In this document: positions 1 to 64,000 of the stretch, one piece after another
Layout: each line of letters opens with the position of its first letter
Numbering within the stretch: position 1 is the first letter of the stretch
Assembly (NCBI GenBank): GCA_949152475.1
Contig: OX424555.1
Span: forward strand, 72,245,499 to 72,309,498
Origin: Terebella lapidaria
Taxonomy: Eukaryota; Annelida; Polychaeta; Terebellida; Terebellidae
Reading direction: 5' to 3'
DNA length: 64,000 nucleotides
Notes under the pieces: generated by a model
The model's input: the letters and a program-made list of their open reading frames with translations, nothing else
Databases searched by the model: none
What the model was told of the DNA's origin: nothing
Position numbers and translations under genes: made by a program

Positions 1-1100
1 GTCTTTCTCACGTGGCAGTTGGTCCTGTGCTGTCATCCAGGGAGTGGTCTCCTTAGCCTGACCACAGCAATGTGGTCGAGGTCACGATGCAGAGACCCCT
101 TGGACACACGACATGATTAGGACGTCTTTTTACGGTCGTTTTCTCGTCGCATTCACTACGACGGTCGTGACTGAAAAAAGACGTCTTTAAGACATCGTTG
201 TATTACTGGTAACAACCCAAGGCCGTACCAGCTCGTGTAGTACGTGTCTCTGAATAGCTCCCCTGGTGTACAAATGCCCAAACGACGACAAGGCACTAAT
301 CTGATCGTGGCAAACGGTCACTCTGATGTCATGCCAAGTTGATAAATGGGCACACTGATGATATCATGGCGTGTCAAGGATGTCATAATTACGTGTCACA
401 CCTCATGGGTTAGATAAAATGAAGCACACAAGTGTCAGATGAAGTGCTTAATCACTGCAGAACAAGTGAGATTAAGCTGCCGTTTCATACGTCCGGTTAC
501 CAGCCTGTCTCGCTGATCGTCCCTGCTAAGCTGTAGAAATTTCCTCCCCTCCCCGGTTGACACCAAATTGGCCTAAAATGAGCGGCTAACTGCTGAAGAA
601 TAAGGACCCGTTTTGTTTGATGTCCCTGACTGTTAGTGGTTGGTCGTGAAGCCGGGCGGTCCTGGAAGTCCCTGGTGAGATGTTGACTGTCCGGCTCCAA
701 GAGCAAGACTCCCCCTTCATTGTTCGTCCACCTCTGTTTAGACGTCGAGGTCTATGATGACACAATGCAGTGGAACGTGATTACAATAACAGTCGCATGA
801 TCTTTAATACTCGCCCCGTCTGGTGGAACGATCGACAATGGGCGACCAAGAACTTCGAACCAATGGTGTTGATGAGTTTTGACAGCAATGTGGTCGAGAT
901 GATGATGCAGAGACATGATTCCCATCGGTCGTCTCGGCCAATCATTGTCAGTTAGTGAAGCCTACTGCTAGTATTCCCGCCTGGGGCCCTCCTATTACAC
1001 CTTAAAATGCTAAATTAGTCCATTGTTAATTGTGTGTGTGATTAGCAGACACACATAAAAACAAAATCAAACAAATAAGTATGGGCAATATTACCTGTTT
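1..1100. other. unassigned intergenic sequence
   Basis: No gene is recognised here. A short sequence is repeated: a copy of GCAATGTGGTCGAG near 68-81 followed by a GATGCAGAGAC stretch recurs near 883-913. The open frames present are short and resemble no family. It may be decayed repeat. Confidence 0.4.
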
Positions 1101-1104
1101 TTTC

Positions 1105-1205
1105 TAGCCTGTGACCTGATATTTCCCGAGATCCCGAGTATTAGCCCGAGGCTGAAGGCCGAGGGCAAATCCGGGATAAAGGGCAAATATCGGGGCACTG
1201 TCACG
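1105..1205 (-). repeat. fragment of the foldback family also seen at 5318-5400
   Basis: The stretch holding CCTGATATTTCCCGAG and GGGCAAATATCGGGGC is the reverse complement, with scattered differences, of 5318-5400, which reads GCCCCGATATTTGCCC through CGGGCAAATATCAGGTC. It therefore appears to be a partial copy of the same non-autonomous element in the opposite orientation. Confidence 0.6.
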
Positions 1206-2182
1206 TTTAGTCCAGGGTGGGTGACTGGTTCTGTCTGGTGTAGGTGTTGACAAAGGATACCCATGTACTAGTAATCAAATCAGTTTAATGAATGAAATTA
1301 TAATATGTACAACAATTATTTACAGAATACAAGTAGATGAACCTGATACATGCACACTATGTGCCACCTTTGCCATACAGAAGATGCCACAGTCACCTCG
1401 ACTGTAATCTCAACTCCAATGTTACACACACTTCTTCCACTCCTGTATGGTGACTTGAACCCGCGTAGCTGTGAGTTTCCCACGTAGTTCCGTACCATGC
1501 CGCGTCGTGCTGTCCCACGTAGCGTTGCCTCCAGTGGTCTCGTTTCCTGTCGTGACAGCCTCCGCCCGACAGTCACATATGGAACCTCGAAAATATCACT
1601 GCTTCACTCCCCTGTCGTAACAGCCTCCACCCAACAGTCTGCTACCATCTGCTCATGAACCCCTGTTTCAAGTTCACTGCATGACCCGACCGACTGAAAT
1701 GGCATACTTGCATATTACCATATGCCACAATATTTCAATATTTCATTATTCACGACTCCCAGTTACCACGATGTAACAAAACATACTAATTATACACCAA
1801 TATATACAACACTCACGTATTTCCTTGTTCACTCCAATTGCCATACAATCAATGGCCATTTACATATAGCCCAGGTATCTTTTAATTTGTAACACATTTG
1901 TTCAACAGACCATGGGACATTTAGTCACTCCAACTGGATTTTACATGTTGCCAGTCGCAGCTGACCACAAGTCACAATATGACCACATGCATCTAAGCAT
2001 GCTGAGCATTGTACAATACACACGATCCACCTGAGCTGTTCACTAAGAAAAATACAGAGTACACTGTGGCTCTAAGCCGACCACAATGTGAATGACGCTT
2101 ACGATGTATTCGAAAGCCATCTGAATTCAATTCACGACCAGTTCTTTCCCTTAGTGAAAGTCTCGCGCAGCAAATGCAAGGA
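1206..2182. other. unassigned intergenic sequence
   Basis: No recognisable gene, RNA or transposon signature. The 64-86 codon frames that cross it have no family features. The stretch ends where the LINE copy begins. Confidence 0.4.
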
Positions 2183-4593
2183 CACACCTTGGATCACTGC
2201 TGGAATAAAAAAAAATCTATCAAAGTAAAGAATGCTTTATTTCGTAAATATATTATGAAAGCCAGTGAAGAACTTAAATCTATATTATCCAAATATCGTA
2301 ACATACTCACCAAAGTACTACATAAAACGGAAGCTACTACTATCAACATATCTTGAGCGATAGAGATACTTCCACCAAAAGACCATGGTCCGTTATCAAC
2401 ACTATTACCAACACTGGTAAAGAGTAAAAAACCTACCACAGTTGACAGTGTCAGTCACAATGGTGTCGTGCATACTGCTGATCATGACATTGCGAACGCC
2501 TTCAACAGTTATTTTACAATATAGGCTCCAAGCTAGCAAAAGATTTACCAAACTGTAACGCTGCCCTATTCTTGGACCAACGTGTATCTAAGAGCATATT
2601 CCTTATCCCAGTAGTGGCAGATGAAATCATGAATGAGTTTAACAAACTAAAGGTGGGCAAAGCTCCAGGTTTTGATTGAATTCATGTGAGTCTTGAAATC
2701 GGTGTCAGCTGTCACTGCTCCAATACTTGTACATATTTTTAATACTTGTTTTCAGAACGGTACTTACCTGTCTTCGCTCAAAGTTGCCAAAGTGATACCC
2801 CTCTTTAAAAAAGGTGACTGCAAACTCCCGGAGAACTACAGACCAATAAGTCTCTTGTCTTGTATGAATAAGATCCTTGAAAGGCTAATTGAGAAACGGC
2901 TCCGCCAGTTTGTGTGTCAAAACAACGTTTTTTATGAGTATCAATTTGGTTTCAGAGCAGGTCATTCCACATCACAAGCATTATTAGAAATCGTGAACAG
3001 TATACGATCTCACCTTGATAATGGGGAAAATGTACTCGGACTTTATTTAGACCTCAAAAAGGCATTTGACACCGTTGACCACGCAATTCTAAAAATAAAC
3101 TGCAATTTATGGTATCCGTGGAAAATGTCATGATCTGCTATCTAGTTACTTGAACAACAGGACCCAATGTATGTATGTAAACAGAGTATATTCCGACCCG
3201 ATGCACATTAACACTGGGGTCCCACAGGGCTCAGTCCTGGGACCCCTGTTGTTCTTATTATATGTGAATGATATCTCCAATGCTGTACCTGGTGTGGCAA
3301 TACGCCTTTTTGCGGATGACACCAACGTGTTTTTACATGACAAAGATTGTTCCAACTCAGTTGATAATGCTAAAGTCACACTGACCAAACTCAAGATCTG
3401 GTTTGACACGAACAAACTTACACTCCATCTTGGTAGAACAAACTTTACGTTATTTCACTAAGAAGAAAAAATGTAAATCATTCTTGTTTCAACAACTTCA
3501 CGTTTGAGAACAACTTAATCTGCAAAACCGACACCACCAAATATTTGGGTTTGGTCATTGACGAAAACTTATCTTGGGAACCGCATATCAAAGACTTATG
3601 CAACAAACTTGTAAAGTATACTGGTATTTTTTACCGAATACGTGATCATGTACCCGAAGGCATAAAAATGCAACTTTATTATTAATTCATATATTCACGA
3701 TTAGCATATTGTTGTGAAATATACGGACTTGCCAAATCGTATGTATTGCATCCGCTTCAAATTATGCAAAACAGGCTCCTCAAAATCCTTACGTGTAAAC
3801 CGAAAAGATATTCAACCGATACGTTGTATGTGAATACAGAAACACTGATGTTGCACGAAATGCACCTCTTCAAATTATATGTTCTCAATTATCAATATAC
3901 AATCGGTAAGCTACCCGGTTTATTCCGGGGAATTTTAAATCCTAACACCAGAGTCACCAGTATCTCAACAAGACAAAGTACAATGTATCTTATTTACAGT
4001 AACACGCCCCAGTACACAACATGGGAAATTGCTCCTCAATAATTACTGCACCAAATTGTGGCAAGAATGCCCGTCAAATATCCAAAAATCGACTACACTG
4101 CAAATGTTTAAAAAATAATGTGAAAAGTCAACTCATAAACAGATACTTGTAATCTTTGAAACTGTATGTTACTTAAGCCTAACCCTATTTAAGTGTATAT
4201 CATCGCATAACCCTGTGTATCTCCTTTGTTTGTTTGTTTTTTTCAGCCTCCCATTAGTAAACTGTATACCTTTCTATTACTAAGCATCCCACTATTTGTA
4301 ATATAATGTACATAGTTGAACTTCTGTTTTCTATTTTTCTTAGCTCCCTGTTTTGATTTCATCTCTGTTACTTTTTTATTTGGTTCATTACTAATTTGTC
4401 TATATGTCTTCATTCCTATTCTGTTGTTGTGTTCAGTGTTCAATTTATTATTTCTCTAAGGTCACCAGCTAGTATAGATGAGCCTTGCTCTTTCTGGTGT
4501 CCTTCATGTGCTGTTTGTATAAGTTGTCATATATGTATTATATGTCTGTTAGCATGTGTGAAATAAATTCTTCTTCTTCTTCTTCTTCTTCTT
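2183..4593 (+). mobile_element. 5'-truncated non-LTR retrotransposon (LINE, CR1/L2/Jockey group), decayed
   Basis: Pieces of a LINE reverse transcriptase lie in order on the plus strand. A linker after the endonuclease is at 2183-2350. RT blocks with YRPISLLSCMNKILERLIEK and DLKKAFDTVDHAIL are at about 2690-3110. GVPQGSVLGPLLFLLYVNDI and the catalytic FADD box in RLFADDTNVFLHD are at 3150-3430. The C-terminal LQIMQNRLLKILT region is at 3746-4040. The reading frame is broken several times (for example around 3110-3150 and 3460), so it is not functional. No endonuclease is present, as expected for 5' truncation during target-primed reverse transcription. The 3' end carries AAGGTCACCAGCT, TCTGGTGTCC, AAATAAATT and a (TTC)n tail. 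The clade is not resolved by eye. Confidence 0.88.
4568..4593 (+). repeat. (TTC)n tail of the LINE
   Basis: About eight TTC/CTT units directly follow AAATAAA at the LINE 3' end. The related tail at 35776 ends in (ATCT)n instead. Confidence 0.9.
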
Positions 4594-4636
4594 TTTCTAA
4601 AATAAGGTATCTCAGCCCAGTGACCAAACAACCACT

Positions 4637-5400
4637 AAATTTTGTGACATGCACATGCTGGAAAACCAGGTGATGTTGTGTTTAGTATATACAGTGAAAA
4701 GACACCTGCAGGTGTTGTTATAGCAACGCCATTCGATGCCCATGAGCGACCGTGGACAGTGGGCAGAATACCGGTCAGTATTTGCCCTCGTATTTGCCTG
4801 CTGAGTGTTGTGATCGTACAGGGCACAAACAGTGTTATACGGACAAGTAACATCGCAGGTATATAATAATACAATTTATTGAGTCAAATATTCGCCTCAA
4901 GTTCCAGACTAGAGAGCCTAGTTATGCGTGAACATGGTTGCATGAAATCCCTGTCAATAAACCCAGCCAATTTCGTATTTACGGGAATTCTCTGTTTTCA
5001 ACAATGACTTGACACTGTTTGAGCGTTATGGCTACAGCAAGGCGAATCCATCTCGAGTACAGATATTTGATTGAGTTTGCAGTAATCGTCAACTTCCTCG
5101 GGGAAATACATATTACATCTTATTATATACCTGCGATGTTATTCGTCCGTAAAACCCTGCTTGTGCCCTGTACGATAACAACGCTCAACGATCGCTCAGG
5201 CGCAGCGAATGACGTTGCCATAACAACACATGCCCATGTCCTATTGGGGTTTATATTATTCTTTTCACGGTATATAATAAACACAACATCACCTGGTTTT
5301 TCCAGCATATGCCCCGATATTTGCCCTTGATCCCGGCATTTGCCATCGACCTTCGGCCTCGAGCTAATACTGAGGATCTCGGGCAAATATCAGGTCATAT
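4637..5400. mobile_element. foldback/MITE-like element with long inverted arms
   Basis: The left arm, about 4640-4868 (CCAGGTGATGTTGTGTTTA to GCAGGTATATAATAAT), is the reverse complement of the right arm, about 5118-5317 (TATTATATACCTGCGATGTT to AACACAACATCACCTGG). The loop is about 250 bp. To the right of the arm, 5318-5400 holds a GCCCCGATATTTGCCC to GGGCAAATATCAGGTC segment with no partner on the left, so the copy is asymmetric. No transposase is coded. Superfamily unknown. Confidence 0.7.
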
Positions 5401-5790
5401 CGAATCATTTCAACCAGCAGGTTTTCGTCGGTTCAAGTATGGTAAACAGACCGGGTGAATGCCCCATAATGACATACTAGTACATGTATGAGAACAGTAC
5501 ACACTTACTGAATATGCATCAGGCTAAGATATGATATAAGTTTACCTATGTATATCATCTACACATGGAGTTTGGATCTCTTGGACCTTGTACGAAAAAC
5601 ATTACATGATAATATCTCAGCATGTGATATTATTATACATCTCAAACCCTGACCACATATAGGGCATAAGCAATAACAATATAATGATATAGGTCGATCT
5701 TATGTTAGGATATGATGCATTGATTTTCTCACGAAATTGGTGCCGATGATTTCACAATTGCTGAGCAACCTTGAGATTTGACATTCAGTA
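5401..5790. other. 5' flank of the CYP4 gene, no gene seen
   Basis: A mostly AT-rich stretch with nothing recognisable apart from the TATA-like box that follows it. It presumably includes the upstream regulatory region of the P450 gene. Confidence 0.4.
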
Positions 5791-5797
5791 GAGCTAT

Positions 5798-5804
5798 TAT
5801 AAAG
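5798..5804 (+). promoter_or_regulatory. candidate TATA box of the CYP4 gene
   Basis: TATAAAG lies 39 bp upstream of the CYP4 start codon at 5843. If used, transcription would start near 5825-5830 and leave a 5' UTR of only some 15 bases. It is placed by motif and position only. Confidence 0.45.
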
Positions 5805-5842
5805 GTTTGGTTGTGACAGTTCCGTGAAGGTAACTGCTCGAG

Positions 5843-8764
5843 ATGGCTGCTGGACTTGTAATTGTTGGTGCAATTACGGCAACATTCTTGCTACTGTGGT
5901 GGCTATGGCCGGACTCCAAGAAGCGAGAGATCATAGACAAGATGCCCGGACCCAAGACCCTGCCTTTGTTGGGCAACGCGCACCTGTTCAAAGTGGATGG
6001 TCACGGTAAATACGTCAAGGGTCATGAGCGTTTCAATTGTATTCATACTTTTTTTCTACTACATGTAGTGTAAAGTTTTGGTTCACACTGCCATGTTGTC
6101 AATACGTTGCTGCAGATTTCTTCGAACAAGTGTTGGAGTTCTGTGACACATACGCTAAGAAGGATGGCATCATGCGCCTGTGGATCGGGCCCAGTCCTGC
6201 AGTGGTTCTCACCAAGGCACACACTGTCGAGGTCAGCTTCTCACCAATATCTACACTGATTATATTATATATATATTCTGGAACTTTACCTTATGTTATG
6301 AGACTTTACGATTTGTATCATCATTTCACTATTTGTTTCACATTACTTTTTTGCGAATTCTGAACACTGCGTTTTGCGACACTTCACTGCACTTTGTTAT
6401 TCAACACAGTTGCAGAATATGTTTTTTTTCCTGATGATTATGAACCTTAAATGTATGCATTGTGTTCACGGTCCTATATCTGACAACATAAAAGAACTGA
6501 TGCAGTGTATACCAGTATGGGAAATATTAAATAACGGAACATTTATTTTCCAACGCAGCCCATGTTGAACAGTTCCGCACACATCACGAAATCCCGGGAG
6601 TACCAATGTCTCCACCCGTGGCTGGCCACAGGTCTTCTGACTAGGTATCGTGTTCTCTCACTGCAAACTGATCGGGCTGTGGGTATTGAAGCTGTCTTCA
6701 TAATATCAACATTCTACTTAAACATGTTTAAATACAACTACGTTTTACGCAAGTAATATTCAAGTGAAGCTAATACAGAGGGCTATAGATCTATGTTGTT
6801 TTACTCTGTGTTTAGCACCGGTGATAAATGGCGCGTTCGCAGAAGGCTCCTGACACCAACATTCCATTTCAAGATTTTGACCGACTTCCTCCAAGTGTTC
6901 AATGAACAGTCTCGAATTCTGGTTGAAAAGTTGAGCCATAAAGCAGGAGAAACAAAGCCTTTCGACATCTTCCCATATGTTACGTTATGTGCTTTGGATA
7001 TCATATGTGGCAAGTCCAACAGTTGCTTTTCTTCAATGTCCATTGTTCATTTCTGAATGAAGTATGAATATTACAGTGTCACGAAATGTGACGTCAATTT
7101 GATTCGCCTGTAAACAATATAATATCAAAGTCCTTCAATTCTGCTATGTTGGTTTCCCAGATAGTGCAATGGGACGGAATGTAGCTGCGCAGTCCAAGAC
7201 TGACTCCGAATATGTTCGCGCCGTCCAAAAGTACGTCAGAGATCACGGGCATATGACAATCATGTACAGTAGCGTGAAATAATTGAGACAGTTGATAAGG
7301 AGAAAGAAAGTGACGGTTTTCGACTATTCACCATTTTGACAGGATGGCTGAGGTAGTCCAGGTCAGAATGAAGTCACCTTGGTTGAGACCCGATTTGATT
7401 TTCAACAATACGAAAGGTGGACGAATTCACAATCAGTGCTTGAAGGTCCTTCACGGATTTACCCAAAAGGTAGGTCTATCAGTGAGGAAATGCCGGCCAT
7501 GTAAAGGCCATGAATCAACAGTTACAGTTCAGGTTGACTCCGGCAGGTGATAGAGGAGCGGAGTACCGAACTGGACGTGCAGCTGGCCTCACACACCGGC
7601 AAGGTCACGATGGAGGATCTACAGACGGACAAACCTTTCCTGATCGGCAAACAGAAGCGTTTGGCTTTCCTAGACATGCTGCTGATAGCCGCCAAGGGCG
7701 GAGCCGACCTCAGCCATGCTGACATACAGGAGGAGGTCGATACCTTCATGTTCGAGGTAGGAACTTCGATACTGATATGCCCTCCATGGAAACGTCATGT
7801 AATGTGTCAACTGCTCTTATACAACGCTCTTACAAAGATGCCCGGTGTTGTTTCAGGGTCACGATACCACGGCTGCTGCCTCCAACTGGGCTCTGTACCT
7901 GCTGGGTCGTCATCCTGAGATACAGAAACGTGTACAGGACGAAATCGATGCAGTTTTCGGTACTGTAATATCTAACGGGATATATAATGCTATCATATGA
8001 ATAAGTTATACATTTTGTATATATATATATGAGTCTTGCGATGATCAATAGACACTAGTTCACGTGTATATATAAGACTTGATACCCAAATGACGTTCTA
8101 CCAGGTGGTGATGATCGAGACTTCACCATGGATGATATCAAGGAACTCAAGTACTTGGACTGTGTAGTGAAGGAGGCTCTCAGAATCTACCCGTCTGTGC
8201 CCATGTTCGCCAGAGAAATAGAAAGGGACTGCACTATTGGTAAGCTACTAAACTCAGACAGACTCTTGAAATTAGATTCAAAAGATGATGGTAGAATTGT
8301 TTGTCACAGTCGTGTTCTCCCACAGGAGGGTACACTGTGCCAAAGGGGACTTCTGCCATGTTGATCGTGGCTGCTCTACACAAGGATCCAGAACATTTCC
8401 CCGATCCGGAGAAGTTCGATCCGGATCGATGGCTACCGGAGAACTCTGCAGGGCGTCATCCTTACTGTTATGTGCCCTTCTCCGCCGGATTCAGAAACTG
8501 CATCGGTACCATAACATCCCTCAAGTTACTAGTATACTTATTGCATCAATAGGAATCCTGGCATAGAGGAATGGGTAACGAGGTTTCTGTCCGGTAATTC
8601 CAGGTCAGAAATTCGCACAGAACGAGGAGAAAGTGATCGTTGCCTCGGTGGTGCGGAGGTTCACGGTGAAGTCACACCAGAGTCCGTCAGAGATCAAGCG
8701 TGTCGGAGAGCTGATCATGCGGCCCGAGGGCGGTATCTGGGTCACGCTATCACACAGGGCATGA
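5843..8764 (+). CDS. cytochrome P450, family 4 (CYP4-like), 11 exons, complete
   Basis: Haem-thiolate monooxygenase anchored in the endoplasmic reticulum. CYP4 enzymes typically omega-hydroxylate fatty acids and related lipids; the substrate here is not known. Exons: 5843-6005, 6116-6231, 6559-6644, 6816-7009, 7161-7230, 7343-7469, 7547-7756, 7857-7959, 8105-8239, 8326-8505, 8604-8764. All phases join in frame to 514 residues, a normal family length. Residues 1-25 form the membrane anchor, followed by a proline-rich [13 protein letters not shown] hinge. The I-helix reads FMFEGHDTTAA, with Glu322 at the position that binds haem covalently in many CYP4 proteins. ExxR is Glu380-Arg383. The haem loop is [14 protein letters not shown] with ligand Cys460. 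Intron 4 (7010-7160) uses a GC donor (TATGTG|GCAAGT); the others are GT-AG. The start is the first ATG that gives the anchor and lies just after a TATA-like box. The stop is TGA at 8762-8764. Nothing suggests decay. The subfamily (4V/4F/4C-like) cannot be set by eye. Confidence 0.93.
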
Positions 8765-8954
8765 GTCCGGCAATGTTCCGAACACGGGGATTGTCTGCAG
8801 TACTTCGCGATCAGCCAAAAAACTGCTGTTTGATGTTAAAATTTGATACTTTCAGAATGATTTACAGATTATATTTTCGAATCACACCAAATAATGACCT
8901 TTTGTTATTTTAATAACAAACCTTTTAATATTTGATTTATATAATTATCATGAC

Positions 8955-8960
8955 AATAAA
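8955..8960 (+). terminator. polyadenylation signal of the CYP4 gene
   Basis: AATAAA lies about 190 bp after the CYP4 stop codon, in AT-rich sequence on the coding strand. It is the first canonical signal downstream. Confidence 0.6.
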
Positions 8961-9044
8961 AAGATTCAACATTTTGAAGTTATATCTTGATACAATTATA
9001 TGAAGATAAGCACCACATACAGTGTGATATAGCGTTTCCTTGAA

Positions 9045-9335
9045 CATCTTGAACCCAGTCTATCCTTTCCTGAAATAGAAATCGCCAAGTTCATGATAAA
9101 TTGTGAGGAGTATCTCTTGTAACAACTCACTTCTGTCCATAACTAGTTTCTACTACATATCAGATCAATACAGCGCTCACTTGTACCCAGTCCATCCTCT
9201 CATAAAATAGAAAACATCAAGTTGATGCAGTACCAATACTTATAAATTGTGAGAAGTATCACGTGAAGAAATCAATCTTGTCCACAACTAGATTTACCAC
9301 ATGTCAAATCAATACATGGTTAGTATTGGCTACAA
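9045..9335. repeat. degenerate tandem duplication, period about 145 bp
   Basis: CCCAGTCTATCCT...GTCCATAACTAGTTTC...ATCAATACA around 9050-9180 is repeated with changes around 9195-9335 (CCCAGTCCATCCT...GTCCACAACTAGATTT...ATCAATACA). The second unit leads into the dispersed repeat at 9275-9475. Confidence 0.7.
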
Positions 9336-9475
9336 AAGTAAATTCCTGTAACTAAACCTTCCGGTACACGTGGTCAAGAGTATCATCGTAATACGGACAA
9401 TTTAATGAGGTCATCACCAAAATCATAATGTTCATATCATGAAGTTCATATATCATAACGTTCACAAGCTTCCCC
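9275..9475 (+). repeat. dispersed direct repeat, copy 1 (copy 2 at 13526-13715)
   Basis: Shared landmarks in the same order and orientation as 13526-13715 are GTCC-AACTAGATTT, CACGTG, GTCATCACCAA, ATCATAATGT and CATATCATGAAGT. The two copies flank the retroelement fossil at 10170-13510, so they could be remnants of its terminal repeats, or a separate repeat family. Confidence 0.55.
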
Positions 9476-9659
9476 GAAACTGGATAAGAAAGCTTAATGA
9501 ACTGCAGTACATGCAAAAGATATAAGTCTGATCTGAACTGGAGTTGGAGTTGGACAATGTCTCTAACAGCTGCTAGGTTGAAGCACCTATTTTGGTAGGC
9601 AGTCTGCCAGCTTCTCATTGGTACCAGTCCACACAATGTTCTCCACTTGTCCGCTGTCC

Positions 9660-10160
9660 AACATCTAGGATAGGATAGAATAAAATTTATTTAACGTCGG
9701 ACAGCTTTACAAAACAATTAGCATTAACCCGAAATGGGCTACATGTATATGCCGACAGTGATATGAACATTTGGATGATAGATGAAATAAATACAAATGA
9801 TTGTGACACATACATTGGTTTTATATATAAAACACAATATCCGCATTGACATTGTGGCCCGTTCCATCTTTTTATCAAATGTTTCAGTTGGTTATAGGAG
9901 ACAGCCATCTTGATATCCGATGGGAGAACATTCCATATTTTAGCACCGTCATACCTTAAAGTATTTAGCCCATACTTTGTTATACGGACCATTGGCTGTA
10001 CAACACGATGACTATCACGCAACATTGTCTGGACATTTTTAACTTTATACATATCTTGTAACATAATAGGACCAACATTGTTTATACATTTAAAAACTTC
10101 ACATGCGATATTTCGCATTCTCTCAACATACGGTGTACCCAGACCACTAGTCATTCATGC
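9660..10160 (-). mobile_element. LINE 3' end fragment (reverse transcriptase C-terminus)
   Basis: An open minus-strand frame (10154-9687) reads like the C-terminal tail of a LINE polyprotein, with MYKVKNVQTMLRDSH and YGLNTLRYDGAKIWNVLPSD, the usual SLRY-G-K-W-LP pattern before the stop. Downstream on the minus strand come AAATAAATTTTATTC and an ATCCT-type simple tail (about 9662-9675). This is the same 3' architecture as the LINE at 2183. Only the last 0.5 kb is present, as expected for 5' truncation. Confidence 0.75.
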
Positions 10161-10169
10161 CTGATGAAC

Positions 10170-13100
10170 GCAACAGCTCCATAATTACCAATCCGCGGCC
10201 TCTCCATTCATCGATGTCAGGCCGTTTATAGTACACTTTGTCCCCATACTCTCTGAACACTCAGCTTCAGCATAAGCCGTGAAACTTCTTCGATATATTT
10301 TCTGTCACTGTTTCACTGGTTCTTGTCCCTTCCATTACAGGTAGATTGTTAGAAAGAACTGAGGGCATGTGTGGGTTTTCGCCAAATACCAGCTGATACG
10401 GACTGTCAGCAGAGACATTAAACAAAAATTTCTTGGCCATGCGTGTCGACCACTGTCCCGTATCCCAGTCGCCCTTGTTATCATGTTTCATTTTGCGAAT
10501 GATCTCAGACAGCTAGTGCCTGATTGTGTTGCTCGACAATCCCATTGCTTCAGGGACTGTACCCAGCCGTCGTTAGCACTTCCTTGTTGTAAACTCAAGT
10601 TCAACACAAAACCTCATATGATTTTTGGCGATAACTTCGTGTTGGATGGTCGGATCAATGTGAAATTTTATTTGTTTCTATTTGGCATAAAACCGTATTT
10701 TTTCACCAAATTTCAGACTTCTATCTTGAAAATTGAAAAAGTTGGCAATCTACTCCAATGTTAAATTTCACATCAAACGTGAAATTTGCAACTTTGAACA
10801 GAATTTGGCATGTTGTTCGATGTTCACACTGCACAGTACTTTGTAAGAATGATATTTTATTAGAATACACCTATATGATTCTTCAAACTCAAAAACTTTC
10901 CTCATATTACATTTCTTTGCAGAATAAAGATAATGAAATCCCCAAATTTCCTTGAATTCCTGTGATCCGATTAGTGCCCAACATTTAACATTGGGGTAGA
11001 TTGCCAACTTTTTCAGTTTTCAAGATACAAGTCTGAAATTTGGTGAAAAAATATGGTTTTGTGCCAAATGGAAGCATATAAAATTTCAAATTGATCCAAC
11101 CATCCCAAAAGAAGTTATTGCCGAAAATCATATGAGGTTTTGTGTTGAACTTGAGTATAGTTTTCTGCCATGCCCCTGACTTCTGCACTGTTAAATTCAC
11201 TCAGGAGTTTTTTGCATAGTCCAAAGATTCCAATCCAATATCGAATGAAAAATGTCTTTTTGTCCTCATCCTGCACTCAATCATGTGCAAGTACTACAGG
11301 TTAGGTCAGATATCATAACTGCTACATTTTTGTTGCTAACGGCAGTGAACTGGCTAGTGGCCTATGCTAGCGTCAGTTAACTGGCAGGCTTTGGTGGTGC
11401 CCGACCAAATTTCTTGCAAACACCACAGTCATTAACAAAGTCCTCAATAGTATTTGTCAATGTTGGTGTGACTTCCACTCTAGCACATTTTACTGAGTCC
11501 AAAAGTTCTTGCTGATGATGCATAACCATACTGTTTGTGCAACTTCTTTATAGACCTAACGGCATTTTGTTCTGATGCTGTCGTTTCTGCTATGCTGAGA
11601 ACCTCCTCATATTCTTCTGTTGCCTGTGCTAGTCAGCTTGATTCCTCATGCCACAAGCTGACACCATGGTGTTCTGTTGACGTTAACTCCAAGTATATTT
11701 CCTGTCCTAGCATCTTGGCCTGGTCCTTGTCAAGATCCAGCAATGTGCCAGCTGTTTTCCGCAATCGCTTGATGAGTAGAAGTGGCATGTATCCACGTCA
11801 CTTCTGTCTCGATCTCTGCCGTCTATGCCGACTTCAAAATGGCTCTATCACCAAACTTGAATCTCTGACTGCTGAGTAAAGATGGCAACTGAACGCTATC
11901 ATTTTCTTTCGATTAGCCCATTGTCCTGTGGCCACTGTTGTCCACGCACGGTTTTTGTGCAGACAGTGTCCTGAATGGCTGCCCCCACAAGCCTCCACCA
12001 CTAGAATTTCAAGGTTATCGGATAGACGTGGAATCAATACCCAGTATTAAGTATTCTGAGCGAATCCAATCTCATAGTCCAGGGACAGAAAGTCATATCA
12101 GGCATACGAAGTGACAGAAAACAAATATGACAGGGAGACTAATGAAACCTCAAAAATGGCCATTAGCAGGTGAAATCAGGTGTTCTGGAAAGAGTGAGCA
12201 TTTTCTGCTCACTCTCCTGGATCTTTGACGCTGCCAGATTCCCCAAATATTCTCTTCAATGCCGATTACATGCTTGCATTTGTGACATCGCTGTCAGTGC
12301 TAGCTGTCGCTCTTTGACATCTAGGTTCGCACCATCAAAAAGCTTGAAAGCCAGGATTGCGTCTGGTAGTTCCACCTCAAATTTCTTGCACCTATTGTAA
12401 TTGTGTTCAATTTTTACCAGAAAATCTGACATGGTCACCCTGCAACATATCTTAAGTCGGTGACGACCTATTTCTTTTCTCTAGGGGTCAGGTCATGTTA
12501 TTGTCACTGACTTGAGCTCAGATTTTTCGGAGGAAACCTTGACACTCCGTAAGAAAAATTCTATTTCTGCAATATGATGCATACATACAGTAACTGAGGG
12601 GGATGATACGATGTCCGAGATACTACTGTCCATTTATGTAATTCACAAATGTTAGTAGCAGTTGATATTCCCCAGAAATAAGGTTTCATCCGCTGATATT
12701 TACCCCAATTTTGACACGGTGATCACAATCATCGTCATTTTCAAGAACTTCTGAACATTGTATTCCAATAATATCCAGACGGGAATAACGATAATCATCT
12801 CGTGTTTCATATATTATAATTTTACAGTTATTTCTAAATCACTCCCCATGCTTGTCGTGACACCGATTTGAGTCGAGCGTCACCGACTTAGGTATACATT
12901 TTATAGAGTATAACATACCCATTCTTTGAGTGAGTGCAAGTGTACAATGAGTTCTTACAGTTATAACGATGTCATATTCGTGGTGCATGTAGTAACATAT
13001 TGTGTAATATACTTCCCAACAACATTTCGTAAGAACGGGTTATTGATATAATTATTTTTCGAAGCTGCAGTTTCGACTGGGACCACATTGTGATTGGGGC

Positions 13101-13510
13101 CACATTATGAATTGCTATTGCTCATTTCCAATTATGAATTCGAGCATAACTATGAAAAGAAAATAATATAAACATTTGCATTATGATGTTGCAATACAGA
13201 CCGTTGATTGAACATCGGTGGTGGCTACTGCTTTTTTAAGTGTTTTAGTGAAAGATACCAGTCCTTTTCTGGAAAACTATCATCTTAATCCATTCCATCT
13301 TCCTTGTTGAGATCTGGATGGCTACATCCCTTGCTCTCTCTAGGGTGGTTGTCAGTCTCAAGGACACGGCTTGCTAATCCTCAGAGAGCCCTGTCATGAA
13401 CTTCCGTATCTCCAGTTATTTCCTCCATTGCTCATATGTACGTGTTTCTTCAAACTCTGACGGGTCTCGTAATTCAATGCCATCTTGTTCAGCCTCGTAC
13501 CTAATTGTAA
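10170..13510 (-). mobile_element. old LTR-type retroelement fossil, minus strand, broken
   Basis: Gag-like remnants lie on the minus strand between about 13500 and 12250, including KFEVELPDAILAFKLFDGAN, a pattern seen in retrotransposon gag proteins. An integrase-side remnant with SPYQLVFGENPHMPS is near 10270-10490. The frame is broken many times and the copy is old. Whether it belongs to Ty3/gypsy or Ty1/copia is not resolved. Possible terminal repeats are the direct repeats at 9275-9475 and 13526-13715. A foldback element (10594-11155) is inserted in it. Confidence 0.65.
10594..11155. mobile_element. foldback MITE, 562 bp, inside the retroelement fossil
   Basis: Long inverted arms of about 175 bp: 10594-10767 begins CTCAAGTTCAACACAAAACC and ends at CCAATGTTAAAT, and 10980-11155 begins with ATTTAACATTGG and ends GGTTTTGTGTTGAACTTGAG. 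The arms keep most bases in pairs. The central loop is about 210 bp and no transposase is coded. A target duplication is unclear; TA is the best guess. Confidence 0.8.
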
Positions 13511-13525
13511 CAGCAACTCTTTTGT

Positions 13526-13715
13526 CCATAACTAGATTTTATTACACATCAAATCAACACATCGCTGCAAAATTAACGTCCTGTCACTGAACACTTCCCG
13601 TACACGTGTATTTAATTATCATCACAATGCATACAGTTGAATGAAGTCATCACCAACATCATAATGTACATATCATGAAGTCCCTACGTTTCTCATAATG
13701 TTCACATCACATATC
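13526..13715 (+). repeat. dispersed direct repeat, copy 2
   Basis: Matches 9275-9475 in the same orientation (GTCCATAACTAGATTTT, ACACGTG, GTCATCACCAACATCATAATG, CATATCATGAAGT). See copy 1 for its possible relation to the fossil between them. Confidence 0.55.
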
Positions 13716-14290
13716 TGGAGTAACATGGTCACCCAAATCATCCATGTCATTCCACAGACTATTATTTCGTGACACAGGTCTCATGGCGCCTTAAAATCGG
13801 ATGCCAGGCAGTTGTATAATAAATTACTTCACATATACAGTCGAAACTTTTTTTAAAAAAATATTGTAATTTTTTCGTTTATTGCTATTACTCACCTCTA
13901 AACTACTACATGCTCCTTTTCAATCTTGTGAATTATTCTAAAAATGGAAAATTTACGTGATTGAAACTTACGTGATTGAAAGTTTATTCTATACAAAGTT
14001 TATTCTATACATCATCAATCGAAACTACTACATGCTCCTTAGATTCGAAGGAGAGGTGGCGGAGCATTTTGTGCTAGAGAGTCATGAAGTAGATGTTCAG
14101 TCAACGTTCAAGCGAATTAACCACCCAGAATGTAACGCATTCAGTGGCATTAATAATAAATAAAGCATACATACCTGAATTCAGCGTTCACTCCTTGAGC
14201 CCAAAGCAAAGAAATAATAATAACACTTGTGTGCTTGTATTCGTGTGCAAATAAAACCCTGACTTTTCAGTCCGGCTGGTCAGACGACAT
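13716..14290. other. AT-rich intergenic stretch with short local repeats
   Basis: No gene is seen. AACTACTACATGCTCCTT occurs at about 13902 and again at about 14022. ACGTGATTGAAA and GTTTATTCTATACA are each doubled near 13957-14010, suggesting local slippage duplications. Confidence 0.5.
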
Positions 14291-16442
14291 TGGACCCGAT
14301 GAATGTCGTGGAATTAGTCCACATTCCGGATCTTACGATATATTCTAATGGAATATTCGAACGGGATGCCAAGGACACTGAGATGTGTTGGGCTTGGTGT
14401 GACAAATATCTTGTAGGTGCAGCGATCGTCAGCACCTGATTCTAGACAGCTGGCACTAGTATTTTCACCCATCCTGATAGTGTAACTGGCAAAATATCCG
14501 TAACCCTGTTAGGTTGATAGGAAATAAACACACGTTTCCTGTCTTTCCTGATCGTTTTCGTGCGATCGATGTAAATTCTGAGCGATCGCACATGACATAA
14601 CAGAGCATCCGGCTGCGTCCGACGTGACCGACGATAGACGGCAGCACAATCGGACTAAAAGCATCCTTCCCTCTACCGCAGCACGTGTTTTAGGCGTAAA
14701 ATCACGAGCTAGATAGAGAGAATGTGACCCATCATTTGAATATGCTACCCTAGTAAAATCGACAGCAGCAATATCTGATCGTCTTCTCCTGCTGGCTAAT
14801 AACGAAGGTTTTCAAGGTAAAGCGCTGTAAGGAGACATCTTGCAACAGCTCGCTTTTGTGCGACAATATAACGCAAAAGCCATATCCCAATCTGGTAGAG
14901 ATAGTACTCCCCGGAGACGTTGCGTCCTAAAGGACGCCAAGAGGACAGAGAGAGTTTATTAGATAAATCAATCCCCTAGCACAAAAGACAGGTCCCAACA
15001 TGGACATATATCGCTCGATCGTAGACAGTTTCAGATTGAGCCTATCAAACAGATAGCAGAGAAAGTCTAGCAATGCGTTTTGTAGGGGCAGAGAGCGGAT
15101 CCAAGCTCCTTCCATCACACCAACGTACGAAGACTCTCCACTTAGCCTCATACGTCCTAGAAGAGGATCTTCGATTTGTCTTTGTGAGATGCTGAGACAC
15201 CCGTTTAGAAAAACATGCCTCCTGGAAGGATCGCTCGATAGCCTCCACATGTGTAATTTGAGAGTGTGGGCGAAATCGTGAAATATGTCCCAACCCGGCT
15301 ACTTGAGCAGACAGTTGGAGATTGGTAGTATCGTCAGTACGTCGATCACCAGGGACAACATTAGCATGCTTGCCAACAGAATTTCGCAATGAGACCTGGC
15401 CATTTTGTGAAGCACCTCCGTGAGAAAGCGGGTTGGTGGGTACACATACCCGTACATCCCGTCCCACAAATGGGACATCGCGTCCACTGCCAGTGCCTCG
15501 CTCTCTGGGAGCCACGAGAAGAAGGCCGGGAGCTTGTGATTCCGAGAGGTCGTGAACATAGTACAAGAGGATTAGGCTGTAACCTTGAAAAAAATTGTAG
15601 AAAGCTGAATTTTTCAGGAAACCTTCAGAGAGTCATATACATTACCATAATGCAGTGCGAGTTCTACCTTGTGGCATTTTCAAAAATCCAACATGGCCGC
15701 CATCGTATATCACAATAGATTCCAAAACAGAAATATGCTAATATCTTCTCAACCACATGACATAAAACAATGATTTTGGTGTCTACACCTATGTTTTTGG
15801 GTACGCCGAATCCGATAAAGCCAAATCCATGTTGTTGGTAGCTCATCTAATCACCCTAAACCCAATTTGGCTTCCAACGAGGGCGTAATCACTAATCAGC
15901 CACTAAATACAACAAAAAATTACTTTTGCATATGTAACTCTTTAAAGTTGGAATCAATTTTAAAATCAGCGAAATTTAGCGTTCTTGTTCGTCACGCAAA
16001 CTTGAAACTACATCTCGAGAGAGTCAGGAATATATAGAAAATATGCACAGTTGGACAACAGATACTCAGAAAATTGCCAATAATCGAGCATGAAAACAGT
16101 GGATAGATAATGATCGGCCTGCCTACATTGCCGGTTGCCACAGTATCTACACAAATACCAATGACGTCACGAGACTGTGTGTAGAAATCGCTCGCAAGGC
16201 GGGCCGCTTTGAGGAAAAAATGATTTGAATCTTGATTTGGCAACTCAATTTAGGCACGTAATGCACATTTTCAGACCCAAATTTGTACGATATCTCATTC
16301 TATAGACAAAATAATGCTACCGCAGAATGAATAAATTTTGTCAATTCTAAAAGTGATTATAGCTTTAATACACACACATATGTATTATAAAATTGGCAAC
16401 AGCAATAATACACAATAATACACAAACAATATGTGATTTATG

Positions 16443-17746
16443 TCACACTTTTGTACTCGTTTCATTTTCTTCATCAACAACAGTGGAATTTTTGCAATTG
16501 TGGATACTGCACACCGTACACATGGCGGTACACTCCAAACCTGCCTTGTAACAGCCACATGATTTTCCATACCCAACTTTGCATGAACAAGACACCATTT
16601 TAAGCACTTTCTCTGGAGCAGCAGCCCTGTCAGACTCAACTGGAATAAGCAGTCCCTCCTTGTATTGCCATCCCCAATCAGTAGGCGGCATTGCTGAACA
16701 GCATGGTATGTTCTGAAGGTGTGGAATTTTGCAGCTGCTGAAGTTGGAGGAAGAGACTCCAACTTGAAGCCAGATGAGGATATAGATGTCCTATTGACAG
16801 CACAGAAGTTCATGGCATAACGATGATCGTCCAGTGACTTTGCTTGTTTGGTTCCATACAGGCGCAGCAGAAACACTTCGCCTACTCGTGCTACGTCTTC
16901 GTGAGAACTATCAGCCAGAGAGAAGACGTCCAAACAGTCCCAGTTTTTGTCACTCTCAATCAGTGCAATAGCCTTCTTCTTGCCTTGATTGTAGAGTACC
17001 GAAACCGTATCACACCCTGTGATGGCATGTACAAACATCAGATGTTGTTTGATACGGCCGAAAGCTGTCTGGATTTCTGCAATACTGTACATCTGGAATG
17101 CATTCCGTCCAAACAGCATATGTAGGTCCATGCTTGGCATAGCTTGTGCAACCAGCATCACAAGTAAGTCCGTATCTGTAGCCTTGACAACAACAGGTTC
17201 ATTTGTTGACTGAGCAACATCCATGGCGAATGATACAATCAGCCAGTCAACATCTGCATTGCTCTGTTTGACCGTTAGACCTTTGATCTCACATTTGTGT
17301 GTCAAATGTTTTATCAACCGGTCCTTATTTCGGGCATTGCCCAGAAACGCCTGTTTTGATGTGGTGGTTTTCATTTCAAGCTCAAACAGGATGTCAGCAG
17401 ATGTGTTCTTTTGTGCTCGTCGCTGCTGTTCAGCACATTTTGTGGACATTTTGTGCATTTTGTAGCAGCCAATCACATATGACACAAAGTTGTCACACAC
17501 CAGGTCGTACGTGGCATCAGCAGGCCAAGGGAGGTTTTGGAGGTGGTGACCCCCATCAAGGACAAATCGTGGTCCCTCAGGTAGTTGAAGCTGGACACTC
17601 ACTTTTGATTTGAGGACATTTGCCAAAAGACTTTTCATGTGTTTCCTCATGATCCCTTTATCGAGCAAGGATGGTAGTTGTTTAGCAAATTCGTGAAGAA
17701 GGTACACTTTCATCTCTGAGTTTTCTTTAATCACAGATATGATCAT
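16443..17746 (-). pseudogene. Academ-like nuclease/CXC protein gene, left arm copy
   Basis: A 453-codon frame opens with an ATG at 17746 near the palindrome centre. Mid-protein acidic motifs ATDTDLLVMLV and HAITGCDTVSVLYNQGKKKA fit the PIN/XPG-like nuclease family found in invertebrate transposons. Near 16690 the frame shifts relative to the right arm because of a missing stretch of about 16 bases. The original C-terminus continues in another frame to a stop at 16443, with a tesmin/TSO1-like cysteine cluster (CSCKVGYGKSCGCYK then CTAMCTVC). A separate internal loss removes the TVIVF-type block still seen in the right arm. Likely inactive. An upstream half of the protein, if one existed, is not in the element. 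Confidence 0.72.
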
Positions 17747-17827
17747 GCTCCTATCAAAATCACAGTCCAGGGTGTTGAGGTGGATGTGAATACTACACTA
17801 TTATTCATGAGGGTCATATGTGTGATT

Positions 17828-19120
17828 AAAGAAAACTCAGAGATGAAAGTGTACCTGCTTCACGAATTTGCTAAACAACCACCATCCTTGTTCGATAAAG
17901 GGATCATGAGGAAATACATGAAGAGTCTTTTGGCAAATGTCCTCAAATCGAAAGTGAGTGTCCAGCTTCAACTACCTGAGGGACCATGAATTGTCCTTGA
18001 TGGAGGTCACCTCCTACAAAACCTCCCTTGGCATGCCTATGCCACGTACGACCTGGTGTGTGACAACTATGTGTCATATGTGATTGGCTGCTACGGGTTG
18101 CAGACAGTGATCGTGTTTCATGGATAGGGGACATTTCCTCCACAAAATGTGCTGAACAGCAGCGATGAGCACAACGGAACACATCTGCTGACATCCTGTT
18201 TGAGCTTGAAATGAAAACCACCACTTCAAAACAGGCGTTTCTTGGCAATGCCCGAAATAAGGACCGGTTGATAAAACATTTGACACACAAATGTGAGATC
18301 AAAGGTCTAACGGTCAAACAGAGCAATGCAGATGCTGACTGGCTGATTATATCAGTCACCATGGATGTTGCTCAGTCAACAAATGAACGTGGCTAAAGAT
18401 ACGGACTTGCTTTTGATGCTGGTTGCAAAAGCTATGCCAAGCATGGACCTACATATGCTGTTTGGACAGAATGCATTCCAGATGTACAGTATTGCAGAAA
18501 TCCAGACAGCTTTCGACCGTATCAAACAACATCTGATGTTTGTACATGCGATCACTCTACAATCAAGGCAAGAAGGTGGATATTGCACTGATTGAGAGTG
18601 ACAAAAACTGGGACTGTTTGGACGTCTTCTCTCTGGCTGATAGTTCTCATGAAGACGTAACACGAGTAGGCGAAGTGTTTCTGCTGCGCCTGTATGGAAC
18701 CAAACAAGCAAAGTCACTGGACGATCATCGTTATGCCATGTACTTCCGTGCTGTCAATAGGACATCCATATCCTCATCTGGCTTCAAGTTGGAGTCTCTT
18801 CCTCCAACTTCAGCAGCTGCGAAGTTCCACACCTTCAGAACATACCATGCTGTTCAGCAATGGTATGGAAATGTCCTGCCGCCTACTGATTGGGGATGGC
18901 AATAAAAGGAGGGACTGCTTATTCCAGTTGAGACTGACGGGGCTGTTGCTCCAGAGAAAGTGCTAAAAATGGTGTCTTGTTCATGCCAAGTTGGGTATGG
19001 AAAATCATGGGGCTGTTACAAGGCAGGCTTGGAGTGTACCGCCATGTGTACGGTGTGCAGTAGCCACAATTGCCAAAAATCCACTGTTGATGAAGAAAAT
19101 GAAACAAGTACAGAAGTGTG
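17828..19120 (+). pseudogene. Academ-like nuclease/CXC protein gene, right arm copy
   Basis: The same protein as the left arm on the opposite strand: KENSEMKVYLLHEFAK at the start, then MKTTTSKQAFLGNARNKDRL at 18211-18270, DTDLLLMLVAKAMPSMDLHM at about 18400, and KNWDCLDVFSLADSSHED from about 18602. It keeps the WYGNVLPPTDWGW segment lost from the left arm but has stops and shifts of its own (for example TGA at about 17987 and TAA after GWGWQ at about 18902). The two copies have decayed independently. Confidence 0.72.
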
Positions 19121-19962
19121 ACATAGATCACATATTGCTTGTGTATTATTGTGTATTATTGCTGTTGCCAATTCTGTAATACATAATGTGTGTGCATTAC
19201 AGTGTTACATATGCAAAAGTATTTGTTTGTTGTATTCAGTGGCTGATTATGCCCTCGTTGGAAGCCAAATTGGGTTCAGGGTGATTAGATGAGCTCCAAC
19301 CAACATGGATATGGCTTAATCGGATTCGGCGTACCCAAAAACATAGGTGTAGACACCAAAATCATTGTTCTATTTCGTGTGGTTGAGAAGATATTAGCAT
19401 ATTTCTGTTTTGGAATCTATCGCGATATACGGTGGCAGCCATCTTGGATTTTTGAAAATGCCACAAGGTAAAACTCGCAGAACTTTGCATTATGGTAATG
19501 CATATGAATTTCTGAAGGTATCCTAGAAAATTCAGCTTTCTGCAATTTTTTTCTAGGTTAGGGCTAGGTTTGAGCTAATACTCTTGTACTAACAGGTCTA
19601 TGTTCGGCGTTCGGAACACCTGACAAATGCATCGAAATACCTCCGGATTGAGACTCCACTCCGTGCATCTGCTAGGACATTCCTGCGACCTGATATATGG
19701 CATGCTCCGAGGTACAGGCGATGCCGGAAGGCAAACCTGATCAGAGTCTCGGCCTCCAAAGAGAGTTCCCTCGAACGATTTCCCTCCAGTTTGTTTACAT
19801 GCGCTACGACCATTCTGTTGTCCGTGAACACCAGCCACCTTGTCCCTGGAGGACTGAGAGGTCCCCAACACTCGAACGCATGCCTCACCGCTGGAAGCTC
19901 CAGGACATTGATGTGCAGTTCCTGCTCCTGCACGTCCCATGTGCCTGACAGTTCCTGCTCGA

Positions 19963-20117
19963 GCCCCCCCCCCCCCCCCCCTGAGCCCCCCCCCCTCCCC
20001 CAAGATATGTTGGACGCATCCATGAAGAACGTTCGATCGAGCAGATACTCCGACAATGGCATCTCCCTGTCCAAATTGACAGGATTGAGCCACCATCTCA
20101 TACCCCCCCCCCCCCCT
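19963..20117. repeat. long cytosine runs
   Basis: C homopolymer tracts around 19963-20000 and 20105-20117, in the DIRS fossil. Such runs are prone to slippage and sequencing error. Confidence 0.8.
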
Positions 20118-22370
20118 GATGGAATCGTCCAACACCACGATATGGTCAAATCGATCAGTGAGGATCTGCCATTGCAGGGCCTGACACTACTGTATGGGCC
20201 TGAGAAAGCATCTGCCAAACGGAACTTGCTTCTCCATAGACGCCAGCAGACCTATGATCGAGAGACTGGCGTGTAATCGACGGAAGACCCAAGGCCTGCT
20301 CGATTGCCATCTTCGTCTTGAGTATCCTCTTGCTGGGAGGAAGAGCTACCCCTCTCAACAAATCGTACTTGACTCCGACATACTCGGACGACTGAGTCGG
20401 AGTGAGCTGAGACTTTTCCGTGTTTGAAATCCACCCTAAACTCGTAGCCAATCTGAGGAAGAACCCAGACTGCTTGATCGCCTGCGACAGGTAGCAGGCT
20501 ACTATCAGCCAATCGTCGATATAATGGTGGAACTGAATTCCTGCCATCCGACACCTGGCTGCCATAGCCCTTACGATCCGAATGAATACGCACAAGGCTG
20601 TGGCGACCCTGAAGGGAAGTACCCTGAACTGGTACACTACGCCCTCGAATGCAAATTTCAGATAACAGAGGATATGCAAGTAAGCGTCCTTGACATCAAT
20701 ACTCACTGCCCACTTCCCCCTTACTAGGGCCTTCTGAACGGAAAGCACTGACTCCATACAAAACCTCGGTATGATCAGGAACTTGTTGAAGTTTGACAGA
20801 TCGAACACGGAAAATTAGAGAAAAAAATCCTCGTTCATCCTCGACCACCTCGATGGCCCTCTTCTCTAGCAACTACTTCAACTAGAGAGTACTTTTCCTG
20901 ACTGCCGGACACAGGGAAGAACCAAGCATTTGGTCTTAGCGGTGGTTTTAGAGCCACCCATCGAAAGGTGAGACTCTCTGTCACCCATGCCATGACGCTG
21001 GTGTCAGAAGCCGCGACGTTGCGCAAGTTCCCCGAGAACTGTGCTAGCCGACCCCCGTATGGACCAGGTTGTGCCTCAGAACTATTTGTTCCTCAGAACT
21101 ATAGAGCCCATAGAGCCTGCGTTTCCTGGCAGCAAGTCACTTCTTAGCTGACTTGCCCTTGCCCTTGAAGCGCCCACCTGCCTTGCCGCCCCACTTGCCA
21201 TCCCCCTTAGGAGGGGGAGGCTAGTTCCCCCAAAAGGGCACCTGCGAGGTGGAAGGTGCATGCGGTGCCTGAGACTGTGCCGGCTTCTGGCTCTTAGCCT
21301 TCTTGCTAGACGACTGCCCCGCCTTGTCCACGATTGCCTTGGCGAGAAGCTCATCCCGAAGATGCTCACGGAAAACCGTGACATCCGCCTGAGAGTCCAC
21401 CAAAGACATGACTGGTGAACAACGGCCTCCCACGCAGCTCCGATTCATCACCAGGAGTGACATCGAGAGTGCGGAGATCAACATCGCTCGTTGGGACCTC
21501 GCACCCAGGTGCACACTATCGCGCTCACCAGCCTGGAGCACTCCGGACAAAACGCCTAGTGCTGCCAAGATGTCAGCACGATCCCCATCCTCCAAGTCTG
21601 CCTCGTCCACAAACTCCTGCACCAAAGTGGTGAGGTGGTTCACCAACGAGAGCTGGCCCATCACTTGATGTGCCATCGTCTGCCAGTGAGCAGGGCGAGC
21701 CTTCTTCACATACGCCGACCAGACTACACCCTGCTTCTGGGAAAGCAGGTGGAGGTTGGGTTGTGATCGTGACAGACGTCTGCCTGGCACCAGGCCTCTG
21801 CAATGCTCTGTATGTGTCAATGGACTCTTGTCGAACACGACCAGTAGGGAGCACCGACTCCGAACGAGCCATGTCCTTTTTTGCCGTCATCCCCGTGTTG
21901 AATTTGGCCATAACCTTCGTCAATGCGGGAGCCACAGGTAGTGGAGCATGGTCGACGAACTGGCCCGGACGCAAACCATCCGGTTCATTTAGAGGACTCT
22001 GAAGCCTCGATAGGCAAGATATGATCGTGAGCCCAATCACGGAACCTGGGATTCCCTGCTCCCTCGAACCTCGAAACTGAGGACTCGAATGACGCATCGA
22101 GCAAAGCTCCATGGCCTATGCCCGAAGCATAGCCATCAGCCAACGAAGGTCTGGCCGAGAAGCCCTGATCGCCGTCAAAATGAGACGAGTGATTGGCCTC
22201 CAAAGCACGCTTCCTCTTACCCGAACAAAATCAGACGGGAGCCACGAACGACACAGGTCGCACCTCAGGTCTTCCATGGACACCGGAAGGATGCAGACAA
22301 TCGTGCCCAGTTTCAATCACGCGAATTTTACAATCCACAGGATCGAAAAGGAGCATGTAGTAGTTTAGAT

Positions 22371-22730
22371 TGGTGATGTATAGAAGAAACACTATTTAGC
22401 ACAATGTTTTTACCTTATTACGTCAATGATGGTTTGCCTGTGAAAAGTTGGTCGAGCCTTTGTTTCTATTTTCAAAAAGATGTATTTTAGGTGTGATGTT
22501 GTAATGATTAAAAGTGGTTGTATTATTGGTAATATGTTGATGATGTTAATACATACAGAACTGGTCTGTTTTGCTATCAACTTTATTAAAAAATGTATAT
22601 GCTGGCTGTTCCCCATAAGATGGACGATGCTTTTTGCTCATAATTATATTTATTTCACAACAGAACGTCATGTTTGACACAAATCCAATGGCATAAAGGA
22701 ATCACGTATACCTTGAGAGGCTAAATACAT
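22371..22730. other. no feature recognised
   Basis: AT-rich intergenic sequence between the DIRS fossil and a tandem duplication. Nothing recognisable. Confidence 0.4.
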
Positions 22731-22922
22731 GGTCCTTGCAAGAGTACGTTATGACCAACCAAACGCGCGTCACACTCTTGCATCATGACCAGAACAACAG
22801 TTATATTCGTATGTACACGGATTTGTGGTCCTTGCAAGAGTACGTTATGACCAACCAAACGCGCGTCACACTCTTGCATCATGACCAGAACAACAGTTAT
22901 ATTCGTATGTACACGGATTTGT
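22731..22922. repeat. perfect tandem duplication, 2 x 96 bp
   Basis: GGTCCTTGCAAGAGTACG begins at 22731 and again at 22827, and the two 96-bp units (to CACGGATTTGT) appear identical. The unit holds CAAGAGT and ACTCTTG as a short inverted pair. Identity suggests a very recent duplication. Confidence 0.92.
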
Positions 22923-24800
22923 GGAGACAACATTTCATAATCTTTCAACTAAAAATGCTTCAATAACCAACAAAATAGATCCATATTCATCTTGCTCAAT
23001 CACACATCACATCACCAACAATCATATATAAATATACAACCATACAAAATAATCCTGGCAGCAGTGTCTTAATGCACTACAAAACATCACTGACTAGATC
23101 AACCTGTTTCCCAAATTTCATGTACCGTAAGTATCTTTCTCCCACCTGTAGAGGCAGTGTGAAAGTATATCTCACTCTTTGAACTATTTCTAAGTAGTTC
23201 TCCCAAGTAGCTACTGAAGTACTACTGGGTGTTTAATCATTCTAACCCCACTACATATCACCAGCAATTGTGTCAATAACTATTGTCGAAGTATGGTTAT
23301 TCCTTAGCAGGATGAATTAGATTGTACCCGCATTCTGTAATTAACCAGCTCCTTTGTATATATATACACAGATAACCATCTACTATTATACTACATTCAA
23401 GTCTACAGATGGAACTCTGTACAAACTATGTACATGTACGAAATACAAGCGAATGTGCACTGAAGACTATCACAGGGTATTACACAAGGGCTGGCACAGA
23501 CTGCGCCTTTGATGCACGATAAATATGTACAAGCCCAGCTAAGTAGTGGCAACAGTTGTAAGATTTGATAGTCAATATACCGGTACGTTACACCAACTCA
23601 AACCAACACGCCACAAGATCACATATATACATGCTATCTCATAACACGCTTCATGATGGGGTAAGCTAAGGTGGCCATTTTCTGCCAGGCTCTCTCTCGC
23701 ATCAATGTCATGTGCAGCTGAGGGCTAAAAAGGTGGCACCCGGGCCTACTCCTCAACATGAATATAGCAAACTTACATGTACACAACAGCCATACAGAAA
23801 ACACGAGGATACACATTTTCCGCTACATCCAATACTTTATACCTAGTATTATACACTAATTTGGCATCAGAACTATGCAGGCTTTGTGACCTCTGCAAGT
23901 AAATATTAGTAGATATATACCCGGTAAATCATCCTAGAACCAATATTCGTAACATCACAACCTACAGTAGCTGGGAGTACAGTGTGATGCCAGATAGAAA
24001 ACAAAACAACTTGTAACAAACTTATATCACAAACCCTTACATTTTCAGATACATTTGGTAAATACAATGTAACAGGTACATGATAAATGTGATTTGTCTT
24101 TTCAAGCTTGATTGAGTCATGCAAAAAATTGTGTAGTTTTATATTGTAATTCAGGTTTTAGAATGTTTAGGAAACTTTCTGGAATGTTACCTGTACAATG
24201 ATATGATTGACTTTTTTCACTACAAATTACCATACAAAATAGTGTACAATATGTACAATATAAACAACACGAACATCTGTCACAAAGAACTGGAAACTGT
24301 GCCACAAAATAAAGCCAACTGTGGCAAAATTGTCAACAGTGCATTGCTACACTGCTGTACAACTCTCTCACATGGGTAAAGTTATAACCTCTCTAAACAG
24401 CTATTTACGGTAGGTAAACAAATGCTTTGGCTGAGCATTAAGCACACTGGTTATGTCTCGGTAGAACATTCCATCAACCCATGAACACAGACCTGCACAT
24501 CACTTACAGGATACCATCACAACAGTCCATAAAATATATTGTATTCATACACACAGGGAAGGGGATATAACCCCAGGCTTCTTGTGGTCGCGGTATAACC
24601 ATAATTTTATATATAGCCCTCTGGATATACATGAACATATACTACTATATACAATTTGACTAGGTAATAAATCAATAGTGATTAATATTTGCCACCCCAT
24701 CATCAGCTTGGAATGACTTCTCTTGACAAATTTCCACCGCAGACTGTCTGCGACTCTGTCACTACCCCCCAGGTGGCAGCACCAGTGGCTGTAGTTCAAG
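22923..24800. other. 3' flank of SGSM3, possible long 3' UTR
   Basis: No gene or transposon is recognised. This AT-rich stretch lies downstream of the distal SGSM3 stop codon (24893) on the minus strand and may include its 3' UTR. No convincing AATAAA on the minus strand was fixed by eye. Confidence 0.4.
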
Positions 24801-24804
24801 TGTT

Positions 24805-24890
24805 GAGTGTGGGATCGCGGACTGGCCCGGGAGGCCGGGTGTGGGACCGCAGACTGGCCCGGGAGACCGGGTATGGGACCGCGGACTGAC
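24805..24890. repeat. GC-rich tandem repeat just after the SGSM3 stop
   Basis: About 2.6 units of about 33 bp with the core GGGACCGC-GACTGGCCCGGGAG-CCGG (units at about 24807, 24840 and 24873). On the gene strand it sits within a few bases of the distal SGSM3 stop codon, so it would lie at the start of the 3' UTR. Its GC content contrasts with the AT-rich flank. Confidence 0.75.
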
Positions 24891-24892
24891 GA

Positions 24893-25025
24893 CTAGATGT
24901 CCCAGGAGAAGAGATGGTGTTTGATGAGCATGTCTCGGACGCCCTCCTTCAGTGGCCGGTTGACGTCTTTCTTCTGTGGCAGCTCCCAGTCCTGGGACAG
25001 GTTGAAGGAGAACTGCGACATCAAT
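24893..25025 (-). other. SGSM3: SGSM3 distal terminal exon (canonical C-terminus)
   Basis: After a CAG acceptor it reads [18 protein letters not shown] and ends [12 protein letters not shown] then TAG (24893-24895). This matches the known vertebrate SGSM3 ending ([21 protein letters not shown]) more closely than the proximal copy does. It joins the phase-2 donor of exon 26976-27098. Confidence 0.88.
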
Positions 25026-28000
25026 CTGCAACACAAGTACACTAGAAGTCAATCAGGTGTCTTGGGTGGTCATCTAGTGTAAATTCAGCCAGCTGAAACA
25101 ATTTGTTGACATTATTGTATGCTTCATCAGCTTTATGCTCACATTAGAATGATTATGTACGTGTGACAAAATATACATTATCTTCCAATGTTATCAATCA
25201 ATGTTGGTATGTGCCAAGAATTATGAGTATAGCGCAGATATGACATTACACGAGGCATTTATAGTATGATTATCACCAATTGACCCAGGATAGAACTTGA
25301 AATTAGCGGCAATGAACAAATCTGAAGCAAAAGCTCACATCTATTTAACAAGCACATGAATCCACTCTTGTGAGTATATGAATATTAGTTCCCTTGAGTA
25401 AATACTATCTCGATGTATATGGACATACACGATTATAGAGTTAGATATGAACAGGACTCGAACAAAACTGTTATATTACAGTGAACAATACTTGAAATTT
25501 CATTTTACCATGGTTTGCCAATCAAAAGATAGCTTGAAGCGAAAAGAATCTTGCAGCCAGGGTATGCCAAAGTCACCAGCCCACAGCCCAAGACTGGTAA
25601 AAAACATCCTGGGCTGGTAATAATAACAGTTTCACTGGCCCAGGTGGCCGGAAAGTTTTTATCAGCAAAAATATCATTACTCTAGTAAAATAAATTTTTA
25701 ATATAGTAAAATATTTCATTTGTCAGTAATATATTATTCAACCAGATCTTGGATCTTCAAATCATGAGCATGATACGCCTCAGCTTGAGGCTGGGGGCAG
25801 TAAGACGGCTGATTGGAAATATGCACAATTCAAGCTGACAATGTCAATTTATTTGCTTAATATACTACAACGGATCTACATAGCGCCATGCATATCTCAA
25901 TTCTACTATTTTGTTGGGTGTGACTTATGAATTCTGGGCCAGTAAAAATTGCTCTGGGCTGGTAATATCAAAATGTTTAATGGTCCAATGGACCAGTAAT
26001 TTTTTTCCCACTTTGGCATACCCTGCTTGCAGCTTATTTTTAGAACAGAGCAAAGGCAATTAGCTACCGCGCAACACCAAGTTAGACACATGCAACGATA
26101 TGATTAAGGAAGCACAAGCAAGCAGCTTACATACATGCTTATCCAGATGAGGTAGGTCTAGGTAGTTACTACAGTAGCTGTTGATATGGGTTTATGCTAC
26201 ATGTGAGAGAAGGTTTGTTAGTCTTCAATAGGCATGGAGTTAAAGCTTTGCACTTCCCGACAGAATGGTACATTTAGCAATCAAAATCGTGCTACCAGTG
26301 ATGCCATCTGCAGTTAGTATTCAGAACAGTGCTGCCACCTACAGTTAGTACACATGGTTAGTTGACTGTGCTGCCACCTGCCTGTAGCTAGCTGAGTTCC
26401 CAGCTGAAGAGATGGTGTTTAACCAACATGTCCTGCACATTACGTCGCATGTCTTCGACCACTCGCTTGCGCTTTGTGGGTAGTTCCCAGTCTTTCGATA
26501 AGTTGAATGAATAAATCCCTAATATCCTGTCAGAAATTCACAGTATATTACTGCCTGCTTCTTGCGCATGACACTATTTGGCAGCACTGCCATCGTGTGA
26601 GTCACATTTAGGAGATTTTAGTACTCCTACACCGACAGTGCAAAAAGCAGCAAAGTAAGATTTTACTTATTACATATATATAAGTGAAAGTGCTTGGAGA
26701 ATTATCAGGTGTTAGCCAAATTAGAGAGACAACACCCTCCATTGGAACAACTGAACTTTTGAAACTAATGCTAAAACAGCCAAGTAAACTCTTCAAACCA
26801 AAAGTATGACCAAGGAGGTCATGTATCTTTCAAACAAAACCATTCAGTACAATTAACAGACTTCAACATGCAGTGACACACAATCTGTGGCATTCACCTC
26901 AACATCATGACAACATTCACAGATACAAATCAAAATCCATACAGCAGACAGACAGCAACACATACGACTACTGACCGGAGCTCGCACTTGATCTGGACCC
27001 AGCCGGGACTGCGCAGGAAGGACCAGGGATGGTACCACTTCTCCACGATGTCCACACATGAACACAGCGTCTCTAGCCAGAGGTGCAACACCTGCTCACT
27101 GTAACAACACCCGGGGGCTTGTCAGTCATACATGACACAACAAGAAATGATTATCTTTCTTTCTGATTCTAATGTTTTTATACTGAACTTACTTGAGGCC
27201 ACAGCAGATAAGGGACCTGAACTTGACGTCCATCTGTGTGTGTGCAGCGTCGTGGGTGAGGTTAACTGACTGTACCGCCTGCCAAACACAAAAACTTACA
27301 CTATTCTGTATCAGTCTTAATAAACAAGATTTTACTATAGTTAGTACATTGTTTTTCTATTCTATTGACGAAACTTATTATAACAACATTAATGGACATT
27401 ACTGTATATTTATAATCCACTCACCCTGTAGAGAATTTCTTCCGGTGTCAAAACCTTACCATCCTCATCTAACCTGTAAGAGTAATTGTCATTACTTATT
27501 ATTCTGACCAAGACTCTATCTATGTTCATTCTCAGATACAATGACTCAACCAAAGCAGGCCAATGATCAATTTCCCAGTGTTCGTCTGTCCACACCTGTA
27601 GGTTTTACACAGGACCAGTCTGGAGTACACAGACTGGAAGTCTTTCTCGACTTCCTTGGTAGCCGCCTCCTCAATGAAGAGCCAGGGATGTCCAGAGCTG
27701 CCCAGGAGCGACGACTTCTTCAGTCCATGCTCAAACACCGACTTCAGTGCTGGACACAGTCTGGAGGTAGGATAAACATGTGGAACACTGTACTCCACAT
27801 TACTTGTATATTAGAATACCACGTTTACATTTTAAGCTCATGTTCAAACTTCATACATGTGAGGAGGCAATCTAAAGTCTGATGATGCTGATTCAGCTGA
27901 CGCTGCCAAGAACACTAATCGGGGATGGCAGAGTTCTCACTGTGAATATTACCAACCACTGTAGCTATCAACTAGTTTAGCTTACACTCCACGGACGAGG

Positions 28001-31000
28001 TCGGTGACAGTCTCCGTAATGGTGTCATCGCCGGCGGAGCAGTAATGTTTACTTCGCTCGTCCAACAGCTCCACAAACTTGGCAGGGAACCAGCCACGCA
28101 GACCGTTCAGCTCACCGATCCAACAGTGCTCATCCTTCTGTGACACAATCTGACAAGGGAACAGACAGAAACATTCATGGGTATGTGTTTACAGGTAGAA
28201 GTTCACACGATCTATCATTCAATACAATGAAAAATGGTTTGGAATGCTGGAAACAAACATGGTGGGCATGATAATATTTTAGAGATTTGAGTTGGACTCT
28301 CAGTAAGACAGTACCACATACTGTAATGATGTCGTTTTTACGGAAGCCCAGTTCGTCGTCATCATGCCTCTCAAAGTCCAGTAAAGCCTTGGCACGCCGA
28401 CGTCGGTTCCTCGCCACATTGACATAGTTCTCCAGATCCTTGGCGTGACTGTCCATCGAGTAGTCTGGCTGCAGGTTCTGCACAGACAAAACCTCATCAA
28501 GTCAAATATCAGCACAAACCATGAACCATCAGCCAGACTTCAAATCATAGTTACATGTCCACCTTTGGTTCTTCAGGATGATAACACTGACCACTTTATT
28601 GTTCTTGGGATCGATGGACTGGAAGTGTCTGGCGAGCTGTAGGATAGCCTCTCGCAGGTCAACAAGGATCTCCGTTGACTTGATGTTCTTGGCCTTGTTG
28701 AGACCATCCTCCTCCTGGGAACCCCACAGCAGCGTCGAGATCAGAGACCGCGACCGTCGCATCTGTCGCTTGTTCAGTTGCTGTGAAATATGAACACGGC
28801 AGAATTCAGGCACCTACATGTACAAACTCTAGAAGGTATAGTTCATTATGTGGAGTGACCAAAACGAAAGAACTGCTCCAGTGTTCAAGACACAAACCTG
28901 TTTTGGCAGGTTTCTAGCAGAGTCTGGATTGACTAGAGCTCCTTGGTCAGCCATCAGGTATGCAAGGTGCTTGCGTCTGTGTGTGTCCACCACAACATCA
29001 GTGAGTGATCCACTGACCTTGTATGACATCTGGGAGATATGAGAGGTTACAGTACAATCACATGAGATCAAAACAGCCTAGGTATTATTTGATAAACATT
29101 GCAATTAAATGCAATGCATACAAATGAAACTCTTTTATGCCACGACAGCAGTGCACATCATGATGTCAAAGAGCATCATGTTTTTACAAAACTGGAGAGG
29201 ATCTGACAGACCTCGACCATCTCCTCCACGTCCTGTACATCTCCCGGTACATCTGACAGCGAGTTGAAGATCTGTGCCGAGTTGTCCAGCTGCAGCATAT
29301 CAGCCTCCTGGCAAACACAATAGGAAGGGCAACATTACACAGGGCACTCAATTACCTTGCCTACTAGGGAAATCCTTATAACGGGACAAGTTGGTCATAG
29401 GAAACCTCCTGGCATACACAATACTGTCATGTACATCATGAGCTCTAACCTTCATTTTCAGCATGCCGAGTGTGACCTGGAAGAGCACTGTCGAGCCCTC
29501 GTAGAAGAACAAGTCCCAAATCCTCAGCAGTACCTTCGTGTGAACGACGCTGGCAAACGCCGTCAGGAACCAGTGCAGACTGATCAATGACAGCTCTACA
29601 GAACCAACAAGTGTTCATATCAGAGCCCGTGTGACAGACCAACAGTATACTCAGAACAGATGAAGGTCTACAAATGGATCAAAGTGTTGAAGGAACTTAC
29701 CAATATCATGTTCCTTGAGGACCAGGTCTATGTCTGGCAGGTAGGTGATGATCAGTTGTCGTAGCACTCGCTGGTCAGCCTACAGGTCAACACAATGTCA
29801 CTCATGATTCAACACAGCAGCTAAATGAGGGTTGGAAACTGTTTAAAAACTGTAACTGCTATTGATTCTTTTTGTACACAGAAAAATAAAAACTATCAGG
29901 AGACAGCTCCTATCCATAGTGACCAAGAACATATTTTGATCAGCTGTAAAACCTAATACAAGACCTGTACTCCGATGAGTGTGGAGGAGTAGTAGGACGC
30001 TGGCAGCAGGTCCTCGATGATCGCACACATCACCCAGAACGCATCCTCCTCCTCCATAAAAAGCAACAGGGAGGCCGCAATCTGTGCGGGCAGCAGAGCA
30101 GTCCATCAGTGAGTACAATAGGGGACAATAGACAGGGAGTATGAACATATTGTCATAATATCTTGCACATACCCATCACATCATTTTGTACATATATTCA
30201 CATAAAATATTCCACCACCATGAAATTATGAGAAGTATAACAATATATTCTCACTTATGGTTGTCAAATTGGACCCACATCTGAATGTCATTATTAGTTA
30301 GCAGACAATAGTGTATGTATCTTCGAGAACACATGTCAAAACAGTCTACTGACCAAATCATAACACACTGTCATCAAATTTGTTGTTACATTTGTCACAC
30401 CTTAATTACAAATGTTATGTACAGTGCCACCACAGCATACATATTTCTGTACCAGTGTGATAACACAGGGATTCCCGAAAGGTTTATTTGGAATAAAAAT
30501 AAAATTCAACATAGTTTTTCCCATAAATGAATACTCTCCACCATTTTGTTTCTGCTTACCGAGACCTACAAAGTTAGAACAGGGAAGGTTTAGTCAGAAA
30601 TTTCTTTCCCAAGTTTACAAGTAGATATAATAATATCAGTATTGGTCAATCCAAAAGTGCTTTATGTGGTGTCTGCTATGGTAACATGTTTACAATATTC
30701 AAATAATCAAGATTCAACATACACAATTACTTTTAAAATGAAAATTCTGCATTCCACATATTCTGGAAAGCTACATTATGAATACAGGTGTTGAAACAAT
30801 CAATCAAAAATGCTACAATGCATTGTTCAAAGCTATAACATGAACAGTGCAATGAACAAACAAATTGGAGACAGGACACAAATCAACAGCTAATATGATG
30901 AAAATTTGTATTCTTGAATAAATCTACAAACACCTGCTATTGATATAGGTATAGTGTATTGCCATGGTTACCTACCATGCCTGTACCCTGGCAGTAGCCT

Positions 31001-34000
31001 ATATCTGGATACAGCCAAGCTATCCCTCGCAGAATACGCCTTAACCGAGGGATTCCTGTACTGCTGATGTTACAGAAGCAAGCGTTACTGGGCATGGTTC
31101 TAAGCAGGTCCTGTCAAACAAAAGACATATAGACATTCAGATTTCTGTTCAAAATTCAGGCACATGATCCCCAGAGTATAAAGTTCTGACATCATTTCAC
31201 ATCTATGCAAAACGTAAACTGCACAGTAGTTTGAGATTTTCTGTGAGTTTACGATAATATTGGTTGTAAAATGGTATGTATATGAAGTTGAACTCACTTT
31301 CTCTATCTGTTTGGAAGTCATCAGGTGGTCATTAGAACTGGTTTTGACTATGTCCTTGTAGCAGGTTTCTGACTTGAGTTTTTTCTCCTGTGCTCCGCTG
31401 AGCCTCATCCAGATGTGAGGTCTTAGGGAGTGTGGAATTCCTTCCTTGATCATTGACTTGAGTTTCTCCGAGCGCGGCAATCGTGGCTCCACCTTGGCAT
31501 GGGGAAAAATATTGATTCTATTTATAGTAATATATGATTGTTGCACAGTTGTGAGCAGTGGAGAAGAAGACACTATTCAATGAAGACTTCTGTAACATGT
31601 GTCCACAACAAGAGTGAAATCCTTGGAAGGCCAGTTACCTTGTCCCAGGTGAGGTCCCCCACTTGGTGGTTGTGAGAGAACTCCAGATACGCAGCCCACT
31701 TGAGGCGATGTTGAGGGTCCTCCACGAACGGCGTACTGAGCAGCTTGCTTGAGTTCTCCTCAGGACCATCTGTCCACAGAACAACACAAACACAAGAATA
31801 TAATCATAAACTGGGCCGACATATTGAAATACATTGCTCTCATAGACTTCTGAAGTGTAAGAATATCCATGATGGTTCCATACCTTCTTCTTCCACTTTG
31901 AACCCAAACTCATCATATCGGTAGTCTAGTTGTCCTTTTGCATCCTCAGGCTGCAAAAAAATTTTTTAAATCCACAAAGAGAAATCGCACCAAGGTATCA
32001 TGTAGCAAATACTGGTGATATTGCTCATATGAAAACATGAGCCCATTTAGTTTGCCAGTTATCAGTTAATGTGTTTTTTGTCTTTTTTAATTATAATTAT
32101 TTAATATATATTTCTTAATATGACTCACAGGATTGCTGAGTCTGTGGAGTATGTCTTGTGGCCACATTGAAGGTGTCAGTGCTGAGAAAGGTCCCCCTGG
32201 AGTCGGCACAAAGTCTGAGCCACTCTGTGCATAGTCCGGCTGAGCTGATATACTGACGTCTCCTCCAGAATTAGTAATAATGTCATCCTCATCTTCTGAC
32301 AGAGTTTCGGCTACATGAAAAATAATACCGGTGGTTTTGTACAGTGCGAGTTGTCACTACAACATCAATTGACTTTTTTTCTGTCATTAAAACCAGAAAA
32401 TATGTGAAATCGAGAAAAAGTACAACGGCAATGTAAAATATATTGGCACACTAGAGTTAGAATTGACAGAAGTCAGTCATGGAAATTCACACCAACACTA
32501 GGTGACTAGGAAGACAATTTTGAAGCCATTGTCATGTGTGCAGCCAATCACATACGACTTCAGGTTGCCTATTAGGGCCCTGATGAGTCGGAAATTTCCG
32601 ACCCGGGTACCCGTGTGGTCTGACCCGGCCTGCCCCGGGTAACCAGTCCAAATATAGATAAAATTTGAAAGGGAATAACTGGAGCAATTTGTAACACGTA
32701 AACGCCAGTCACCGATCTTTGACACTTATTATTTGTTTGGTCTGTGTTAAATTTACAAGTTTGAAAGAGATCACATGACCTCATAAGACTAATTCAAGAC
32801 AAAAACTATATCTTTATTCGTTCTCGGGTGCGGGTTATGAAATTCCGACCCGGGTAATTGTATGACCCGCTCCTTATTCGGGTACCCGTCGACTCGTCTG
32901 GGCCCTATTGATTGCCTTTTGCCTTTGCGTTGTGATTAGGGCTGGCTATCGGTACCGAGATTTGTATCGATTATCGTCGGCATAGTATCGATAGTATATC
33001 GATAGTATATCGTTTTCTTGTCATTTCCAATATCGAACTAATCCCAAGAGTGCGATCAATAAATGAGCTGGCAATTTGTTGCTCTCCCTCAGGCACGCTA
33101 TTGATGCTGAGTGTATGATCAATTAGTTTGCTAATTGACGTGATTAACATCCATAATCTCATTAATCTATGTGTTCAAACTTTATATCATACATCACTCA
33201 AGCGACGTGCGTTACTTGGGTTGATCGTACATGCAAGATTTGCGCATGTGTGAATTGCAATAAAACAATGGCTATTGGTGAATTTCAAACTGCGAAAATA
33301 TTGTGTTATCAACTTATCATGATGATTGTGATTTGTGATCTCGCTGATCTGCCATTCTGTCAATTGAAATGAACTTGTCATCTATTTGGGAATAAATAAA
33401 TGTGTTTGATGATTAACGCAATGTGAATAAAGCTTGTGTTCGGTTTATTTGTTCATTTTACATGTACATTTATTTGAATTATTTCAAACCCTACATGTAT
33501 GTATTGAAGATATTCACAGTTCGCAAATGCTGAATACTTCCTGCACTGTCGCGACAACAAAATATGTGTATCAAGTGCTTATTCAGGTGATAAACTTTAA
33601 GTAATTGTCATGAACTATGAAGTATCATCGCTATTTTTAACTAAGATATTGACTATCGATATTTTGACTTTCATATTGATAATCGTTTTTCCCGTATGTA
33701 TCGATAGATATATCGATATTTCGATATATCGTGCCAGCCCTAGTTGTGATGTATCTACTTAATCAATTTCAACACCTTACTTTTAAGATTCTGTTATGCT
33801 AACACCTCAAAATATTGGTAACATGTGAGTTCGAGCGATAATACCGGCGACGGAAACTGTCACAAACAATACACCACTGAAATAGATCTAGAATGTGAAA
33901 ATTGGCGAATTTTGGGACGCGGCTAAGTTAGGACGCACAGCTCATAGCTTTACATAGCTATGAGCATAGCTCATGGTACATAAGTGACCAATACCAAGTG

Positions 34001-34120
34001 CAACGCTCATTCGTACCAATTTTGTGGGGGCGTTATGCTAAATTCGTAAATACCTAAAACTCGTTTTGAGCTGTACCCATCAGGGGTACCCATGCCCAAA
34101 ACAGATTTAGCGATGTCCAT
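24893..34120 (-). CDS. SGSM3: small G protein signalling modulator 3 (TBC-SH3-RUN), 19 exons
   Basis: Rab GTPase-activating and small-GTPase adaptor protein of the cytosol and endosomal membranes. Exons, high to low: 34054-34120, 32129-32310, 31884-31950, 31639-31769, 31298-31492, 30976-31110, 29965-30081, 29701-29779, 29450-29595, 29212-29307, 28898-29029, 28595-28780, 28322-28477, 27986-28149, 27596-27760, 27425-27473, 27193-27278, 26976-27098, then 24893-25025 or the alternative 26388-26526. Every junction keeps phase, giving 802 (or 804) residues; vertebrate SGSM3 is about 750. The TBC domain (about 165-375) has the arginine finger IEKDLLR (Arg218) and glutamine finger GYCQG (Gln255), so GAP activity is plausible. 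The SH3 domain (about 535-595) has [15 protein letters not shown] and GWFPAKFVE. The RUN domain (about 605-760) includes [27 protein letters not shown] near the N-terminus is a family signature. The first exon ([11 protein letters not shown]) is chosen by phase and position and is the least certain part. Confidence 0.93.
25026..25549. other. intron of SGSM3 (before the distal last exon), no feature
   Basis: AT-rich intronic sequence between the two alternative terminal exons. Nothing recognised apart from the hAT-like MITE that follows at 25558. Confidence 0.45.
25558..26025. mobile_element. hAT-like MITE, 468 bp, 8-bp target duplication
   Basis: Terminal inverted repeats CAGGGTATGCCAAAGT and ACTTTGGCATACCCTG are flanked by identical CTTGCAGC at 25550-25557 and 26026-26033. 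The 8-bp duplication and CAGGG terminus are typical of the hAT superfamily. The interior has repeated GGGCTGGTAA/CTGGCCCAG motifs and no coding capacity. It lies between the two alternative SGSM3 last exons. Confidence 0.92.
26034..26387. other. downstream flank of the proximal SGSM3 last exon
   Basis: Intronic if the distal exon is used, 3' UTR if the proximal one is used. GTGCTGCCACCT is repeated at about 26330 and 26369. Nothing else is recognised. Confidence 0.4.
26388..26526 (-). other. SGSM3: SGSM3 proximal alternative terminal exon
   Basis: Homologous to the distal last exon. After a TGACAG acceptor it reads [20 protein letters not shown] and ends [13 protein letters not shown] then TAG (26388-26390). 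It has the same phase as the distal exon and is open throughout, so either can be joined to exon 26976-27098, giving isoforms that differ in the linker between DWELP and MLxKHHLFSW. Conservation of frame and of both flanking motifs argues that it is functional and not a dead duplicate. Confidence 0.85.
32573..32907. mobile_element. short TIR element (MITE), 335 bp, in SGSM3 intron 1
   Basis: Begins TAGGGCCCTGATGAGTCG and ends CGACTCGTCTGGGCCCTA, an imperfect terminal inverted repeat. CGACCCGGGTACCCG near the left end, CGACCCGGGTAATTG and CGGGTACCCG near the right end are subterminal repeats. The TAGGG end suggests hAT, but no clean 8-bp duplication was found. Confidence 0.7.
32937..33742. mobile_element. 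hAT-like non-autonomous element, 806 bp, in SGSM3 intron 1
   Basis: Ends TAGGGCTGGC and GCCAGCCCTA are flanked by identical GTTGTGAT at 32929-32936 and 33743-33750 (8 bp). Both subterminal regions are dense in TATCGATA/ATCGATAT motifs (32955-33015 and 33650-33735), as expected for hAT transposase binding repeats. No transposase frame is seen. Confidence 0.92.
33982..34013. repeat. 32-bp perfect direct repeat, copy 1 (with CCAAT)
   Basis: AAGTGACCAATACCAAGTGC and the following 12 bases are identical to 34256-34287. This copy lies in SGSM3 intron 1, about 40 bp past the first donor site. It contains a CCAAT box. Confidence 0.85.
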
Positions 34121-34234
34121 CGTAGAAATTGTCGATTTGAAACAATAAATATCAAAATATATGGTGCATTTTGGAGATAAACACAGCTGACAGATGTTCG
34201 GCCGAAGATGTTGACGTTTTCCAGCTCCGTGCGT

Positions 34235-34287
34235 CACTTCCGTATTTGGTAGCGGAAGTGACCAATACCAAGTGCAACGCTCATTCG
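34235..34287. promoter_or_regulatory. putative SGSM3 promoter: ETS-site pair and CCAAT box
   Basis: CACTTCCG (34235-34242) and CGGAAGTG (34253-34260) form an inverted pair of ETS-type sites. They run straight into the second copy of the 32-bp repeat (34256-34287), which carries CCAAT. The block is 115-170 bp upstream of the proposed SGSM3 start codon (34120). ETS and NF-Y sites are common in TATA-less housekeeping promoters; function here is inferred from position and motif only. Confidence 0.45.
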
Positions 34288-34299
34288 CTAGTCCAAACA

Positions 34300-35770
34300 C
34301 AGATCCGTGCGGTATAAAATAATTACGAGCGAGGCCATCATAACGACTTATACACTGAACCTATATGTGGATTTGTACATAAACGTTCGTTATTCGCTGA
34401 TGGTAGATATTTGTATGGATTTACTTAAAGGAAAGAAGGAACAAATATTTGATGAAAATATAACTAATTCATTAAGTCAGGCCTACTATGTCATAAACTT
34501 ATATTGAATAAAATTGGGCCTACTTTTAGCAGATATAATCAATACAAATAAAACTATTTTCTTGAGGGCGACATACTTACTATTCCGTTTGTGTGGATAG
34601 TAGTAATAATAATCGTCGTCATCATTGCATGAGTAATATGACTTCTTCTTCTTCGTCGGTACACAACAATATGATTCAGCGGTCAGCATTACACCTAAAC
34701 CCATGTCCAGAAACATCAACATGGTTCGCCGCAGCGCATGTGACATTTACCATAACACTGATTTGTTTCGATTATTTTTTTGTCTACGCGATTAAACTGA
34801 TTATATTAACTCTAAACATGCAAAATAAAATATAGAAACTTGAAAAATAGTGAATTTAGTGATTGGACCATAAAAACTCACGAAAAGGGATTGCAGATGC
34901 ATCTAAAGAACAAATATATTCCATATTCTTTTTTTAAAATCAGTCGATTAATCCATTAAAGAAGCATATTAATTCTAACATCCGTTTTCCGATTTCATTC
35001 TATATATATATATTAATTGTTATATTGGCCTGCTATATCATTAGCGATTCGATAGACTAGGCTCATATCCATCTGTGACATATAATAGAAGGAAATGAAT
35101 GAGATATTCTCAGATTTATATCTGTGAAATATATGACCTAATTCACATATTAAATGATATAGACAGGTGTAGCTGAATTCTATTTGAACGATCATGATGA
35201 ATGAATTTTCAACTTACCAAGTAAGTACTAATAATATCCTTCAGTAGAACTCTGAAATTCACTTGTAGACTAATGAATTGTGTTGCCTAAAAAATTGCTC
35301 ACCGGACAAAGGTCATAATGTAAGTCGAACAAGAAGTCAATTTTTTTTGGTTCTACTCAACGTTGAATGTGCACGTTTAATATGTAATTGAAAGAAACAT
35401 CGTCATCTCTGTGACATCTGCATCTCTACAGATGATCCATTCACTTATCAATTCTCGTCACATATGTGGTCACACAAAGAATCCCAAACACCATTGTCCA
35501 TGTACGTGCTATGTACACAGGCACAGTCATTCTCCTAATAATATGTACATGTATCTCAATTATTTGTGTTTGAAGTACACATCAATAACACCTGATAGAC
35601 ATAACAGATTCGTCGATGATGAAATAAACAGGGCCTGGCAGCTCTAAAACTGAACATGAAAATTGAACTGAGAATACCTTTGTGAAAATGTTTAATAAAT
35701 TTATGACAATAGCTTATTAGAAACATTCATTTTCCCTATTTAGGAATGAACTTTTTTCATGAAGAATGAT
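34300..35770. other. intergenic, no gene recognised
   Basis: An AT-rich stretch upstream of SGSM3. Short frames of 60-86 codons exist but are low-complexity (for example a run of D and Y codons near 34600). Nothing recognised. Confidence 0.45.
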
Positions 35771-35775
35771 TTCCT

Positions 35776-35890
35776 AAGGTCACCAGCTCGATGAGCGTCA
35801 GCTTCTCTGGTGTCCTGTACGTACACTTTCATGTAGAATTTTATCTTACCGACCGATCATGTATTTATCGTGTTTGTACAAAATAAATTA
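35776..35890 (+). mobile_element. LINE 3' tail fragment
   Basis: CTAAGGTCACCAGCT, GATGAGC, CTTCTCTGGTGTCCT and AAATAAATTATC match the 3' UTR of the LINE at 2183-4593 (4455-4567) in order. Only the last 115 bp is present, followed by an ATCT/ATCC repeat in place of TTC. Confidence 0.75.
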
Positions 35891-35949
35891 TCTATCTATC
35901 TATCCATCTATCTATCCATCTATCTATCCATCTATCTATCCATCTATCT
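35888..35949 (+). repeat. (ATCT/ATCC)n microsatellite
   Basis: About 15 tetramer units of CTAT/CTATCCAT pattern directly follow the LINE tail. Confidence 0.92.
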
Positions 35950-35964
35950 TCGGAAAACTGAAGA

Positions 35965-36300
35965 AACTGGAAAGTAAAACTTTAAATCCGGAATAAAATA
36001 TTAAAACCTTGAATTAAGTATTAACACCTGAAAATAAAAGTTAGAACTTTGAAATAAATATTTACATATGGAAATGAATAAAACCCGGAATTAAATATTA
36101 AAACCTGGAAACCAGGAATTCAAATATGAAACCGGGAAATGAATATTAAAACCAGGAATAAATAGACAAACCCGAAATTACCTATTTAAAGGCGGAATTA
36201 AAATATTCACACCAGGAATTAAATAACAAAACCTGGTATTAAAGTAATAACCAGGAACTGAATATTGAAACCCGATATTAAGTACTAAAACTAGGAAATA
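35965..36300. repeat. degenerate minisatellite, unit about 24 bp
   Basis: Roughly 13-14 diverged copies of a unit like AAACCTGGAATTAAATATTA run head to tail. Spacing and sequence vary between copies, so the array is old. Confidence 0.75.
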
Positions 36301-36384
36301 GTTAGAATTAGCCCTTAACGTAGTACGCTACAAACAGCGAGGTAATGAATTGTCAGAATTTAAAAGTTATATCTTGAATATTAT

Positions 36385-36655
36385 CTCTTCAAAATAACAT
36401 GTTTTATAGAGTAATTGATCAGCATTCTAATACTGAGAAGAAAATAGGGGGTCACCGTGCTGGTTTCTTCGACATATTCGATCAAAAATCACAAACATTT
36501 ACTAAAATGACTTAATTTATGGTATTTTTACACATCTTTTTGCCCATATTCACATGTTGCATCTTGTTTTCCAAGAGAACGGATACGGTGACCCCCTATT
36601 TTCTTTTCAGTTTCAAGATGCTGATCAGTTAATCTATAAAATATGTCATTTTGAA
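36385..36655. mobile_element. foldback element, about 270 bp
   Basis: The left arm 36385-36457 (containing TGATCAGCATT and AAAATAGGGGGTCACCG) pairs with the right arm 36585-36655 (CGGTGACCCCCTATTTT and GATGCTGATCA). The loop is about 125 bp. There is no coding capacity. Confidence 0.7.
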
Positions 36656-36846
36656 GCTCTAGGTTTTGTTAATACAGTCATTTATTTTGAAAAACTCTTT
36701 GACCCCGTCCCCTCACTGTTTGGAGCGGACTACCTTAAGATATGTTACGGGACAATGTTTTATATCTTAGATATTAGCCATTTATTCCAGTGACCTTGAA
36801 ATAAGGTCACTCGTCAAATTCAATGTCATTAATAGATATTCAGCAT

Positions 36847-36898
36847 GAATGAATGAATGAATGAATGAATGAATGAATAAATGAATGAATGAATGAAT
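36847..36898 (+). repeat. (AATG)n microsatellite
   Basis: About 13 AATG/GAAT tetramers with one A change. Confidence 0.92.
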
Positions 36899-37619
36899 AT
36901 TCTCAATTTTTACAACTCATTGTTACACAAATTTAGGCTAATATTAGAATAAAATTGGGCAGGCAAAGTAGTACAAAAATGTATTTCCGATCTGGCCTGT
37001 AATGTGCACAAATATATTTATACATACATACAGGTTGATATTTCACTATATATACAAGTATAATATATCAACCGGATTTGATAAAATTTACAATTCACAC
37101 TATAAAAATAAACACAGTTTTAAGAGAAATTTCCGATACAAACAAGTTGTATAAGTACATAGAATGGGAAAACTGTACTCTGTCGCTCAAGCTAATATCA
37201 GGTGATGGGACGGGTCTCCTGTGAAAATGGAGTCTAAGGTCAAATTGAAGGTCATGATGATAATCAGCATATGTCATGTTCTAAGCTGTAAGGTCGATAA
37301 CAAGCGAGATATTAGCCATTTTGTGCACTGACCTTGAAAATATGGTCAAAGGTCGAGTTCAAGGTCATGAGCATATATTCAGCACATATCATTTCCTATA
37401 TACATGTAGGCACAATTGATTCTTAAGTTCTACAGTGATATAATAAGCAGAATATTGGTTATTTTGTACTGTGACCTTGAAAATTAGGTCATAAGTCAAA
37501 CTCAATATCTCGAGACTATTCAGCATACATCATTTCCTTACAATTGATTCCGAATCTTTACTCTCAATATTAAGTGAGAGAATAATGTGTCCCAGTATAA
37601 AGCCTAGGAGAATTCAGCA

Positions 37620-38214
37620 CTGGCGGATTTAAGGGGGGTGCACCCGGCGCAATTGAGTGTCATTAATGATCAGTTCTTTAAGTTATATGACATATGATAT
37701 GTAAAGTGACAATGAGTAGTTTTGGGATAAATAAATTTAAATACCAGCAATATTTACATGCATGTGTGGAATGAAAAATACTCAATCAGAGCCAGACAGA
37801 GCTGAGAATCAACCACAGACTATGAAAAAAGCTCTGGCTTCTGGGGCCCTTGAGCAGACCCCAGACCCCACGCTGTGTAAGCTACCACCTATCCACCTCA
37901 CTTCGCTCGGTCGCATGATTCCTCATAACTAAGATAATTATATCTCATCTTTATTATTAAATGATTGACCAATTCAATGTCTGGTGCATAAGAACCTCAG
38001 AACAGCCTTAGAATGGTAGGACTATTAGACCTTCCTTTCTTTGAAAATCTATCCTTCATTTACAACAGAAGTAAGCAGACTTCTAAAGTAAAATTCTACT
38101 TATTGATTTCACAAGGTACAGTTGTAAAACACATCTTAGAAAACATCTCAGAGACACTCAATTCCAAAAATTTCTCGGGGCGCTTACGGCGCTTACGGTT
38201 TACAATCCGCCAAT
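37620..38214. mobile_element. hAT-like non-autonomous element, 595 bp, nested
   Basis: The ends CTGGCGGATT and AATCCGCCAAT are inverted. The flanks ATTCAGCA (37612-37619) and GTTTAGCA (38215-38222) are 6/8 identical, consistent with an aged 8-bp duplication. The AGGTCA-type copy at 51494 lacks this insert at the matching place (near 52510), which supports the boundaries. Confidence 0.65.
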
Positions 38215-38519
38215 GTTTAGCATCTAGGAATGTTCCATTTGGGCCAAATTTGAACCAAAATGACCAACTTCGAGCGATTCAAGGGCAACAACACTTACAC
38301 ATGTAACCGTCACAGAGGTATATATGGGGAATCATTTGAAGCGAAAGAAAATCTTCTAGGCATTTTCGTGCAAACATTTTAGAAAGATTCGACCAAAAAC
38401 TTTAAATATAACAAAAAGTTGTTGACGACAGACGGACGGCCGACGGACTGACGCCGCACAACACAGGATCGATAAAGCTCCATAGCCATACGGCATAGCG
38501 GAGCTAAAAAGTCGAATGC

Positions 38520-39008
38520 TCCTTTAACACGCTTGATGAACCCCTTCTGACATTAAATTTGACCTTGAATTTGACCTCACATGACCTTGAATGGTAATTC
38601 TGATTCCAAGCACTGATTTCAGTCCAAAATGAAATACTAGTAAGTAATTTGACTTCTACATACTAGACGGCTGCAGATGAAGCTTAGTTTTGTATTATGA
38701 ATGTATAGGAAGTCGTATATATGCGGATATTTTGGTAATCTTGAAGTATCTAAGATGACCTTGGGTGGTAAATCCACCCTGAAATGTGAAAATGAACTCT
38801 GCATACGAAACCGCTGTGGATAAAGCTTAGGTTTGTATTTTGAACATATTGGAAGTCGCGGATCAATTGTGGACATATATATAGGAAATTATATACGCCG
38901 AATATTCTGATGACTTTTGACTTCTCGAGGTCAGAGCACAAAATGATTAGTATGTCGCTTATTATCCACTTTAGAGTTTTAGAATCAAATGTGCACATAT
39001 AGGATATA
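38520..39008 (-). repeat. AGGTCA satellite units, inverted orientation
   Basis: CTTGAATTTGACCT, GATGACCTTGG and CGAGGTCAGAGCACAAAATG with CACATATAGGA are units of the same family as 51240-52500 but reversed. The Ty3/gypsy element inserted into the last unit. Confidence 0.7.
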
Positions 39009-39737
39009 TGTAAAGTTATTGACTATCGTCCGCTCTTCGGGATCCTCGAGGATAGTCCTCTCACCACGAGTCCTTGCGGACGCGCATCCGCTATTCCGGA
39101 TCCTTGCGGCGGCGCCGCTCACCGGAGGTCACTGCGGACATGGTAACCACTCTATCATTAACGGTAACCAGGTAACAGCCCACCCGACACTCCCAGGCCT
39201 ACGGACACCGTTCAGAAACTGGTTCATCACCACGGTGTTAACTGGAGGGGCCTGGCGAGCCGCGGTCTGCCTCGGGGACGGAACCCCGTACAGTCCGACA
39301 TGCTGGCCAGAGCCTATGTCACACGTCCCGGGAAGGGAGAGAACTGGCGATCCACAGGGCTTGCGCCCCCGAGTCAGCAACTTGTCTCTCCCAGCCCGGG
39401 CATGGAAATCGTCCCCAGGGCTCTAGGAGCCCACTACTCGCAACTAGGGAACACAAAGCTCATGGCGAGCCTCGTGTGCGTCCCAGTTACTCTCTCTCGG
39501 ACAATCTCCTCGATCGAGTCGCTTCCAGTGTATATATAATACACCACAAGCTGTAGGACGCACGCGAGGTATAATCAAACCATTGTTATAGTTTACTGGA
39601 GCGTAAATTACAATGCGTTGCCGTGGCAACGCACGCTCGAACGGAGCGTGTCAAAACAAGGCCAAGAACGAAAAGGCCACATAAATGGCATGTATGTTTA
39701 CAATCACCTGCCGCGTGCTTAGGGCAAAATCGCCACA
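39009..39737 (-). repeat. 3' LTR of the Ty3/gypsy element, 729 bp
   Basis: Near-identical to 49877-50611. On the plus strand it reads TGTAAAGTTATTGACTATCG at its start and AAAATCGCCACA at its end. A TATATATAATAC stretch near 39531 could be a TATA-type signal. Confidence 0.93.
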
Positions 39738-40337
39738 TTACCCCCTTCTTACAATGTTGGTCCCCAACATGTTCCGCCCGCGCCCAAAACAGCCAAAACC
39801 CGACGAAGGCTTCGCATGGCGGGGTCCGGAAGAAGGCAAGATGGCAACGCCCGGAAGTCACGGCGCAAAACACCAGGACTTTAAGAGTCCCTTTTGGAAG
39901 AATGGGGAACTACCCCCGGACTTACGGAGTGAACTATAACGCGCTTTGTAATTTTGACTAAACCCTCATAAACAAGCTAAAATTTTGACCGAGGTGGTCC
40001 AAAACCGTGTGATGACCTTAGAAGGTCATCCGTTATAAAAGGACGGTGTGTCGAGTCTTTGGAATATCTTTAAGGTTAAACTTTAAATTTAGAAATTTTG
40101 TAAAACGACACACCGAGTGATCAAAAGTGATAGTACCTCTAAAAATGTTGCCGACCGCCCTGCCGGCCGGCTCCTCAGATCCGCAGAACGGGTCTGAGGC
40201 AGGGCGGAGCCGCGGGAGCGACTCCGGCACGCCGCCGCACAAGTGCGGTGACGAGGCTAGCACCCTAGCCTTCCTCCGCCGTCATCGGCTCCTCATCCGT
40301 GCCGCCTGTCTTGGGGTTTGGCGGCGGTGACGAGTCC

Positions 40338-42845
40338 CTACGCTGCGGAAGCAGCGGAGCCGGCAGTGAAAGCCAGCTGCACGGGCGGATGAGGCAGGCC
40401 CGGTGGCGCTTGCAGGGGCTTATGCGGTGAGCCCTGCAATCCGGGTCCTGACGGAGCCATCACGACGGAGGCCGGTAGAGACGTAGCGCCGAGGTCTGCA
40501 ATGGCGCGGAACATCTCTACCGTATCGCGGGTGCGCTGAGGACCGGCCGTGCGTTTTCCCCACACCTGGACTAGGTATGGGTAGATGGCCAGCTCCAAAG
40601 CAGCATGCGCCCGCTGGAGAGCCGCCTGGTTCAGGGCGGACGACTCGGGGTCATCGACGCCCTGGTGTAGGCGAGTCCGAGCGGCCTCGGCTTCGTCAAG
40701 ACGCCGCTCAATGACGGCCGACAAAGTCCGGTAGCTCTCTAGGCTCCGCCGGGTGCCTTCCATGAGGCCCTGGTCGTATGCGAGGTCGCATGCGACACGG
40801 GAGGCCTCGGCGCGGCACCGGCTGAACCGGTCCAGAGAGCTGTCCATCTCCGCCACAAGGTACTCCGCCGCTCGAGTGAGCCGACCGCGCTGGGGGTGAT
40901 CCCAGGGGTGCTCTTCTCGAGCGCGGACCAACGCGGCTACACCTGCGGACCCCAAGTCACGAATGGCTCGGGGCACTGGCAGGTTCACCAACGCTGGGTC
41001 ACCGGAGATCCGGTCCAAACCGCCTGGCCTACAGACTCGCGCAAATTCTCGTACACACTAGCGGTCGTGGGACCGAGCCTCCGGCGTACGTCCGCCGTGG
41101 CGTCGAGGGGATCCAGGTCCAGGGAGGCGGTGCTTTGCCATCCCGCGGACGTCCCCTCAACTACCAACGAGGACGCGGACGCCGACCTCGAGAGAGGTAC
41201 CGCACGTCCGCTACTGCTTGCGACCGAGGGAGTCACACGTGGGGTCCTTGGCCGGACCGCCGACGTGGTACTCGAGGAGGCGGAGGTGTCTGCCACCACC
41301 CGTCCCTCAGACGGACCCGCGGGTACCGTCACCTCGAGCAAGCCCGGGAAATCCTCCTGAGTCAGCGCACCCGGGGACTGCAGGGTCGTCTTCCCGGTCG
41401 GAGTTGTTCCAGCGGACGAACCCTTCCCCTGAGTCCTTGGCGGGGGGCGCGGGTTAGGAGAAGCCACTCGTGTCTTGGCCGCGATCTGCGGCATCTCCGA
41501 CATGACCATGGTCACCCGGTGCCGTTCTTCCACTGCCTGGGTTGCCGGCGGTTGACGGACAGCCTCTGCTGCTGTCCGGGCGGCTTCCGCCGCCTGATAC
41601 TCCGCCGCAGTCTGGCCCATTGAAGCCGTCAGGCGAGCTGTGTAGCTCGAGCCCGCGGACACGACGCCAGACTCTTTCCAGGCATCGTCCATGATGCGCT
41701 GTGCAAAGCGCCACGGACCCCAGTGGAAAAACCGGTTCTTCACCGTTCCTGACGTGGTCATGAACGACGCCAACCCTGGTGGAATGTATCCATAATTGAA
41801 TACAGGCCCCGCTTCATCACCAACGATGTGAAGTCCCTCACCACAGTGTGCGCCCGCGCGGTGAGTGTTCAGGGCCTCCAAACTGGGAAAATATCGTTGT
41901 TGAGGCTTACTGGAGTAACACCTCTTACACACGAACATTTTCATCCAGGGGTAGTGGTACCCCGCAACATGTCGACTCAGGTGGTCGTAGGAAGGATACC
42001 TACGATCCCGGTTGAGCGCTTGATGCGGGTCCTCATACCCGTCCAGGGATTCCGGACAGAGGAGGCATGTTACCCCGTCCTCTGTCTCGGGCGGCAGCCC
42101 GACACGCTCCTCGTCCGTGAGTGGACGAGGCCGTGTAAAAGGCGTGTCGGCCGCCGCACCGGCGTCCGCTGTGCGGCGCCCCTGCGGAACCCTGCCATAA
42201 CGCGGGAGGAACATGTGTCCCTGACGGATCCCAGGGAGTTTGGGGCCCATCTCGGCCCGCAGCCTCTGGATAGAGGGCTGCTCCGAGGACGGCCGCTTCT
42301 TCTTGGCCGCCCCCGAACGATTCTCCGACCTGGGTTGTCGGGGCACACTCTTCCCACGTTGGGTCGCGGTCCTTTGTTGCGACGCAACAAAAGCCCGACG
42401 TCCCGATTCCAGTGCGGCATCAGACAGGTTAACCCCGTCTTGCTCCGCACGCTTCCGGAGGAGTTCTAAACGCAGATCTCCTTCCTTCGGCCCGGGACGC
42501 CCCTGATCCACTGGACTGGACCCCACCTCCGCAGCTCCGGTAGGTCTTTTATTACCGGAGGAAGAAGAGGAGGAGGTTCCTTTCGGTGCCTGGATAGGCA
42601 CCCGCTTACTGGAACCTCCTGCGCCCTGGCCGGATCCTTCGGAGGCGCCGCCCGCACCAGATCCCGAGGGATTAGGCGCCTTGGCGTCTCCGGGTTTGGC
42701 GGAGGACCCGGACTGGCCGCCCGGCTTAGGCGCCAGCGGCTTGGGTCCTCCGGACTGCGATCCGGGTTTAGGCGGGGGACCGCCGGACTTCTTCTTCCGG
42801 TGGGTCCGCTTCTTCTTCTTCTTCTTCGGAGGCGGGGATACTTCA
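40338..42845 (-). other. extra ORF region of the Ty3/gypsy fossil, 3' of integrase
   Basis: Beyond the integrase there is a long open stretch (538 codons from an ATG at 42601, open further up to about 42845) and a second frame of 226 codons at 41018-40338. The main frame starts with a lysine-rich KKKKKKRTHRKKK segment and P/S-rich sequence, then two C2H2-like units (CLLCPESLDG...H..H and CKRCYSSKPQ...H..H). After that it is A/S/T-rich. It has no membrane span or signal peptide, so it is not an envelope. A splice-acceptor-like site near its upper end suggests expression from a spliced message, as known for some LTR elements. Function unknown. Confidence 0.6.
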
Positions 42846-44160
42846 GTAATTAACAGCAGTCATTAGCAATAGCTTTCGCACTGGCGATCAATGACGTGAA
42901 GTTAATCACCCTCGCAGGTTAAAGATTGTATACAATGTATCAAAAGCCAAACTACTTGTGGGTGTTACGATTATGTCACCCTATCAGCAGCGATAAATAA
43001 AAATTTAACATCGCCCAAGCAGCAATGGAAATAAATCCACCACCACTTGCATGCTTTTCATAGATCACGGCATACAGCCTTTGATACAATGTACACAATC
43101 TCCTACACCCCTCTTGCGAAAGCAGAAATCTCCCGATTTCTTACTCTCTATTGCACCAGGGAAAAGAGATATATCACTAAACTTTCTCATATATTTGGTA
43201 AATGAGTAGGAATAGCATTTCCACGGGAACACGCGCACACTTGTGGCTTATAATCCACCCATAAATAATAAATGAGATGGAAAATAAACAAAATCACTCC
43301 CCATAGCCGCTGGCACGCTTACAAGGCGATCGGACATACCCATGACGTCTGGACAGACAATCGGGCGCCCTATGGGCGTTTGCAAAGCGCCCACTAGCAA
43401 CCCCGACGTACTGCCCGGCCGCGGAGCGGTGCCCGGTCCAGCCCAGAGCCTCCTCAAACGACTACCGGAGTGCGGAGCCAATAGATTAGACGTAGAGCCG
43501 GCATGGGCCATAACCTCAATGGTTAGGGGGCGAACCCTTCATACCGGCGCCCAATCTAGAGGCGCCCAAAGATGATGAAAGCAATAGCCGGCGGACGTCC
43601 GGAGCTGCCCGCGGACGGAGTCCAGGCCGGACGCCTACCATAGAACGTCGTATTGCCCTTATCCAATGTATATGAAATTGGAATTAAAAGCCACCACAAG
43701 TGTTGCGCATGTAGTATACGACCCCCTTCTTAGAAGGAGGCCGGGGTTCCGGTCATTCCGGCCGGACCGCGTATTGTAAGGTACGATCCGGACGAGAATG
43801 AGCGTCACCCGCTACCGCGGCTGGTCCGCACACGCGGACTTAACAACCGCTCCATTATCATAATGGATAGTCGGTTTCCTGCCGTTAGAAACCTTACTAT
43901 AACCTTAATTATAGTAATGGCTCACGGGGGATAACTACACCGAAGTGCGTCATCTTAAAGCGTCGCGGACGCCGGACTACGAGAGGGCGGATGCGGAGCG
44001 GCGGCGTTACTACATGAAAGTATCCGCGGACCTCAACTCCGAAGATAGCCACAAAGTAGCCACCCGCGGAGGTAAGTCGTGCGGACTCTCACGGAACGAC
44101 CTAAAACCCGTCCTTGGTGTGATAGACGGGTACCGCAGACGCATCCGCATGGGCGGAAGG
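42846..44160. other. internal non-coding part of the Ty3/gypsy fossil
   Basis: Between the integrase end and the extra ORF. About 42850-43260 is AT-rich compared with the GC-rich rest of the element, as might be expected for an intron or an older insert. No coding region is recognised. Confidence 0.45.
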
Positions 44161-46062
44161 TTATTCCCACCCATATCGGGCTGGCGCACGTGGTTTCCGG
44201 CGTGGCCGCCCGTCATCCGCAGGTACTGGAGGGAGTGGGGGTACCTGCGGATCGCCGTCATCTGGCTGATAGCCACCCAGTCCATCATCTGACGGGTCAG
44301 AGAGGTCCGGGAGGCCCACCATACGGCGCACACGCTCGTCCGGAGTCCGCGGATGCTGACCGGACGGATCCCATACGGGAGCATCATCCGGTTCCGCATC
44401 TTGAACGAGCGGATCCATGACAAGCGGGCCCTCGTACTTCTTCAGATTATCGATATGGACAACCAGAACCCTGTCCGGATCGGAATCCCTCCGGATCCGG
44501 TAGTCCACATCTGTCACCTGTTTCAGTACCGTAAACGGGCCTATCCACGGCTTAGCAAATTTATTACCTTGCTTAAGCGGCGGATAATAGTAGCGCACCT
44601 TGTCGCCTTCCGCAAAAGCTGGCCTACCCTTAGCATGGGCGTCATAGCCTCGCTTCTGCCGGATGGCAGACTTGTCCAGGCGCGCGCGCGCGAAATCATG
44701 GGCGTTCGCCAGGGCGCGGCGAATCCACTCCACGTACTCCGGACCGCACTGGGGTACTGCGCCGGTCTCTGCCGCAGTTGGATACATTATATCTACGGGC
44801 AAATTTAGCTCCCGGCCGTACAACATCGCGTGCGGAGTAACTCCGGTCGAAGAGTGGACCGACGACCTGTACGCCATTAAGACATACGGGAGGTGGTCAT
44901 CCCAATCATTCGTACGATCATTCACAAAGGCCGCCAGCATATTGAGGACCGATCGATTAAAGCGTTCGACCTGGCCATCAGACTGGGGCCTGTAGGGGGT
45001 GGTCCGCACCTTGGTACTGCCTAGCATCTGTGCTAGGTTTCGGAACATGTTGCTCTCAAATTGCTTGCCCTGATCCGAATGTACCTGTTTAGGTACCCCA
45101 TGGTACACCACCCATCTATTTACCAGCAACCGAGCTACCTCGTCCGCAGTCTGGCGGCGCAGTGGGTAGGCATCGGTATATTTGGTAAAATAGTCGGAAA
45201 TCACCAGGATGTACCGGAAACCGCGCGGGGTGACCCGGTGGGTATCCAGTATATCCAAAGCTATCCAATCGAATGGCGCGCCCGCCTTAACCGTGGTTAA
45301 GGGGTGGCGGCCAGGAGTCGGAACTCCTTTGCGAGCTTGACACCGAGGGCAGGCTGCGCACCACCGTTGCACGTCCAAGCTGCTACCAGGCCAATGAAAG
45401 CGCTGTTGTAGCCTATGGAAAGTCCTCCGGATTCCCAAGTGACCGGTCACCCGGAGGTCATGCAACTGGTGGAGTACTTCTTTCCGCAGCTCCGCCGGAA
45501 GCACCAACTGCCATATTGGAGGCAGTGGAGTCGGTGGCTCATAGCGCCGGTATAAGAGGCCATCCCTCAAGGAGAGTCTTTCCCACTGGGATACTAGAGA
45601 CAAAGTCTCCTCCCTGTAGGTCTTCCGCTCATCCTTAGAGGGCTTCTGGCCGGCCTCAAGGGTTGTCATTACCGGTGCCAGAGCACTATCAGCTCTCTGC
45701 GTCGCAGCTATCTGCGCCGGAGAGTAGCCACCCAAGTAATTAGGCTCCTCATCCGTCGCATCCTGCTGCGCCGCAGCGGCCATCACCACAGGGGGCAAGG
45801 ACCGCTCATACTCAGACTCTCCAGAGGACGAGGGTACCCACGAGGAGTACACCGCCGGACTCGAGGAGGACTCGCTGGAGCTGAGCCGCACCTCCGCTTC
45901 ATATGCAGGACGCCCCCGCCGATAACGGCGGGTTCTCGCGCGGAGATGAGCCCTAAACGCTCCGGCCGCCGTGTTGTTAGAGGGGGCGGCAGCCTGCAGT
46001 CTTCCCGGAACGTCCAATTCCGAGTCTGAGGACGAATCCGCGGCTTGCTGGAATGGCGACAT
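44161..46062 (-). other. integrase region of the Ty3/gypsy fossil
   Basis: A long frame with the zinc-binding HHCC module (HLGIRRTFHRLQQRFHWPG, CAACPRC), then the DDE core (FDWIALDILDT, VHSDQGKQFESNMF, PYRPQSDGQVERFNRSV) and a C-terminal PFTVLKQVTDVDYRI domain. This layout is diagnostic of Ty3/gypsy integrases. It is named here as a part of the fossil only. Confidence 0.88.
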
Positions 46063-46561
46063 CCCTGCACAGCCCGGATTCTTGCGTGTCCTCTCCCATC
46101 CGGAGTTCGCCAGCGCTAAAGTTGGCGGTCACCCGGTGGACCCGTAGGAAATTCATCCCAATAATCCCGGCCACTCCGATATCCGCAACGATTGCCTCTG
46201 TCAGATACACCTTGTCCCCAAGGGTAATAGGCAGATCGATGATGCCATGGATACGGATGCGGTTGTCTCCTGCTCCGTAGAGCTTGTATGGTCCGGGATC
46301 CCGCAACTCAAGGCTGCGGAGCACGGGCTCCTTCTTAAACGTTCCTGCGGCAATGAGGGTCACCTCCGAGCCAGAGTCCACGAGGAACCGGACCGGCTCC
46401 CGTTCGAAGGACAGGGGCAGGTACCAGCAGGGGTCCCTCACCAGCGCGCAGGTAGGGCGATACCGTTCGCACGCGCTGGGCTCATCTACGGAGTCCTCGC
46501 CATCCGCCTCAGCCGCGGAGGAGCTAGACTGATCTCCAAGGACTACTTCCGGAGAAGTCAT
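45977..46561 (-). other. aspartic protease region of the Ty3/gypsy fossil
   Basis: The retropepsin signature FLVDSGSEVTLIAAG and the later GIIGMNFL block identify the protease. It is preceded on the element strand by gag. Confidence 0.85.
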
Positions 46562-48072
46562 ATCAACTTGGGGTTCGTCCTGCTCATCAGCGGGTGGGGC
46601 GGCAGTCTATTGCCTCCTCCATCGATCGCTTTTCATGGGTGGCCAGTCCGTATGCTAAGTGGTAAGGCTGGCCATCGATGAACTGATCGATCAGCATCGT
46701 TTCAAACCGTCTGGAGTCCATGTCCGGAAAAGCTCTCCGGCCGAGTATGCGCAGGTTAAACGCATAGTCTGTCACGGACTCAGTCGGTTGGCGGGTACGC
46801 GCCTTGAACTCTCGTTCAGACTGCCGCCGATTGGTCGTCGGCGTGAACAGCAGGCGAAGTTGACGGGCAACCTCGCCGAAAGTCACTGTTCCCACCGGCA
46901 GACACGGCATCACGCGGAGAGCTTTTCCTTCTAAGCTCCCCGCGAGGACATGTCCAGCTTCATGCTGGGACCATCCTTCGTACACGGCGGTACGCCACAC
47001 TTGGAGTAAATAGTCCTCCAAGTCGGCGTTATCCCCGTTGAACCGTTTCCGCCACGACGAGTGGTCGGGCCCGTCATCGCGTTTGTTACGCGTCCGACGT
47101 GCGGTCCCGGCTCCGGGGTCGTCCGTGTACAGCGGCAAGTTCCGCGAGCTACCCGCGCCTGCGGCGGAGTCTGCCGGAGCAAACATCGACGCCGCGGACA
47201 TAGGAGCAGGAAAGCTCACGTTTGCCGCCGGGGTCATTCCCGCTAAAAACCCACTCTGGCTAGGTGCGGACGGGGCTCCCATCGAACCTACTGGGTAGGC
47301 TCCAGAAGGGGCGGCAAAGCTTGGGGCCGAAGCCGCCTGTTGCCACTGCCCGTCCGACACACTGTACGCGCCAGGGTGAGTAGACCACGCGGCTTGCGCT
47401 CCAACCGTCGGAACGGTCGACGCGGTCGCCAACGCGGTGCCTCCGAGCCGCGGAGCAGGCAGGCATGGGGTAATCGTATTCAGTATTCGTATTCGAATAC
47501 ATTCGAATACACTTTTTTCTGTATTCGTATTCGTATTCGAATACTTTGCAAGAGAATTCAGAGTATTCGTATTCGAATACTTTGGCAAAGTATTCATATT
47601 CATGAATACTTTATATGAATACTTAAGTATATTTGTATTTTTTTTGCTTGGAATTCAAATCTAGCAATTACAACCAATTGTTGTACCTGTACAGCTGTAT
47701 AATCATGGTTTCACCACTAGACTGATAATTATGGCCAATAAAGACAACTTCCTGGCACTGTGTGTACATAAGTCAGCCATTTGTTGTGTTAGCAGAGCCA
47801 GAAACTACATGTGTGGAGTATGTTCAATTGATAATATCAGGAATCCAGGATACCATGCAGCAGCAGCTTCCTTCCAGCTGTGTACTGGACAACACAATTG
47901 GTGTAGTTCCTGGTAGTCTGTTACTACATGAATCAAGCCTGTTAGTCCCATACATGTGTGGCTTACCATTGTGCATTGATTGTTTGGTTCAGATGTTTTG
48001 AGTTTAGTCAAAACAGGGTGGTAAGTGATTATGCAATATCGGTGTGGCAACAGAACTCGTGTGTGTGTGTGG

Positions 48073-48086
48073 GAGGGGGGGGGGGG
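48073..48086. repeat. G homopolymer run after a GT repeat
   Basis: A GTGTGTGTGTGG stretch followed by a run of G, inside the hAT element. Confidence 0.85.
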
Positions 48087-48101
48087 ACGGAGAGAATGCA
48101 T

Positions 48102-48193
48102 GTGATCTGGATTGGATAAAAATATTGTGAAAGTGGGAAAGGACCGTATGGTGATCTGGATTGGATAAAAATATTGTGACAGTGGGAAATGAC
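48102..48193. repeat. tandem duplication, period 49 bp
   Basis: GTGATCTGGATTGGATAAAA begins at 48102 and again at 48151; the two copies differ at few positions. It lies inside the hAT element. Confidence 0.88.
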
Positions 48194-48284
48194 TGATATC
48201 ACATGTATAAAGACAGGCTTAGTAACTCTTGCTCTCCATCACATGGAATTTATCAGTGATCAAGGTTGTCTTGCTGAATGCACC

Positions 48285-48434
48285 ATGGCCACAAAGACTG
48301 CTGTTTTTAGTCATTTCGATATCCCGGAAAATCGTGAAAACAAGTACAAGGCAAAGTGTAAATAATGTGAGCTATCCATTTCATCAACAGGCAAGACAAC
48401 ATCAAACCTCTTGCTACATGTATGCCTGTATTCT
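48285..48434 (+). pseudogene. BED-type zinc finger remnant of a hAT transposase
   Basis: From the ATG at 48285 the frame reads MATKTAVFSHFDIPENREN, then KYKAKCK, a stop (TAA at 48363), then CELSISSTGKTTSNLLLHV. The C-x2-C spacing, GKTTSNLLLH block and N-terminal location are those of the BED finger that begins hAT transposases. The rest of the transposase is missing, so the element is non-autonomous. Confidence 0.7.
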
Positions 48435-48542
48435 GTATGTGCCCTAGGGCAAATACAGAATTTTTACGTTTTTTGACGTTTTTCCTGACACATGCATAGG
48501 ATATAGGTAATAACGTTATTGTCAAATAATACATATATTACA

Positions 48543-48669
48543 CCATGGTTTGATTTATATTGGCCGTTCGTATGGGCCCTGACAAGATGTATGATCCCTC
48601 GGGCCTACCGGCCTTCGGGCATACATCTTGTCAGGGCCCATACACGGGCCAATATAAAACAAACCATGG
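48543..48669. mobile_element. near-perfect palindrome nested in the hAT element, 127 bp
   Basis: Starts CCATGGTTTG and ends CAAACCATGG. Inside, GGGCCCTGACAAGATGTAT pairs with ATACATCTTGTCAGGGCCC around a short loop containing GGGCCTACCGGCC. It could be a tiny foldback transposon or a hairpin generated within the host element. Confidence 0.8.
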
Positions 48670-49876
48670 AATAATATCTAAGTACATGTACCAATACAGA
48701 GTATCTTGTATCATTCCACAAGACAAACATGTAGGCCTAAATATAGCCTAATGTAGACTGTAGAACATATATAGGTCCTGATGTATTCATGAATACATTC
48801 ATGAATACTTACCAAAGTATTCGTATTCGAATACAGAGCTAACTATGTGTATTCGTATTCGTATTCGTATTCATACATTTGTAGAGTATTCGTATTCGTA
48901 TTTGAATACTTATCTAATGTATTCACCCCATGCCTGGGAGCAGGCGCGGGTCCCATTGCGGGGGCCACTGGCGCCTGCGGACTCGGCAGGACTTGGGGAG
49001 GGGCTATAGGCCCAGTCATCCCCGGACTTGACATGGCCGACGGATCGACGCTCGGAGGCGGCTGATTCCGCTTGAACTGTACAAGCGCCTCGGATATCAG
49101 CCACTTCTCCCTCTCCGTCAAAGGCCCCGAGTGGCCTGGTAACAGCGGAGAGGGGGAACGGTTCCGCCGGTCTGATCGTCCCTGGTGGGGCGACCGGGCG
49201 CGGTCGTAGCGCCCTAGAGGAGCCAGCTCACTAAGAGTGTTGGTGAGCTGGTCCATTCCGCCTGACGCGGACCGCCTGGAGTCCCCGCCGGGAGCCCTCG
49301 CAGGAGCTCCTCCGGCCGGAGGTGGCATCCAGTAGCGCTGGTCCACTTGCCCGGAGGTACTCGCGCAGGCGTTCACTCGATTCCAGACATCCGGAGATGT
49401 CCCCTGGAAGAGTGTCGCCTGCCACGACTCACGCCCGGACTTAGGCGGGCGCGGGGTAGCGCCGTTGCCAGCTCCACCTACCGCGCCTGACGGATCAGGG
49501 CCAGGCCCTGATCGCAACCTCTGTTGCGGCCCCTCGGGGCGCGACTCTTCGTCCGGAGACGGAGTCAGGGACGCCGGAATCGACTCTGTAGACGGGATTT
49601 TGTCCACGGAGGTCTCTGCACGTTCCTTACTACCGCCGGAGTCATCCGAAGAATTCTCACGGCGGCCGTCGCTTGACCGGGTGTGGTCCGCGACGTTTCC
49701 ACCCGTTTCTCCCCCCTTGGGTTCATTCGCCTTATCTTTTCCTTTATCTCTTTCTTTCGTCATTCTTCTAAGACGTCCTTGAGGAGCGGGCGATCCCCAG
49801 GGACGAAGGAGGCTACAACACTGTGACGGTAGGCTGCGATGAAACACTGTCGGACTGATCCTGGTCACGGCACCAA

Positions 49877-50611
49877 TGTAAAGTTATTGACTATCGTCCG
49901 CTCTTCGGGATCCTCGAGGATAGTCCTCTCACCACGAGTCCTTGCGGACGCGCATCCGCTATTCCGGATCCTTGCGGCGGCGCCGCTCACCGGAGGTCAC
50001 TGCGGACACGGTAACCACTCTATCATTAACGGTAACCAGGTAACAGCCCACCCGACACTCCCAGGCCTACGGACACCGTTCAGAAACTGGTTCATCACCA
50101 CGGTGTTAACTGGAGGGGCCTGGCGAGCCGCGGTCTGCCTTGGGGACGGAACCCCGTACAGTCCGACATGCTGGCCAGAGCCTATGTCACACGTCCCGGG
50201 AAGGGAGAGAACTGGCGATCCACAGGACTTGCGCCCCCGAGTCAGCAACTTGTCTCTCCCAGCCCGGGCCTCCCCATGGAAATCGTCCCCAGGGCTCTAG
50301 GAGCCCACTACTCGCAACTAGGGAACACAAAGCTCATGGCGAGCCTCGTGTGCGTCCCAGTTACTCTCTCTCGGACAATCTCCTCGATCGAGTCGCTTCC
50401 AGTGTATATATAATACACCACAAGCTGTAGGACGCACGCGAGGTATAATCAAACCATTGTTATAGTTTACTGGAGCGTAAATTACAATGCATTGCCGTGG
50501 CAACGCACGCTCGAACGGAGCGTGTCAAAACAAGGCCAAGAACGAAAAGGCCACATAAATGGCATGTATGTTTACAATCACCTGCCGCGTGCTTAGGGCA
50601 AAATCGCCACA
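49877..50611 (-). repeat. 5' LTR of the Ty3/gypsy element, 735 bp
   Basis: Near-identical to 39009-39737. Transcription of the element would start here, on the minus strand. Confidence 0.93.
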
Positions 50612-51412
50612 TATATATGCCGAATATTCTCATGACGTGAAACTTGAACTTAACCTTATTTTCAAGGTCAGAGCACAACATGTTTAATATCTCGTTTATT
50701 ATTGGGCGGCTTTACAGCTTAGGAATCAATTGTGCACATATAGGAAATGATTATATATATGCAGAATATTCTCAGGACCTTCGGGGCGCGACTCTTCGTC
50801 CGGAGACGGAGTCAGGGACGCCGGAGTCCCGGGAAGGGAGAGAACTGGCGATCCACAGGACTTGCGCCCCCGAGTCAGCAACTTGTCTCTCCCAGCCCGG
50901 GCCTCCCCATGGAAATCGTCCCCAGGGCTCTAGGAGCCCACTACTCGCAACTAGGGAACACAAAGCTCATGGCGAGCCTCGTGTGCGTCCCAGTTACTCT
51001 CTCTCGGACAATCTCCTCGATCGAGTCGCTTCCAGTGTATATATAATACACCACAAGCTGTAGGACGCACGCGAGGTATAATCAAACCATTGTTATAGTT
51101 TACTGGAGCGTAAATTACAATGCGTTGCCGTGGCAACGCACGATCGAACGGAGCGTGTCAAAACAAGGCCAAGAACGAAAAGGCCACATAAATGGCATGT
51201 ATGTTTACAATCACCTGCCGCGTGCTTAGGGCAAAATCGCCACATATATATGCCGAATATTCTCATGACGTGAAACTTGAACTTAACCTTATTTTCAAGG
51301 TCAGAGCACAACATGTTTAATATCTCGTTTATTATTGGGCGGCTTTACAGCTTAGGAATCAATTGTGCACATATAGGAAATGATTATATATATGCAGAAT
51401 ATTCTCAGGACA
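50612..51412. repeat. rearranged duplication: satellite unit, gag scrap, partial LTR, satellite unit
   Basis: 50612-50778 and 51245-51411 are the same satellite unit (TATATATGCCGAATATTCTC to GCAGAATATTCTCAGGA). Between them, 50781-50823 matches gag-region DNA at about 49535-49578, and 50826-51244 matches the end part of the LTR. The repeat period is 633 bp. This looks like a partly deleted tandem copy of the retroelement end. It is a fossil fragment with no coding role. Confidence 0.82.
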
Positions 51413-52500
51413 TCGAACTTGACCTTTGATTTCATTTTCAAGGTCACAAGACAAAATGTCTGATATCTTGAAAATTAGGCCAAGGGCCAAAGATAGGTTA
51501 CCGGACAATGTTTAATATTTTAGGTATTAGCCAGGTCACTGGTTGAATTCAAGGTCAAGAGAATATTCAGCATATATAACATTAAGCATATATCATGTCC
51601 ACAGTTGATTGCTAAGCTGTAAGTTCAATAATCAGAGAGAGATTAGCAATTTTATGCTGTAGCCTTGAAAATGAAGGGGCAAAGGTCAAATTCAAGGTCA
51701 TCAAAATATTCAGTGTATATCATTTTCTATATTATGTATATCATGTCCACAATTGATTCCCAAGCCATACAGTCAATAGAGGAGCAAGATATGAGCCAGT
51801 TTGTCCTTGGACCTTAGAAATGAGGTCAGAGGTCAAATTCAAGGTCACGAGAATATTCAGCATATATCATTTCCTATATGTCCACAATTGATTCCTAAGC
51901 TGTAAAATCGATAATAAGTGAGATATTAGCCATTTTGTCCTGTGACCTTGAAAATGAGGTCAAATGTCAAATTCAAGGTCATGACAATAATCTGCATACA
52001 TGTATATCATTTCCTATATGTTCATAATTGATTGCTAAGCTGTAAAGTCGATAACAAGCGAGATATTAGCCATTTTGTCCTGTGACCTTGAAAATGAGGT
52101 CGAAGGTCAAATTCAAGGTCATCAGAATATTCAGCATATATCATTTCCTATATGTCCACAATTGATTCCTAAGCTTTAGAGTCGATAATAAGCGAGATAT
52201 AAGCCATTTTGTGCTCTGACCTTGAAACTGAGGTCAGAGGTCAAATTCAAGGTCACGAGAATATCCAGAATATATCATTTCCTATATGTCCACAATTGAT
52301 TCCTAAGCTGTAGAGTCGATAATAAGCGAGATATAAGCCATTTTGTGCTCTGACCTTGAAAGTGAGGTCAGAGGTCAAATTCAAGGTCACGAGAATATTC
52401 AGCATATATCATTTCCTATAGGTCCACAATTGACTCCTAGTCTCTAATCTCAATATCAAGTGAGATATTAGGCATAATGTGTCCCATTATAAAGCATAGG
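51413..52500 (+). repeat. AGGTCA satellite array, unit about 134-140 bp
   Basis: TTCAAGGTCA recurs at about 51838, 51972, 52112, 52246 and 52380. Each unit also holds GACCTTGAAA-TGAGGTCA-AGGTCAAATTCAAGGTCA, CATATATCATTTCCTATATG, CACAATTGATTCCTAAGCTG and GATATTAGCCATTTTGT. It forms the interior of the TIR element at 51494-52927. Confidence 0.9.
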
Positions 52501-52927
52501 AGAATTTAACATGGGAAAGTCCCATTTGAGCCGAGTTTGGGCCAAAATGGCCCACTTCGAGCGATTCAAGCGCAACGAAATTTATAGACATCATAGGAGT
52601 ACATATGAGGAGTGTTATTTATCAAAAAGAAAAAAAGTTACTGAACAGATTTTGAGAAAATGGCCGCCAAAGTCCAAAATCAGGCATTTTTCGTCGAAAA
52701 CGGCCGCCATTTTGAAAAAAATGCGAAAATCAAAAAACTAAAAAATACCTCCTTCTTGAATTATTTTTAAGTATTTTTGTGCAAAATTTCAGAAATATTC
52801 GCCTGTAAACAAAAAAGATAAAAATGTGGACGACGACGGACGACGACGGACGACGACGGACGCCGACGGACGACGACGGACGCAACGCCATGCCAATAGG
52901 TTATCGGACCATAGGTTCGGTAACCTA
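51494..52927 (+). mobile_element. AGGTCA-satellite TIR element, copy A, 1434 bp
   Basis: Begins TAGGTTACCGGACAATG and ends GGTTCGGTAACCTA (imperfect TIR). The interior consists of satellite units, then a unique part (TTCGAGCGATTCAAGCGCAA, AACGGCCGCCATTTTGAAAA), then a GACGGACGAC tract and the ending ATGCCAATAGGTTATCGGACC. The right end folds into a stem-loop (TAGGTTATCGGACC with GGTTCGGTAACCTA). A second small hairpin (TTAGGCCAAGGGCCAA) lies just outside the left end. No transposase is coded. The same layout recurs at 58795-60593. Confidence 0.8.
52828..52886 (+). repeat. GACGACGGAC minisatellite
   Basis: Tandem GACGACG/GACGCCGACG units near the right end of the TIR element. A related GGACGGACGACGGACG tract is at 60527-60550. 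Confidence 0.85.
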
Positions 52928-53250
52928 AAAATTGAAGACTCTTAGATCACTTCTGAGGTGTACCAGGAGATACTCTTATATACACTTTCGTATATTTTTT
53001 AAGTACATTATTGAAATTGCAACATGAATATGGCTGGGTCGGGGTGTGCCATGAGGCGCCCAAGAAAATTAGCAAAATCGAGGTCTCTCAGGACATTTTT
53101 GAGGTTACAATTCAGCGTCGGCCGTGACGCCCCTCTGTCTCTCTCGCCGATTTTAGGAGGGGGGGGGGGGGGCAGATTTTAGGGGGGTGGGGGGGGGGGA
53201 GGTGTTGCGTGAGCCAACTCCCCGGCCAAAGGGTCCACCACTGGAATCAA
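52928..53250. other. intergenic with long G runs
   Basis: G homopolymer tracts around 53157-53172 and 53183-53202 in an otherwise unassigned stretch. Possibly part of another decayed element. Confidence 0.5.
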
Positions 53251-53600
53251 TTGTGAATATTTAGGAAATGATATGCTGAATATTGTCATGACCTTGAATT
53301 TGAGCTTTGATCTCATTTTCAAGGTCACACGACAAAATGGCTAATATCTCACTTATTTTCGACTTTACAACTTGAGAATCAATTGTGAACACACAGGAAG
53401 TGATCGATATATGCTGAATATTTTGACAAACTTTAATTTGACATTTGACTTCATTTTCAAGGTCACAGGACACAATTGCTAAGATATCTATTATTATTGA
53501 ATTTACAGCTGAGCAATCAATATGATATATCATTTCATACAAGAAAGGATACATGCTAATCGTTCTTGTGACCTTGAATTTTATTTGATCAGTGACCTTG
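53251..53600 (-). repeat. AGGTCA satellite units, inverted orientation
   Basis: At least two and a half units in the opposite orientation to 51413-52500 (ATGCTGAATATTGTCATGACC, CATTTTCAAGGTCAC, GAATCAATTGTGAAC). Confidence 0.75.
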
Positions 53601-53925
53601 CAAATTATGTGCCTCATTTAAAATCAGATGTCCTCGATCAAACAGGAGTATTATTCGTGTTCTTGACATTGGTAGACCTGGTTGTACCCCTGAGGCGCAT
53701 TAGTGGCTGCTGGAACTATATTATGCGAAGCATCTGTAAAACTTCAAATAAATGTGATTCATGACTTTAGTTGTCAGTATCTAAGACATATGTTTAGGTA
53801 AATCTTTGAATATTACATACATTATATTGTCACTCAGAATAAACATCAACTGACAGTGTAAATGAACTTGGCCAAAAACATAAAGTGGCCAAACACTTCA
53901 AAAGTCAACATTAATTTTTCAGCAA

Positions 53926-53931
53926 TTTATT
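53926..53931 (-). terminator. candidate polyadenylation signal of MFSD6
   Basis: TTTATT on the plus strand is AATAAA on the gene strand (context CTTAATAAATTGC). It would give a 3' UTR of about 2.6 kb. No unrelated gene lies between, but nearer signals may be used. Confidence 0.35.
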
Positions 53932-56552
53932 AAGTACAATCATAACAAAATACGCACAGATGTAAATACATGTACATTATTCAGCGATCAAAACAGAAAC
54001 TGAAAGATATAGCGAAACGAAACATAAACTGAATCAATCCCGACCAAGTATCATAACTAGAAACACATCTGAAAATTCAGCAGTATGAAATCAGCACACC
54101 CACAGGACATGTACATGTCTGAAATCACCATTCAGAATAAAGTAATTGCAAGCTTACCCATATTTATATATAGCTACATGTATCAAAACCTCTAATTTAT
54201 CAAAACATTACTCTGTACAAAATGATGCCCTAGAGTTGATAAGTGCAGCTGTGCACATACATGTATCAGCTAACATAATGTAAATCAGATCTCTTATATG
54301 TGATCACTTCATAGTTATTCTCCCCATTTCACAATCTACTCTACAAATTTATACACAATACCGTATTGGTCCTAATTGTGGCACGTGCCCTAGTAATAGC
54401 ACACCCTCCTCTTTTCTCCAAAAATGTTTGATTTTTTCAATAAATTTCACCTCAACTTACAGTTCATTTTTACGCACGCTGCTGCTGGAGGTCTTGCTTT
54501 GGCTCGCCGTGCTACTATCCAGCCAATACGGTACATGATTTTGTGGTTGTGTACCATGTGTACCAGTTTGCATTTGGATGAGTGTAGAATATACGCGAAC
54601 AAACCGTTGCCACAATAAACCAACAACAGTAAAAAATATAACTAGTGCTTGAACAGTGGTACATGAAAATGATGTCCATTTCCCCAGTGATGATACAAGG
54701 AAATATGTAACTGTATAATCGATGCAAAGAACCGTAACAAATCACCCAGTAGATTGTTTTCAAGACATGACATATATATCAAATATCATTATACATATAC
54801 ATACATATAGAAAAAGCAGACAGAGTAGTAAAATGTGATGATTCTTTCGACAGTTTTTGGAGACACTGGAAGACATTGGAATGCTGAAGAAATTGTAAGA
54901 AAATACATATCCCATACATAATTATATACATTTTGCTCGATGAAGACAAAAGTCACAGCTTTACATGCTTCTGGAAGACAAAAATATTCAATTCTCCAAA
55001 TCATCACTTACATACTGTTAATCAATCGGACTTGTTTCAGCCACTCAGAAGGCACGCTGTAGTTAGTTGTATAATAACATGTATTTTACTGGAGTAATAA
55101 CAAACAATATCACACAGACAAGCATTGAGCTTAGAAATACTGATTGTCCAAATGAAAGTAGCAACAGTTTAGTCATGAAATCTTACAATATCAACACCCA
55201 CATTGAACAAACAACAAACAAGGAGGCATTCAACACTCAACAGATACACTCACACACTGTATTTGAAGTGGGGACTGCTGGTGAAGCTACAAACTATACA
55301 TATTGATGAAACATATTTTTTGCACACTACTTGTAACATGTCCAAAGGTCACAAAGGCAAGCCATGTTCGTTAGCAACAAATATCATAAGTACTTAACCA
55401 AGTACTAGTAATTAATCTGTCGTAAATGCTTAAGGTCAAAGTTCAAGCGCACATTTACCAGTTAAAGTTAGGGACATGCAGTTTGAATAAATAATAATTT
55501 GTGCCTCTAGACAGGTTAGCTCGAGCAGTGCATTTTGAGTTTGAGTGTACATTAATTTTTTTTATGGCATCGCAGTATTTCATACCAACACATGCATTAA
55601 AACAATACAGGAGTCCAGTACAGTCCAGTATTGAATGTTCCGAAAACAACCAGAAATTTCCCCTTTCTTGCACATTGCTTCTCGCAGTCATGGTGAACAT
55701 ACAACCTACTTTTTAAATGTTATTATCTTCACAGATAATCTTGAATATCATTTCAATACAATTAAATGCCTTATCGTCATGATCATGCCATTCTTGTTAG
55801 TAAGTTTGATTGAGTGTGACTGATATGACTAGAAAAGTGTACCTCTATCAGGTTCTGCATGATATTTGTTTACATCAAAATTAGCTTCAAATTTGTGGTA
55901 GCAATAGACATGATAGAATTGCATCATAATGACAGTCTACCCGTACTAATAATATATACGGTAGTATGCTTCGTGAAACATTTTCAAAAGTATCAGTAAA
56001 TATATACTGATATTTCATAGCAAATTCATACCATTGCAAACATCGGAACGAAACGATTAACTGCAAATATAATTTTGACATTTTATGTACATGTATGATC
56101 CACATTGGGCTGAACGCATGATTGCACGGTTGAACGATTCTAGTGAACAATTGCTGAATCAGCTAATCAACATGTACAAAAGTCATCAGCAATAACTGTG
56201 ACTTGCGAAAATATTGTCAACAATCCTTCCATAACCGTAACCGCCCATTGTAACAAGTTGTATAAGTTTAACATGAAAAATACCATATAACATGTATAAT
56301 TCTCTCTGTGGAAGACTAATTTAAGTTCAAAGGTGTATGAGTGGACCCAAATAACCTCTTTCACAATGAATTTCAGAAAAATACAAATATTGCTCCCAAT
56401 ACAACAATAATTCATTCAATCAATTCACTGATCCTCAACCACTGGCGCAACAGGAGAACAAAAACCAGAACATAAATTACCTCACAAAAATTAATTACAT
56501 CTGACCTAAATTCCATCATTTTGGAAAAAATCATTCTGATCAATATATCAAT
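53932..56552 (-). other. probable long 3' UTR / 3' flank of MFSD6
   Basis: AT-rich and free of recognisable transposons, unlike its surroundings, and with only short frames lacking family features. Absence of repeats directly after the MFSD6 stop is compatible with a long 3' UTR. This is inference. Confidence 0.4.
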
Positions 56553-58547
56553 TTATTTTTGATGCTTGAGAGCAGTCTCCAGCCAATCGTTCTCATCAAA
56601 GGATTCCTCATCACTGGTTGTCTCGTCTTCCTGCAGCAGCTTAGCATAGCGAACTTTGCTCTTCTTCGGGACACATCGGCAAAGGACTGCGAAGATCAGG
56701 GCCCACGTCACGGCGAGCACACAGCCGCCCTGCAAGACATGCTGCAGACCAACCCTGTCATAGAGGATCCCAGCGACAACGCTACCCGCGGCCACTCCAA
56801 AACCTGTGTGTATGATGTTCATGACGGAGAGTGCGCTGCGGTCCATGACGAAAGGATTTAGACGGAAGTCAGGGTAGGACGTGATAGCAGCGAGCACGAG
56901 TCCAGTGCTGAAGCCAGTCAGACCCTCGCCCACGAGAACGAACCACGCTGATGTGCTAAATGAGTAGATCAGGAGCTTGCCCGCTAGAATCAGGAGGCCC
57001 AGTACCACGGCCGCGGCATGGGTCAATCTGCGGATCAGCCAGCGGTGTAGGATCTCCATCTGGAGCTGACTGAAGGCTGAGATAGTGATACTGATGCCCA
57101 TCACCAGCTCCGAACCTCCCAAGTCCTGCACCAGCCAGAAGACGAAGACAGTCGGGACAGCTTGCAGCAGTCCAAGGACCAGTACCGTCAGCACGAATAG
57201 TGTGCCGTGGCAGTCAACAAACAGGATACGGAACCCTCGACTCAGTCTCGTCAAACGCTGAATCTTAGTGCGCTCCTGTACGATTGGATAGACGAATGAC
57301 AAGATGAAACATATCAGCATCAGTGCTAGGAACACGAAGAAGTGGATCTTGAAGTTGAGGATTCCACCTGGCAGGATGCACTCTGTGTGGTGGACGATGA
57401 TGGTAACAGTGACAGGAATCAGGATCAACCCAAGAGATGCCCATGCCTTGTGCTGTCCATACTTCTCCAGCATATCTGTGGTGTCTAAGAAATCAAACCA
57501 GGTATCATCTGCGAGCTTGTCCGCAGGAGATCCGAACAGAGAAGCAGCGATGACAACCACCAACACAGCCGCAAACACTTGCTTCCTCAGCTGTTTGATC
57601 TGGTTTTGCAAACTGTAAAATTTGGAGAGGATTGAGTCCAACATTCCTTGCTCTTCCGCCGCCTCATCCTCAGGACTAGTGGCAACAGTGTCATTCTGCT
57701 TGGTGTCTCTGCGGGTACGGTGGCCATGGTGCTTCTTAGGTCCATTCTTCTCCTTGTCATCAGTATTGACCAATTGCTCCAGGTACTCAATGATTTCTTC
57801 TTCACTCATTCCTTGGACAACTTCTAGATCAACTCCAGCATCTTTCAGCACTTGCAAATCTTGTTCACTGAACAGATCATGTATATCAGTTACTTTGTTG
57901 TCATTTTCCTTTTGGTTTTCCCCTTTATCCACTGCTGGCACAGTAGATGGGCTCTTCGTTACTAAGGTGGTAGATGGGAGTGGTAGTAGTGTTGTTGACT
58001 TTTCTATGGGTTCTACAACTCCAGCTGCACCATGTTCCTCAGACAATGCTGTGGTCCCTTCTACACTTTCAGCTTCTGTTGTGGAGAGAGTGGATGATGA
58101 GATATTGGAAGCAGTGGACGACGTACTGAAGGGTGTTGTAGACTCTATCAGGGCAGGTAATGTTGTGGACACAGTGTTGACTTTGGCCGCTGGGGAGGAT
58201 CGGTTACTATTGCTACAGAAGCTGAGTGCAACCTCATCATTGATTGGAGGCACGACCATTAGCAGCATGTATGAGATGATCAGCGACAGCAGTGACATGA
58301 CCAGCATGAAGCGTCGCTTGTTGCATGTTGTGGCACAGTGCGTCAGACAGGTAGAGCTAATCATTGTGACCCAGGCTCCTGCTCCGATCACTGTCCCAAC
58401 CTGCACTGCTGTCAGCCCCAACATCCGCATGTAGATTGACAAAAACGGCAACAGACATCCCTTCCCGGCAGCAAGCAAGAAATGGAAGGCGTACGACCGG
58501 AACTGAACCTTTGACATATCCACTGCATCCATTGCAGGTTGTGCCAT
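56553..58547 (-). CDS. MFSD6: major facilitator superfamily domain-containing protein 6
   Basis: An integral membrane protein of the MFS_1-like/MFSD6 family. Transport substrates are not established; a vertebrate relative was described as an MHC class I receptor homologue. The coding region has no introns: 664 residues, ATG at 58547, TAA at 56555-56553. About twelve membrane spans: near 17-40, 45-67, 78-100, then 325-342, 368-386, 400-421, 448-474, 480-500, 510-530, 534-556, 574-596 and 605-624. LLAAGKGCLLPFLSIYM at the first span and the GxGxxxG-like segments of the last spans are family features. Residues about 101-322 form a large loop rich in Ser/Thr with N-glycosylation sites (NRS, NIS, NDT) and a dibasic RTRR at 277-280. 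The tail is acidic (DETTSDEESFDEND). The start is chosen because the next Met is inside the N-terminal region and an upstream 5' UTR splice acceptor fits. Confidence 0.93.
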   Translation of the reverse strand: MAQPAMDAVDMSKVQFRSYAFHFLLAAGKGCLLPFLSIYMRMLGLTAVQVGTVIGAGAWVTMISSTCLTHCATTCNKRRFMLVMSLLSLIISYMLLMVVPPINDEVALSFCSNSNRSSPAAKVNTVSTTLPALIESTTPFSTSSTASNISSSTLSTTEAESVEGTTALSEEHGAAGVVEPIEKSTTLLPLPSTTLVTKSPSTVPAVDKGENQKENDNKVTDIHDLFSEQDLQVLKDAGVDLEVVQGMSEEEIIEYLEQLVNTDDKEKNGPKKHHGHRTRRDTKQNDTVATSPEDEAAEEQGMLDSILSKFYSLQNQIKQLRKQVFAAVLVVVIAASLFGSPADKLADDTWFDFLDTTDMLEKYGQHKAWASLGLILIPVTVTIIVHHTECILPGGILNFKIHFFVFLALMLICFILSFVYPIVQERTKIQRLTRLSRGFRILFVDCHGTLFVLTVLVLGLLQAVPTVFVFWLVQDLGGSELVMGISITISAFSQLQMEILHRWLIRRLTHAAAVVLGLLILAGKLLIYSFSTSAWFVLVGEGLTGFSTGLVLAAITSYPDFRLNPFVMDRSALSVMNIIHTGFGVAAGSVVAGILYDRVGLQHVLQGGCVLAVTWALIFAVLCRCVPKKSKVRYAKLLQEDETTSDEESFDENDWLETALKHQK

Positions 58548-58653
58548 TGAACCTTCAGGGTCGAGAATAAATCAAATACTTGTGCAGCTCCAGGCCGCTG
58601 TAGGATGTCTATGTATGGTAGTCAATTTCTATCCACAACCTTGTCTAGATCAT
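58548..58653 (-). other. MFSD6: 5' UTR part of the MFSD6 coding exon, with splice acceptor
   Basis: On the gene strand ATGTTGTTTTCAG precedes ATGATCTAGACAAGG, a good acceptor with boundary at 58653/58654. This suggests a 5' UTR intron and an upstream non-coding exon, possibly hidden among the repeats at 58795-60593 or beyond. The short ATG-TAG frame at the acceptor would be a minimal upstream ORF. Confidence 0.5.
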
Positions 58654-58973
58654 CTGAAAACAACATAATGATCAAACTAATTTAATATCAATTAATGTGG
58701 TATAGAACTTTGAATGCTATTGAATTGTATCCAAATTTAGGACTATATACCAGTATCAAAGTATATATTGATAAAATTAGCCCAAAGGCTAAGATAGGTT
58801 ACCGGACAATTTTGGTTTGGCCATGGCAGCATTGGCAGGTAACAGACCTTGAGATTTACCAATCAAGGTTCGCAGTGTAAACATATGACCTTGGGATTTA
58901 CCAATCAAGGTCATCCGTATGAACTTCGATGTAACCATTATATGTATGTGTGGCATTGTGTGCGGTATTTGGA

Positions 58974-59265
58974 GTGAGTGGCGCAGTGGATAAGGCGTCG
59001 GACTCGTAATCCAAAGATCATGGGTTCGAGTCTCGAGCTGGACTGCTGTGCCATTTCACTAGTGTCCTTAGGCAAGGCATTTACCACTAATGTGTCTATC
59101 TTCACCCAGGATTAAATGGGTACCGGTTGATAATGGGTGTTGTATAGAGCGCTTTGAGTGTGGCAGCTCCAAGTACAATAACTCAGACTGGGGTTAAAGT
59201 GTAAAGCGCCTTTGAAAGCGGATTTAGTTCGGCTGAAAAGAGCGCTATATCAAATCTGATAACTT
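58974..59265 (+). mobile_element. tRNA-derived SINE
   Basis: The head resembles a tRNA: A box TGGCGCAGTGG, an anticodon-loop-like CTCGTAA (Thr-CGT type), B box GGTTCGAGTCT. The acceptor stem does not pair, so it is not a tRNA gene. The body has CCCAGGATTAAATGGGTACC, AGAGCGCTTTGAGTG and AAAGCGCCTTTGAAAGCGG, and the end has AGAGCGCTATATCAAAT, the L2-like tail found in many invertebrate and vertebrate SINEs. It lies inside the TIR element copy B. Confidence 0.82.
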
Positions 59266-59486
59266 TAACTATTTGATATTCTATATGTTGGGTGGAATCG
59301 TTTAGGCCGCTCAGGTCAATTTACACATTCCAAGTCAGACATTTGGCACTCAAGGTCATCTGACGTCAAGTTCAAGGTCATCATTAGTTGTGCCATATAT
59401 GTCTTCCTATATGTTCATAATGCAAACAGGAGCTCTATCTGCAAGCATTTCATCTACAAAGGCAAATCTGGGCATTTTTTGACCCC

Positions 59487-60359
59487 AAAATGGCTGTTTT
59501 GACCTTTCAAGGTCATCCAAGGTCAAATTCAAGGTCACCACACAAGTCGCCATATATGACTTCCGATTTGAAAGTGCCAATTTCTAAGCTCTATCTTCAA
59601 GCGTTCTATGAGTACAGTCCTGACAGCTCCCATTATGAAGGAAAAAAGTGCCGAAAATTTTGTCCAAAATTTTTTTCAAAGGGTGAAAATTTTTTTTTGC
59701 CTAGAAATGGCCCAAAATGGATAGTAATGTTATTTGGGGCGAAACATTTTTTTTTCGCCGACTCGTCAAAAATTCAAAATGGCCGCCACACTGAGATCGG
59801 CGATTCAAGGGCAACAAAACTTATACACGTCGCAGAGGTATATAAGAGGAATATTTTTAAGCAAAAATCTCAAAACTGATCAGAGAGTTTTTGAGAAAAT
59901 ACAGACCAGGTGCAAATTTGAGCGTTTTTCGACCCAAAAATGGCTGTTTTGACCTTTCAAGGTCATCCAAGGTCAAATTCAAGGTCACCACACAAGTCGC
60001 CATATATGACTTCCCATTTGAAAGTGCCAATTTCTAAGCTCTATCTTCAAGCGTTCTATGAGTACAGTCCGGACAGCTCCCATTATGAAGGGAAAAAGTG
60101 CCGAAAATTTTCTAAGTCCAAAATTTTTTTCAAAGGGTGAAAATTTTTTTTTGCTCTAGAAATGGCCCAAAATGGATAGTAATGCGATCTGGGGCGAAAA
60201 AAATTTTTTTCGCCGACCCGCCAAAAATTCAAAATGGCCGCCACACGAAAACCGGCAGATTTAGGGCAACCAAACTTATACATATCACAGAGGTATATGA
60301 GGGGAATCTTTTGAAACCAAAAACTCAAAACTGATCAGACAGTTTTTGAGAAAATGGCC
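59487..60359 (+). repeat. tandem duplication, period 450 bp
   Basis: ATGGCTGTTTTGACCTTTC starts at 59490 and again at 59940. Both copies run through CAAGTCGCCATATATGACTTC, GCGTTCTATGAGTACAGTCC and GTGCCGAAAATTTT. They are highly similar, with small differences, within TIR element copy B. Confidence 0.9.
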
Positions 60360-60593
60360 GTCAAAGTCCAAAATTGAGCGTTTTTCGACAAAAACGGCCG
60401 CCATTTTGAAAAAAATGCGAAAATCAAAAAACAAAAAAATACCTCCTTCTCAAAATATTTTTAGGCATTTTTGTGCAAAATTTCAGAAAGATTCGATCGT
60501 TAACTTTAAAGATAAAAATGTTAACGCCGGACGGACGGACGACGGACGCAACGCCATGCCAATAGGTTATCGGACCAAAGGTCCGGTAACCTA

Positions 60594-61470
60594 AAAATAT
60601 AAATAATTTGTTGTGTAAGTTGTATTCTTGCTTTATGCACTTTTGTATTGTTCTCTGAGACCTCCCCCATTGAAAAGGACCTCAGAAGGAAGTGCATTAG
60701 GGTACTGGTAAGGTACTCGGTGTATGGTCTTTGGCAATACTGCAGTATTGGTGTTTGTCAATTTAGATGCGCCAAAATTAGAATGGATAAGCTGATAGCT
60801 TGTATCCTGATCAAAGTTTAGCTAAAAAAATTTCTCTTCGTAAATTACTGCTAAATAGAATGGCAACTATCATGATCATTCTGCTAGTATTACCATTCTG
60901 CTAGTATTACCATTCTGCTAGTGCTAGTGGCAGTTGACTGTGTCTGTATGTTGGCACTGTGTCAGCTGGTCAGTGTGCGCTGGTAATGAGTCTGGTAATG
61001 TTGATTGTTTGTGTAATACGTTGTATGTTGCAGACTGATGACATTCTCATGAAATAAGTCCCGCTACATTATGAAGAGGCTATTCAGTTAAAATAGTAAC
61101 GCTATTTTAATCATTTTTTTTCGGTCAACTTCTATATACATGTGTACTAGTATTGAAGAATCCTAGAGAGAGGTGGTGGGTGTGGTTGAAGGCACAAAAT
61201 CATAACGTTCGAAAGTAGCGGGACCTATAGATATAGATCTAACACGATATGGCGGCCAGACTGATTCATCACTGAATTTGTAAACTGATTATTGAGCTAC
61301 GACAGCACAACACAGGGCTTACATATTGAGATGACAGCATGCTACAAGCATGTGTCCACTCTCCGAAAACAGCGACAAGATGTTGCGGTTGTCCCTCCTT
61401 TCGAGTGTCGTCGTGTTTATTTTTATCCACTTCCGGCAAGTACTTGTTTGCGACTTTAGAGATATGAAAT
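60594..61470. other. intergenic, no gene recognised
   Basis: CATTCTGCTAGTATTAC is repeated in tandem at 60878-60930 (about three units). ATGGCGGCC at about 61248 is a YY1-like site. Nothing else is recognised. Confidence 0.45.
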
Positions 61471-61474
61471 GCCA

Positions 61475-62813
61475 CATACGTCATGGGGGACTGGACAACT
61501 CGGCTCAGAGACAACTCGGCCAGGACAGCTCGGCCCAGGCTGGACAACTCGGCCAGGACAAGTCGGCCCAGCTCGTCCCACTGATTGGATAACTCGTCCT
61601 GCTGATTGGACACGGCTCAGGGGTCGTAGTGGGGGCAGGGGACGGGGCGGTGGGAGAGCATAAGTGTTCAATGAAACAGCCTATAGCTGAGTTGATTGGA
61701 CAATATGACTGAATTGCAATCACAAATGCATCTGGCAGATTATTTCAAGGCACCTATAGACGACTGGAAATTATTGACTGGAAAATTCATAACAAGGCAC
61801 GGTATAGACTAGGTCTACTGAAAATTACTGACCTATTTAGTCTATGCGTCTATTTTATCATGCTATGTTTTACAAGCCGAATGAAGGCTATAAATTTTTA
61901 GACTAGGCCTACTGAAAATTACTGATCGGTTCATTCTATGCTTCTTGTAAAAAGACGCTAATCTTTGCGAGCCTAATATAGCTAGAATTCTGTTCACACA
62001 AACATAATCAATACACGACAATCAATTCAATGCTTAATATTGACATAGGCCTAATTCATTAAAGGCATTTATGTGATTTTTTTATAACCACACTATATAA
62101 TCTTTACGCAATGTACACAATCTCATGGATCCATGCATCTATGCACATTCATAACATACACAATATGAAATCAATGAACAAAAGTATGGTACGTTTTTAT
62201 TATGTCTCGTTCCTTGTTTCTTGTTCTTTTTCCCCTTCGTCATTAAAGGCCGTGCAGGAAGACAGCCTATTGTGGCTATGCACGGCCTCAACAACATTGT
62301 ATATTTTGTATTGTTGGAAATAAACATTATTATATGGGCAACATATATAATGTTTTGTATTTTAAAATTTATCGTATTAACTTTTTGTTTTCATATTATT
62401 TCCTTCCACATTTATAAGTTTATTGAAATTTCCGCAGATATATAAGTGTATGTACTAATAAAGACACTCAACACAAATTCGATCTTATTTATTATTTATA
62501 AGGAAATCTATATTACAAAATATTCTTGGATATATAGTGGATATAATTTGTTTATTATTTGTAAGTAGATCTATATATCATTTGAAAATATACTACTAGT
62601 ATTCTGCAATCGTTGAGCGCGATCACTAAAGGTCGTCACTCAGTAATTGAACCGTGACATCGCGCCACGGTCAAATGAGCGGCGGGCCGACTTGTCTCAT
62701 CAGCCTGGGCCGAGTGGTCCAATGCAATTGGCCGAGCTGTCTTTTCCGGGCCGACTTGTCCAGGTCCGAGTTGTCTTTGGGCCGAGCTGTCATGCAGTCT
62801 ACGTCATGTATGG
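61475..62813. mobile_element. element bounded by inverted GACAACTCGGCC minisatellites
   Basis: The left block 61492-61608 has repeats of GGACAACTCGGCC-type units preceded by ATACGTCATG. The right block about 62685-62795 has the reverse-complement units (GGGCCGAGTTGTC, GGGCCGACTTGTC, GGGCCGAGCTGTC) followed by ACGTCATGTATGG. The two blocks thus form inverted minisatellite termini about 1.1 kb apart. The interior is AT-rich with no transposase. It may be a foldback (FB-like) element; family unknown. Confidence 0.6.
61610..62684. other. interior of the minisatellite-bounded element, no gene
   Basis: AT-rich. GACTAGGTCTACTGAAAATTACTGA (cited by its ends only) recurs in modified form at about 61807 and 61901. 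No coding region is recognised. Confidence 0.45.
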
Positions 62814-63598
62814 TAAAATGGACAAACCTAAAAGAATAATTTCTTGAAAATGTGCTCTGATAGAGACCGAAAACCAGTACATTGTTCGTTTATAAAAAAG
62901 TTAAATTCGTAAATGTGGCACACCTCATCCTTTAATATATAGCCTCAGTATTTGGCTTGAAGGATTGACTATGTTCATCGATCCTGAAGCTATCATATGA
63001 TGTGACTTGACACCCTTCATCTGGGAGTGAAGGCAATATCCTAATCGAATAAGTTTCACACACATTTTGATTTTTATCTCGAAAACTCAAAAACTTTACA
63101 ATACTTACCCTCTCATGGAAAACCCTCGTGTGGAATTTCTTGGATACAAAGCACGATTTGTGCACTGTTTAGCTCTTTGAGAGGTGCGATCGTTGAGATC
63201 AACATCACCGATAGTGTCTTATGTCCCCTATACTTATAAATCATTCCCGAATCCTGATAAATCACTGTAATCAAATCAAATCATATTTGCTCGGATTCCC
63301 ATTGATTCCATTTGGGGCCTGAAGTTTATAGATAGATTGTGAACATTGACAACTTCGAGATGGAAATCTGGAATTTGTTTGAAAACTGCCGTTTGACTCC
63401 CACGTCGGAACTATATGTCTAGTTAGATCTACAGCATGATAGGGTGAACTAAGTGCAAAAACGCCTGTAATCGGGTTGAAAAATCGGGGAATAGAAAACT
63501 TGAAACAATGTGCTGATCAGGCATATGATATTCAAACAAATTGACTTGCACACAGAGCTATAAATTCACAAATTTGGGTCACAAAAACTACTCCCGTA
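62814..63598. other. intergenic, no gene recognised
   Basis: Nothing recognisable; short frames only. Confidence 0.4.
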
Positions 63599-63973
63599 TT
63601 GAACTGTATGGGGATCCACGCCATCGAGTGCTCTGTTGACATTTCATGCCTGGAACTGGCCCGATCTATTTTTAACACATCCTCTCAAGCAAGATCATTT
63701 TATTTACATGTTCTTAATAACAGCAAATGTGGGTCTAATGAATTTGGACTGATGAAACGTGTAAATGGTGTTCGTGGTAAATATGGAATTCGCTTTTTAT
63801 CATATATTTTTAACAATAACAGTTACGTATTGAGTGCCAAACGCGATGTTGCAGTTCAATGCCGTCAAGTTGATGGTCTGTCAGACAGCGTACGTCAACT
63901 GCTACTCAGCAGGGACCCTTATGATCAGCTTGTTTTAAATATGCTACTGTCTCCCATTTTGAACAAGCTCTAA
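63599..63973 (+). CDS. unassigned ORF, possibly the C-terminal end of a retroelement or a gene exon
   Basis: An open frame of 124 codons to a TAA at 63971-63973 near the window end. It contains RSFYLHVLNNSKCGSNEFGL, RVNGVRGKYGIRFLSYIF and DSVRQLLLSRDPYDQLVLNM. It is not low-complexity and has the composition of a real protein, with regular Arg/Lys spacing. The pattern resembles the tail end of some invertebrate non-LTR element polyproteins, but I cannot name it. The frame may extend upstream of the first ATG. Confidence 0.35.
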   Translation: MNCMGIHAIECSVDISCLELARSIFNTSSQARSFYLHVLNNSKCGSNEFGLMKRVNGVRGKYGIRFLSYIFNNNSYVLSAKRDVAVQCRQVDGLSDSVRQLLLSRDPYDQLVLNMLLSPILNKL

Positions 63974-64000
63974 TCAAGTCTGTGCTGTGCTTGCAATGTA

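Follow-up and report, generated by a model that had tools for sequence, protein, structure and literature searches.

Structure of the palindrome in the window

The window (the whole stretch of Terebella lapidaria DNA analysed here, 64 000 nucleotides) contains a palindrome at 15559–19591 that is bordered on both sides by ACA, a 3-bp target-site duplication (TSD; 15556–15558 on the left and 19592–19594 on the right). Both the flanking triplets and a near-complete inverted repeat over this interval had been claimed in an earlier note on this sequence, and the latter is borne out by nine arm blocks, 89–97% complementary, over 15580–19560 and by a pairwise alignment of the two arms that runs from terminus to centre. 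The loop-free arm, arm B, occupies 15559–17742 (minus strand) and the loop-bearing arm, arm A, 17743–19591 (plus strand), with the turning point at about 17740–17754. The central loop (17743–17813, plus strand) is unduplicated and continues arm A in frame; it is 71 nt long in this copy and 92 nt in two others (L013 and L015). Palindromes of this family measure about 3.6 kb.

The 11-mer TAGTACAAGAG stands at 15559–15569 and its inverted counterpart at 19581–19591, with no further match elsewhere in the window when up to one mismatch is allowed. Two such matches alone are within chance (at least two were present in 24 of 100 shuffles), so the reality of the inverted repeat rests on the arms and on the other copies. 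The outer ends, which had been described as identical, agree over about 17 nt only (with one mismatch); a 10-nt indel then separates a short tip, 27 nt from terminus to inner TIR core (B type, similar to the gene-3′ end; 15559–15585, plus strand), from a long one of 37 nt (A type, similar to the gene-5′ end; 19555–19591, minus strand). When the nested insert described below and the centre are left aside, the arms show 97 substitutions over 1713 aligned sites (K2P 0.059), together with 13 indels. Conversion between the two arms of this copy was considered and rejected, since the longest identical run (91 nt) was reached by 37% of permutations and clustering of the differences was not significant (P = 0.17).

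The roughly 420 bp by which one arm had been noted to exceed the other are a later MITE insertion in arm B (15942–16368): 419 bp (15946–16364) with imperfect inverted ends, flanked by TTAA at 15942–15945 and 16365–16368; the corresponding site in the right arm is empty. The TTAA target duplication and inverted ends are those of a piggyBac-type MITE, and at least 20 further copies (97–99% identity) are present in the genome.

The palindrome itself interrupts a retroelement on the minus strand, whose downstream part forms the left flank (14927–15555, frame ...TTSRNHKLPAFFSWLPESEALAVDAMS...) and whose upstream part forms the right flank (19595–20814). The latter includes a reverse transcriptase match at 20155–20814 (PF00078, 2.7e-9); comparison of this piece with solved structures gave no match. 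The pre-insertion state of the target had been proposed as a check, and the site is empty in nine relatives of the retroelement, all uninterrupted at the insertion point (these were obtained with a longer query; a shorter first query gave 8 candidates, none significant).

Gene fragments in the arms

The outward-reading nuclease/CXC gene attributed earlier to both arms is present in each as the C-terminal part of such a protein; roughly the first 320 residues of P0001 are absent. Arm B has a 470-codon open frame for the nuclease part (16388–17797, minus strand) with the motifs DGGH, TDTDLL and GCDT. At its start, ~18 codons are spacer translated from the wrong strand; it lacks the FDGY motif that relatives have, and it shifts frame near 16689, ahead of the CXC-type end. 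The arm A fragment (17720–19121, plus strand; start ...KITVQGVEVDVNTTLLFMRVICVIKENSEM) is broken by stops and frameshifts and ends in a Cys-rich CXC-type stretch (18906–19121). The encoded protein includes an XPG/FEN-type nuclease, as in Academ and AcademX elements; no matching Pfam family was found above the cut-off, and a protein-alignment search of bacterial/archaeal and viral contigs confirmed no relative.

Copies across the genome and evidence for a single origin

A search of the 761.6-Mb genome from which the window comes, with one inner arm as query and all 17 candidates scored, found 17 loci. Sixteen of them retain both ends (L058 has one end only), and 14 of these 16 have matching 3-bp flanks of their own, each match having a chance of 1/64; the two copies lacking them are L020 and L059. 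The surroundings of the loci are unrelated to each other. The centre is common to 10 of the 11 loci that were aligned (L009 was included although it has no centre), and the arms within a copy differ by 5–7%. Shared junctions and differing 3-bp flanks, two of the checks suggested in the earlier note, are therefore both present, whereas the single-arm copies that were to reveal the parent are not: no single-arm parent or unconverted copy was found in this genome by the inner-arm search or by another search in which 56 of 765 candidates were scored.

Six loci too rearranged or too short (L019, L020, L051, L057, L058 and L059) were omitted from the tree and from the statistics on A- and B-type arms, and columns with occupancy below 60% were trimmed before tree building. 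In the resulting tree of 21 arms, a single split parts the 10 loop-bearing from the 11 loop-free arms. Support for this split is only 87 (UFBoot). Separate trees of the A arms and the B arms (L011 additionally omitted) have 6 of 7 splits in common, a number that none of 5000 shuffles reached (maximum 4). Sites specific to A or B amount to 15 of 1684 columns, and consensus substitutions between the two arm types are concentrated towards the ends, with 8 of 82 in the outer 92 nt against 41 of 1599 in the interior (P = 0.002). Together, the matching flanks, the unrelated surroundings, the A/B split and the mirrored trees indicate that the palindrome arose once and has since repeatedly moved whole, its arms descending together; movement as one unit had already been supposed for the window copy.

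Tips and related full-length elements

Each of the 16 two-ended copies has one A tip and one B tip, which part by a 10-nt indel after 17 common nucleotides. The loop-bearing arm, with which the loop reads in frame, ends in the long, gene-5′-like tip and the loop-free arm in the short, gene-3′-like tip. The spacings of 37 and 27 nt resemble those of two related full-length elements, L052 and L053, which both have 35 nt at the gene-5′ end and 25 nt at the gene-3′ end and are flanked by 3-bp duplications (AAT and TTA); L053 has a frame of 1487 aa. Pairing A with the 5′ end and B with the 3′ end outscores the reverse for L052 and L053 alike, whichever of four lengths was used, an assignment set by these two elements only, which are distant (about 39–60% protein identity to P0001). 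An exception is that the B tip taken alone scores better against the 5′ than against the 3′ end of L052 (35 versus 18 over 40 nt; 40.5 versus 29 over 50 nt). In one palindrome, L010, the part of arm A between about nt 40 and nt 92 looks B-like, a hint that tips or TIRs were perhaps swapped at some time after the origin, which would weaken the argument from the tips.

For two other elements, L054 and L055, no credible ends emerged from scripted TIR detection. A 10-nt difference similar to that of the palindromes is seen by eye in L054; its termini are undefined and it was excluded from the counts.

Origin of the palindrome

We regard the window element as one copy of a non-autonomous palindromic family that derives from an AcademX-like element, has a single origin, moved whole and was most likely born by gap repair (probability roughly 0.7 for this reading taken together). 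The best model for the birth is aberrant repair in which the 5′-TIR side copied from a 3′ TIR. An ancestral full-length element would have been broken or gapped in its interior, leaving on the 5′-TIR side an end that kept the terminal ~37 nt, or perhaps ~90 nt, of the 5′ TIR. On a template copy this end would pair with the 3′ TIR, which is homologous to it but inverted, and would be extended inward, first through ~1.7 kb of the 3′ half and then over another ~90 nt. The extended end would finally be connected to the retained 3′ half on the other side of the break. In the predicted product an unduplicated loop lies between two inverted 3′ halves, and the tips are one of the 5′ type and one of the 3′ type; because a tip of each type is kept, a transposase supplied in trans could have moved it.

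The earlier note had envisaged that an Academ-like element had one of its end halves copied head-to-head by snap-back or sister fusion. Two inverted copies of one half are indeed what is found; the simple form of the mechanism fits poorly, as the tips differ. If a broken 3′ half had folded back or fused and the product, with two gene-3′ ends, had later been excised and reinserted, the head-to-head halves, the loop and the short self-complementary turning sequence would all be explained, but a gene-3′ tip would be expected on the loop-bearing arm, where a gene-5′-like one is found, and both tip types are present in each of the 16 two-ended copies. A later exchange of tips, of the kind suggested by L010 (nt 40–92), would neutralize this asymmetry, and we rate snap-back or sister fusion as unlikely while giving it some weight.

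That the palindrome is autonomous and mobilized by its own short protein finds a basis in the open frame of arm B; the frame lacks FDGY and the CXC end, no frame exceeds 470 aa among the 13 elements examined, those of other copies are shorter or rearranged, and dN/dS between the arms (0.62; 338 codons, gapped codons removed beforehand) does not differ from 1 (P = 0.16), so that autonomy seems very improbable. Palindromes are a known hazard in assembly, and an artefact, or a segmental duplication of one locus, might be suspected on that ground. Such an explanation is the least probable of all: the copies sit in unrelated surroundings and have 3-bp duplications of their own, their arms have diverged by the 5–7% given above, and the MITE of the window copy is in one arm alone, which upholds the earlier view that the structure is no assembly mirror. 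Ordinary elements might also have inserted separately and each turned palindromic later at its own site, which would leave 3-bp duplications too and for which in-place gap repair, as proposed for transposons that capture other DNA (excerpts of PMC8277862), offers a route. Local conversion of this kind is largely refuted, and scarcely credible, given the shared centre, the A/B-specific sites and the mirrored trees, which require one origin; nor did the genome searches yield an unconverted copy.

Foldback and palindromic elements are already known, and how one first turns palindromic is mostly a matter of inference. Here a single palindrome-forming event is legible in many descendants that inherited centre, loop and both arms together; the tips suggest which arm is the original and which the copy, and the choice between snap-back and gap repair becomes a question that can be answered from sequence. 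The head-to-head copy was no dead end, having multiplied as a unit to many genomic sites, and retention of one 5′ and one 3′ tip suggests a testable rule for why some palindromes remain mobile. A wider and rather doubtful proposal is that copying from the wrong TIR necessarily keeps one tip of each type, unlike simple snap-back, and so preserves mobility; that the transposase may require the 10-nt asymmetry (about one helical turn); and that the family, itself mobile and giving rise to hairpin RNA in which the parent's nuclease gene is represented in either direction, may have contributed to silencing and eliminating that parent, of which the genome searches found no copy.

Relation to known elements

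The parent was probably an Academ-like element, more precisely an AcademX-like one. That lineage has 3- or 4-bp TSDs and encodes a nuclease (PMC10045372; this and the other reports compared here are cited from excerpts), and the 3-bp TSDs of 14 of 16 palindromes and of L052 and L053 agree with it. TSD length and nuclease are in common; full-length AcademX elements, including the two relatives L052 and L053, differ in not being palindromic. The DDD/E transposase domain expected of the lineage would fall in the N-terminal part of the protein or elsewhere beyond the arms. No report of a palindromic Academ element was found among the open-licence papers searched. The copies consist almost entirely of two long inverted repeats, are TSD-flanked and lack an intact transposase, as palindromic or foldback non-autonomous elements do; Mutator-superfamily foldback elements have TSDs of 8–11 bp rather than 3 bp.

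The closest known parallels are offered by Mu killer and by foldback elements, Galileo among them. Mu killer, a maize MuDR derivative with a known silencing effect, is likewise an internally deleted head-to-head duplicate of one end half, about 4 kb long, with a partial transposase gene in each arm (PMC3440606). It is described there as a locus of the Mutator system whose TIRs both stem from one element end and whose centre was not sequenced, whereas the present family belongs to a different transposon type and has 17 loci, TSDs and two unlike tips. The extended-TIR copies of Galileo in Drosophila willistoni are also TSD-flanked and consist mostly of two long TIRs; in copy 147 both TIRs have come to include over 500 bp of transposase ORF, and gap repair with template switching was invoked for defective copies (PMC4168063). 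Galileo differs in belonging to the P superfamily, with 7–8 bp TSDs, and its extended forms are reported there as single copies and not as a family of one origin. The foldback element Tetris is similarly non-autonomous, mobile and almost all TIR, its autonomous partner not having been found; it differs in its 8–10 bp TSDs, tandem repeats in the TIRs, lack of a conserved ORF and suggested Mutator affiliation (PMC4079207). In Pack-TIR transposons, which form by gap filling or template switching, the copied sequence is non-TE DNA and not, as here, an inverted half of the element itself, but template switching with microhomology likewise takes place inside TIR elements and is sometimes followed by transposition (PMC8277862).

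Distribution of the palindrome in the genome

The copy in the window (15559-19591) is an inverted repeat over nearly its full length, as judged by alignment of its arms, with TAGTACAAGAG at both termini and ACA adjoining it on each side. Once the centre and an additional segment in the left arm are set aside, alignment of the arms shows 97 substitutions in 1713 positions (52 transitions and 45 transversions) as well as 13 indels. The earlier note had reported about 420 extra bp in one arm; this segment is present (15946-16364, 419 bp; 15942-16368 including the TTAA on both sides), but it is a later piggyBac-type MITE and no part of the palindrome proper. Its ends are imperfectly inverted and its empty site is visible in the right arm. 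At least 20 further genomic copies at 97-99% identity, besides one at 77%, point to a recent burst of this MITE.

The earlier note had also proposed searching the whole genome with one arm. The assembly (G000; 761.6 Mb, 438 contigs) was searched with the left arm, where 40 of the 2645 candidates from a first look, many of them owed to the MITE, were scored, and with the inner arm alone (17/17 scored). Together, these searches gave 17 palindrome loci, 16 of which possess both ends. Matching 3-bp flanks were found in 14 of the 16 two-ended copies (ACA, ATT, CCC, ATG, TAA, CAA, TAA, ATT, ATA, TAA, TGT, GGA, AAA and TAA; P = 6e-24 for at least 14 chance matches at 1/64 per copy), the exceptions being L020 (TAG/AAA) and L059 (AGG/GGT). 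Beyond these flanks the surroundings differ between loci. The longest open frame is at most 470 aa in all 13 elements examined. The centre could be aligned at 10 of 11 loci, L009 being without one; the loop, i.e. the unduplicated central stretch, measures 71 nt in the window copy and 92 nt in copies L013 and L015. The parent element was not found among the candidates scored (56 of 765 in one search, 17/17 in the inner-arm search).

The interrupted target

The window copy interrupts a decayed retroelement on the minus strand (14927-22115), which we take from its motifs to be of DIRS type; the flank to the right of the palindrome matches a reverse transcriptase domain (PF00078, 2.7e-9, at 20155-20814). 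When the element and one ACA are removed, the flanks form a single continuous frame (...VFRTPNIDLFTTSRNHKLPAFFSWLPESEALAVDAMS...). All nine relatives, retrieved with a query assembled from joined pieces, are uninterrupted through the insertion point (e.g. TPNIDLFATSRNHKLPVFFSPLPESEALAVDAMS), and 8 of the 9 contain reverse transcriptase.

Single origin and movement as a unit

A maximum-likelihood tree was built from 21 arms of 11 loci. A single split sets the loop-bearing A arms (10/10) apart from the loop-free B arms (11/11) with UFBoot 87; the value of 99 that the B group displays after re-rooting is that of a neighbouring branch. For the same ten loci, A-arm and B-arm trees have 6 of 7 splits in common, whereas 5000 label shuffles gave at most 4. 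Near-fixed A/B differences occupy 15 of 1684 columns. Such a split, mirrored arm trees and near-fixed sites are expected if one palindrome was repeatedly copied whole. Together with the 14/16 matching flanks, these sequence comparisons bear out the earlier suggestion of movement as a unit and indicate a single origin.

Tips and formation of the palindrome

The supposition that both outer ends are the same terminus did not hold. Only the first 17 nt are common, followed in the consensus by CTCAAACCTAGCCCTAACC in arm A versus GCTGTAACC in arm B, and the distance from terminus to inner TIR core is 37 nt in A versus 27 nt in B. Each of the 16 two-ended copies, strongly deleted ones included, has one A and one B tip, the B assignment in L059 being marginal (32 versus 30). 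Substitutions separating the A and B consensus sequences are more frequent within 92 nt of the terminus (8/82) than further in (41/1599; P = 0.002).

Two full-length relatives in the same genome allow the tips to be oriented. L053 (2278-8419 of its locus, contig C2 at ~33.39 Mb) is an AcademX-like element of 6142 bp with TSD TTA, ~320-bp TIRs and a 1487-aa open frame, and is possibly intact and autonomous. L052 (331-9874, contig C17 at ~11.05 Mb; 9544 bp, TSD AAT) has broken frames; the N-terminal part of its gene is doubled in tandem. In both, the terminus-to-core distance is 35 nt at the gene-5' end and 25 nt at the gene-3' end. For both relatives the A-5'/B-3' pairing outscores the reverse at 4/4 lengths tried, but the B tip alone scores higher against the L052 5' end at 40 and 50 nt.

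As a simple model, the earlier note had proposed that one end half was copied head-to-head, by snap-back or sister fusion. The loop is in frame with arm A and continues it. If a broken 3' half had snapped back, the arm retaining the loop would be the original one and should end in the parent's 3' tip; a 5'-like tip is found there instead. A better fit is gap-type copying off the inverted 3' TIR of a template. The 3' half of the ancestral element, including its tip (B), would have been retained. On the side of the 5' TIR, the broken end would have paired with the homologous, inverted 3' TIR of the template, and copying would have run inward from there beyond the other break, where the ends would have been joined. 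The TIRs of the relatives, which agree at 79% of 143 columns in L052 and at 92% of ~320 in L053, are similar enough for such pairing to be feasible. This copying model is complicated by the palindrome copy L010, whose arm A is B-like at about nt 40 to 92; this stretch may mark where the switch first took place, or it may have been converted afterwards.

Likeness to known elements

The palindrome is likely a member of the AcademX lineage. AcademX TSDs are given as 3 or 4 bp in PMC10045372. In architecture, Mu killer (PMC3440606), Galileo copies with transposase sequence taken into their TIRs (PMC4168063) and foldback elements of the kind represented by Tetris (PMC4079207) come closest. In contrast to these, the present element is a complete palindrome with one partial gene in each arm, occupies many loci traced to one origin and has tips that give the orientation of the founding event.

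Other features of the window

Direct repeats at 39008-39307 and 49876-50175 (300 nt, 99% identical, 10868 apart), with an integrase ORF between them (44161-46128), are probably the LTRs of a Gypsy-like element. A MITE-like inverted repeat lies at 10590-10766 and 10983-11159 (177 nt, 91% complementary, spacing 216 nt). Tandem-like repeats with a period of 134-140 nt occupy 51783-52543, and related units occur near 37231-37542 and 53271-53521. On the minus strand, 56553-58571 is a single 672-aa open frame with an MFS_1_like domain (PF12832, 1.6e-45), apparently a host transporter gene.
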